Part shown: positions 1 to 44,133 of the stretch, piece by piece | How positions within the stretch are numbered: position 1 is the first letter of the stretch | Layout: each line of letters starts with the position of its first letter | NCBI RefSeq assembly: GCF_000336385.2 | Contig: NZ_HG424542.1 | Location: forward strand, 1-44,133 | From: Lysobacter antibioticus HS124 | Lineage (GTDB): Bacteria > Pseudomonadota > Gammaproteobacteria > Xanthomonadales > Xanthomonadaceae | DNA: 44,133 nt | Direction: 5' to 3' | Notes under the pieces: model-generated | Told to the model about the DNA's origin: nothing | Seen by the model: only the letters and a program-made list of their open reading frames with translations | Databases searched by the model: none | Translations under genes and position numbers: made by a program

Positions 1-43
1 CCGCTTCGATGCCGGTCGATACCATGCAAGGGAGTAATCCGAC

Positions 44-493
44 GTGACCATGCCGTCCGATCCGATCAAGCCGCGGCCGTTCCAGCTCGACGACCAGCAG
101 TGGCGAATCGTGGCTTCGTATCTTCCGCGTCAATACCAGGCGCGGATCCTCAACAACACCGGCGACTACCGCGCCTTCATCGAGGCGGTGTTGTGGGTGG
201 TGCACAACAACGCTCCCTGGACCAGCATTCCGGGCGGGTTCGGTTCCTGGCGGGCGGTTTACGTACGCTTCCTGCGCTGGGTCAAGGACGAGCACTGGAT
301 CGCGGTGGAGCGCGCCCTGGGGCTGGACAGCCCGCTCGCGCGCGGGTTGCGCGAGCGCGTGGAGCGCTATCGGGCCAACAATCTCTGGCGGCGCAGGCGC
401 GGACGCGTGGCGTCCCATGAGCGCGAGCCGGGCGACGCCGGCGAGCTGGATGTCGAGATCGCCAAGCGCTGGGGCCTGCTGTCGACGGGCTGA
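44..493 (+). CDS. IS5-type transposase N-terminal domain protein (DUF4096-like), short
   Basis: This 149-residue protein carries a DUF4096/InsA-like segment at about residues 10-85. It has the order typical of IS5-family OrfA proteins: an early W in a QQW motif, LP, a YRAFIEAVLWV helix, an APW turn, then FGSW and RFLRW. IS5 transposases continue into a DDE catalytic domain. Here the reading frame ends in an unrelated charged tail instead, and I found no DDE domain downstream and no terminal inverted repeats. The GTG start has an AAGGGAG ribosome site nine bases upstream; an in-frame ATG lies at 50. A strong terminator at 600-638 closes the unit. It is either a remnant of an insertion sequence or a domesticated DNA-binding protein; an intact transposase is unlikely. 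Confidence 0.7.
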   Translation: MTMPSDPIKPRPFQLDDQQWRIVASYLPRQYQARILNNTGDYRAFIEAVLWVVHNNAPWTSIPGGFGSWRAVYVRFLRWVKDEHWIAVERALGLDSPLARGLRERVERYRANNLWRRRRGRVASHEREPGDAGELDVEIAKRWGLLSTG

Positions 494-599
494 TCGTCGC
501 CGGCCGGCGCCCGCCTGGTCGGGTTCGACGCCGTGCCCCTGCACGACGAGTTCCGATCGCGTTCGGCCCTCTCCCCCCAAGGCCGGACGCGTTCGTTTT

Positions 600-638
600 C
601 GCCGGACCGGTCACGGTCGTCCGGTCCGGCGCTTTTTT
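600..638 (+). terminator. Rho-independent terminator after the DUF4096-like gene
   Basis: A perfect 11-bp stem (CGCCGGACCGG pairing with CCGGTCCGGCG) encloses a 10-base loop and is followed by a C and six T residues on the plus strand. It lies about 107 bases after the stop at 493 and insulates the large regulator gene that starts at 820. The rest of the 494-819 gap shows no convincing gene. Confidence 0.85.
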
Positions 639-819
639 CGCTCGTCGCCCCGCCGAGAATCGCTTGCCTGGACTCAGATGCGGACGCATGATGGCGCCGC
701 CAGCCCGGCTGGCGGGCGGTCGGTGAGGAAACGAGAGGCAAGGTCGAATCGCGCCGCAGTGCGGAGTTCCCGACTGCGCCGGCCCTGCCCCTTGCTGCCG
801 CGCCAGCAAGGTGAATTCG

Positions 820-3696
820 ATGACCACACCGTGGCCTGCCGATGCCTGTTATCTGCAGCAGGACGACTTGATCGTCGACCTGCGATACCGGCGTCTGATC
901 GGCCCCGATCAGAGCGTGGAAGTGCCGCAGCGGGTGTTCGACCTGTTCCTGCTGTTTCTCAGCGAGCCGCACAAGCTGCACAGCCGCTCCGGACTGTTCG
1001 AGCGGCTGTGGTCCGGCACGATAGTGGAAGACACCAATCTTTCGCAGAACGTCTGGCTGCTGCGCAGGGCCTTGGGCGAGTCGCGCAAGAACTGGATCCG
1101 CACGGTCGCCAAGAGCGGTTACGTGTTCGAGCCGCCCGGGCCGCTGCGCTGGTTCCAGCAGCTGCCGTCGGCGGCGGGCGACGCCGCTGCGGGCGACGCC
1201 GCGTCCGTCGTTGCGGAACGGGCCGGCGCGCCGCAGATCCCGCTGGAGAGCGCCGATGTGCAGGCGGTCCCGGCGGTGATTGCGCGCGAACCGACCGCGC
1301 CCGACCGGATCGTGTTGCACGAATCCGTACAGTCGGATACGACGCCTTCGGCTTCGGCACAGTCGCTGAAACGCCGTTACCGGTGGGGGGCGGGCGCCGC
1401 CGGGCTGGCTCTGCTTTGCGTCGTCGCCGCACTGCTGCTGGGGCGGCCCTGGCAGGGAGCGGCGGGCCGCACGGAGCGATCGGTGGCGGTGGTGGCGATG
1501 CGCGACCCGAGTGCGGCGACGCCGTGGGCGGCCACGTTGCTCGAGCAATGGCTGTCGTGGAAGCTGGACAGCCTGCCGGAAGTGAACCTGTTGACCGAAA
1601 GCGATCTGGCGGCCGGCGGTGGGCCTGGGGCGGTCGACGTGGTTTTCCTGTCGTCGGAGCGGATGCCGGACGAAGCCGGCCGGATCGCCGTCTATGCGCG
1701 GGTGTTGCAGGACGGCAAGGAGCGGCGTTTCGAGGTCGAGGGCGATCGGTCCGACGTTCCGGCGCTGGTCGATTCGCTGTCGCGCCAAGTCATGGCCCGG
1801 CTGGTGCCGGAACACAAGCAGCCCTGGCCGGTGTTGCAACTCAGCGCGCAGGCGGCCGAGCGCTACGCCCGGATGGCGGAGGCGCGTCGCCAGCGGGACT
1901 GGATGGCGGTGGCGAAAAACGGGGCGGAGGTCGTCGAGATGGCGCCGCGCTTCGGTCTGGCGCGCTTGCAGCTCGCCGAAGCGCAGGCCGAGTTGTACAA
2001 CTCGGCGGCGGCGAACGAACAGATGCAGGCGGCGGTGCGGTTGTTGGCGCCGGTGCCGGCCGACGTTGCGGCGCAACTGCAGGCGCAACGCCTCGCCATC
2101 GATCCGTTCAGCGAGAGGAACGCGCTGGAAGCCTATTCGGCGCTGGTCGAACGGTATCCGCGCAAGACGGCCTATCAACTGGAGCATATCGGCCTGCTGC
2201 TCTCGGCAGGCCGGCCGAAGGACGCGCAGGTGCGGTTGGCGGCGATGCCCAATGTCCGTGAGCCGGTCAGCGTGCGGATCGCCAAGGATCAACTCCGCGC
2301 CGATGCTTACCGAATGATGGGCGAGCTGGACCGGTCGAGAGCGGTGGCCACCGCGGCGGAGAAGATCACCCGCGACCTGGGCCCCGGTTGGACGCTGGAG
2401 CGTGCGGACACCCTGTTGACCCTGGCGATCGCCGATACGTATCAGCATCCCGAACGCGGCGCGTCGCCGTGGTACTCGAAAGCGGCCGAACTCTACGACC
2501 AGGCGGGCAATTCGACCCGGGCCCTGCATTCGCGGTTCCTTGCGCAAATGACCGCGCTGCCCCAACCGGGCAGCGACGCCGGCATGGACGAACTGCTGGC
2601 GCGGGCGCGCGCGGGCGGCTACCGCCGGTTGGAGCTCATCGCGCTGATGGCCAGCGCGACCCGGGCCTCCGGCAGGGGCGACGTAGTCACTCATCGGGCC
2701 AGGCTGCAGCAGGCCTATGCCGTGGCCGAGGCCGCCGGCGACGTGCATTCGATGCGCCAGATCAGCGTCATACTGCTGAGCGGATTGATCCAGTCGGGCC
2801 GGTTCGCCGAAGCCGATGCCAGCATCGCCCGGCTGCGCGACGCGGACCTGCAGACGGGCGCCGTGTACCTCTACGGACAGCATGTCGCGAGGCTGGCCTC
2901 TCTGCGCGGGCGCTACCGGGAGGCGATATCCGCGCTCGACGATGCGGAGAAGCTGCAGTCGGACGCGGCGGGACCGGCGGACACGGGCATGCGGGCGAGC
3001 CTGAGCTGCCTCCGAGCCGATGTCCTGCTCTCGTTGGGGCGCCTGCCGGAGGCGCGGCAAAGCCTGGCGCGCTGCGCGAAAGCCAATTACCGCTTCGCCG
3101 GGGCGACCGCGACGCTCGGCGAAAGCCGCCTGGAATGGCTCTCCGGCGATCGCGCACGCGCCGTCGCCTTGCTGGATGAGGCGGAGAAGGCTCCGGTCAT
3201 GGGCGCTATAGGCAAGTGGACGCACCTGATCGGCATCGCCGAGATCGCGACGCGCCTGGGCGACGGCGACCGCGCTGAGCGCATTTATGCGCAACTGCGG
3301 CCTCAGTTGCAGCCGACCGGGTACGCGGTGTTGATCGCGTCGGCGCGCGTCGGCCAGGCCGAAAGCGCAGCGACGCGCGGCGATTGGGCGCAAAGCCGGG
3401 TGCACGCCGCGGAGGCGCACCAGCTGATCCCTGGCGACGCCTGGTCGCTGCGCAGTCGTTTGGATCTGCTCGAGGCCTGGGACGCACGCGAACGCGGCGA
3501 CCTGGCCGGGGCCGCGGTCGCCGCCGCCAAGCTGCACCAGCAGGCCCGGCGTTTTGGCGACGTGGCGACGGAACTGCAAGTCCACCGCCTGCTGCCGGCC
3601 GGCGCCATACAAAACGACTGCGACGCCGCGCAGCGCGAAGCCCTGGTCGCGCGTACCGGCATGCGCGGTGCCGGCGCCGGGTGGCTGGACCCGTAG
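820..3696 (+). CDS. CadC/ToxR-like winged-helix regulator with membrane anchor and TPR-rich C-terminus
   Basis: This protein of about 958 residues begins with an OmpR/PhoB-type winged-helix domain (about residues 15-105). Family signatures are the R-V-F-D-L-F-L stretch, the L-F-E-R-L-W turn, N-L-S-Q-N-V and a terminal K-S-G-Y-V-F. A single hydrophobic helix near residues 185-207 follows a basic R-R-Y-R segment. The remaining roughly 700 residues are alanine/leucine/arginine-rich helices with TPR-like spacing. This arrangement is common for one-component membrane regulators of the CadC/ToxR type in Xanthomonadaceae, where the DNA-binding domain is cytoplasmic and the helical-repeat part is presumably periplasmic. 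I chose ATG 820 because AAGGTG sits six bases upstream; GTG 811 in the same frame is less likely. The gene stands alone, so its target is unknown. Confidence 0.8.
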   Translation: MTTPWPADACYLQQDDLIVDLRYRRLIGPDQSVEVPQRVFDLFLLFLSEPHKLHSRSGLFERLWSGTIVEDTNLSQNVWLLRRALGESRKNWIRTVAKSGYVFEPPGPLRWFQQLPSAAGDAAAGDAASVVAERAGAPQIPLESADVQAVPAVIAREPTAPDRIVLHESVQSDTTPSASAQSLKRRYRWGAGAAGLALLCVVAALLLGRPWQGAAGRTERSVAVVAMRDPSAATPWAATLLEQWLSWKLDSLPEVNLLTESDLAAGGGPGAVDVVFLSSERMPDEAGRIAVYARVLQDGKERRFEVEGDRSDVPALVDSLSRQVMARLVPEHKQPWPVLQLSAQAAERYARMAEARRQRDWMAVAKNGAEVVEMAPRFGLARLQLAEAQAELYNSAAANEQMQAAVRLLAPVPADVAAQLQAQRLAIDPFSERNALEAYSALVERYPRKTAYQLEHIGLLLSAGRPKDAQVRLAAMPNVREPVSVRIAKDQLRADAYRMMGELDRSRAVATAAEKITRDLGPGWTLERADTLLTLAIADTYQHPERGASPWYSKAAELYDQAGNSTRALHSRFLAQMTALPQPGSDAGMDELLARARAGGYRRLELIALMASATRASGRGDVVTHRARLQQAYAVAEAAGDVHSMRQISVILLSGLIQSGRFAEADASIARLRDADLQTGAVYLYGQHVARLASLRGRYREAISALDDAEKLQSDAAGPADTGMRASLSCLRADVLLSLGRLPEARQSLARCAKANYRFAGATATLGESRLEWLSGDRARAVALLDEAEKAPVMGAIGKWTHLIGIAEIATRLGDGDRAERIYAQLRPQLQPTGYAVLIASARVGQAESAATRGDWAQSRVHAAEAHQLIPGDAWSLRSRLDLLEAWDARERGDLAGAAVAAAKLHQQARRFGDVATELQVHRLLPAGAIQNDCDAAQREALVARTGMRGAGAGWLDP

Positions 3697-4079
3697 TCGC
3701 ACCGCAAGCTCCGCCGGCTTCGGCCGATTCGGCCCTCTTTCCCCCTGCCCCCTGCGGCCGGTGCGGCGACGGGCGATCGCCGGGGCTCCCCGGCAGGGAC
3801 CGGCGATGCAAGCGTGACAGTGTTGCGCAGCGTTCAATGCCCGGCCGCTATCGTTGGCGGCGTCCGCGGTCGAAGCCGATCTTCGATTTTCCCATCGCCC
3901 GAGGGCGCCGCGGATCGAGACGCGCGATGCCCTGTGTCCTTGCGTCGCAGGCATGAAGACGAAGCGGCGACTCGCAGCCGACCGGGCATCGCACCGCAGG
4001 CGGTCTTCAAGGCACGCGCGATGCGGGTCGGGCGGCTGGGGCGGACTGGCGATCGATAAGAATACGGGCACTCGAGACG
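3697..4079. other. Intergenic region without a recognisable gene
   Basis: About 380 bases between the TPR regulator and the small membrane protein gene. Frames on both strands give only low-complexity arginine-rich translations. I see no convincing terminator with a T-run. Confidence 0.5.
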
Positions 4080-4415
4080 ATGAAAATTCCAGGCGAGCGC
4101 CACAAAGGCATGGGCGCCGTGTTGGCATGGGCGCTCCATTGCGGCGTGGTGGGGGCCGGCGACCATTGTGCGAACGCAGACAGTCCGCAGCCGTTGTGGT
4201 TCACGGCTTTGGGCTGGGTGGTTCTCGGCGTGTCCGGCGCGATGGGCGCATGGATGCTCGAGATCGCGGAGAAGCTCGGCAGCGACAAGAGCGTTCGGTC
4301 GCATGCGCTGTACACCGTGCTCGGCTTCCTGGCGATGCTGGGTTGCTGGACGGTGGGGTTGGTGGTTTTCGCCATCGAGTTCGCTTTTCCGTGCTCAGCC
4401 ATTTTTCCGTCTTGA
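4080..4415 (+). CDS. Small integral membrane protein, unknown function
   Basis: The 111-residue product has about three hydrophobic stretches: near residues 12-30 (AVLAWALHCGVVGAG), 38-62 (WFTALGWVVLGVSGAMGAWM) and 78-105 (YTVLGFLAMLGCWTVGLVVF). It carries a conserved-looking lysine/glutamate loop between the last two. It reads as a real inner-membrane protein, but I do not recognise its family. The ATG has only a weak ribosome site (GAGACG). It stands alone between a regulator and the convergent broken gene at 4634-5702, so context gives no function. Confidence 0.55.
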   Translation: MKIPGERHKGMGAVLAWALHCGVVGAGDHCANADSPQPLWFTALGWVVLGVSGAMGAWMLEIAEKLGSDKSVRSHALYTVLGFLAMLGCWTVGLVVFAIEFAFPCSAIFPS

Positions 4416-4633
4416 TTTGCGATGGCGGTCGGTTGCGGCCGACCAAGTTCGCGACAGACGCAGATCGATCCGGAACGGTTCCGCATCGACGATGGCGATG
4501 AGCGTGATTCGGTGGGCGCTGCATTCAGCGCCGGCGACGCGGCTATCGGGAACTTAACGGCCGAGGCAGATGCTCGTGCACGGCGAAGGGCCGGTCGCTG
4601 GCGCGGTCGCCGTTTCGACCGAGCACGGGGCGT

Positions 4634-5702
4634 TCATTTCGCGCACGCGGACAGCTCGCGGTCGGCATAGGCGATGGCGCGCCGGGACTCGTCGTAGGCC
4701 GTCTGCGCGGCGCGCCGCGACTTGTCCCGTTCTGCGGCCGATCCGGCGGCGTAGGCGAGAGCGAATTCGATGTTCTCCAGATCGATGGCATGCTTATGCA
4801 GCGGTTTCAACCTAAGGTCGACGACCGCTTTGCCGCAACCCGCATAGATCCGGTGGATCGCCGCCTTCGCCTCGCGAACGCGCCTGCTGGCTTCGCCGTC
4901 GAAGCCTGGGATGGGCTCGTCGGAGATCGATACCGTCTTGTAGGCTTCCTCGCTGCTCAAGTCGGACGGGTTCTCGTGCAAATGGGGTTTGAACGGCGCC
5001 TGCGGCGGGGGGCCGAGCGATGGCTTGCTGGATGTCTTCGCCGTACAGAACGTCTGCGATCCGTCGCGAGGCGGCGCCGATGCGCTTCGCCAAAGCGCCG
5101 CCGGCTTCGCTCTGCTGCCAGTACTTGTCGAATCGCGCCGGACGATAGTCCATCGGGTCGTCGTGGGAACGCAGCTTTTCCGTGTAACGGCGAGCGCGAT
5201 CGTCCGGGTCGCCGGAACTGCGAGGGGCCGGCTTGAGCGGATCTATCGCCGTCCCGGCGGGGAGGATGACTCGGCCGTCGCCTTTGTAAAGGCGGTGTTG
5301 CCCGATGTCGGAGAACGCAGACGCCGCATTGCGGCTCGGCATGCGCGCGCCGCCGCCGCTTTCCGGCGAACGGTCGGCCCTTGCCGGGACGATCGGCACC
5401 CGATGCGCGCTGGGCCGACCAGAACTGCGCGGCGGCGAGACCGGGGCGCGTGGGGCGTGTGGCGCGCGACCCGCGGGCGTCGATTCGGCGACATAGGGGG
5501 ATTGGATCAAGACCAGCAGCAGTTCCGGCGATCGCGGGGCAACGGTGGTTGGGCGGAAAAGCAGCCAGCCGATGAGCGCCGATGTCGCAACCGCGATCAG
5601 CGCCGCAGCGGCCCGCCCCAAAACGGCCGGCACGATTTCCGAGGTGCCCGGCCGGCCTGCGGCGGGGGCGGGGTTGGGCAGCGCAACGTTGGAACCGGTC
5701 AT
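4634..5702 (-). pseudogene. Frameshifted hypothetical membrane-anchored protein
   Basis: Two minus-strand reading frames join at a run of six G residues (plus-strand 5007-5012). The upstream frame gives a membrane helix near residues 25-50 (AAAALIAVATSALIGWLLF), a proline-rich linker, then a charged domain ending in DVLYGEDIQQAIARPP. Deleting one base in the run continues smoothly into PPQAPFKPHLHENPSDL and on to a C-terminus ending ADRELSACAK. Without that change the upstream frame runs into an arginine-rich nonsense tail that overlaps the downstream frame. The intact product would be about 350 residues with one N-terminal membrane anchor and a probably periplasmic domain of unknown function. 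I placed the start at ATG 5702; ATG 5729 is an alternative. The break may be a true mutation, a phase-variable tract or a sequencing error. Confidence 0.55.
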
Positions 5703-6236
5703 CGAGCCTGTTTCGAGCGGGAAAACCATGGGAGTGCAGGCAGGAGCGGACAGCGGCGACTGCGAGCGCACGGCGTTGGATCTTCTTGGCCGGGTGTCCG
5801 GGCGCGCGCCTGGCCGCAGCGTGGAGCGCTGTCCGCGGCGACAGGGGCAGGTCGAATCGCAGGAACCCGGTCCGCCACGGTTCGTCGACGATCGGCGCAC
5901 CGCCGGGACCCCGCGCGGTCCAGCGTGCAGGATTCGGGCGGCGATGCCTTGTTCTGCAACCGTCCGACGCCGAGCGGATTGTCGGCGTAGCGGGATCAAC
6001 CCTGGCCCAACGCAGTCACACACGCCAACGGCCGAGGCCGCGATCGGCGACGCGCGGTGAACGCCGGTTCATACGGTGAGGCAGGCGATGCGTGCCGGGG
6101 CGAGTACGGGCGGGCCGTGATGCAGGCGTAGCCATCGTCCGTGCCGACTGGAGCAGCGACACTCCGGGATGGTCGCGAAATCGGCAGGCGTCCGCCGCGT
6201 CTTGCGACGGCGGCGGTGCGCGTATTGTCGGCGGCT
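5703..6236. other. Intergenic region without a recognisable gene
   Basis: About 530 bases between two leftward genes. Translations in all frames are arginine/alanine-rich without hydrophobic or domain pattern. It presumably holds the promoter of the frameshifted gene, but I cannot place one. Confidence 0.45.
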
Positions 6237-6617
6237 TCAGCGCCGCGGCGCGAACCAGCGCTTGCCGGGCGTCGCGAACAACAGGTACAGGCCGACGGCG
6301 TGCAACAGCAGTTGCACGATGACGGAGCCGGTGCCGATGTAGGAACCGGTCAGCCCCCTTGCGAGCGCGTAGACGGTGAACGGCAGCGAGAGCAGGCTCA
6401 GCACCAGATAGGCGATGCGGGCCCAGTTGCGTCCGATCGATATGAACTCGATCAGGAACACCGTCACCAAGGCCGCGATCGAGACGGTCAGGACCAGGCT
6501 GGCGGGTGGACGCAGCGTGGGCCCGAGCTCGATGAAGGGCTTGACCAGGGACAGCGCCAGCGACAGATAGAACAAACCGACAGCGATGCGTACTTGAACG
6601 GGCTTTCGATTCTGCAC
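6237..6617 (-). CDS. Four-helix integral membrane protein, unknown function
   Basis: The 126-residue product has four hydrophobic segments: near residues 10-27 (IAVGLFYLSLALSLVKPF), 38-60 (PASLVLTVSIAALVTVFLIEF), 66-85 and 95-115 (SVIVQLLLHAVGLYLLFA). A short basic C-terminus follows. The GTG start is preceded at good distance by AAGGACG, which supports it. Similar four-helix proteins are common in Xanthomonadaceae, but I know no assigned role. It is transcribed leftward and sits alone. Confidence 0.7.
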   Translation of the reverse strand: MQNRKPVQVRIAVGLFYLSLALSLVKPFIELGPTLRPPASLVLTVSIAALVTVFLIEFISIGRNWARIAYLVLSLLSLPFTVYALARGLTGSYIGTGSVIVQLLLHAVGLYLLFATPGKRWFAPRR

Positions 6618-6797
6618 GCTGTCGTCCTTGATCGGCTGGCTGGGCTGGCGCTTGCGCGGGCGGTCGTATGCGACCCGTCCTGCGCACGAGCCTAGGCGCG
6701 CGAGCCGCGGTCCTCAAGGCGTTTGGGCCGAATCGAAGGAATCGGGCGGCGAAACGATCCGACCGGGCCGAAGGGACCGATTCCCGCCGCCTTGCCG

Positions 6798-6831
6798 GCC
6801 CCTCGCGGCCGTAGGGCGGACCGCGAGGGGC
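6798..6831 (-). terminator. Stem-loop downstream of the DUF1501 gene
   Basis: A perfect 11-bp inverted repeat (GCCCCTCGCGG and CCGCGAGGGGC) with a 12-base loop lies eight bases beyond the DUF1501 stop. There is no T-run on the minus strand, so it may be an mRNA-end hairpin or a Rho-assisted terminator rather than a classic intrinsic one. Confidence 0.5.
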
Positions 6832-6838
6832 GCAGCGC

Positions 6839-8227
6839 TCAGCCCAGGAAGCCGAGGTCGCGCGTGGGGAAGTTGCGCAGGTTCGGCAGGATCGCGTCGA
6901 GGTCGCCTTCCTCCACGCCGAACCAGCGCGCCAGGGTGGCGGCGTACTGATCGACCGAGGTGGTCGGAATGATCCGGCCCTGGCCGCCGTCGTCGGGGCC
7001 GTCGACGCTGAGATCCGGCATGCGCCCGTAGTAGCGGCCGCCGCGCACGGCGCCGCCGACGACGAAATGGTGCGAGCCCCAGCCGTGATCGGAGCCGTCG
7101 CCGTTGGAGGACAGCGTGCGGCCGAAGTCCGAAGCGGTGAACGCGGTGACGCCGCGGTCGATGCCGAGTTCGACGGTGGCGTCGTAGAACGCGGTCATCG
7201 CCTGCGACAGCGTGCTGAGCAGGAGCGGATGTTCCAGCAACTGGTCGTCGTGCGTATCGAAACCGCCCAAAGAGACGCTGTAGATCTGTCGGCGATGGCC
7301 CAGCGCGTTGCGAGCGGCGATCGCGTGGGCGACCATCCGCAACGCGCCGCCCAGGCCGGTGGCCGGGAACGGCGTGCTCGGCGGCGCCACGCTGGCCAGG
7401 GCTTCGGCCACCGACTGGCCGACGTCGCGGGCGCGCCGGTACGAGCCGGCGTAGCTGCGCTCCATCGCGTGCGCCTGCAGGTCCGGCGCGACCAGTTCCT
7501 GCATGGCCTGGCGCACCTCGGCATCGGTCGGGTTCATCGGCATGGGGCCGGTCTGGTGCAGCACGTACTGGTCCAGTTCGGCGGCGCGCGCCCAGGTCGC
7601 GGCCGCATTGATCGAGATCAGCATCGGAACCGCGGCGCCGCTGTCGAGCGGGGTCATCAGATCGGCGATGCGGCCGCCCCAGCCGAGCCGGCGGCTGTCG
7701 TCGTCGCGCGAGATCTGCCAGTACTGGGCCTGGTCGAAGTGGGAGAACAGTTGCGGCGGCAACGGGACCCGGTTGCCCAGGTAAGCGTCCTTGTCGGTCG
7801 GCCGGATCAGGGTGCCGACATTGCCCAGCACCGCGGCGGCGCCGTTGCCGAACAGGCGCTGCAAGCCGGTGGTGCCGAGGGCGTCGTCGTCGCTCAGCGC
7901 CGACTGCAGGCCGTAGCGCGCGCCGTCGGAGGCGCCGCCGCCCGGCAACGGCTGCAACGGCAGCAAGGCCGAGGCGGGCAGCGCCAGCGTGGCGCGCGCC
8001 GCGGCGTAGCGCTCGTAATGGGCGCCTTCCAACGGCACCACGGTGTTGAAGCCGTCGTTGCCGCCGTTGAGGAACACCATCACCAGCGCTTTATAGTCGT
8101 CGAAGCGGCCGGGGCCGTAACGATGGACCGCCGCGCCGAGGCGGCTCAGGCCCGACGGGACCGCGTAGGCGGCGGCGCCGCCGGCAGCGGCCAGCAGCGA
8201 CTGACCGAGGAATGTGCGTCTATCCAT
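6839..8227 (-). CDS. DUF1501 family secreted protein (Tat signal)
   Basis: The 462-residue protein starts with a Tat-type leader (MDRRTFLGQSLLAAAGGAAA) and shows the DUF1501 pattern: LVMVFLNGGNDGFNTVVPL near residues 45-65, a central HRRQIYSVSLGGFDTHDDQL, TAFTASDFGRTLSSNGDGSDHGWGSH in pieces, and a C-terminal FPTRDLGFLG. DUF1501 proteins belong to the alkaline-phosphatase/sulfatase-like fold class, and their substrate is unknown. The start follows GTGAGG at good spacing. It lies eight bases after the DUF1800 gene stop, so the two are one operon, which matches the usual DUF1800-DUF1501 pairing across bacteria. The product is expected to be periplasmic or extracellular. Confidence 0.9.
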   Translation of the reverse strand: MDRRTFLGQSLLAAAGGAAAYAVPSGLSRLGAAVHRYGPGRFDDYKALVMVFLNGGNDGFNTVVPLEGAHYERYAAARATLALPASALLPLQPLPGGGASDGARYGLQSALSDDDALGTTGLQRLFGNGAAAVLGNVGTLIRPTDKDAYLGNRVPLPPQLFSHFDQAQYWQISRDDDSRRLGWGGRIADLMTPLDSGAAVPMLISINAAATWARAAELDQYVLHQTGPMPMNPTDAEVRQAMQELVAPDLQAHAMERSYAGSYRRARDVGQSVAEALASVAPPSTPFPATGLGGALRMVAHAIAARNALGHRRQIYSVSLGGFDTHDDQLLEHPLLLSTLSQAMTAFYDATVELGIDRGVTAFTASDFGRTLSSNGDGSDHGWGSHHFVVGGAVRGGRYYGRMPDLSVDGPDDGGQGRIIPTTSVDQYAATLARWFGVEEGDLDAILPNLRNFPTRDLGFLG

Positions 8228-8235
8228 GGCGGACC

Positions 8236-10017
8236 TCACTTTTGGACGTTGTATTCGGGCGAGTTGAGAATCAGGTACAGCGCGAGCTGCACCCGGGCCA
8301 GGCCGCCATCGTCGTTGCGCGTGTCTTCGAGCCGGCGGAGCAGCACGTCGCGCATCGCCGGCGACATCTGTCCGGACAGGAACAACAGGTCGTAGCGGTC
8401 CAACAGGGCGCCCGGGTCGGCCGCCAGCGGCAGATCGCGGCGGTAATCCATCAGGATCGCGTGGTCGGGCTGGTCGGGGTTGCCGGTATGGAACGACCGC
8501 AACAGCGACCACCACAGGTTGTTGGTGGCCGGCATCAGCGAATCGTTGGCCAGCGACAGCTCCGGGGCGGCCAGGCGCAGTTCGCTCATCTCGCCCATCG
8601 GCACGAAGTCGGGGCGGAAGAAGTTGAACACCGACGGCGAACCGAGCGGGTACTGGCCGAGATTGCGCTGGTAGTAGTCGGGGCTGCGCGCGACGTAGCG
8701 GCCGCTGCGGCTGCGCGCGTTCATCGCTCGCCACAGATGGGTCAGGCGCAGCATCGGCTCGCGCACTTTGCCGAAGTGCTCCGGCGCCTGCGCGGTGCGC
8801 GCTTCCGGATCGAGCAGGATGGCCTTGACCACGGCCTTCATGTCGCCGCGCACGCCGGCGCCGTTGTCGTCGAACTTGGCCGCGACGCGCGCGACATAGG
8901 GACGGCTGGGATTGCTGGTCACCAGGCGCTGGATCAGTTGGCGGCCGATGAACGGGCCGACGTTGGGGTGATGGAAAATGTTGTCCAGGGCCGCGCGCAG
9001 ATCGCTCTCGGGCGTGCCGCCGGCCGCCAGCACGCCGCCGGGCAAAGCCACGCCGGGATACTGGAGCAACTGCTTGGATTGGGCGCTGGCGTGGAACTCC
9101 GGGTAGGCCGCCATCGGTTGCTCGCGCACCGGATCCACGCGGCTGGCCTTGCAGTGTCGGAAACGGACACAATCGCGGTAGGACCAGCCGGTGAACACGT
9201 GCGCGAAGCCCTGGATCGTGTCCTGGCCGTAGGTGGGCACGGTCTTGCCGTCGACCCGGATCGGCGTGCCGTTCGGATTCAGCCGGACCAGGCCGACACT
9301 GAACAACTGCATCACTTCGCGTGCGTAGTTTTCGTCGGGGCGGATGTTGAGCAGCGGATCGGGCTTCTCGTTGCCCAGCATCGACAAGTACTTGCCCATC
9401 GCCGGGTGCAACGTCACCCGCTCGAGCAAGGTCCGGTAGTTGCCCAGGCCGTCCTCGACCAGGACGTCGTAGTAGCTGCTGGTCGAGAAGCCGGCGCGCT
9501 GCTGCATGCCGGCGGCGGAAATCACCAGGATTTCGCTGAGCGCGAAGGCGACGCGCTGGCGCAGTTGGTCCTTGTGGTGCAGGCCCGGGGTGAGTCCGTC
9601 CGGCCCGCCCATCGCCATCTGCAGCCAGCCCTCCAGGCGCTGGTCGTCGCTGAGGCCGGTGTCGGGCGGGTCAGGCTGCAGCACGTGCAGGTACCGCGCG
9701 TGCGAGGACGGCGGCTGCGCGAACTGTTCGTCGATCCAGCGTTCGTAGCTGCCCAGACTGCGCAGGTGGGCGATGTCTTCCAGGGTCGGGCCGAACGTGG
9801 CCTGGGCCAGGAAACGGGCCGCTGCGGCATCGGATTCGACCGCCGTGGCCGATACCGCCCGGGTTTGGGAGGTGGCCGCGAGGGGCGGGGTGGCAAGCTG
9901 CGATTTCCGCGCGCCCGGCGGCGTCGGCGCGGGCCTTTCGCAGGCGGTCAGGGCGAGCGTCAGCAGCGCCATGGCGGCGCAGCCCGGCGCACCGGTGCGG
10001 ATGCGTTCGATCAACAT
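8236..10017 (-). CDS. DUF1800 family lipoprotein
   Basis: This 593-residue protein begins with a lipoprotein signal (MALLTLALTAC, cysteine in a lipobox) and then shows DUF1800 features: ARFLAQATFGPTLEDIAHL, a W-x-D-E-Q-F segment, WLQMA, the RQRVAFALSEILVIS helix, YYDVLVEDGLGNYRTLLERV, HPAMGKYLSMLGNEKPD, NYAREVMQLFSVGLV and FTGWSY. DUF1800 proteins are large secreted alpha-helical proteins of unknown activity that nearly always accompany DUF1501 proteins. I chose ATG 10017 because AAGGGGA stands five bases upstream. It lies between a TetR gene upstream and the DUF1501 gene eight bases downstream. Confidence 0.9.
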   Translation of the reverse strand: MLIERIRTGAPGCAAMALLTLALTACERPAPTPPGARKSQLATPPLAATSQTRAVSATAVESDAAAARFLAQATFGPTLEDIAHLRSLGSYERWIDEQFAQPPSSHARYLHVLQPDPPDTGLSDDQRLEGWLQMAMGGPDGLTPGLHHKDQLRQRVAFALSEILVISAAGMQQRAGFSTSSYYDVLVEDGLGNYRTLLERVTLHPAMGKYLSMLGNEKPDPLLNIRPDENYAREVMQLFSVGLVRLNPNGTPIRVDGKTVPTYGQDTIQGFAHVFTGWSYRDCVRFRHCKASRVDPVREQPMAAYPEFHASAQSKQLLQYPGVALPGGVLAAGGTPESDLRAALDNIFHHPNVGPFIGRQLIQRLVTSNPSRPYVARVAAKFDDNGAGVRGDMKAVVKAILLDPEARTAQAPEHFGKVREPMLRLTHLWRAMNARSRSGRYVARSPDYYQRNLGQYPLGSPSVFNFFRPDFVPMGEMSELRLAAPELSLANDSLMPATNNLWWSLLRSFHTGNPDQPDHAILMDYRRDLPLAADPGALLDRYDLLFLSGQMSPAMRDVLLRRLEDTRNDDGGLARVQLALYLILNSPEYNVQK

Positions 10018-10084
10018 GGAGTTCCCCTTGGTGTGGTGTCGTGGGCGCCGGCGCGATCCCGGCGGCGGCGCGTGGGCTGAACGG

Positions 10085-10750
10085 CTAGGGTCGGTGCAGC
10101 GGCCGCGGCAGGCCTTGGCTGCGCGGCCCGCCCGGCGGTATCGGCGTGGTTCCGCGCCGGTCGGGGAATCGTTCCGGCATCGCACCGGGCGATCCGAAAC
10201 GCAGTGCGGGCGGAGCGGTGAAACGATCGATCAACAGCTTGACCCGCGCCTGGACCGCGTCCGCCGTGGGTGCGTTCGCGAACAGTCCGTCGAGCGACAG
10301 CAGAAAGACGTCGGCGGCCAGTTCGTCGCCGAGCACGGTCTGCGTGCATCGGCGCAGGACGTGGCGATGGTTGTCCAGGTGTTCCGGAATCAGCCGTCGG
10401 CAGACTTCGTAATACTGTCCGGCCATCGGTGCGCCGGCCATGTCTCGCCAGGGCGCGATCACCAGCAGCTCCATCACCGCGCTCAGGCGTTCGCCCGCGC
10501 TTGCGCCGGACGCGGCGACCGCGCGCGCGGCCGGATGGCGCGATGCGATCCACTGCTCGAACACGGCGGCGAAGACATCTTCTTTGTTGCGGAAAATCCG
10601 ATAGACCAGAGTGCGTGCGATGCCGGAGCGGCGGGCGATGTCGTCGATCGACGATTTTTGGTAGCCGAAATTCAGGAAGCACTCGAGCGCGGTGCGCAGG
10701 ATGCGGGAGCGGCGCGTACCGATGCCTTCGCGGAGGTGGGAGGAGGCCAT
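10085..10750 (-). CDS. TetR/AcrR family transcriptional regulator
   Basis: This 221-residue protein has a TetR helix-turn-helix at residues 14-60 (SRILRTALECFLNFGYQKS, DDIARRSGIARTLVYRIFRNKEDVF). A helical ligand-binding region follows, then a proline/arginine-rich tail of about 30 residues that looks disordered. It lies 67 bases upstream of the DUF1800 gene in the same direction. It may therefore be the first gene of that operon and its local regulator, although no palindromic operator stands out upstream of 10750. The ribosome site is weak. Confidence 0.85.
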   Translation of the reverse strand: MASSHLREGIGTRRSRILRTALECFLNFGYQKSSIDDIARRSGIARTLVYRIFRNKEDVFAAVFEQWIASRHPAARAVAASGASAGERLSAVMELLVIAPWRDMAGAPMAGQYYEVCRRLIPEHLDNHRHVLRRCTQTVLGDELAADVFLLSLDGLFANAPTADAVQARVKLLIDRFTAPPALRFGSPGAMPERFPDRRGTTPIPPGGPRSQGLPRPLHRP

Positions 10751-11689
10751 GGGAGACTCGGGGTGGGGCGGTCGGAAGTCCGGCAGTCGCCGCCGCGGCG
10801 CGGTCTCGCGCGCACGACCGGTCCGCCGGCGGTTCGTAGCCGGAAAGCGATGTCGTGGATGCGTCGGCGTGCGGCGTGTCGGCCGCGAACGCGGTCGGCG
10901 CCGCGTGCCGGTCCGGCGCTAAGTGCGGCGCGCGCCGTCGCTCGTGGGCGGCGGGCGGCGACGCGATCGCGCACGGTGCGCGGACGGCTCGTGCACGGCG
11001 CGGGCCGGGACGCCGAGCGTCGTTGGCAACGGCGTCCGGTCCGGCCCATTCGGAGAAACGAGAGCGGTGGTTACGGCGGGAGCGGTGTCGGCGCGAGGGA
11101 GTGGCGTCGGCTCGGGCTTCATGTGTGCGTCCTTGTCTGGTCGTTCCAGGTCTTGGTCGAGCGAAGGGCGGGGGCCCTTGCGTGCAACAGGCGGTTACCG
11201 AAATCCCCTGCGGCTCGACGGCGTTGCGCGGCGGACGTTGCGTAGGCGCTCGGCGTAGGCGCTTGCACGCGCGAGTCCATCCGAACGACCGCTAGAACGC
11301 CTTGCCTCGGATCGGGTTGACACCGTCGCAGCGGAATTTTGTCGTCGCGACGAGCGGCTGCCGGATCGCGACGAACGGAAAGCGCGTCGCGCTTCGATGC
11401 ATTCGAAGGTCCCTGCGTGGCGAGCGCGACATTGCGACACCCGGCATGCCGGTCGTAGCCGGCGAACGGGCGCCGGCTCCCAGCTTTGAAGATCCGCATG
11501 CGGCAGCCGGCATCGAGCGCGCCGAGCGCTTCGAACGCTGCCGTATGCTCTCGGCGCACCGCACGACGGCGTGGCTTCAATGCGCAGCCGATCGAAGCCG
11601 GTTGCCTCGTTCATCGGGTCGCGCCGCGCGTGCGGGCGATCGTCGGAAGCGCGATGCCGCTTCCGCTTATTTCTTATGGAGAAGAAGAC
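10751..11689. other. Long intergenic region between TetR and the GH-like lipoprotein gene
   Basis: About 940 bases separate the leftward TetR gene from the rightward glycosidase-like gene. Apart from one doubtful small frame at 10919-11122, translations are arginine-rich and lack domain character. Both flanking genes must have their promoters here, but I could not place convincing -35/-10 pairs. Confidence 0.45.
10919..11122 (-). CDS. Possible small proline/arginine-rich protein (doubtful)
   Basis: This 67-codon frame begins with ATG 11122, preceded eight bases upstream by AAGGA. The product is low in complexity (proline, alanine, arginine, threonine) with no hydrophobic segment or recognised motif. 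The ribosome site is the only support. In DNA this GC-rich such a frame can easily occur by chance, so it may not be a gene. Confidence 0.2.
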   Translation of the reverse strand: MKPEPTPLPRADTAPAVTTALVSPNGPDRTPLPTTLGVPARAVHEPSAHRARSRRRPPPTSDGARRT

Positions 11690-13723
11690 ATGTCGAAGTC
11701 GAAGTCCCGCGTCGGACCCGCATGGCGGGTGCCGGGGCGGCAATGGCTGTGTCTGGCGGCGATGACCGGCGCCTTGCAGGCTTGCGGCGGCGGTGACGTC
11801 GCCGAGGTCGCGGGCGGGAGCCCCGGCGAGGCCGTATCGGCCGCCCCGGCCGTGGTAAGTCCGCGCGATGTGGCCGCAGGCAGGGTCGCGGCGCTGCCGG
11901 GACAAAGACATTACGGTGGGATGGGCGTGAACCTGTCCGGATTCGATTATTGGTCGAACGATTTTCCGACCATCGATCAGTTCAAGCGCGCGAGCCCCTG
12001 GATCACTTCCAAGGACGGCGTTTGGGATACCGGCGAAGAAAGCCAGCTGGAGCTGGACGAGAACGGCTGGGTCAAGCGCCTGCCCGCGGCCGGCGACAAC
12101 GACGTCAAGTATCGGTACGTCGTCGCCGACATGTTTCAGGGCGATCGCGGCGATCACCCGGCCGGCGTCTACACCGTGTTGTACGACGGCAGCGGAACCA
12201 TCGAGTACGACGGCATCGGCCGGCTGGTGTCGGCGTCCAAGGGTCGCGACCTGGTGCGCATCACCAATTCGGGCCAGGACGAGGGCGGCGGCTTCCTGCT
12301 CAGGATCAAGTCGACCACGGTCGGCGACCACATCCGCAACATCCGCGTGATTCCGCCCGGCGGCGTATGCGCCTCGGCCAAGAACGTCTACGTGGCGGGC
12401 GAGGCGAACTGCAGCGGCGACTACGTTTCCCTGGAAACGCTGTCCAAGACCCAGGTGTGGTTCCCCACGTTCCTGGCCGATCTCAGCGGCATGCGCACGC
12501 TGCGCTTCATGGACTGGGGCCGCACCAACAGTTCGCAACTGGCGGAGTGGACGCACCGGCCGCTGAAGACCGACGCCACCTGGACCGGGCCTTACGGCGT
12601 GCCGGTGGGGGTGATGATCGACCTGGCCAATACGCTGAAGGCCGATGCCTGGATCAACCTGCCGACCCAGGCCAACGACGATTACGCGCAGCGGTTCGCG
12701 CGCACCGCCAAGGCCGCTTTGCACCCCAAGGCCAAGCTGATCCTCGAATACACCAATGAGCCCTGGAACGGCGGCTTCGACGACAATTACAAATGGCAGT
12801 ACCGGCAGGCGGTCGGTCTGTGGGGCGACCCGGAGACGGACGACGACCCGAACACCACGGCCTTCGACTGGCAGCAGAACTGGCACGCGATGCGCGCCGC
12901 GCAGTTGTGCGACATCGTCAAGGCCGAGTTCGGCGCCGAAGCCGGCCGGGTGGAATGCGTGGTCAACGCGCAGGCGGCGACGACCTGGACTGCCCGGCAT
13001 GTGCTGTTGCCGTGCCCGAAGGCGGCGGCGATCCTGGGCAAGCCCTGCGCCGACAGCTTCGATGCCATGGCGATCGCGCCCTATTTCGGCGTCTACATGT
13101 CCGAGCACGCCTACCGCGACCGCATCGTCAAGACTTGGTTCACTCAGCCCGACGGCGGCCTGGACAAGCTGTTCGAAGAGATCCTGGCCCGCGACAAGAA
13201 CGGCCAGCCGCTGGCCAAGACGCCGCTGAGCGACATCGCAGCGGCGCGCCAGCCCGACGCGGTCGGCGGCGCCCTGGCCCAGTCCGACATCTGGATGCGC
13301 AACTATCGCGACGACATCGCGCGCGGTGCCTACGCCAAGCCGATCTACGCCTACGAGGGCGGTCAGCATCTGATCAACGGCGGCCCGTACCAGTGCAAGA
13401 GCAAGGACCCGCCGGACTGCGCCGAGGTGGAGGCCGAGTTCCAGGCCAAGTGGCAGGCCTTGTGGTTGCGCGCCAATCGCGACCCGCGCATGGGCCTGGC
13501 CTATGCACGGACGATGGAGCATTGGACTGCGAGCCAGGGGCAGGTGTTCGTGCAGTTCAATTTCGCCGGCGCCTACAGCAAGTACGGCGCCTGGGGCCTG
13601 CGCGAAAGCCTGTTCAAGACCGCGGCGGAAAGTCCGAAGTGGAGCGCGGTGCTGCCGTACCGGGATACGGTGCCTTGCTGGTGGGGCGGTTGCGCCGCCG
13701 ACACGGTGGCCGTCGCGCACTGA
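11690..13723 (+). CDS. Secreted lipoprotein with clan GH-A glycoside hydrolase-like domain
   Basis: This 677-residue protein has a lipoprotein leader (LCLAAMTGALQACGGG). The body opens with HYGGMGVNLSGFDYWSNDFP, and a beta-sandwich-like stretch occupies about residues 90-230. A TIM-barrel-like part follows, with FMDWGRTNSSQL and DAWINLPTQANDDY. The sequence YTNEPWNGGF places a glutamate at residue 357 after Asn, as for the acid/base residue of clan GH-A enzymes. YEGGQHL places a second glutamate at residue 556, where a nucleophile would be expected. Family assignment within the clan is open; related proteins are often labelled only as cellulose-binding or hypothetical. ATG 11690 follows GGAGAAGAAG. 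It would act at the cell surface on a polysaccharide. Confidence 0.7.
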   Translation: MSKSKSRVGPAWRVPGRQWLCLAAMTGALQACGGGDVAEVAGGSPGEAVSAAPAVVSPRDVAAGRVAALPGQRHYGGMGVNLSGFDYWSNDFPTIDQFKRASPWITSKDGVWDTGEESQLELDENGWVKRLPAAGDNDVKYRYVVADMFQGDRGDHPAGVYTVLYDGSGTIEYDGIGRLVSASKGRDLVRITNSGQDEGGGFLLRIKSTTVGDHIRNIRVIPPGGVCASAKNVYVAGEANCSGDYVSLETLSKTQVWFPTFLADLSGMRTLRFMDWGRTNSSQLAEWTHRPLKTDATWTGPYGVPVGVMIDLANTLKADAWINLPTQANDDYAQRFARTAKAALHPKAKLILEYTNEPWNGGFDDNYKWQYRQAVGLWGDPETDDDPNTTAFDWQQNWHAMRAAQLCDIVKAEFGAEAGRVECVVNAQAATTWTARHVLLPCPKAAAILGKPCADSFDAMAIAPYFGVYMSEHAYRDRIVKTWFTQPDGGLDKLFEEILARDKNGQPLAKTPLSDIAAARQPDAVGGALAQSDIWMRNYRDDIARGAYAKPIYAYEGGQHLINGGPYQCKSKDPPDCAEVEAEFQAKWQALWLRANRDPRMGLAYARTMEHWTASQGQVFVQFNFAGAYSKYGAWGLRESLFKTAAESPKWSAVLPYRDTVPCWWGGCAADTVAVAH

Positions 13724-13793
13724 TCGAAGGCGCAGGCCGGCGGCGATCGGCGCGAGGCCGGTCGCCGTCGCCCGGCCCGAGGTGGTGCATTAC

Positions 13794-13821
13794 CCCGCCG
13801 GCGGCATGGGCCGTCGGCGGG
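13794..13821. terminator. Stem-loop between convergent GH-like and TetR genes
   Basis: CCCGCCGGCGG and CCGTCGGCGGG form an 11-bp stem with one G-T pair around a six-base loop. It lies between the convergent genes ending at 13723 and 13950. There is no T-run on either side, so intrinsic termination is only possible, not shown. Confidence 0.4.
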
Positions 13822-13949
13822 CATTCGTCGTTGCGGGCCGCGGAGGCGACGACGGCGCTTTGGAGGCCGTCATGGTGCGGCGAGTGCTGCGATGAAGCGG
13901 TTTCGGCGCAGCGCAGCCGGCCGGCGTCGACCGCCCGCGCGCCGCGCCT

Positions 13950-14588
13950 TCAGCCGGAAACGCCTGCGGCCCGGCATAGCGCTCTGGCCGAAGCGAGCAG
14001 CACATCGGTCGCTTCCTCGGGCGCGAGCAGGCCGGAACTGACGAAGGCGCCGTTGACCAACAGCGCCAATTGCGCGCCCAGTTCTTGCGGTCGCGCCACG
14101 TTCAGCCCGCGCGCCAGCGCTTCCAGGCGCGCACGCAAGGCCCGCATGTGCTTGCGCGACACATGCCGCGCCGGGTGATCGGGTTCGGCGAATTCCGCGG
14201 CCACGTTGATCTGCGGGCAACCGCGGTAGTTCGAGCGCGCCAGCCGCTCGCCGATCCAGCGCATATGCGCTTCGAGTTCGCCCATCGGGTCGCCCGCATG
14301 CTGCGCGGTCACGGTGTCCCACGAGCCCCAGAACTCCACGTCCTCGCGTTCCAGGAAGGCGACGATCAGGTCGTCCTTGGTCGGGAAATGGCGGTAGAGG
14401 CTGGTCTTGGCGACCCCGGCTTCCTGGATTACCAGGTCGACGCCCACGGCGCGCACGCCGCGTGCGTAGAACAGCGCGGAGGCGGTCCGCAAGAGGTGCT
14501 CGCGCAGGTCCTGCGGCTGGGCGCCGCGCGCGCGGCGACGGTTCGGAGGGGCGGGAGCAGGAGGCGGGGTAGGGGCGTGGGTCGCCAT
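13950..14588 (-). CDS. TetR/AcrR family repressor of the divergent dehydrogenase/lyase genes
   Basis: The 212-residue product has a proline/arginine-rich N-terminus, then a TetR DNA-binding domain at about residues 28-75 (LREHLLRTASALFYARGVRAV, IQEAGVAKTSLYRHFPTKDDL) and a helical effector domain containing CPQINVAAEF. The Y-R-H-F-P-T-K-D-D-L ending of the recognition helix region is typical of the family. It is divergent from the dehydrogenase-like gene at 14683. Two identical palindromes of the kind TetR proteins bind lie between them, so autoregulation plus control of the neighbour is a strong inference. Confidence 0.9.
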   Translation of the reverse strand: MATHAPTPPPAPAPPNRRRARGAQPQDLREHLLRTASALFYARGVRAVGVDLVIQEAGVAKTSLYRHFPTKDDLIVAFLEREDVEFWGSWDTVTAQHAGDPMGELEAHMRWIGERLARSNYRGCPQINVAAEFAEPDHPARHVSRKHMRALRARLEALARGLNVARPQELGAQLALLVNGAFVSSGLLAPEEATDVLLASARALCRAAGVSG

Positions 14589-14613
14589 GGCAGCGCTCCG
14601 GTCGAATCGGGTG

Positions 14614-14642
14614 TTGACATGATACAGACCGGTCTGTAGTTT
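14614..14642 (+). promoter_or_regulatory. Rightward promoter for the dehydrogenase-like gene, overlapped by operator 1
   Basis: TTGACA at 14614-14619 is followed 17 bases later by TAGTTT at 14637-14642. The operator palindrome at 14623-14638 fills the spacer and touches the -10 box, which would let the repressor block polymerase. On the minus strand TATCAT (14619-14624) could be the -10 box of the TetR gene itself. Confidence 0.55.
14623..14638. promoter_or_regulatory. TetR operator 1, perfect palindrome
   Basis: TACAGACCGGTCTGTA is a perfect 16-bp palindrome, identical to the one at 14649-14664. Its centre is 26 bp from the centre of the second copy, so the sites face roughly opposite or slightly offset sides of the helix. 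It overlaps the spacer of the likely rightward promoter. Confidence 0.85.
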
Positions 14643-14648
14643 TTGAGC

Positions 14649-14664
14649 TACAGACCGGTCTGTA
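14649..14664. promoter_or_regulatory. TetR operator 2, perfect palindrome
   Basis: A second exact copy of TACAGACCGGTCTGTA lies just after the predicted transcription start of the rightward unit and 19 bases before the ATG at 14683. Palindromes with the core CAGACCGGTCTG are a common type of TetR-family site. Confidence 0.85.
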
Positions 14665-14682
14665 TCGCCCTTGGGAGGGCTC

Positions 14683-15690
14683 ATGAACGACCAGCAGATC
14701 CCCGCCGTTGCGGTGTACGGCGCCGGTGGACACACCGGCAAGTTCGTCGTCGCCGAGCTGCGCCGGCGCGCTATTCCCGTGGTGGCGGTGGGCCGGGACG
14801 CCTCTCGCCTGCCCGCCGGCGTGCCCGGCCGCGAGGCCGCGATCGACGATCCGGTGGCGCTGGATCGGGCTTTCGCCGGCTGCGCCGTGGTGGTCAATTG
14901 CGCCGGACCGTTCCTCGACACCGCCGCGCCGGTCGTGGAAGCGGCGGTGCGCGCCGGTTGCTCCTATCTCGACGTGACCGCCGAACAGGCCAGCGCCCAG
15001 GCGACCTTCCAGGCCTACGACGGCCCGGCGCGCGCGGCCGGCGTCGCGGTCATTCCCGCGGCGGGCTTCTACGGCGGACTCGCCGACTTGCTCGCCAGCG
15101 CCCTGGCCGGTGCCGAGCCGGTCGAGCGCATCACCACCGCGGTCGCGTTGGATCGTTGGTGGCCGACCGAAGGAACCCGCCGCACCGGCGAGCGCAACCG
15201 CGTGCCGCGCGTGGTGGTGGAAGACGGTCGGCTGGTGCCGATGGGCTTGCCCGCGGCGAGCATCGACTGGCGTTTCGACGCGCCGCACGGCGCGCAGACC
15301 GTGGTCGAGATGCCGTTCAGCGAAATCGTCACCCTGTCGCGGCACCTGCGCGTCCGCAGCCTGCGCAGCTACCTGAGCGCGAGCGCGCTGGCGGACGTAC
15401 GCGACGCCGATACGCCCGCGCCGAGCGCGCGCGACGCGCTAGGGCGCTCCGCGCAACGCTTCGCGATGGAAGTGGTCGTCGCCGGGCCGGCTGGAACGCG
15501 CCGCGCCGTCGCCCGCGGGCAGGACATTTACGCGGTATCGGCGCCCTTGATCGCAGAAGCCGTCGTCCGTTTGCTCGATCCTGCTTACCCGCGCTCCGGC
15601 GCGCTCGCGCTGGGCGAAGCGTTCGACGCTCGCGACTTTCTGCGCGCCCTGACGCCCACTCATCTCGCGACGGCATTCGACCCGGTCTGA
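14683..15690 (+). CDS. Saccharopine dehydrogenase-like NAD(P)-binding oxidoreductase
   Basis: The 335-residue protein opens with a Rossmann fold: a beta strand and G13-A-G-G-H-T-G19, the N-terminal signature of Sacchrp_dh_NADP proteins. VAVGRDASRLPAG follows, then VVNCAGPF and CSYLDVTAEQ, which are usual for this family. The C-terminal half is a mixed alpha/beta domain. Proteins of this type act on various substrates, and the real one cannot be read here. ATG 14683 is preceded by GGGAGGG. The gene starts the unit controlled by the two operators and is followed 43 bases later by the PEP-mutase-like gene. Confidence 0.8.
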   Translation: MNDQQIPAVAVYGAGGHTGKFVVAELRRRAIPVVAVGRDASRLPAGVPGREAAIDDPVALDRAFAGCAVVVNCAGPFLDTAAPVVEAAVRAGCSYLDVTAEQASAQATFQAYDGPARAAGVAVIPAAGFYGGLADLLASALAGAEPVERITTAVALDRWWPTEGTRRTGERNRVPRVVVEDGRLVPMGLPAASIDWRFDAPHGAQTVVEMPFSEIVTLSRHLRVRSLRSYLSASALADVRDADTPAPSARDALGRSAQRFAMEVVVAGPAGTRRAVARGQDIYAVSAPLIAEAVVRLLDPAYPRSGALALGEAFDARDFLRALTPTHLATAFDPV

Positions 15691-15733
15691 TCCGACGCGC
15701 TTCCGTTCGTCCTACTCCAAAGGAACCCCGCTC

Positions 15734-16501
15734 ATGCAACGCAATGAACTCGCTCAACGCTTGGCCGCTCTCCACGTCAAGGGCGACCCCCTGCGGCTCT
15801 ACAACGCCTGGGACGCCGGCAGCGCCAAGGCGATTGCCGGCGCCGGCGCGCCGGTGGTCGCGACCAGCAGCTGGGCGGTCGCCGCCGCGCAGGGCTACGA
15901 AGACGGCGAAGCGATTCCGCTGTCGCTGGTCGAACACATCGTCGGCCGCATCGCCGCCGCGGTCGACGTACCGGTGACCGTGGACTTCGAAGGCGGCTAT
16001 AGCGACGACCCCGCGACCGCCGCGGCGAACGTCGCGCGCCTGCTGGATGCCGGCGTGGTCGGGATCAACTTCGAGGACCGCATCGTTGCCGGCCACGGTC
16101 TGCACGCGATCCAGGCGCAGGCCGAACGCATTGCGGCGATTCGCGGCGTGGCCCGCGCGCGCGGCGTCGACTTGTTCATCAACGCGCGCACCGATCTGTT
16201 CTTCGATCCGGATCTGGCGCCGATGGACGGGCTGGAGGAGGCGCGGGAGCGGGCCAAGGCGTATGCCGCCGCGGGCGCTTCGGGATTGTTCGTGCCCGGG
16301 CTGGTCGATGCCCGCGCGATCGCGGCCTTGTGCGAAACGGTCGAACTGCCGGTCAACGTCATGGTCGGCCCGGGCCTGCCGGAACTGCCGGCCCTGGCCC
16401 GGGCCGGCGTGGCCCGGGTGAGCTACGGCCCCGGCCCGTACCTGGCCGCGATGGAAGGCGTGCGCGCCGCCGCGCAGGCTGCGTCCGCGCCGAGCGCATG
16501 A
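15734..16501 (+). CDS. Isocitrate lyase/phosphoenolpyruvate mutase superfamily enzyme
   Basis: This 255-residue protein has the ICL/PEPM plan. LYNAWDAGSAKAI at about residues 21-33 is followed by VVATSSWAVAAAQGY, D84-F-E-G-G-Y with the metal-site acidic pair, GVVGINFEDR, INARTDLFF and a final SYGPGPYLAAM. The lyase-specific KKCGH cysteine loop of isocitrate lyase is absent. It is therefore more like the small family members that cleave or rearrange C-C or C-P bonds of oxo-acids. It follows the TetR-controlled dehydrogenase-like gene by 43 bases (ribosome site AAAGGAA), which suggests a two-step catabolic or detoxification unit. Confidence 0.85.
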   Translation: MQRNELAQRLAALHVKGDPLRLYNAWDAGSAKAIAGAGAPVVATSSWAVAAAQGYEDGEAIPLSLVEHIVGRIAAAVDVPVTVDFEGGYSDDPATAAANVARLLDAGVVGINFEDRIVAGHGLHAIQAQAERIAAIRGVARARGVDLFINARTDLFFDPDLAPMDGLEEARERAKAYAAAGASGLFVPGLVDARAIAALCETVELPVNVMVGPGLPELPALARAGVARVSYGPGPYLAAMEGVRAAAQAASAPSA

Positions 16502-16504
16502 ACG

Positions 16505-16538
16505 CCGGCGCCGGGCGCGATGTCGCGCCCGGCGCCGG
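16505..16538. terminator. Bidirectional 16-bp hairpin between convergent genes
   Basis: CCGGCGCCGGGCGCGA pairs perfectly with TCGCGCCCGGCGCCGG around a two-base gap, which gives one of the longest perfect stems in the window. It sits between the stops at 16501 and 16546 and can serve both strands. A T-rich tail is missing on both sides. Confidence 0.6.
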
Positions 16539-16545
16539 TGGTTCG

Positions 16546-16809
16546 TTACATCTCCACGATCGGCCCGTTCGGGTCCGGCGGCGGCGGGCAGCCGCGCTCG
16601 GGCGTGCAGACGCCGATCAGGCGCCAGGCGCCCGCGCGGCATTGGTAGAACGAGCCCGGATCGTAGGGATGATCGTAGGCGACCTGAAACAGATGCCCTT
16701 CGGTCGCCGCGGTGCAGGCGTAAGTCGGTTCCGCGGCGGCCGGCGCGGCCGAACCGAGGGCCGCGGCGAAAACGGCGAGCGCGGCGGCTTTTGCAATCCA
16801 TCCCTTCAT
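16546..16809 (-). CDS. Small secreted protein, unknown function
   Basis: The 87-residue product has a clear signal peptide (basic MKGWIAK, then AAALAVFAAALG, cleavage likely after AAPAAA). The mature part of about 60 residues carries four cysteines and aromatic residues (YACTAATEGH, FYQCRAGAWRLIGVCTPERGC), suggesting two disulfides in a small periplasmic or extracellular domain. ATG 16809 is favoured over an earlier in-frame start because GGAGGAAA stands just upstream. I do not recognise the family. Confidence 0.75.
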   Translation of the reverse strand: MKGWIAKAAALAVFAAALGSAAPAAAEPTYACTAATEGHLFQVAYDHPYDPGSFYQCRAGAWRLIGVCTPERGCPPPPDPNGPIVEM

Positions 16810-17071
16810 GCGGTTTCCTCCATTGAACGCCGCCGTGGTGGGTGTCCCGGCCAAACCGCGATCGCGCGCACGAACGGCGGCGCAACGCGACGCGTCTCCC
16901 GTTTTCCGGAAGCGGCGGCGGCCCCGGCGGCGGGAAAGCGCGACGCTAGCACATGATGCGTCGCATCATGGGACGAGCTCGGACCGGCGGCGCGTCGTCG
17001 TCGATCCGATGGAATTCGCGAGCCGGCGAGTGCGGCCGTCGCCGGTCCACGAGGCAGCAGGAGGAGGCGAC

Positions 17072-17485
17072 ATGCAGTTTCGAACCCGTCGGGCGATCCT
17101 GTTCGGCGATTGCGATCCGGGCGGCGTGGTCTATACGCCGCGCATCGCCCATTTCGTGGTGGAAGCGGGGCTGGCGTTCCTCTCGCACGCATTGGGCGCG
17201 CCGGCGGAACGCCGTTTGTTCTCGTTCGGCATCCTGCCGCCGGCGCGAGCGCTTTCGATCGAGTTCCTGCATCCGATGACCTGGGATGAGGCGATCGATA
17301 TCGACGTGACGGTGGAGCGGGTGGGCGAGCATTCCTTCACCCTGGCGATCGCGGCCGTCAACGCCGAAGGCCGGACCACCTTCCGCGGCACGATCACCCA
17401 GGTCGCGATATCGCCGCAGACCCGGCGACCGGTGCCGCTGCCGGACGAACTGCGAGCGGCGCTGGAGCGCGTGCGAATCGGCTGA
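17072..17485 (+). CDS. Hotdog-fold acyl-CoA thioesterase (4HBT-like)
   Basis: The 137-residue size and the N-terminal FGDCDPGGVVYTPR match 4-hydroxybenzoyl-CoA-thioesterase-type hotdog enzymes. In that family the aspartate in F-x-D-x-D-x-x-G-x-V-Y is catalytic. A later FLHPMTWDEAIDIDVTVERV strand and SFTLAIAAVN complete the fold. ATG 17072 follows GAGGAGG. The acyl-CoA substrate is not deducible; no pathway gene is adjacent. Confidence 0.8.
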   Translation: MQFRTRRAILFGDCDPGGVVYTPRIAHFVVEAGLAFLSHALGAPAERRLFSFGILPPARALSIEFLHPMTWDEAIDIDVTVERVGEHSFTLAIAAVNAEGRTTFRGTITQVAISPQTRRPVPLPDELRAALERVRIG

Positions 17486-17698
17486 GCCGGCGCATCGCGG
17501 CTCAGCCGCGCTTCGAATGGCATCGCAACCGTTCGCCGTAATCGCGGGCGAACCATCCACCCGATCACACTTCGATCCGATCCGCCGCCGGCGCGGCATA
17601 AAACAGCCGAGAACCGTCAACCGGACGCATGCCGGCGCGTTGGCATCGGCGTCGCCCGCGCACCGTGCGCCGACGACTCAACCAGGAGTTCAACGACG

Positions 17699-18745
17699 AT
17701 GCTCGGAAAGGATGAAGCCATGCCTGCGGCGCGTTGCCGCCTGCGCATCGGCCTGCTGTGCGCCGCCGCGGCGCTGGTCTTGTTCGCTGCGCCCGCCGGC
17801 GCGTGCACGCCGACGCCGCTGCCGATGGGCGCACAGGGGCCGGACCTGTGCTACGCAGATCGAACCTGGTCGGAGCCGACCCTGGGCGGACGCGAGTTGC
17901 AGCAACAGTTCGACTTCTATCGGGCGCCGGCCACGACGCCGACCCCGCTGATCGTCTGGGCGCATCCGAACGGCATGAGCAAGGCCTTGCCGGCAAACTC
18001 GCCGATGCATCAGGCGCTGGTGGCCCCGGCGCTGCGGGCCGGATTCTCGTTCGCCTCGGTCGAATTCCGCCACCCGGTGACCAACGAGGCGCTGGCGAAC
18101 AGCGATGTCGACCCGCGCGTGCCGCACTACGACCTGGCCTACGCACTGCAATTCATCCGCGCCAACGCCGAGGCGCTGAACATCGACAAGCGCAACGTGT
18201 TCCTGGTCGGACAGTCGCGCGGCACCCTGGCGGTGTGGACGGCGCTGCAGGACGACTTGCGCGACCCGGACAGCACCGACCCGGTCGCGCGGCAGTCCAC
18301 CCGCGTCAACGCGGTCTATGCGGTGAACGCGCAGACGACCTACTCCGGCGCGGAGTTCGCCGAGCGCTTCATCGTGCCTGCCGACCGGGCGAAATTCGTG
18401 GCCGCGTTCAACCGCCAGCATCCCAAGCACGCCCAGTTCGGCAGCGCCATCGCCAGCGTCAGCGCCGGCCAGAAACCGGACCCGCCGCTGCGGTTGATCT
18501 ACGACAGTCCCGAGGTCGGGCGGCTGCTGACCCTGGAGCAGATCAGCCAGCGCGACCCGATCCACTATCCGGACTTCGGGCCGGCGCTGTGCACGACCTA
18601 CGCACAGGCATTCGGCAATAGCGCGCGCTGCACCTACGATGCCGATTCGCGCTACCAGGGCGATCCGGGCGCCGCATTCGCCGGCTATGTCGATTTCTTC
18701 AAGAGGCATCTGCGCCCGTCCGCTTCCGGCGGCGAGCGTCCCTGA
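17699..18745 (+). CDS. Secreted alpha/beta hydrolase
   Basis: This 348-residue protein has a signal peptide (IGLLCAAAALVLFAAPAGA) and an alpha/beta-hydrolase body. WAHPNG near residue 85 is the likely oxyanion-hole strand. VFLVGQSRGTLAV gives the nucleophile elbow with Ser173. The acid and histidine are expected in the C-terminal third, where several aspartates and HYPDFG occur. Candidate substrates are esters or peptides, and specificity is unknown. ATG 17699 follows AGGAG at ten bases. It converges on the acyltransferase gene ending at 18790, across a strong hairpin. Confidence 0.75.
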   Translation: MLGKDEAMPAARCRLRIGLLCAAAALVLFAAPAGACTPTPLPMGAQGPDLCYADRTWSEPTLGGRELQQQFDFYRAPATTPTPLIVWAHPNGMSKALPANSPMHQALVAPALRAGFSFASVEFRHPVTNEALANSDVDPRVPHYDLAYALQFIRANAEALNIDKRNVFLVGQSRGTLAVWTALQDDLRDPDSTDPVARQSTRVNAVYAVNAQTTYSGAEFAERFIVPADRAKFVAAFNRQHPKHAQFGSAIASVSAGQKPDPPLRLIYDSPEVGRLLTLEQISQRDPIHYPDFGPALCTTYAQAFGNSARCTYDADSRYQGDPGAAFAGYVDFFKRHLRPSASGGERP

Positions 18746-18764
18746 CCGCGCCGCCGCAAGCCTC

Positions 18765-18786
18765 GGCCGTCGCCGAGGCGACGGCC
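18765..18786. terminator. Bidirectional hairpin between hydrolase and acyltransferase genes
   Basis: GGCCGTCGCC pairs perfectly with GGCGACGGCC around two bases, in the short gap between convergent stops at 18745 and 18790. No T-run is present. Confidence 0.55.
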
Positions 18787-18789
18787 GGC

Positions 18790-20085
18790 TCAGGCGACTT
18801 CGGCATCCAGCGTGGTCGCGGCCGGCAGGACCGCATCGGTCCGGCTGAGGCAGGCCGCGAGTTCGGCCATGAACGCCACGCGCAAGGCGTCGGCTTCGGC
18901 GCGGCTCAGGCATTGGTCGTCGCCGGTGTAGATGAAGTTCAGTTCGTCGTTCAAGGTGTAAGCGATCACCCCGAGCACACGGCTGGCGAAGGAATGCACG
19001 TAGATCCGCAGCCGGCGCACGCGCAGCGGCGAATCGGCCTGCAGCAACCGGATGTTGCCGAGATTGGAGAAGGAGAACAGGTTCCAGTTGCGGTTGCGGC
19101 TGATCGCATCGCCGAGGCGGACCAGGGAGCGGATCTTGGCCGCCGAGGGCGGGCGGATCATCTCGCAGAACTGATACTTGCCCGGGATGTCGTCGATGCC
19201 CTGAGCGACCTGGGCCAGGATGGTCCGGTTGAGTTCGCGCGCGGCGGTCCAGAAATCCGGAGCGACGCTCTGCCGCGCCGGCACTTTGAAGCTGCCGCCG
19301 CCGAAAAACAGCATGTCGCTCTTGAGCATGGACAGGCGTTCGCGGCGGGCGTCGATCGGGCTTTCGATCCAGTCCGGCATCTTGCGCTGCAAGGTGGCCT
19401 GCTGGGCCTGGCTCAGCGCCAGCAACAGCGCGGTGTGCAGCGACACGCTTTCGGCCTTGCAGCGCTGGCGCAGTCCCTCGGTGAACTCCGTGCCGAGACT
19501 CCAATGGATGTGGATCTCGTGCTTGTCCACCGGACGCCGCGTCGGCGGAAGCAGGGCGAACACGGCATTGACCAGCCAGGCGGCGGCACGGCGCTTCCAG
19601 CGCTTGCCGTCGTCGAAGTCGCCGATCACGTCGGCCGGAGCGATGGCCTGGTAAGGCACCAGCGCCTGCTCGGAATGCAGGCCGTCGAGCAACTCGCGCA
19701 CGATGGTCAGCTGGCTCATGCCGTCGCAGATGCGGTGGGTCGCTGCGACCAGCAGTTCGTGCTCCTCGTCCGAGCGCAGCCAGGTCAGGCGCAGCTGCGG
19801 CAGGTCGTGGACGAAGGGCGTGTAGGCCTCGTGCCGCCACTCGCGGGCCAGGGTGTCGTGGTCGGCGCCTTCGACGATGCGGATCGGCACCGGCGGCGCG
19901 CAGTCCATCTCGTACAGCAGTTCGCCGGCTTGCTCGCGGATCAGCATGCGCAGCGCCGGGTGCTTGCCCTGGACGCGATCGAGCGCGGCGCGCAATCGCG
20001 GCTCGTCCAACTCGCCGGCCAGGCTGAGCGCGAACACGACGTTGCCGTCGATCATGCGTTCGATCGTGGACATCTTGCGCTTCAT
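18790..20085 (-). CDS. Condensation-domain/acetyltransferase-like protein A (last gene of glycolipid-type operon)
   Basis: This 431-residue protein resembles standalone condensation-type acyltransferases (PapA, wax-synthase and alcohol acetyltransferase relatives). ALDRVQGKHPALRMLI lies near residues 35-50. H117-R-I-C-D121-G is the HHxxxDG active site with Thr in place of the first His and the catalytic second His kept. A late FSFSNLGNIRLL strand corresponds to the family's DFG-like latch region. MKRKM at 20085 is preceded by GAGGACGACG. It lies 35 bases after the GT2 gene and is probably cotranscribed. The expected role is transfer of an acyl chain to a sugar or lipid made by the neighbouring transferases. 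Confidence 0.75.
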   Translation of the reverse strand: MKRKMSTIERMIDGNVVFALSLAGELDEPRLRAALDRVQGKHPALRMLIREQAGELLYEMDCAPPVPIRIVEGADHDTLAREWRHEAYTPFVHDLPQLRLTWLRSDEEHELLVAATHRICDGMSQLTIVRELLDGLHSEQALVPYQAIAPADVIGDFDDGKRWKRRAAAWLVNAVFALLPPTRRPVDKHEIHIHWSLGTEFTEGLRQRCKAESVSLHTALLLALSQAQQATLQRKMPDWIESPIDARRERLSMLKSDMLFFGGGSFKVPARQSVAPDFWTAARELNRTILAQVAQGIDDIPGKYQFCEMIRPPSAAKIRSLVRLGDAISRNRNWNLFSFSNLGNIRLLQADSPLRVRRLRIYVHSFASRVLGVIAYTLNDELNFIYTGDDQCLSRAEADALRVAFMAELAACLSRTDAVLPAATTLDAEVA

Positions 20086-20120
20086 CGTCGTCCTCGCGGG
20101 TGGAACTGCGATCCGGCGGC

Positions 20121-21128
20121 TCAGCGCCGGGTGCAATAGGCGTGGATGCGCGGGTGACGGCTTTCGAACGTGCCCAGGCGTCCCAACAGGCCGTCGACAT
20201 AGCCGCACCAGATCGCCGCGACCTTGGCCAGCTTTCGCGGCTCGAACAGCAGCACGCAGACCGATTGGTGCACGGCCAACAAACCCGGCAGCCAATGCAG
20301 CGCCCACTTGCGCCGGTACAGGCCCAGCGCATGCACCGCGTTGCGGGCGCCGTAGTAGCGGCGCCAGGCGACGTGATGGGTGGTGAACATCTTGCCGTGA
20401 CGCTTGATCGCGCCGGTGGTCTGGCGCATGGTCACGCCGGCGTTCATGTACACGGGAATGCCATGGTCGGACGCGCGCAGGCCGTACTCGATATCGATGT
20501 ACTCGATGAAGTAGTCTTCGCGGAACGCGCCCAGCCGGCGGAAAGTCTCGGCCGAGAACGCCGAGCCGGACGAGATCACGAACAGCGACGGAAACAGGCC
20601 GCGTGGCTCGTCGTCGATGCGCCGCGGCTTGGGGAATCGCCGGCCCGGCGGGATCGAGGGCATGCACTTGCCGAGGTTGATTTCGTAGATCTTCGGCCCG
20701 ACCAGGAAGGTGGGGCTGCCGGTCTCGGCGCAGGCGCGCAGCATGTCGGCGAAAAACCCGTCGGCGATGTCCGAGTCCTGGTCGAGCAGGAACACGATCT
20801 CGCAGCCTCGCGCCAGCAGCGCTTCGGTGCCGCGATTGTAGGCGCCGGCCAGGCCGCCGCGGTTGTGGTTGGCGATCACCGTGGTGCCGCCGCGCTGCAG
20901 CGCCTCGTGCAGTTGCGGGTCGATCTGCGGAGAATTGTCCACCGCGACCACATGCCGGCATTGCGCCCGCGCCTTGTCGAGGTTGTGCAGGAATTCGGCG
21001 GTGGGCTGGTAGAGCACGAAGATCAGGCCGAACGCGACGGCTTCGTCGGCGCCCTCGTCCGGGATCGGGGAGGGGGTCTGCGGCGCGGTGCGCGCAAGCG
21101 CCGCGGACTCGTGCTGGAGCTCGCTCAT
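20121..21128 (-). CDS. GT2 family glycosyltransferase (rhamnosyltransferase-like)
   Basis: The 335-residue protein has a GT-A fold: FGLIFVLYQPTAEFLHNL, VVAVDNSP, NHNRGGLAGAYNRGTEALL, and LLDQDSD as the metal-binding D-x-D near residue 120. FFIEYIDIEYGLR-type residues follow in the acceptor loop. This order is that of GT2 enzymes such as dTDP-rhamnosyl transferases of the RhlC/WbbL kind. The C-terminal part has hydrophobic helices that may bind the membrane. The ATG overlaps the TGA of the upstream condensation gene in ATGA, indicating translational coupling. Confidence 0.85.
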   Translation of the reverse strand: MSELQHESAALARTAPQTPSPIPDEGADEAVAFGLIFVLYQPTAEFLHNLDKARAQCRHVVAVDNSPQIDPQLHEALQRGGTTVIANHNRGGLAGAYNRGTEALLARGCEIVFLLDQDSDIADGFFADMLRACAETGSPTFLVGPKIYEINLGKCMPSIPPGRRFPKPRRIDDEPRGLFPSLFVISSGSAFSAETFRRLGAFREDYFIEYIDIEYGLRASDHGIPVYMNAGVTMRQTTGAIKRHGKMFTTHHVAWRRYYGARNAVHALGLYRRKWALHWLPGLLAVHQSVCVLLFEPRKLAKVAAIWCGYVDGLLGRLGTFESRHPRIHAYCTRR

Positions 21129-22462
21129 GATGGGCTGCCTTGCCGCGCCAGCATGCGCAGCCGTTGCAGAGTCAGGTCGCGGATGGCGTCGGCCTGGGCG
21201 CGGGGCAGCGACTGATCGTCCGACGTCAGGGCGAAATCGAGCGCTTCTTCGTCGCCGACGATAGTGACCAGGTTGGCCGGCGTCGGCGCGAGTGCGGCCG
21301 TAGGGCTGAGCACCGCCTTGAGCCGGAAATCGCCGTACTCGCGTGCCAGGTCGAGCTTGCCGAGGTAGGACAGGGTCACGCCGCGACCGCTGCGGCGCGA
21401 ACGCGAATAGGCGATCAGCCGGTCGAACAGCGGGTGCACCCGCTCCATGCCGAGCAGGTTCTCGTGCACCTGCGGGCCGAGCTCGCCGATCTTGGCGTCG
21501 ATGTCCTTGCGCATGCCGCGGGCCACGGTCCAGTACTCGCCTTCGTCGCCGCCGAAGCTCTTCACGATCGCCGGCGACAACTGAATGGTCGGCGCCATCG
21601 CGAACAGGGCGTCGGCGCCGAGCTTGGGCAGAAACCGGCGCACATCGACCGGCAGGGAGAATTGTTCGATCGCGCCTTTGCCGAGGGTGTCGCGGAAGCT
21701 CAGCATCAAGGCCAGGCCGACGATGTTGAACACCGTCACCCGCTCCTGCCGGCAGCGCTGCGCCAAGGCCCGGTAGTCGTCCGTCGGTAGCTGCCAGCGG
21801 AGGGTATAGACCGTGCCGTAGCCGACCGCGGGGCCGATCCGGCGCGTGCGCACCCACAGCTTGAACAAGGCGGTCTTCCAGCGCAGCCGCCGCCGGATCG
21901 CGCCGTCGCCGAGCACGGCTTCCGGCAGCAGCGCGTCGACCTCCGGCATGGCCTCGTGGCGGCCGATGTCGCGCTCCGGGTCGTCGCACAGCAGCAACAA
22001 TTCGCGCAACAGGGTCAGTACCGACACGCCGTCGCAGACGCAGTGGTGGCAGGTCAGCAACAGTTCGCTGAGTTCCGCGCCCCGCACCAGGGTGGCGCGG
22101 ATCAGCGGTTCGCACCCGGCATCGAACAATTGGCCGCGTTCGCGCTCGCTTTCGCGTTCCCAGCGCCGGTCGTCGTCGCGCTCGACGATACGCAGCGGGA
22201 TCGGCGGCGCCGGGTGCCGCTCTTCGAACCAGGGCCGCCCGTCGATCGCGACCACCACGCTGCGCAGCACCGGATGCTTTTGCTGGAGGCGGGCCAGGGC
22301 CTGGCGCAGGCGCGCTTCGGCGATCCTGCCTTCGATGCGCGCGGGGATCACGATGGCGACCGGCACCTGGCCGTCCAGGTACATGCCGCGTTCGAACAAA
22401 CTCAGCGGGCGCTTCAGGGTCGCGCCGAGGGCGGCAGTGGCCACGGCGACGACGCCGGTCAT
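21125..22462 (-). CDS. Condensation-domain/acetyltransferase-like protein B
   Basis: The 445-residue protein has a complete active-site motif H139-H140-C-V-C-D144-G145, as in condensation domains and Pap-type acyltransferases. RPLSLFERGMYLDG and RQALARLQQKHPVLRSV occur in the N-terminal half, and SLPVDVRRFLP plus a late TLSYLGKLDLAREYG in the C-terminal half. No carrier-protein or adenylation domain is attached, so it is a standalone acyltransferase. It overlaps the genes on both sides by four bases (ATGA at 22459-22462 and 21125-21128). Together with protein A it gives the operon two non-identical acyltransferases. Confidence 0.8.
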   Translation of the reverse strand: MTGVVAVATAALGATLKRPLSLFERGMYLDGQVPVAIVIPARIEGRIAEARLRQALARLQQKHPVLRSVVVAIDGRPWFEERHPAPPIPLRIVERDDDRRWERESERERGQLFDAGCEPLIRATLVRGAELSELLLTCHHCVCDGVSVLTLLRELLLLCDDPERDIGRHEAMPEVDALLPEAVLGDGAIRRRLRWKTALFKLWVRTRRIGPAVGYGTVYTLRWQLPTDDYRALAQRCRQERVTVFNIVGLALMLSFRDTLGKGAIEQFSLPVDVRRFLPKLGADALFAMAPTIQLSPAIVKSFGGDEGEYWTVARGMRKDIDAKIGELGPQVHENLLGMERVHPLFDRLIAYSRSRRSGRGVTLSYLGKLDLAREYGDFRLKAVLSPTAALAPTPANLVTIVGDEEALDFALTSDDQSLPRAQADAIRDLTLQRLRMLARQGSPS

Positions 22463-23784
22463 GCGCTCTGTCCCAGCCATTGCAGCGACGCGTTGCCGCG
22501 TTCCTCCGGCGCCTGCTCCAACAGGCCCCAGCCGCGCAGATGGCGGATCGCTTCGGCGACGCCGTCTTCGGCGCGGATGCGCCGGCCCAGGTCGGCGGCG
22601 GCCTGCTGCATCGACGGCGTGTGCGCCTGTTCCAACGCGTCGGCCAGCGCCTCGGCGCTGAGTTGAGTGCGGTCCAGCGCGGCGGGCCCGGCGCCGATGC
22701 GGTTGAGCGAGTGCGCCCAGAACGGCTGATCGCCGTAGAACGGCACGATGACGGACGGGATGCCGGCCCGCGCCGCCGCTGCGGCGGTGCCGGCGCCGCC
22801 GTGGTGGACGGCGGCCGACATCAAGGGGAACAGGCGGTCGTGCGGGGCCTGGCGTATGAAGAATATCTGCTCGTCCAGGGCGCCGTCGGGATGGTCCAGT
22901 CCGCCCCAGCCGGTCGCCAGCAGCGCGCGCCGTCCGCTCTTGCGCACGGCCTCGATCACGGTCGCGGTGAATCCGGTCGCGTCGCTGGAGACCATGCTGC
23001 CGAAGCCGATGTAGACCGGTTTCGGGCCGGCAGCGAGGAACGCGCGCAAGGCATCGGAAGGCTGCCATTGGGCCTCGTCGAGGAACCAGTAGCCGGCGAT
23101 CTGGACGTTCTGCGGCCAGTCGGCCGGCCGCGGCACCACATGGCGACTGAAGCCGTACACGACGCGGGTGCCGGCGTTCTTGTAGTAGGGCCCGTACCAG
23201 GGATACTTCTTCAGCCCGAGTTGCGGCCGCACGATATCGTTGAGGGCCGGCTTCATCACGTGCCAGACCAGGTGGCGCAGCACGTGGTAACTGGCGACGT
23301 TGAGCAGCGGCGGCAGATTCCGCTTCTTGCCGGCCAGCACCACCGGCGGCATCAGCCGCGATGGCGTCAGTGGTTGCAGTTGCGCCGCGACGAATGGAAT
23401 CCCGTGAGCCTCGGCCAGCGACTTGGCCAGCAGCGTGCTGTTGCCGACGCCCATCAGCAGGCCGGCGCCTTCGATGGCGGCCCGCCCTTCGGCGACCCAG
23501 CTGCGCGCCCATTGCGCGTACTGGCGGCGGAACACGCGCGCCATCTCGCGCATGTTCAGGCCGCGGTCGGCGATGCTGCGGTCGGCGTGAAGCATGGCGT
23601 GGAAGTCGCTGGCCAGCGGGTAGTGCTCCAGGCCCGCGCCGCGTACCAGTTCGGAGAAGTGGCCGCTGGTGACGATGCGCACCGGATAGCCGGCGCTGCG
23701 CAGGCCCTGGCCCAATGCGACCAACGGACGGATGTCGCCTTGCGTCCCGATGGTGAAGATGGCGATCGGCGCCCGCGTGCTCAT
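22459..23784 (-). CDS. GT1 family glycosyltransferase (first gene of glycolipid-type operon)
   Basis: This 441-residue GT-B enzyme starts with IAIFTIGTQGDIRPLVALG, the signature of GT1/GT28-like transferases such as sterol glucosyltransferases and RhlB. The donor-binding half contains KPVYIGFGSMVS, LLATGWGG, FFIRQAPHDRLFPLMSAAV, H327-H-G-G-A-G-T and PFYGDQPFWA. It would transfer a sugar from a nucleotide donor to a lipid or hydroxyl acceptor. The canonical strand start supports ATG 23784. The ribosome site is weak (GAGG 14 bases upstream), and the promoter seems to lie some 300 bases further up. It opens the four-gene operon. Confidence 0.85.
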   Translation of the reverse strand: MSTRAPIAIFTIGTQGDIRPLVALGQGLRSAGYPVRIVTSGHFSELVRGAGLEHYPLASDFHAMLHADRSIADRGLNMREMARVFRRQYAQWARSWVAEGRAAIEGAGLLMGVGNSTLLAKSLAEAHGIPFVAAQLQPLTPSRLMPPVVLAGKKRNLPPLLNVASYHVLRHLVWHVMKPALNDIVRPQLGLKKYPWYGPYYKNAGTRVVYGFSRHVVPRPADWPQNVQIAGYWFLDEAQWQPSDALRAFLAAGPKPVYIGFGSMVSSDATGFTATVIEAVRKSGRRALLATGWGGLDHPDGALDEQIFFIRQAPHDRLFPLMSAAVHHGGAGTAAAAARAGIPSVIVPFYGDQPFWAHSLNRIGAGPAALDRTQLSAEALADALEQAHTPSMQQAAADLGRRIRAEDGVAEAIRHLRGWGLLEQAPEERGNASLQWLGQSA

Positions 23785-24240
23785 GGGTGAATCGCAGCCT
23801 CTTCTGGCGGTGGATGTCGCATGTCCGAGCGTCCCGCCGGCAGCGTGTCCCGCTGCGCCAGGCGCAACGGGCGTCGGCCCGCACTCGCTGCGGACCCGCG
23901 GCGGCGGCCGTTCGGCCAGCGTGGGTTTCGCTGCAACGGATCGACCGGGCGTCGGCTCCGCGCGCTTCGCGCACCGGGCGGTGCGCCTGGCGAATCGGGT
24001 GGGCATGACGACCGGTATGGATGGAATCTAATGCTGCGCCACGGAAGTTTTCCTTTGGCGGCATCACAGTTCGCCGCCAGCTTCCTGTCCCCGATCGCAC
24101 GCTGTGACCGCGTTATCCGTTTCGGAAAAATCCGGCAAAATGCCCGGATTCGAAGAAAATGCGCTGCTGCGCGATAGCGGAATTCGCCTGTTGCGGTTAG
24201 ACCGAATGCAATGACGGGCGGTGCGACGGGAGCGGAAGAG
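23785..24240. other. Divergent intergenic region (GT1 operon / cupin)
   Basis: About 455 bases without a gene. An AT-richer part at 24110-24190 holds an inverted repeat, ATCCGG-N8-CCGGAT (24130-24149). On the minus strand it also holds a weak promoter-like pair, TTGCCG (24133-24138) and GATAAC (24112-24117), 15 bases apart. If this drives the glycosyltransferase operon, its mRNA leader would be about 320 bases long. Confidence 0.35.
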
Positions 24241-24573
24241 ATGAAGATCGGGAACTTGTTCGACGGATCGCAAGCGCCCGCCGCGGGCGAGCGCTTCGAG
24301 CCTCTGCTCAGTCACCGCAATCTGGTGGTGGAGCGAATTCTCAGCTCGGCGGCGATCGAACCGGTGGAGTACGTGCAGCCCCAGGACGAATGGGTGGCGC
24401 TGCTGCAGGGCGAGGCGACGCTGGAGGTGGCCGGAGAATCCTTCGAGCTGCGGTCCGGCGATCACTTGTTCCTGCCCGCCGGGACGCCGCACATCGTACG
24501 GCGGGTCTCGCAGGGGGCGTTGTGGCTGGCGGTGCATCTGCATCCGTCGGCTGCTGACGCAGCGGCGGACTAG
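24241..24573 (+). CDS. Small single-domain cupin protein
   Basis: The 110-residue protein is a single cupin beta-barrel. The first motif is degenerate (EWVALLQGEATLEVAG), and the second is GDHLFLPAGTPH with a histidine in the usual place. DNL-like MKIGNLFD precedes the barrel. Such cupins often bind a metal or serve as small isomerase, lyase or sensor domains; no function can be fixed. ATG 24241 follows GGAGCGGAAGAG, better than the upstream in-frame ATG 24211. It is divergent from the glycosyltransferase operon, and its stop is four bases from that of the convergent gene at 24578. Confidence 0.75.
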   Translation: MKIGNLFDGSQAPAAGERFEPLLSHRNLVVERILSSAAIEPVEYVQPQDEWVALLQGEATLEVAGESFELRSGDHLFLPAGTPHIVRRVSQGALWLAVHLHPSAADAAAD

Positions 24574-24577
24574 CGGC

Positions 24578-25018
24578 TCAGCGGGCCTGGGCCGGGGTCG
24601 GCCCGCAGTTCGCGTGATCGAGGAGCGACCGCCTGGCCATCAGCAGCACCCGCGTTCCATCGGGCCATTCGATCCGATACGTAATGTCGTATATGGCCGT
24701 GCCGATGCTGCTGCGGAAGCAGAGCGCAGCTTCGGTGAACTCCCGGTACCAACACAGGTAATCGATCAGATAGAAGCCCAGACTGGAGCGTTGGTCGATC
24801 CGCAGGAATCCTTCCACGAAGGCGCCGAACTCGGCGCTCCAACTGCGGACTTCGGTCCATTCCTCGCCGGCATCCGCGGCCGAGTCCACGTAGGGATCCG
24901 GCGCAAGCCAGATCTGGACGGATTCGACGCCGGTCGTCAGCGAGCGGCCTACGGCATCCAGGTAGCCATCCAGAAACCGGCTGTGGCTGGGTATGTCGAA
25001 AAACTCGGGTTCGGTCAT
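24578..25018 (-). CDS. Hypothetical protein, acidic, unknown function
   Basis: The 146-residue product starts MTEPEFFDIPSHSRFLDGYL and contains many aromatics (SSLGFYLIDYLCWYREFTE, TAIYDITYRIEW). It has no signal peptide or membrane helix. The composition is that of a folded cytoplasmic protein. Base composition is lower in GC than the neighbours, which may reflect acquired DNA. I do not recognise the family. ATG 25018 is chosen because it begins the conserved-looking part; the frame stays open upstream. Confidence 0.6.
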   Translation of the reverse strand: MTEPEFFDIPSHSRFLDGYLDAVGRSLTTGVESVQIWLAPDPYVDSAADAGEEWTEVRSWSAEFGAFVEGFLRIDQRSSLGFYLIDYLCWYREFTEAALCFRSSIGTAIYDITYRIEWPDGTRVLLMARRSLLDHANCGPTPAQAR

Positions 25019-25510
25019 GTTCGATGCGGCGGGTGCCGGGACTTGGGTGGATGTGTGCGTTTTGATGCGCGGCGGAGCGCAGATTGCCTGCAGCACGGCC
25101 CCGTCAGCGCGCTACGTCGTGGCGCAAATCGATCCGCGTCTTGTGAACGCAAGCCTGTCGCCGTGGTCGATAGCGCCATTGGGATACGGCCGCGCGTATC
25201 GCATCCCCATAGCCGACCGGTCGGCCAGAGGCACGGCCTGTCGGCTTCCACTGCGTTGCGAGGATCCGAATCGTGCCAACCCGACCAGAGGGCTGCACCG
25301 TCAGGACGACGCTGGCGACGCCTTCGAATTCGTTATGCAGTCGGGCCGGCAGCTATGGTGCGAGGGTAGACGTCGGGGCTAGCGAGGTTGGACATGCAGG
25401 CAGGCTGGGCGTCGCCGCGCACGATAGCGCGGCTGACAGCGCTGCGATCGGGGCGAGCCCTTGGGCATGCGTAATGAGCGGCCTGGCCCGCGGCCGAGCC
25501 GGCGCCGGCT
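25019..25510. other. Intergenic region without a convincing gene
   Basis: About 490 bases with below-average GC. Short frames on both strands exist, but none has a ribosome site plus protein-like composition. Confidence 0.4.
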
Positions 25511-25777
25511 TCATGGGGCGCCAGTCCGCGCAGTCGCTGTAAAAGCTCGATAGGACCAGAATGCGATCACGGCGCCGAGCCAGAGCAAGGCCCAGCGCAG
25601 GCAGTCCTTGGCCGCGTCGATGAAGGGAAAGGAATTACCGCGTGGGACGCCGGACAACAACGGCCAAGCTTCGAGTTGCCAGAAGTTTAGCCAGATATCG
25701 ACCCCCAACGCGAGCGGGATCAGCCAGCCGGCTGAAAACAGCGCGACGAGGATGGCTTGCAGTCGTTTTCGGGTCAT
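25511..25777 (-). CDS. Small membrane protein, unknown function
   Basis: The 88-residue product begins MTRKRLQAILVALFSAGWLI and has two hydrophobic helices (about residues 7-27 and 55-75, the latter LRWALLWLGAVIAFWSYRAF). It overlaps the upstream membrane-protein gene by four bases (ATGA, 25774-25777), so the two are translationally coupled and probably act together. No family was recognised. Confidence 0.65.
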   Translation of the reverse strand: MTRKRLQAILVALFSAGWLIPLALGVDIWLNFWQLEAWPLLSGVPRGNSFPFIDAAKDCLRWALLWLGAVIAFWSYRAFTATARTGAP

Positions 25778-26139
25778 GGCGGCGTCTTGTCGTCGGGTGA
25801 GGGGCGAGTCGGGGCCGGGCCTTCCGTCTCCGGCATATCGAGCCGCCGCAAGCGCTGCTCCAGCTTGGCACGATCGATGTATGGCGCCAGTTGCGGCCAT
25901 TGCCGGCGCGAGGTGTTGCGGTACTGGTCGTGAGTGAGCCAGACGCCGACTGCCGCCAGTAGGGCGTCGGTCCAGTGCGCGGACTGTCCGTAGCGGAAGT
26001 AGAGCATGGCGACCGAGAACGTCAGCAGCCAAAGGGAGAGCGTAGTCAGGACGTGCGCGGACCGGCTGGGGTGCTTGGCCTTACCATCCAACTCGGCGAG
26101 GACGTGGCTTAGCAGAGTCTTCTCGTCGGGGTGTTTCAT
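25774..26139 (-). CDS. Membrane protein with two helices, unknown function
   Basis: This 121-residue product has a charged N-terminus (MKHPDEKTLLSHVLAELDGK) and two hydrophobic segments (about residues 30-48 and 56-68). A charged helical C-terminus contains RAKLEQRLRRLDMPETE and then a proline-rich tail. The ribosome site upstream of ATG 26139 is poor. It forms a coupled pair with the gene at 25511. The function is unknown. Confidence 0.65.
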   Translation of the reverse strand: MKHPDEKTLLSHVLAELDGKAKHPSRSAHVLTTLSLWLLTFSVAMLYFRYGQSAHWTDALLAAVGVWLTHDQYRNTSRRQWPQLAPYIDRAKLEQRLRRLDMPETEGPAPTRPSPDDKTPP

Positions 26140-26829
26140 TGGGAACGGATATCGGCGATTGCGGTGAGCCGATCAAGCGGCGATCGGGTGAGTGTGCGGC
26201 GCATCGGTCGGGACCGCCGTCGAACGGTAGCGGTGCTTATGCCCCTGCCATGACGAAACGTTATGGCGGCCGCCGATTTCGATTAGTGTTCGAATATATC
26301 GCAGTCGCGCGGCAACGTCGGTCACGAAGTTGGGTTGACGGATCGGCGACGCGATGAACCTTGGCTGGGAGCGGATCTTGCCGCCGACGCCGCCGATCTT
26401 CGGCCGACTCGAATTACCCACTCGATCACGTCGCAGTCGTGCCGATCGAACGGAATCGGCGCAAGCGTCGCGCCCGGATCATGTTGCGCTGCAACATAGA
26501 TCTGGGTCGCCAGCGGCGCGCGTGTTTTTCGGTGCGAAAACAAGGGAAATTCCGAAGTGTCGGACGGCCAAGGAATTTCGTCCTATGCCCCCGGGGATCG
26601 GGAAAATCGCCGTCTCATCCGCGACGTGATCGCGGCAATCGGGTTTGCTTCGTTTTTCGCTCGCCCCCTAGCGTCGATTCCGCCGCAGTGGTCGTCCGCG
26701 GCAGTCGCGTAATCCCGCCGGAGATCGGATGTTCCGACGCGCGTGCGCACTGCCCGGAGCCGAAGCGGAACGCCGCACCGCGGCCGCGCCCGCGGCCGTC
26801 CCTCCATCGTCGACCTTCGGGGTATTCCA
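26140..26829. other. Intergenic region upstream of the M4 protease gene
   Basis: About 690 bases with lower GC than the coding sequence. It holds a perfect inverted repeat, ATGTTGC-GCT-GCAACAT (26481-26497), and an AT-rich patch near 26280-26300. I found no convincing gene. It presumably contains the protease promoter. Confidence 0.45.
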
Positions 26830-28380
<1,551 letters not shown>

Positions 28381-28401
28381 GTCCGCCGCGCCGATCCCGC
28401 G

Positions 28402-28420
28402 ACGGCCGTGCCGCGGCCGT
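28402..28420 (+). terminator. Stem-loop after the M4 protease gene
   Basis: ACGGCCG and CGGCCGT form a 7-bp stem with a five-base loop, 21 bases beyond the protease stop. There is no T-run, so confidence is limited. It also lies downstream of the convergent gene ending at 28568. Confidence 0.4.
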
Positions 28421-28567
28421 TCACGTCGTCCGTCCGGGCGCGGTGTCGGGCGGGCCCGACGGCAACGGATCAAGGAGTCGCTTCGGCGACGGGCTCCCGG
28501 TTTCGGCCGGGGGCTCGTCGTGTCCGCGGCCCGATCGACGCGTGGCGGACGCGACGACCCGGGTCGA

Positions 28568-30229
28568 TCAGTCCCGGTCGGACGAGCGCTTTCGCTTCTG
28601 ACGCGCAAAATCGACGCCGAATATCTGCGCCAGGTCTATCTGTTCCTGCCGGATTTCCTCCACGACGACGTCGCCGCCGTGCCGATAAAACCGCCAACGC
28701 TTCGTGTCGCGGCCGCTACGGTCTTCGATTTCGACTTCGTTGACCTGGCTGGGCAAGGTCGGTTCTTCCACGACGCATCGCCGCGGGTCCAGGCGCAGCC
28801 GCTTGAAGTCTATGCGCAGGCGCGGCGTGCTCGTGCGCGTCACGCGGCGGCAGTGGTCGATCGCTTCGAATAGAGCGTAATGGGCGTACAGGTTGGGGTA
28901 GTAGGGCAAGCGGCCGGGCGCTGCGGCCGATTCGTCGTAGAAGTAGCGGCCCATGGCCTCGACGTTGTCCTTGTGCGGGGCAAACTGGTAGTTCGCGTCG
29001 AATTGCAGCCCCTCTCTGGGGGGCGGGACCGACGCGATGGGGGCTGGGCCCGACGCGGGCTGCTGGAAGTATCGTCGGGCCAGGGGAAGCGCGCAGCGGT
29101 AGCACAGATTCAGCGCTTTGTCGCGGTCGCGCAGTTGCCGCTGCGCCAAACCGATGCCCGCGTTCCAGCCGGCTATTTCCGCGTGGGCCTCGTCCCAGCG
29201 ATGCAGGCTGAGGTAGGCATGGACCCACTCCGTATAGTCCGGCAGCGCGCCCGCCGTCAGCGTCGGATGTTGTGCGTATCGCTCGTAATAGGATTGGCGG
29301 GCCTGGCGGTATACGCAGATGTTGAGGGCGTGCTGGGCCTCATGCCCCAAGTTTTGGGCGATTCGCACCAGCGTTTCGAGCGGAACATCGCCGGAGCCGC
29401 TGCGGTGCTTGGCGATGGCGGAGATGTCCAGGTGGATGGCTTCGAGTTGCGGGGAATACAGCGCGATCGTGCCCGGACGGGAGCGCAGCTCGCCGAGCGT
29501 TTTCAGCGTGCCGCGTACGACGGCGCCTGCGACCCCGCCGAGGAGCTTCGGTGACAGGCGGAGGGTCAGCATGATTCTCCGCATCGCCGTCTGCCTGCCC
29601 TGCGCGGTCAACGGCAGGGTGCAGCAGAGCAGTCCCGCGGCCAGGCGGTCGCGGATCGCCGAATGGGCGGCTGCGTCCTTGGCCGTTGTCCCGATCGCAA
29701 CGACGAGCGTTGCGGAGTCTTCGTGGTAGTCGAAGACGGGCGTCGCGACGGGCCGCGCTGCGATGGCCAGAAGCTTGCCTGAGCGCAGGCATCCGCGAAT
29801 CAGCGCAACGATCGGCGGACTCGCCGCGATCACGTCCTGGAACGGTTCGTGCATCGTCCGGCCTGCTTCGCTCGCGCACAGTCGGCTGGCGCAGTCGAGC
29901 ATTGCCAGGGTCGCATGCAGTGCGTCGTCGTCGCCGATCTGGGCGGCCGGAACGACGAAGCGGTTGGGCGGACGAAAACGTCCGAGTGGACTCGGGGACG
30001 CCGGGTTGTTTTCAAGTTCGAACCGGGCCAGCCGGCGCGCTTGAACCGCGGCTTCCAGTTGCTGGGCCAGGATCGGCTGGGGCGTTCCGTCGTGGGGGGG
30101 CGCTGCGACGATGCGGTAGATGCTTTCCCTCAACGCGGTCAGGCGCTGCCTGGTTGCCTCGTCGTCGGCCGGAAGCGCGGAAAGGGAGTCAGTGATGGCG
30201 CGATCCAGCGCCGGATAGCTCGAGGACAC
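28568..30229 (-). CDS. Hypothetical protein with HEAQH zincin-like motif
   Basis: This 553-residue protein begins with a helical part (MSSSYPALDRAITDSL). LGHEAQHAL in the middle places H296-E-A-Q-H300, the HExxH pattern of zinc metallopeptidases. About 45-55 residues later comes DEAHAEIAGWNAG, whose E and conserved G-W-N resemble the third-ligand region of some zincin-fold proteins. The C-terminal part (about residues 400-553) is rich in charged residues, with VNEVEIEDRSGRD and KRWRFYRHGGD strands. No signal peptide or membrane helix is visible, which argues against Sec export; the product may be cytoplasmic or secreted by another route. The GTG start has a weak ribosome site. The family is unknown. 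Confidence 0.65.
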   Translation of the reverse strand: MSSSYPALDRAITDSLSALPADDEATRQRLTALRESIYRIVAAPPHDGTPQPILAQQLEAAVQARRLARFELENNPASPSPLGRFRPPNRFVVPAAQIGDDDALHATLAMLDCASRLCASEAGRTMHEPFQDVIAASPPIVALIRGCLRSGKLLAIAARPVATPVFDYHEDSATLVVAIGTTAKDAAAHSAIRDRLAAGLLCCTLPLTAQGRQTAMRRIMLTLRLSPKLLGGVAGAVVRGTLKTLGELRSRPGTIALYSPQLEAIHLDISAIAKHRSGSGDVPLETLVRIAQNLGHEAQHALNICVYRQARQSYYERYAQHPTLTAGALPDYTEWVHAYLSLHRWDEAHAEIAGWNAGIGLAQRQLRDRDKALNLCYRCALPLARRYFQQPASGPAPIASVPPPREGLQFDANYQFAPHKDNVEAMGRYFYDESAAAPGRLPYYPNLYAHYALFEAIDHCRRVTRTSTPRLRIDFKRLRLDPRRCVVEEPTLPSQVNEVEIEDRSGRDTKRWRFYRHGGDVVVEEIRQEQIDLAQIFGVDFARQKRKRSSDRD

Positions 30230-30398
30230 GGCTTCGCTCGACGAGTAGCGGACCGGGGGGCCGATACCGTTCTGAACGGCCGCTTGAGGGCCGCGTGAGT
30301 GCGGTCCTGCGACAGCCAGGCAGGTCGCCCGCCCCAGCGACGTCAGGGCCGCCGAGACGCGCCGCTTTTGCAGTAGGCTTGCGCCGATCCAGGGGGGC

Positions 30399-31253
30399 TT
30401 AGCCCCAATCCAGCCACTGTCCGGGCGCGAGTACCCGGATCTCGACCGGTTTGTCGCGCGCGGCGGCGCGCAACCGGCCGATCGGGTCCTCGACTTCGAT
30501 GTACTCGGCGATGCCCGACACGCCGTAATGGATCGGCACCAGGCGTTTGGCGCCGAGGATGGTCGCCGCGGCCACCGCCTGTTCCGGGGTCAGCACGCCG
30601 GGCTGGCCGCTGACCGGTTTGCGCCAGCCGAAGCGGGCGCCGTTGACCGGCAGGAACGCCGCGTCGAAAGGGCCGAACTGACGGCCGATGCGCCACCAGT
30701 GCCCGTGCCAGAGGGTGTCGCCGCCGTGGAAGATGCGCCGCCCACCGGCCGAGATCACCCACGAGGCCTGCGGATCGCCGTAGCCGTCCGAAGCCGGCAC
30801 GGCGGTGGCGGTGAAGTCGCCGAGCAATTGCGGCTCCCACGGCGTGCTCGGTCGGGTGCGCGCGCCGGCGGGGATCGGCAATGGGTTGGTTCCGGCCGGG
30901 TGTGCGAGCACGCCGTCGTTGCGCAAGGCCTGCGCGACGGCCTTGGCATCGAAATGATCGCCGTGGGCGTGAGTGACCAGGACGTAAGCATCGCCGCCGG
31001 CCTCGACCGGGATCAGCGGGTCGGCCAGCGCCTTGCCCCATTCTTCGGGATTGATCAGCGGATCGACGAACAGGTCCGCGCCCGGCAGTTGCAGGCGGAG
31101 GCCGGCCCAGGCCAGGCGTTGTATGCGCAGGTCTTCGCCGGCGGCGAACGCGGCGCGACTGGCGACGAGTGCGGCACCGGCGAGCCCGGCGCAGCCGAGC
31201 AGGAAGCGGCGTCGGTGCGAGCGGTGTGCGAACGGGGCGCGGTCGATGCTCAT
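30399..31253 (-). CDS. Tat-exported metallo-beta-lactamase-fold hydrolase
   Basis: The 284-residue protein has a Tat-like leader (SHRRRFLLGCAGLAGAALVA) and an MBL-fold (UlaG/RomA-like) domain. H95-A-H97-G-D99-H100 gives the HxHxDH metal site, HGGDTLW the downstream metal residue, FLPVNG the L-shaped loop, and PIHYG near the C-terminus the last histidine. The order LAWAGLRLQLPGADLFVDPL at the start is that of L-ascorbate-6-phosphate lactonase/RomA relatives. The overlap with the upstream MBL gene (ATGA, 31250-31253) shows coupling. The substrate is unknown. Confidence 0.85.
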   Translation of the reverse strand: MSIDRAPFAHRSHRRRFLLGCAGLAGAALVASRAAFAAGEDLRIQRLAWAGLRLQLPGADLFVDPLINPEEWGKALADPLIPVEAGGDAYVLVTHAHGDHFDAKAVAQALRNDGVLAHPAGTNPLPIPAGARTRPSTPWEPQLLGDFTATAVPASDGYGDPQASWVISAGGRRIFHGGDTLWHGHWWRIGRQFGPFDAAFLPVNGARFGWRKPVSGQPGVLTPEQAVAAATILGAKRLVPIHYGVSGIAEYIEVEDPIGRLRAAARDKPVEIRVLAPGQWLDWG

Positions 31254-32074
31254 GCTCGTGCCTCGCGTGCAGCCAACGCGGCGTCGAGGGCGAACACCGA
31301 CTGGCCGACGACGACGTCCAGGTTGTGCCCGTGCCATTCGCGCTCGAACGGCGTGGGTTCCACCCCCGCGGCAACGCAGTCCTCGATCGCGATCGCGCGG
31401 ATGCGCCGCTCGGTCAGCGCGGGCGGCGCTTGGCTGCGTATCCGCACCACGGTTTCGCGCAAGCGGTCGAGATAGTGCAGGGCTTGGTCGAGCACGGCCG
31501 CGGGGAATCGGCCCATATGCCCGCCGATCACCGTGCCGCGGCCGAGCTGTTTGATCCGGTCGATCGCGCCGCGCAACTGCGCGGGATCGGCCTTGGAGAG
31601 GTAGACGATGCGGCCGACGATGTTGTCGCCGACGCAGACCAGGTCGGCGACGGGCGCGTCGACGCTGACGTGGTCCAGGGTCTTGCCGGGGTTGTGCAGC
31701 AAATGCAGTTCGTGCCGGCCCCAGCGCAGGCTTAGGGCGCCGTCGAACACCAGCTTGGGTTCGCGGTAGTACGCGTCCACGCGCCGGTTCTGCGACAAGA
31801 ACGTGTGCCGGTGATGGCGCTGGGCGATGCTCAGGGCCTGCGGAAACAGCGTCAGGCCGGCCATGTGGTCGCTCATGCGATGAGTGGACACCACCGCTCG
31901 CACGTTCTTGCCCAACTGCCCGCACAACACCTCGCGCAGTTGGCGCGCATCCTCTTCGCCGGCGAGTGCGTCGACCAGCAGGGCGTCGTCGCCGTCGAAG
32001 AAGGCGGTGGCGACCGACTCGTATTCGTCGCCGACGAACATCACCACGTCCGGGTGCAGCGGTTCGACTTTCAT
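31250..32074 (-). CDS. Metallo-beta-lactamase-fold protein with altered metal motif
   Basis: The 274-residue protein has MBL-fold order: DALLVDALAGEED, VVSTHRMSDHMAG, HLLHNPGKTLDHVSV, DLVCVGDNIVGR, and VIGGHMGRFP late. The first motif reads H65-R-M67-S-D69-H70, so the second histidine of HxHxDH is replaced by Met. Either one metal site is weakened or the enzyme uses a different metal arrangement. No signal peptide is present, so it is cytoplasmic, unlike its partner. ATG 32074 is used; ATG 32104 in frame is possible. It is divergent from the LysR gene, with a T-N11-A site between them. Confidence 0.75.
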   Translation of the reverse strand: MKVEPLHPDVVMFVGDEYESVATAFFDGDDALLVDALAGEEDARQLREVLCGQLGKNVRAVVSTHRMSDHMAGLTLFPQALSIAQRHHRHTFLSQNRRVDAYYREPKLVFDGALSLRWGRHELHLLHNPGKTLDHVSVDAPVADLVCVGDNIVGRIVYLSKADPAQLRGAIDRIKQLGRGTVIGGHMGRFPAAVLDQALHYLDRLRETVVRIRSQAPPALTERRIRAIAIEDCVAAGVEPTPFEREWHGHNLDVVVGQSVFALDAALAAREARA

Positions 32075-32153
32075 GGTCCGGGCCTGCGATGGCGAGGCGG
32101 CCATGGTGGCCAGCCGCTGCGGCGGCGACAAACGAGATGTTTTCGCGCCAACA

Positions 32154-32166
32154 TTAGAAAAACTAA
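32154..32166. promoter_or_regulatory. LysR-type T-N11-A palindrome in the divergent promoter region
   Basis: TTAGAAAAACTAA is an interrupted palindrome of the T-N11-A form bound by LysR regulators. It lies midway between the start of the MBL gene pair (32074) and of the LysR gene (32216), 50-80 bases from each. It is strikingly AT-rich in this GC-rich DNA. Confidence 0.65.
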
Positions 32167-32215
32167 CTTGATACGATGCCGGCTCCCGCGCACGAGTCCA
32201 GCGCCCGAGGCGATC

Positions 32216-33145
32216 GTGAAGCCGCGCCATCCCGTTCCGCTCAACGCCTTGCGCGCCTTCGAGGCGGCGGCGCGCTGCCGCAGCTTCCAAGACGCGGCGG
32301 CGCAGCTGTTCGTGACCCCGGCCGCGGTCAGCCATCAGGTCAAGCGCCTGGAAGCCTACCTCGGGGTCAGGCTGTTCCATCGCGGCCACCGCTCGATCGA
32401 ACTGACCGGCGAGGGCGCGAATCTGGCCGCCTCCCTGGGCGAATTGTTCGGCCTGCTCGACCTGGCCCTGGACCGGGTCGCCGCGCCGGCCGCGGCGGAC
32501 TTGCGGGTGAGCACGATGGAATCGTTCGCGGCCAAATGGCTGGCGCCGCGCCTGCACCGTTTTCACCGCGCGCATCCCGAACTCAAGCTGCGCATCGAAA
32601 CCGGCAACGAACACGCCGATTTCGTCCGCGACGGCATCGACGTGGCGATCCGGTACGGCGCCGGCGCGTATCCCGGGCTCAGCGTCGAACCCCTGATGCA
32701 GGCGCCGGCGTTTCCGGTGTGCGCGCCGTCCCTGTGCGAGGATGCCGCCGCGCCGCTGCAACGGCCGCAGGATCTGCGCCGGCACACGCTGTTGCACGAC
32801 GAAGGCGCAGCCGGGCGTGCCGGCGTGCCCGATTGGCGCGCGTGGCTGCAGGCGGCCGGCGTCGGCCGGATCGACGCCGGGCGCGGGCCGCTGTTCGCCA
32901 GCATCTATCTGGCGCAAGAGGCCGCGGTCGCCGGTCACGGCGTCGCCCTGGGGTTGGCGCCGCTGGTCGCCGAAGATTTGCTGCGCGGACGCCTGGTGCG
33001 GCCGTTCGCGCTGTCGCTGGGCAACGCTTATGCGTTCTGGATCGTGCGCCGGCCGGGCGCGGATGCGCACCCGGCCGGCGAGGCGTTCTGTCGCTGGTTG
33101 CGCGAGGAGGCCGCCGCGATGGACGGCGCGGCCGACGCCTCCTGA
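32216..33145 (+). CDS. LysR-family regulator (GcvA-like) of the divergent MBL genes
   Basis: The 309-residue protein has an N-terminal LysR helix-turn-helix (LNALRAFEAAARCRSFQDAA, TPAAVSHQVKRLEAYLGVRLF). The R-x-H-R-S-I-E-L-T wing and E-G-A turn are typical of GcvA-type members. The remainder is a periplasmic-binding-like effector domain (DLRVSTMESFAAKWLAPRLHRF in pieces, GIDVAIRYGAG). GTG 32216 has GAGG upstream at suitable distance. Divergent orientation with the MBL pair and the T-N11-A site suggests it regulates them and itself. Confidence 0.9.
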   Translation: MKPRHPVPLNALRAFEAAARCRSFQDAAAQLFVTPAAVSHQVKRLEAYLGVRLFHRGHRSIELTGEGANLAASLGELFGLLDLALDRVAAPAAADLRVSTMESFAAKWLAPRLHRFHRAHPELKLRIETGNEHADFVRDGIDVAIRYGAGAYPGLSVEPLMQAPAFPVCAPSLCEDAAAPLQRPQDLRRHTLLHDEGAAGRAGVPDWRAWLQAAGVGRIDAGRGPLFASIYLAQEAAVAGHGVALGLAPLVAEDLLRGRLVRPFALSLGNAYAFWIVRRPGADAHPAGEAFCRWLREEAAAMDGAADAS

Positions 33146-33149
33146 TCCC

Positions 33150-33374
33150 TCATTCGCCTGCGCCGGGCCGCGCGCTGCGGCGTTTGTTGAGATACGGCAG
33201 CGCGAACAGGTACAGCCCGGTCAGCACCAGCAGCGCCAGCGGCAACAGCGGGATGTAGGAGATCCAGACGATCGGTTTCTCCTGGGCCAGGGCGATGAAG
33301 GTGGCGACGACGGTCAAGGTGAAAACGATCGAGGTCCAACGGTGGAATTGCCGGATCCATTGATTCGCGTTCAT
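33150..33374 (-). CDS. Small two-helix membrane protein, unknown function
   Basis: The 74-residue product has a basic N-terminus with Trp and His (MNANQWIRQFHRWTSIVF) and two hydrophobic helices (about residues 15-28 and 37-59). CAGGAG lies five bases before the ATG, which supports translation. Its stop is four bases from the convergent LysR stop. The function is unknown; small proteins starting this way sometimes resemble PepSY-type membrane anchors. Confidence 0.7.
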   Translation of the reverse strand: MNANQWIRQFHRWTSIVFTLTVVATFIALAQEKPIVWISYIPLLPLALLVLTGLYLFALPYLNKRRSARPGAGE

Positions 33375-33454
33375 GAGCGCTCCTGAGCGGGACGACCGAT
33401 GGGACCCCGGCGCGACGCCGGGGGGGCTGAAACGGCGCTGGCGCAGGGGCGCGG

Positions 33455-33484
33455 CGCCGCCGGGTGCGTGACGTCCCGGCGGCG
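33455..33484 (-). terminator. Stem-loop after the VOC gene
   Basis: CGCCGCCGGG and CCCGGCGGCG form a perfect 10-bp stem with a ten-base loop, starting 12 bases beyond the VOC gene stop on the minus strand. No T-run is present. Confidence 0.45.
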
Positions 33485-33495
33485 ATGCCGCCGGA

Positions 33496-33906
33496 TCAGC
33501 CCTGGGCCTGGATGCGGATCAGATTGCCGGCCGGGTCGCGCACCGCGCAGTCGCGCACGCCGTAAGGCTGATCGGTCGGCTCCTGCACGATTTCCACGTC
33601 GCCGCTCTGCAGCCGGGCGAACACGCCGTCGAGGTCGGGCGTGGCCAGCATCAGGATGGCGAAGGTGCCCTTGGCCATCATCTCGGCGATGACCCGGCGC
33701 TCTTCGTCGGTGACGCCGGGGCTGGCGTTGGGCGGATACAGCACGATCGAGGTGGCCGGCTGGCCGCCGGGGCCGACGGTGATCCAGCGCAGGCCCTGGT
33801 AGCCGACGTCCTTGCGCACTTCGAAGCCGAGCGTGTCGCGGTAGAACGCCAGCGAGGCTTCCGGATCGTTGTGCGGGAGAAAACTGGAGTGGATGCTGAG
33901 GTTCAT
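33496..33906 (-). CDS. VOC superfamily (glyoxalase/bleomycin resistance-like) protein
   Basis: The 136-residue protein shows the VOC fold: NDPEASLAFYRDTLGFEVRKD at the N-terminus, YQGLRWITVGPGG, TFAILMLATPDLDGVFARL in the second module, then DCAVRDPAGNLIRIQ at the C-terminus. N-terminal His13 and the C-terminal acidic D-P-A-G-N turn are usual metal-site positions in this superfamily; the full ligand set was not confirmed. ATG 33906 starts the domain directly. It lies 31 bases after the AraC gene in the same direction, so it is likely cotranscribed and controlled by it. Confidence 0.85.
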   Translation of the reverse strand: MNLSIHSSFLPHNDPEASLAFYRDTLGFEVRKDVGYQGLRWITVGPGGQPATSIVLYPPNASPGVTDEERRVIAEMMAKGTFAILMLATPDLDGVFARLQSGDVEIVQEPTDQPYGVRDCAVRDPAGNLIRIQAQG

Positions 33907-33937
33907 GGCCGTCTCGGCGGGTGAGTGAGCCGTCATC

Positions 33938-34390
33938 CTAGGCCGGCTCGGCAACCGGCGCTTCTCGATTCCTGATCGGTCTCGTCACTTGCTTGGCCAC
34001 GCAGGGCGGCAGGCCGACGGTCGCCGCCGCATGCTGGCGCTGATAGACGCTGGGCGGCATGCCGACCAGTTCGGCGAAGCGGGTGCTGAAGGTGCCGAGC
34101 GAGGAACAGCCGACCGCGAAGCAGACGTCGGTCACGCTTTGCTCGCCCAGGCGCAGCAGCGCCATGGCCCGCTCGATACGGCGGGTCATCAGATAAGCGT
34201 AGGGCGATTCGCCGTAGGCGAGCTTGAACTGACGGCTGAGGTGTCCGGCCGACATGCCGGCGGCGCGGGCCAGGGCTTCCACGTCCAGCGGCAGCGCGTA
34301 CTCGCGGTCGATCCGATCGCGCACGCGGCGCAGCCGCGCGAGATCGCGCAAGTGCACCGTGGCGGCGGCTGCGGTGGGGCGGGGGCTCAT
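33938..34390 (-). CDS. Short AraC-family regulator
   Basis: The 150-residue product consists of little more than the AraC DNA-binding domain: DIDREYALPLDVEALARAAGMSAGHLSRQF-type first helix-turn-helix and SVTDVCFAVGCSSLGTFSTRF as the second. The motif G-M-S-A-G-H-L-S-R-Q-F and F-x-x-x-x-G are standard. There is no sensing domain. AGGA lies nine bases before ATG 34390. It is divergent from the TPR regulator at 34618 and upstream of the VOC gene, a common pair in Xanthomonadaceae and Actinobacteria. Confidence 0.9.
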   Translation of the reverse strand: MSPRPTAAAATVHLRDLARLRRVRDRIDREYALPLDVEALARAAGMSAGHLSRQFKLAYGESPYAYLMTRRIERAMALLRLGEQSVTDVCFAVGCSSLGTFSTRFAELVGMPPSVYQRQHAAATVGLPPCVAKQVTRPIRNREAPVAEPA

Positions 34391-34617
34391 CGCGGGCGAT
34401 CCTGCCACGCAGGGACGAAGGGCTCAAGCGCGCACAGCGGCGGGAACGATGCAGGCGAGGGCGCCGCGCTCGTTCGAGCCTGGCCCGACCGAGGGAGCCG
34501 GTGTTCGCGGCGAGCCGCAAACCGCCGTGCCGGCCGACGCGGGCATCCGGAGCCGTCGCTCGCGCGACCGTCGCATCGTCTCTGTACGCCATCGCGTCGC
34601 CGGCGTAGCGTGTCGCG

Positions 34618-35838
34618 ATGGACTCGCTGATCGCCGCCGCCGGGCGCGCCTTGGCCGTCGGCGACGCGCTCGCCGCGCTCAAGCGCGTGGCCCTGCGCGA
34701 GGATCCGCCGGCGCTGGCTTTGCGCGGCATCGCGATGGCCCAACTCGGCGACTACCCGCGGGCGCGCGAGCTGCTGCGCCGCGCCGCGCGCGCGTTCGGC
34801 GCGCGCGAGGCCATTGCGCGGGCGCGCTGCGTGGTCGCCGAGGCGGAAACGGCGCTGGCGATGCGCGACCTCGGCGGCTCGCCGCGCGCGCTGGCCGATG
34901 CCGCGGCGGTGTTGGCCGCGCGCGGCGACCGCGCCAACGCCTGGCAGGCGCAGCTGATCGCGGCGCGTCGTGCGCTGTTGCTGGGCCGCGTCGACGAAGC
35001 CGCCGCGGTCCTGGCGACGTTGGCCGGTACCGAGTTGCCGCCGGCGCTGGCGGCAGTGGCGGCCTTGGCCGAAGCCGAACTGGCTCTGCGCGCGCTGCGC
35101 ACCGCGTCCGCGCGCGCGGCGCTGGACCGCGCCGAAACAGCGGCGCGCCGCGCCGGCGTGGCGTCGCTGCTCGCCGAAGCGGCCGATGCGCGCGCCGCGC
35201 TGGATCGGATCGCGGCGCGGCTGATCCGCGCCGGCCACGAGCAACCGCTGCGCCTGGACCAAGTCGAAGCCTTGCTGGCCGCGGACATGCTGGTGGTCGA
35301 CGCCTGCCGGCGCGGATGGCAGGCCGGCGATGGCTGGCGGTCGCTGGCGCGCCGGCCGGTGCTGTTCGCCCTGTTGCGCGCACTGGCCGAAGCCTGGCCC
35401 GAACCGGCCGAGCGCGGCGAGCTGATCGCGCGCGTGTTCCGCACCCGCGATCCCGACGACAGCCACCGTTCGCGATTGCGGGTCGAGATCGGTCGCTTGC
35501 GCGCGCTGCTGGCGCCGTCGGCGCGGATCGAGGCCACCGCCGGCGGTTTCGTCCTGCGACCGCGATCCGGGCGCAGGGTGGCGGTGCTGGCGCCGCCCAT
35601 CGACGGCGACTCGGCCTCGTTGCTGGCCTTGCTCGCCGACGGCGCGGCCTGGTCGAGCTCGGCACTGGCGCAGGCCTTGGGCGCCAGCCAGCGCTCGGTG
35701 CAGCGCGCCCTGGCGGAACTGGAAACCGAAGGCCGGGTGCGCTCGGTCGGCCGCGCCCGGGCGCAGCGCTGGTTGGCGCCGCCGCTGCTGGGATTCACGA
35801 CGATCTTGTTACTCCCCGCTGCGCTGCCGGCTGAGTAG
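34618..35838 (+). CDS. TPR-containing winged-helix transcriptional regulator
   Basis: This 406-residue protein has an alanine/arginine-rich helical-repeat N-terminal half (about residues 1-205, e.g. LALRGIAMAQLGDYPRAREL). A winged-helix part follows (about 225-320, FALLRALAEAWPEP, HRSRLRVEIGRLRALL). A second short helix-turn-helix is at the C-terminus (SSALAQALGASQRSVQRALAEL). It stands first in a rightward cluster with the beta-propeller gene 43 bases downstream, DUF899 and a membrane protein, and probably controls that cluster. The signal sensed is unknown. Confidence 0.75.
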   Translation: MDSLIAAAGRALAVGDALAALKRVALREDPPALALRGIAMAQLGDYPRARELLRRAARAFGAREAIARARCVVAEAETALAMRDLGGSPRALADAAAVLAARGDRANAWQAQLIAARRALLLGRVDEAAAVLATLAGTELPPALAAVAALAEAELALRALRTASARAALDRAETAARRAGVASLLAEAADARAALDRIAARLIRAGHEQPLRLDQVEALLAADMLVVDACRRGWQAGDGWRSLARRPVLFALLRALAEAWPEPAERGELIARVFRTRDPDDSHRSRLRVEIGRLRALLAPSARIEATAGGFVLRPRSGRRVAVLAPPIDGDSASLLALLADGAAWSSSALAQALGASQRSVQRALAELETEGRVRSVGRARAQRWLAPPLLGFTTILLLPAALPAE

Positions 35839-35881
35839 ATTGGGTTCACGGCGCCGCGACGAGCGCCCTCGGAGTCGGAGC

Positions 35882-36547
35882 ATGTCCCGCAATGCCCATT
35901 CGCCGGAGCCGCTGCCGGCGCAGATCGTGCGCGAATACGGCCCGTTCGACGGCGCCGACAAGATCGCCGGCGTGACCTACGACGGCCACCGCGTCTGGGC
36001 CGCCGCCGGGGCGCAGATGCTGGCCTTCGATCCCGCCAGCGACCGGGTCGAGCGCAGGCTCGAACGCGCCGCCGATGCCGGCACCGCGTTCGACGGCACC
36101 TACCTGTACCAGATCGCCGAGGCGCGCATCGACAAGATCGATCCCGCCACCGGCGACGTCCTGGCTTCGATCCCGGCGCCGGGCGCTGGCGGCGATTCGG
36201 GCCTGGCCTGGGCCGAAGGCAGTCTGTGGGTCGGCCAGTACCGCGAGCGCAAGATCCATCGCATCGATCCGGCCACCGGCGCGGTGCTGCGCACGATCGA
36301 GTCCAACCGGTTCGTCACCGGCGTGACCTGGGTCGACGGCGATCTCTGGCACGCCACCTGGGAAGGCGACGCCAGCGAGCTGCGCCATGTCGATCCCGAC
36401 AGCGGTGCGGTGCTGGAGCGGCTCGCGATGCCACCGGACACCTTCGTCAGCGGCTTGGAATCCGACGGCGCGGAACTGTTCTATTGCGGCGGCGGTTCGA
36501 GCGGCCGGGTGCGCGCGGTGCGCCGGCCGAAAACGCGCGCCGGCTAG
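35882..36547 (+). CDS. Beta-propeller protein (Vgb/glutamine cyclotransferase-like)
   Basis: The 221-residue protein has repeated blades (GVTYDGHRVWAAAGAQMLAF, GTAFDGTYLYQIAEARIDKI, GLAWAEGSLWVGQYRERKIH, GVTWVDGDLWHATWEG), each about 45 residues with D-P-A-T-G turns. That is a five- to six-bladed propeller of the virginiamycin-B-lyase/glutamine-cyclotransferase type. No signal peptide is present, so it is cytoplasmic. GGAG precedes the ATG. The catalytic His/Glu of true Vgb enzymes cannot be confirmed, so a lyase function is not claimed. It is a neighbour of DUF899 in a probable operon. Confidence 0.75.
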   Translation: MSRNAHSPEPLPAQIVREYGPFDGADKIAGVTYDGHRVWAAAGAQMLAFDPASDRVERRLERAADAGTAFDGTYLYQIAEARIDKIDPATGDVLASIPAPGAGGDSGLAWAEGSLWVGQYRERKIHRIDPATGAVLRTIESNRFVTGVTWVDGDLWHATWEGDASELRHVDPDSGAVLERLAMPPDTFVSGLESDGAELFYCGGGSSGRVRAVRRPKTRAG

Positions 36548-36699
36548 CCGGGCGCACGGCGACGGACGATGCGTCGCCGCCGCGCGCCACCCATCTCCCG
36601 TGCCACCGGCCTTCGCGCCGGAACGGCAGGCCGTGTCCGGCGTTCGCCGATCCGCATCGGTCCCTTTCCCACGACGGCCCGCGGGCCGAGGAGCGCACC

Positions 36700-37479
36700 A
36701 TGAATGCAGCAACCGCCGAATCGAGCCTGGCCGGACATCCCGTGGTGTCCGCCGAACGCTGGCTGGCCGAGCGCCGCCGCCTGCTCGAGCGCGAAAAAGA
36801 GCTGACCCGTCTGCACGACCAGGTCGCGCGCGAACGCCGCGCCCTGCCGTGGCGGCGGGTCGAGCAGGACTATGTATTCGATACTCCGCAGGGACGCCGC
36901 AATCTGGGCGCACTGTTCGGCGCGCGCAGCCAATTGCTGGTCCAGCACTTCATGTTCGCGCCCGGTTGGGAGCAGGGCTGCAAGAGCTGTTCCTACATGG
37001 CCGATCACAACGACGGCGCGATCGCCCATCTCGCGCAACGCGACGTCGCCTTCGTCGCGGTCTCGCGCGCGCCGCTGGAGCAGATCGAACGCTTCCGCCG
37101 CCGCATGGGCTGGCGCTTCGCCTGGGTCTCCTCTTACGGCAACGCCTTCAACCGCGACTTCGGCGTCAACTTCGCCGTCGACGACCTGTCCGCCGGGCAG
37201 GTGGACTACAACTACGTGCGCCAACCGTTTCCGCACGAGGAAGCGCCGGGCATCAGCGTGTTCCACCGCGATCCGTCGGGTGCGGTGTTCCATACCTATT
37301 CGCGCTACGGCCGCGGCGTGGAAGTGATGATGCACACCTATCAGTTGCTCGACCTCACCCCCAAGGGGCGCGACGAGGACGGCCTGGAGTACTCCATGGC
37401 CTGGGTGCGCCACCACGATCGCTACCCGGCGGATGCGGCGTCCCTTGCGGCATCGGGTTGCTGCGGCTCGCACGACTGA
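36700..37479 (+). CDS. DUF899 family protein (thioredoxin-like fold)
   Basis: The 259-residue protein has the DUF899 hallmarks: WLAERRRLLEREKELTRLHD, ALPWRRVEQDYVFDT, LLVQHFMFAPGWEQGCKSCSYMAD with the paired cysteines, and AFVAVSRAPLEQIERFRRRMGW. FNRDFGVNF and VFHTYSRYGRGVEVMM follow. The fold is thioredoxin-like and the role is unknown. A C-terminal CC pair (SGCCGSHD) is notable. GAGGAG precedes ATG 36700. It lies between the propeller gene and the membrane protein gene. Confidence 0.9.
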   Translation: MNAATAESSLAGHPVVSAERWLAERRRLLEREKELTRLHDQVARERRALPWRRVEQDYVFDTPQGRRNLGALFGARSQLLVQHFMFAPGWEQGCKSCSYMADHNDGAIAHLAQRDVAFVAVSRAPLEQIERFRRRMGWRFAWVSSYGNAFNRDFGVNFAVDDLSAGQVDYNYVRQPFPHEEAPGISVFHRDPSGAVFHTYSRYGRGVEVMMHTYQLLDLTPKGRDEDGLEYSMAWVRHHDRYPADAASLAASGCCGSHD

Positions 37480-37498
37480 GCCCGGCCGGAGCCGACGT

Positions 37499-38158
37499 GT
37501 GGACGCATGGTCGCCCTGGTGGCTGATGGCCGCATCCGGCGCGATGCACGGCCTCGGTCCGGCCAACGGCTGGTTGCTGTTGGCCGGTCGCCGGCCCGGC
37601 CCGGAGCGTGTAGCGGTGCGCGGGCTGCTGGCCTTGGCCGTCGGGCATGCGCTTGCGCTGATGCTCGCCGTCGTCGCCTACGCCCACGGCCTGTACCTGG
37701 ACGCCGGCTTGAGCCGTCGATGCGCAGCGGGCCTGTTGATCGCGATCGCCGCCCATCGCGGCTTGCGCGATATCGGGCTGGCCGGTCCCGCCGGGCCGGT
37801 CGCGCGCCGCGCGTCGGCCGGCACCGACCGCCGCCGGTGCGGCGCGCACGCCGGTCTGGCGCTGTGGTCGTGCCTGATCGCCACCGGGCAGGGGACCGGG
37901 ACGATGCTGCTGCCCGCGTTGACGCCGATGTGCACGACCGGCGTGGCGCCCGGCCCATCGGTTGCGGGGGGCGTGGCGACGGCGCTGCTGGCGGTCGGAG
38001 TGCATCTGGCCGCGATGCTGGCCGTCGCCGGGACGGTCGCCGCCGGCCTCGACCGCGGGATCGCCGCCGTGTCGCAGCGGATCGGCACGCCCGCCGCGCG
38101 GCACGGCTGGACGGCGGGGTTGGCGATCGTCGGTCTGGGCCTGGCGGTGCGGGGTTGA
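37499..38158 (+). CDS. Polytopic membrane protein with HGLGPANG motif
   Basis: The 219-residue product has about six hydrophobic segments. SGAMHGLGPANGWLLLA in the first and GHALALMLAVV in the second recall the histidine motifs of NicO/RcnA-type metal transporters. LIATGQGTGTMLLPALTP occurs in a later one. Whether it transports a metal is unproven. GTG 37499 is chosen because GGAG stands seven bases upstream; the gene starts 19 bases after DUF899, so they are likely cotranscribed. Confidence 0.65.
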   Translation: MDAWSPWWLMAASGAMHGLGPANGWLLLAGRRPGPERVAVRGLLALAVGHALALMLAVVAYAHGLYLDAGLSRRCAAGLLIAIAAHRGLRDIGLAGPAGPVARRASAGTDRRRCGAHAGLALWSCLIATGQGTGTMLLPALTPMCTTGVAPGPSVAGGVATALLAVGVHLAAMLAVAGTVAAGLDRGIAAVSQRIGTPAARHGWTAGLAIVGLGLAVRG

Positions 38159-38507
38159 GACGATCGGCATCGGACCGGCCGCCGCGCCGGTGCGGATGCC
38201 GCCGGGATTATCCGCACCGCCGCAGCGACCGCGCCCTGGAATATGTGCCTGCCCATTATCGGCCGCAGCGAAGGATTATCGTGGCATCGCCCGAGCCGCA
38301 TCGCGGCCGGCCGGCGGTGATTTTTGCTTGCAGGCGGAGGCGGGGCGCACGGTCCCCTATGGCTATTTACCGGCCGGCCCAACGCCGGGCGAATCAATAT
38401 GAATCCGCTGAATCGACCGGGTTTGGCAGTGTGCGACCCGGCCGCCATACAGCGAACGGTCGCCTGCGCCGTGTAAAATGACCGCCTTTTTTAGCCTGCA
38501 GTAACTG
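38159..38507. other. Intergenic region upstream of the motor-like operon
   Basis: About 350 bases without a gene. TGTAAAAT at 38472-38479 could be an extended -10 box for the operon starting at 38508; no good -35 box is present at the right distance. A T6 run follows at 38487-38492, and AT-richer patches lie at 38390-38425. Confidence 0.4.
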
Positions 38508-39203
38508 ATGGAAGCTTCACGACGGGCGACGGTCCGTGGCCCGACGTTCATTCGCTTGCTCGCCCGCCTGACCCACGCCGATATTCCGCAGCCGAGCCAG
38601 CCGCTGTCGGACCGATTGAGCCAGTGGGTCGATTGGACGCATTCGCTGACCTTGTCGACCGCGCTCGACGCGACCCCCTTGGCCGCCGCACCGGGCGAAC
38701 GCGTCTGCGCCGACAGCGAGGCGGCCGAGTGCGCCAAAGTCCGCAGCGCGCTGAGCCAGGCGATCGTCGGCGATCGCGCCTTTGCCGCGCCCGACGCGGC
38801 ACCGCCGCGTGCCGACGAGCCTGCCGATTACTCATTCTTCCGTCAGCGTTACCTGGCCTTGCAGCAGACCATGGAAGCCGGTGCCGGCCGCCTGCGCGAG
38901 CGCTTGCGCGACCGGCTCAGCCTGGGCACGCCGGAGATGGCGCGGCTGGCGGCCGTGGACCAGGTGATGGAGCGCGCGCTGGCACGGCGCGAGCGCGCTC
39001 TGCTGGGCTCGGCGCCGGCCCTGCTCGGCGAACACTTCGAACGGCTGCGCCTGGCGGCGCAGGACGATGCGGCCGCCGCGCCGCGCGTCGAAACCTGGCT
39101 GGACGCCTTCCGCCGCGACATGCGCGGATTGCTGCTCGCCGAACTGGATGTCCGTCTTCAACCGGCCGAGGGTTTGCTCGCGGCCCTTCGCACCCGCGCA
39201 TAA
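38508..39203 (+). CDS. DUF3348 family protein
   Basis: The 231-residue protein fits DUF3348: FIRLLARLTHADIP at the N-terminus, LSQWVDWTHSLTLSTALD, FFRQRYLALQQTMEAGAGRLRERLR, and a helical end (LDAFRRDMRGLLLAELDVRLQP, EGLLAALRTRA). It is a soluble helical protein of unknown role that typically precedes a DUF802 gene. The stop is seven bases from the next start, so it is the first gene of the four-gene operon. No strong ribosome site is visible before the ATG. Confidence 0.85.
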   Translation: MEASRRATVRGPTFIRLLARLTHADIPQPSQPLSDRLSQWVDWTHSLTLSTALDATPLAAAPGERVCADSEAAECAKVRSALSQAIVGDRAFAAPDAAPPRADEPADYSFFRQRYLALQQTMEAGAGRLRERLRDRLSLGTPEMARLAAVDQVMERALARRERALLGSAPALLGEHFERLRLAAQDDAAAAPRVETWLDAFRRDMRGLLLAELDVRLQPAEGLLAALRTRA

Positions 39204-39210
39204 AAACAAC

Positions 39211-41595
39211 ATGCTCAAGCACCCGCTGCATTCTTCGATCTTTTTCGCCGGTCTGGCCGCTATCGCCTGGGTCGCCGCCGGTTATGTCGGCCATCATCCG
39301 CTGGCGTTGTCGGTCGCGCTGCTGATCGGCGCCTGTTACTGCGTCGGCGCGTTCGAGCTGTACCGCTACCGCGAGGCGACGGTGTCGCTGCAGCGTGCGC
39401 TCGACGGCCTGTCCGCGCCGCCCCCGTCCCTGGGCGAATGGCTGGAGCGCCTGGATCCCGGCTTGCGCCAGGCCGTGCGCCTGCGCGTGGAAGGCGAGCG
39501 CGTGGCGTTGCCGGCGCCGGCGCTGACGCCGTACCTGGTCGGGCTGTTGGTGCTGCTGGGCATGCTCGGCACCTTGCTGGGCATGATGGTCACCTTGCGC
39601 GGCACCGGCCTGGCGCTGGAAAGCGCCGCCGACCTGCAGGCGGTACGCGATTCGATCGCCGCGCCGGTCGCCGGCCTGGGCTTCGCGTTCGGCACTTCGA
39701 TCGCCGGCGTCGCCGCCTCGGCCATGCTCGGCCTGCTGTCGGCGCTGTGCCGACGCCAGCGCGCGCAGGCGGTGCAGGGCCTGGACGCCGCTATCGCTAC
39801 CGGACTGCGCGGCTATTCGAAGGCGCAGCGGCGCGAGGACGCGTTCAAGCTGATGCAGCGTCAGGCCGACGCCATGCCGGCGCTGATCGACCGGCTGCAG
39901 GCGGCGATGGCCGCGCTGGAGCAGCACAGCCAGGCCGCGCACGAGCGCCAGGCCGCGGCGCAACAGGCCTTCCACGACCGGACCGAAGCGGCTTACACGC
40001 GTCTGGCCGCCTCGGTGCAGGCGTCGTTGCGCGACAGCATCGGCGAAAGCGTGCGCGCCGGCAGCGCGGCGCTGCAGCCGATGGTCGACGCCACCATGAA
40101 CGCGATCGCCGGCGAGACCCGCGCGCTGCACGCCTCGGTCGAACAGGCGGTGCAACGCCAGGCCGACGGACTGGCGGCGGGCTTCGCCGCCACCGCCGAT
40201 ACGGTGACCCGGATCTGGAGCGGTGCCCTGGCCGACCAGGGCCGCGCCAACGACACGCTGGTGCGCGATCTGCGCCAGACGCTGGACGGCGTTGCCGCGA
40301 CCTTCGAGCGCGGCGCGAACGGGCTGCTGGAAACCGTTTCGGCGCGCATGGAGGCCGAGACCGAGCGCACGGCGCACGCCTGGAACGACGCCTTGCAGCG
40401 TCAATCGTCCGCGCACGAGGAGCTGGCGGCGCGCAACCGCGAAGCGCTGAGCGCGGCGACGGCCGCCTTCCAGGCCCAGGCCGCGGCGCTGGTGCGCGGC
40501 GCCGACGATTCGCATGCGCGGTTGCAAGCCAGCCTCGCGGCAAGCGACGAGCAACGCCTGGCCAACTGGTCGCAGCGTTTCGAAACCCTCCGCGCCGCGC
40601 TCGATCAGCGTTGGCAGCAGGCCGGCGAGGAGGCCGCCGAGCGCCAGCAACGCATCTGCGACACCCTGGCGCGGACCGCGGACGAGATCTCGGCCCAGGC
40701 CCGTACCCATGCCGAGGGCACCCTGGCCGAAGTGTCGCGCCTGGTCGAGGCGGCGTCGCAGACGCCCAAGGCCGTGGCCGAACTGGTGCGCGAGGCGCAG
40801 GCGTCGCATGCCGAACTGCAGGCCGTGCTGGAATCGCGCGACGAGCAGCGCCTGGCCGCCTGGACCGGGGCCTTCGAAACCATGGCCGCCCATCTGAGCC
40901 AGCGCTGGGAGCACGCCGGCGAGCAGGCCGCGGACCGGCAGCAGGCGATCTGCGACACCCTGGCGCGCACCGCCGAGCAGATCTCCGCCCAGGCCCAGGC
41001 CCACGCCCGCGACACCATCGGCGAGATCTCGCGCTTGGTCGACGCCGCCGCCGAAGCGCCCAAGGCCGCGGCCGACGTGGTCGCCGAATTGCGCCAGAAG
41101 CTGTCCGACAGCATGGTCCGCGACACCGCGATGCTGGAAGAACGCAATCGTCTGTTGGCGACTCTGGAAACCCTGCTCGATGCGGTCAACCACGCGTCGA
41201 CCGAGCAGCGCGCGGCCGTGGACGCCTTGCTGGCCGCCTCCAGCGAGGCCCTGGAGCAAGTCGGCAGCCGCTTCAGCGAGCGGGTCGACGCCGAAACCGG
41301 CAAGCTCGGCGGCATGGCTGCGCAGGTATCGGCCGGCGCGGCCGAAATCGCCAGCCTCGGCGAAGCCTTCGGCGCGGCGGTGCAATTGTTCGGCGAATCC
41401 AACGGTCAACTGGCCGAACGCCTGCAAGGGGTCGAGAACGCGCTGGAGAAGTCGCTGGCGCGCAGCGACGAGCAGTTGGGCTATTACGTGGCGCAGGCGC
41501 GCGAGGTCATCGACCTCAGCATGTTGTCGCAGAAGCAGATCATCGAGAACCTGCAACAGCTGGCCGAGCGCAGCGCCGGGGCCGAAGCGGCATGA
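39211..41595 (+). CDS. DUF802 protein: MotA/ExbB/ZorA-like membrane core with long helical tail
   Basis: The 794-residue protein starts with two hydrophobic helices (about residues 8-25 and 28-48). A MotA/TolQ/ExbB-like pair follows at about 104-180 (YLVGLLVLLGMLGTLLGMMV and VAGLGFAFGTSIAGVAAS). The G-x-x-G-T-x-x-G and P-V-A-G-L-G-x-A-F-x-T-S patterns match ion-channel subunits of that superfamily. The remaining roughly 600 residues are a heptad-rich, alanine/glutamate/arginine helical tail, expected in the cytoplasm, with an internal 98-residue repeat. ZorA of the Zorya defence system has the same order of membrane core plus long tail. The TGA overlaps the next ATG (ATGA). Confidence 0.85.
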   Translation: MLKHPLHSSIFFAGLAAIAWVAAGYVGHHPLALSVALLIGACYCVGAFELYRYREATVSLQRALDGLSAPPPSLGEWLERLDPGLRQAVRLRVEGERVALPAPALTPYLVGLLVLLGMLGTLLGMMVTLRGTGLALESAADLQAVRDSIAAPVAGLGFAFGTSIAGVAASAMLGLLSALCRRQRAQAVQGLDAAIATGLRGYSKAQRREDAFKLMQRQADAMPALIDRLQAAMAALEQHSQAAHERQAAAQQAFHDRTEAAYTRLAASVQASLRDSIGESVRAGSAALQPMVDATMNAIAGETRALHASVEQAVQRQADGLAAGFAATADTVTRIWSGALADQGRANDTLVRDLRQTLDGVAATFERGANGLLETVSARMEAETERTAHAWNDALQRQSSAHEELAARNREALSAATAAFQAQAAALVRGADDSHARLQASLAASDEQRLANWSQRFETLRAALDQRWQQAGEEAAERQQRICDTLARTADEISAQARTHAEGTLAEVSRLVEAASQTPKAVAELVREAQASHAELQAVLESRDEQRLAAWTGAFETMAAHLSQRWEHAGEQAADRQQAICDTLARTAEQISAQAQAHARDTIGEISRLVDAAAEAPKAAADVVAELRQKLSDSMVRDTAMLEERNRLLATLETLLDAVNHASTEQRAAVDALLAASSEALEQVGSRFSERVDAETGKLGGMAAQVSAGAAEIASLGEAFGAAVQLFGESNGQLAERLQGVENALEKSLARSDEQLGYYVAQAREVIDLSMLSQKQIIENLQQLAERSAGAEAA
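40489..41094 (+). repeat. Tandem 98-residue repeat in the DUF802 tail
   Basis: Two adjacent segments of exactly 294 bases (about 40489-40782 and 40783-41076) code for closely matching helices. SHARLQASLAASDEQRLANW corresponds to SHAELQAVLESRDEQRLAAW, and RQQRICDTLARTADEISAQA to RQQAICDTLARTAEQISAQA. The match fades near 41095. It shows recent duplication of one helical module in the tail. Confidence 0.85.
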
Positions 41596-42245
41596 GCGTG
41601 GAACTCGACGAGGCCGACGCCGGCACCGCGGCGCCGGTCTGGGCCGCTTACGCCGATCTGATGTCGGTATTGCTGGGCGTGTTCGTGCTGATCCTGGTCG
41701 GCGTGATCGGCATGCAGCTGCAGCTGTCCGACCGGCTGGATCAGGAGGTCAAGCGCCGCCAGCAGGAGGCGCAGCGTCGCCAGACCCTGGAACAGGCGCT
41801 GGCCGGACCGCTGGCGGCGGGCCGGGTCACCCTGATCGACGGCCGCATCGGCATCAGCGGCAACGTATTGTTCGCGCTGAATTCCGATCAGCTGCAACCG
41901 GAAGGGCGCGAACTGCTCAAGAGCCTGGCCGGCCCGCTGGCCGGCTATCTGCGTTCGCGCGACGAGATCCTGATGGTCAGCGGCTTCACCGACGATCGCC
42001 AGGTGCGCGAAAGCAATCGCGAATTCGCCGACAACTGGGAACTGTCGGCGCAGCGCGCGTTGACCGTGACCCGGACGCTGATCGCCGAGGGCGTGCCGTC
42101 GTCGTCGCTGTTCGCGGCCGCGTTCGGCGCCGAGCAACCGGTCGGCTCGAATGCCGACGAGGCCGGACGGGCCAGGAATCGCCGGGTGGAAATCGCACCG
42201 GTGCCGAAGCCCTCCAAGCGCGGCGCGGCAACCCGTGCGCGATAA
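41592..42245 (+). CDS. OmpA/MotB/ZorB-like membrane protein with peptidoglycan-binding domain
   Basis: This 217-residue protein has one N-terminal membrane helix (about residues 14-38). WAAYADLMSVLLGVFVLILV places Asp22 at its start, as in MotB/ZorB proteins that take part in ion translocation. A short coiled linker (LDQEVKRRQQEAQRRQTLEQ) leads to an OmpA-C domain (LFALNSDQLQPEGRELLKSL, ILMVSGFTDDRQV, WELSAQRALTVTRTL, ARNRRVEI) that binds peptidoglycan in this family. The start overlaps the DUF802 stop, and the stop overlaps the DUF2894 start by 11 bases. It is the expected stator partner of the DUF802 protein. Confidence 0.9.
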   Translation: MSVELDEADAGTAAPVWAAYADLMSVLLGVFVLILVGVIGMQLQLSDRLDQEVKRRQQEAQRRQTLEQALAGPLAAGRVTLIDGRIGISGNVLFALNSDQLQPEGRELLKSLAGPLAGYLRSRDEILMVSGFTDDRQVRESNREFADNWELSAQRALTVTRTLIAEGVPSSSLFAAAFGAEQPVGSNADEAGRARNRRVEIAPVPKPSKRGAATRAR

Positions 42246-42891
42246 GGTCGCCGAGATCGCCGGCCTGCTGGACGTCTGGCGGGCGCAGGGCGCCGATCGC
42301 GTGCAGCCCTTGCGCTTCCATCGCATCGCGGCTTTGGCGCGGCACGCGCGCAATCGCGACGGCGAAGCGCGACGCTTGCTGGAGGCGCGGCTGTCCGGAC
42401 TGGCCGAAGAGTTCGCCGCCGCGCTGCGGGCGCGCGCCGACGTCGCCGCGCCCGCCGTCGCGCCCGCATCCGCCGACGCGTCGCTGGCGGCGCTCGCCCA
42501 GCGCATGACCGACGCGGCCGGCGCGCGCGAACGCGCGCTCGGCGCCGGCGCCGGCGCCCGCGCGTCGGCGTCGGCGTTCCCCGAGTTGGGCGCGCTGGCC
42601 GGGTTTCGCAGGCTGTGGGCCGGGCTGCGCACCGAAAGCCAGTTGCGGCAGTCGTTGGAGCAGGCGCCGGAGAACGCCGGACCGCTCAACTCCGGCCGAC
42701 TGGTGCATCGCGCGCTGTTGTTGATGCGCGAGGCCTCGCCGGAGTATCTGCAGCAGTTCTTGTCGTACGTCGACACTCTGGCCTGGATCGAACACATGCA
42801 TGCCGACGGCGTGATCGAGCCGGAAGAAGCGCCGCGCCCGCCCGGCAACGGCAAGCGCGTCCGCGACAAGCCGCGCAAACGCCGCGAGTGA
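42235..42891 (+). CDS. DUF2894 family protein
   Basis: The 218-residue product matches DUF2894: IAGLLDVWRAQGADRVQPLRF and HRIAALARHARNRDGEARRL at the N-terminus, a low-complexity alanine-rich middle, then FRRLWAGLRTESQLRQSLEQAPENAGPLNS in pieces, LLLMREASPEYLQQFLSYVD and WIEHM. It is soluble, helical and of unknown role. The GTG at 42235 lies within the OmpA gene end, an 11-base overlap that suggests coupling. A basic lysine/arginine tail ends the protein. It closes the four-gene operon. Confidence 0.85.
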   Translation: MRDKVAEIAGLLDVWRAQGADRVQPLRFHRIAALARHARNRDGEARRLLEARLSGLAEEFAAALRARADVAAPAVAPASADASLAALAQRMTDAAGARERALGAGAGARASASAFPELGALAGFRRLWAGLRTESQLRQSLEQAPENAGPLNSGRLVHRALLLMREASPEYLQQFLSYVDTLAWIEHMHADGVIEPEEAPRPPGNGKRVRDKPRKRRE

Positions 42892-43141
42892 GCGCGGCGC
42901 GCGCTCGCTGCGCGGCGCCGGGTTCCGCTCAGTAGCCCAACCGCGCCGCTTTGACTTCGGTGTGGGCCGGCAGTGCCGTTCTTGCGCCCGGTAGCTGGTC
43001 CGTCGCGGTATCGCGCGACGGCAAGACGTCTGCTGCCCTGCGAGGGGACTGTCGCTGCAGCGTCAAACAGGAGCGATCGGAGCGCCGGCCGCGTTTCGCC
43101 GATCAGAAGCGCATCTGCGGACCCTCTTCGAACGGCGTCGG

Positions 43142-43184
43142 AAAAAACAACGGTCGTAGCCTGCCGCCGCCGCGGCGGCAGGCT
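43142..43184 (-). terminator. Rho-independent terminator of the ricin-lectin exoprotein gene
   Basis: An 11-bp perfect stem (AGCCTGCCGCC and GGCGGCAGGCT, five-base loop) lies eight bases beyond the stop. On the minus strand a run of six T residues (43142-43147 as A on the plus strand) follows ten bases later. The 42892-43191 gap otherwise has no gene. Confidence 0.7.
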
Positions 43185-43191
43185 GATGGGA

Positions 43192-44133
43192 TCAGTAGTC
43201 GTGACGAGTCCAGGTTTGCGATGGCCCGCCGTTGCAGGTGTAGAGCTGCAACTGGGTGCCGTTCGCCAGACCGTTGTTGGCCACGTCCAGGCAATAGCCC
43301 GACTTCGGGTTGCGGAACGATCCGTTGCCGAGCAGCTCCCAAGTCTGCGACGTAGACGAGTCGCACTGACGGATCTGCACCGGCGCTTTGAGCGCGGTGG
43401 ACCCGTTGACGACATCGACGCACTTGCCCATCACCATTAGGGTTTTGGCTGTGCTGATATGGAATTGCTGGGCAATTCCGAAGTTGCAATCGTAAATCTG
43501 CAGGCGTGCGCCGTCGACGGCATTCGCATTCGGCACGTCGACGCATCGGCCCGAGGCTTTGCCCTTGAGGACCGCGGTTTCGCTGATCCAGCCGCGGCCG
43601 ATGCGCAGGCCGCTGCCGATGGGGGCGACCGAGTATCCGGTTTCGTTGGTTGCGCAGGTGCTGCCCGAGACGTTCGGATTGCGGACGGTTCCGCTCAGGC
43701 CGCCGGCTGCGGTGGTGAACGGGCCGGCCAGGGTCGTTACGATCCGCGGCATTTGAAGGCAGGACGGAACCGTCGAGTACCAATGCTCGATGAAACCGCC
43801 CCCTTTACCGGCAAGCCTGCCCCGTCCCGGCGCTTCGGTGAAAGTGCCGATATGGGTTTCCACGCCCGTGACGGTATCTGTCGCGGTGCCGGTCCAAGTG
43901 TTGGGACCCGTCATCTGAATGGTCATCGCATATGGATGGCCGTATTCTGCGTAGAAACTGAAGCCGCAGCTCACTCCGTCCGGATCGCCGTCCGCGCCAC
44001 TGGTACAGTTGGGATCGTTTTCGGTCGATCCTGCGTCGAAAGTGGAAAAAATGGCATGCAGGCGCTGGCGACCGTTGCTGGCGGGTTCCGGCTGCAGGCC
44101 GATGTAGCCGCCGCCGCCGTTGACGAAGAAGAA
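43192..44133 (-). CDS. Exoprotein with DUF3472-like domain and C-terminal ricin B lectin domain (5' end outside window)
   Basis: The frame is open to the window edge, so only the last 313 residues are seen. The visible N-terminal part (VNGGGGYIGLQPEP, LHAIFSTFDAG, GFSFYAEYGHPYAMTIQM, GFIEHWYSTVPSCLQMPRI) resembles DUF3472, a beta-sandwich domain of secreted proteins. The last 130 residues form a ricin-type beta-trefoil: GRCVDVPNANAVDGARLQIY, GKCVDVVNG and GYCLDVANNG, with Q-x-W-type ends AQQF, SQTW and SQTW. Such lectins bind galactose-type or other glycans. The protein is presumably extracellular. Its signal peptide would lie outside the window. Confidence 0.85.
   Translation of the reverse strand, partial: FFFVNGGGGYIGLQPEPASNGRQRLHAIFSTFDAGSTENDPNCTSGADGDPDGVSCGFSFYAEYGHPYAMTIQMTGPNTWTGTATDTVTGVETHIGTFTEAPGRGRLAGKGGGFIEHWYSTVPSCLQMPRIVTTLAGPFTTAAGGLSGTVRNPNVSGSTCATNETGYSVAPIGSGLRIGRGWISETAVLKGKASGRCVDVPNANAVDGARLQIYDCNFGIAQQFHISTAKTLMVMGKCVDVVNGSTALKAPVQIRQCDSSTSQTWELLGNGSFRNPKSGYCLDVANNGLANGTQLQLYTCNGGPSQTWTRHDY

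Follow-up and report, generated by a model that had tools for sequence, protein, structure and literature searches.

A candidate decoration operon for a two-locus acylated glycolipid pathway in Lysobacter antibioticus

In the rhamnolipid pathway a lipid core receives its first sugar from a GT1 glycosyltransferase and its second from a GT2 glycosyltransferase of the TIGR01556 type. According to PMC7767323, SwrW, the serrawettin W1 (serratamolide) synthetase, is a one-module NRPS of the C-A-T-TE type, and serrawettin W1 is symmetric, with two serines and two 3-hydroxydecanoates. Pseudomonas putida has served as a host for swrW (PMC6053208). PMC3537567 describes mycobacterial glycopeptidolipid as an N-acylated and decorated NRPS core, formed by a tripeptide-amino alcohol, with a polyketide synthase.

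The window analysed here is a stretch of 44,133 nucleotides, contig C103 of a genome of 5.14 Mb in 183 contigs. It contains a leftward operon of four genes, GT1, C1, GT2 and C2 (Table 1). The original prediction of this arrangement, with two ATGA overlaps and one short gap, was exact to the base, and its reading as two glycosyltransferases and two PapA/condensation-type proteins in one operon agrees with the Pfam domains. The divergent cupin gene upstream and the convergent hydrolase gene downstream limit the operon to these four genes. A promoter scan found no match to the sigma-70 consensus in the upstream intergenic region, and a terminator scan at the operon gave no result. In a Pfam/TIGRFAM scan none of the four proteins gave a reported match to an adenylation, carrier, ketosynthase or thioesterase family. 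Compared with a sister species that has the same split layout (see below), dN/dS is 0.15 for GT1, 0.25 for C1, 0.18 for GT2 and 0.23 for C2.

Table 1. Coordinates of the operon, its surroundings and features of related loci (positions without a prefix refer to the window).
Feature	Position	Strand	Description
GT1	22459-23784	(-)	441 aa, family-1 (GT-B fold) glycosyltransferase, operon gene 1
C1	21125-22462	(-)	445 aa, standalone condensation/PapA-type protein, HHCVCDG motif
GT2	20121-21128	(-)	335 aa, family-2 glycosyltransferase, rhamnosyltransferase (RhlC-like) kind
C2	18790-20085	(-)	431 aa, second standalone condensation/PapA-type protein, THRICDG
ATGA overlap, GT1 stop/C1 start	22459-22462	(-)
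ATGA overlap, C1 stop/GT2 start	21125-21128	(-)
Gap between GT2 and C2	20086-20120		35 bases
Intergenic region, operon/cupin gene	23785-24210		expected site of the operon promoter
Cupin gene	24211-24573	(+)	divergent, upstream of the operon
Alpha/beta hydrolase gene	17699-18745	(+)	convergent, downstream of the operon
NRPS of the window's genome	G000:C13:60332-64330		without adjoining GT1
Patatin-like phospholipase gene	L054:14684-15949		behind the NRPS of the window's genome
Phosphoethanolamine-lipid A transferase family gene	L054:15957-17615		behind the same NRPS, after the patatin gene
RhlA/RhlB/MFS/RhlC-like cluster (as read)	L073:8067-15279		also a phospholipid-methyltransferase-like gene and an outer-membrane efflux protein
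Penicillin-amidase gene	L074:6596-8869		directly behind GT1
Penicillin-amidase gene	L078:13383-15656		directly behind GT1
Penicillin-amidase gene	L083:13266-15533		directly behind GT1
Penicillin-amidase gene	L094:13716-15965		directly behind GT1

GT1 scores above the cut-offs of PF03033 and PF06722, and also of PF00201. In the PDB it matches a sterol 3-beta-glucosyltransferase (178.6 bits) and GtfB (128.8 bits), the best score against chains called rhamnosyltransferase being 28.9 bits. The first of these alignments, between residues 8-415 of GT1 and 23-434 of 5xvm, covers the whole GT-B fold. Sterol glucosylation was not adopted as the function of GT1, since the partner gene of GT1 in relatives encodes an NRPS. 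GT2 is above the cut-off of PF00535; its score against the TIGR01556 rhamnosyltransferase family is 152.4 bits, under the cut-off of 200.55. A cluster from the same class that we read as rhamnolipid-like (L073, Table 1) has a GT2 that does pass the TIGR01556 cut-off, and the identity between the two GT2 proteins is 38%. The proposed likeness to the pair RhlB (GT1) and RhlC (GT2) is supported for GT2, but GT1 is nearer to sterol 3-beta-glucosyltransferase and GtfB. RmlD, involved in dTDP-rhamnose, was found above cut-off at G000:C28 of the window's genome; it is also present in 9 of 14 control genomes, and so is weak evidence. Outside the order, the GT2 profile (E 1e-70, five candidates scored per genome) added one genome, G728: its matches among 398 sampled genomes of the phylum were that genome and the window's.

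A search of genomes for the same gene order, suggested with the original prediction, recovered it in Luteimonas and Dyella loci. Twenty loci were compared: the window, six named loci and 13 of 14 fetched stretches, L047, from the window's species, being left out. In ten of them a gene for a protein of 1329-1356 aa directly precedes GT1, giving the order NRPS-GT1-C1-GT2-C2; five of these loci are from the window's genus, one is from Luteimonas and four are from Dyella. In one relative (L038) Pfam identifies Condensation, AMP-binding, PP-binding and Thioesterase domains, that is, one C-A-T-TE module of about 1340 aa. The order of the operon genes is not due to chance, as it is conserved in the named Luteimonas and Dyella loci, the dN/dS values are low and the motifs are kept.

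The genome of the window encodes such an NRPS on another contig (57% over 1317 of 1334 residues). It aligns over positions 1-1339 of the family profile and keeps the motifs HHxxxDG, GGDSL and GxSxGG, the C-A-T-TE assignment here being made by alignment and motifs. The absence of adenylation and carrier domains noted originally therefore applies to the operon itself, but not to its genome. The dN/dS of the NRPS relative to the sister species is 0.13. Together with the low values of the four operon genes this points to purifying selection in the split lineage and indicates that both loci are maintained. The adenylation pocket of this NRPS reads D-I-F-Q-L-T-L-V-W; that of the Luteimonas, Dyella and L074 proteins reads D-I-L-Q-L/M-G-L/F-V-W, and that of layout A (see below) D-V-L-Q-L-A-L-V-Y. 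Pockets were read by hand against specificity codes, two of the 11 rows (L012, L075) incompletely. The letters are not uniform among relatives; we take them to be nearest to glycine codes and different from the serine code. In the PDB, the adenylation core finds its best match in the second module of LgrA, presumably a glycine module.

All 20 genomes examined from the window's genus contain one NRPS (one at E 1e-299 among up to 31 candidates scored per genome; partial in G005, model positions 1-838), one GT1 (E 1e-40) and adjacent C1 and GT2. Three layouts were observed. In layout A (five genomes) all five genes are together. In layout B (three genomes: the window's, a conspecific and one sister species) the NRPS is alone and GT1-C1-GT2-C2 lies elsewhere. 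In layout C (twelve genomes) NRPS-GT1 and C1-GT2 form separate loci, at least 213 kb apart on one contig in seven genomes and on different contigs in five. The pathway genes are thus split over two loci in 15 of the 20 genomes. A C2-like match was found in at least eight of the 20, among the matches listed; for layout C, the lack of C2 comes from the profile search in two of the twelve genomes (G003, G010) and from the matches listed in the others. In the seven layout C loci read (L040-L046), C1-GT2 follows MFS-type and N-acetylmuramoyl-amidase-type genes on the same strand (Pfam: L044).

Within layout B, about 208 kb separates the NRPS from the operon in the three-contig conspecific genome and about 133 kb in the sister species, and thus the two are not co-transcribed. 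GT1 directly follows the NRPS in all 17 NRPS loci read without C2, these being the loci fetched from 28 genomes of the order with an NRPS and no C2 found. Gene models outside the window came from a simple codon-score caller with approximate starts, which misread L085 and L093, and so this count is based on tblastn. GT1 follows the NRPS in none of the three layout B loci (two species), where the gap between the NRPS and the patatin gene holds no GT1 remnant matching better than chance. At the same time, the operon's GT1 is the sole member of its family in the window's genome (E 1e-40). With no GT1 adjoining the NRPS, and the genome's one GT1 in the operon, that enzyme would be the only one of its family available for the GT1 step in this lineage. 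No other finding argues as strongly for an action of the operon in trans, and very probably it does act on the product of the distant NRPS.

Our main reading, to which we assign a probability of about 0.6, is that the operon serves as the decoration module in a pathway that is split over two loci and leads to an acylated diglycosyl lipoamino acid. The reactions, substrates, order of steps and use of the product are those that we infer. Firstly, A-T of the NRPS would load one amino acid, for which the pocket is glycine-like, the C domain would couple it to a fatty acyl group that is probably 3-hydroxylated, and the TE domain would release the N-acyl amino acid. Secondly, GT1 would attach the first hexose to this intermediate, at the hydroxyl of the acyl chain in the case of glycine, and the RhlC-like GT2 would add the second sugar, probably rhamnose. 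Finally, C1 and C2 would each O-acylate the glycan or the lipid. The resulting glycolipid would probably be surface-active or belong to the outer envelope. From the operon content, two sugars and acyl groups on the product, as originally predicted, appear most likely; for the lipid or polyketide core envisaged with it, the NRPS partner makes an N-acyl amino acid more likely than a polyketide. Several points weigh against the main reading: the distance between NRPS and operon, the TIGR01556 score of GT2 below the cut-off, the non-uniform adenylation pocket, the dehydratase title of the solved chain closest to C1 and C2 (see below), and the physical linkage behind most of the co-occurrence of C2 and NRPS.

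The proposed pathway shares with RhlA-RhlB-RhlC the logic of two successive glycosyltransferases, the NRPS standing in the place of RhlA. On the other hand, the operon has no RhlA-type gene and no alpha/beta hydrolase among its four genes, its GT1 belongs nearer to other glycosyltransferases, the two condensation-type proteins are additional, and the core would be NRPS-made. The NRPS resembles SwrW in that a single protein of about 1300 aa carries the whole C-A-T-TE module, a likeness by domain description; it differs in the GT1 gene that accompanies the NRPS and in the pocket, which we take not to be serine-like. Compared by description, glycopeptidolipid clusters likewise have an NRPS core that is N-acylated and further decorated, but theirs is a tripeptide-amino alcohol with a polyketide synthase.

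The assignment of the last steps depends on C1 and C2. Both score above the PF00668 cut-off (the C1 query lacked its ATG in the domain, PDB and some genome searches). C1 keeps HHxxxDG in all 13 aligned rows and C2 keeps xHxxxDG in all ten; in THRICDG of C2 the histidine of HxxxDG is retained and the first histidine of HHxxxDG is absent. The structure predicted for C2 by modelling has the PapA/C-domain fold, and both the fold and the HxxxDG motif of condensation-fold (PapA/BAHD-like) acyltransferases are found. The closest solved chain to both proteins is 8s6l, by sequence and, for C2, also by fold; C2 is 23% identical to PapA5 and 14% to AzeD (8s6l). The original comparison with Pap acyltransferases thus stands at the level of the PapA/condensation-type family, but the title of entry 8s6l is 'AzeD dehydratase of Pseudomonas aeruginosa', and acyl transfer by C1 and C2 is putative. 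The partners also differ from those of Pap enzymes and AzeD, being glycosyltransferases and an NRPS. Among 72,556 plasmid records C1 matched one, a Nostoc plasmid (28.8%).

That title, and the xHxxxDG motif that C2 has in common with the 8s6l chain, would fit another possibility, namely that C1, C2 or both perform other chemistry of the condensation fold (dehydration, amide formation or release from a carrier). The product would then be a glycosylated lipoamino acid that carries no additional acyl esters. We consider this rather unlikely.

A second alternative does away with the NRPS: the operon would be self-standing and would glycosylate and acylate an existing lipid, such as a hydroxy fatty acid, a hopanoid-like alcohol or a phospholipid. 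This we find distinctly unlikely. The operon is indeed alone at its place in the window's genome, the PDB neighbours of GT1 are headed by sterol glucosyltransferases, and C1-GT2 is apart from NRPS-GT1 in 12 of 20 genus genomes. However, the window's lineage lacks a GT1 beside its NRPS and has no other than that of the operon, and in the order C2 mostly lies close to the NRPS. Among 397 genomes of the order, C2 was found in 13 and the NRPS in 41 (four and two candidates scored per genome, respectively), and all 13 are within the 41. In 12 of the 13 the two genes are 2.4-6.0 kb apart, the exception being the window's genome. The hypergeometric value for this co-occurrence, 2e-14, overstates the case and is no independent test, since these genomes share ancestry and in most of them the two genes are linked.

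Variants of the cluster occur in relatives. Some loci contain NRPS-GT1 alone; others read NRPS-GT1-GT2-C2 (L075, L076), NRPS-GT1-penicillin amidase-GT2 (L083, L094) or NRPS-GT1-amidase-C1-GT2-C2 (L074, L078). A PF01757 acyltransferase gene (Pfam: L095) adjoins GT1 in L095, L096 and L098, and a gene of this type lies 2.5-4.6 kb away in L097 and L099. The added genes encode sugar, acyl and deacylation enzymes, and thus fit a lipoamino-acid glycolipid. Two of the penicillin amidases were scanned against PvdQ, with matches far under the cut-off. In these relatives the amidase makes a post-assembly removal of the N-acyl chain possible. Extended to the window, this would mean that the chain is a temporary handle, the NRPS product being glycosylated and then deacylated in a maturation of the PvdQ type. 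The N-acyl hydrolase gene directly behind GT1 in four loci speaks for such a scheme; with no amidase in the window operon, nor between GT1 and C1 in the ten NRPS-bearing clusters, we regard it as very improbable here.

More broadly, and with somewhat less than even confidence, we suggest that NRPS-primed glycolipids form a modular class, in effect 'rhamnolipids without RhlA', in which an NRPS-GT1 core would make a glycosyl lipoamino acid and different lineages would add GT2, C1 or C2, an acyltransferase of the PF01757 family or an N-acylase resembling PvdQ. If so, a small and tractable set of four or five genes, present in all 20 genus genomes examined and, as regards the NRPS, in 41 of the 397 genomes sampled from the order, would make a family of bacterial glycolipids that is widespread and seems not to have been described. 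The seemingly orphan operon would find its explanation in a partner encoded on a different contig, a link that cluster finding by neighbourhood alone would miss, and the natural partial versions, with or without GT2, C1, C2 or the acylase, would make the role of each enzyme testable. Among the matches listed from the open-licence literature, as far as their accessible text goes, no pathway with this gene set is described, which is weak evidence of novelty; among those listed for haplosides, no title concerns a bacterial product.

That the operon is a decaying relic is scarcely credible: it is physically separate from its NRPS, but all frames and motifs are intact, dN/dS is 0.15-0.25 in all four genes, and the sister species is split as well.

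In the trees, the NRPS proteins of all three layouts fall into a single clade (98*), whereas one clade of GT1 from the same layouts is rejected (p-AU 0.00026); thus the decoration genes and the NRPS have no single simple history. One clade is not rejected for GT2 of layouts A, B and C (p-AU 0.214) or for C1 of layouts A and B (p-AU 0.302). All trees were quick ones, that of the NRPS without a mixture model. The NRPS of the window's genome is 77% identical to the two layout C NRPS read; its GT1 is 53% identical to the two layout C GT1 read and 68-70% identical to those of Luteimonas, L078 and L083. These identities suggested displacement of a native GT1 by a foreign one, a scenario that was not retained, as the tree joins the window and layout C GT1 (support about 31, with a very long layout C branch). 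Faster evolution of GT1 in layout C may explain the identities as well as replacement would.

A patatin-like gene also adjoins the NRPS in L081 and L082 (layout B) and is found behind GT1 in L090 and L091, the two layout C loci read out of 12. Further upstream of the NRPS in the window's genome are two genes resembling a two-component pair, whose counterparts in L091 are such a pair by Pfam. A second NRPS gene set (L055:5867-17071; 1112, 1111 and 1501 aa, then 447 aa) lies on the same contig, C13, about 13 kb before the one-module NRPS. In the window itself, the convergent (+) group at 14683-18745 comprises saccharopine-dehydrogenase-like, PEP mutase-like, 4HBT thioesterase and BD-FAE hydrolase genes. 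A thermolysin-type M4 metalloprotease gene (26830-28380, (+)) is near the operon, as it is in the sister species (L034), and a piece of an IS4/5-type transposase (DUF4096) is found at the contig end (38-493, (+)).
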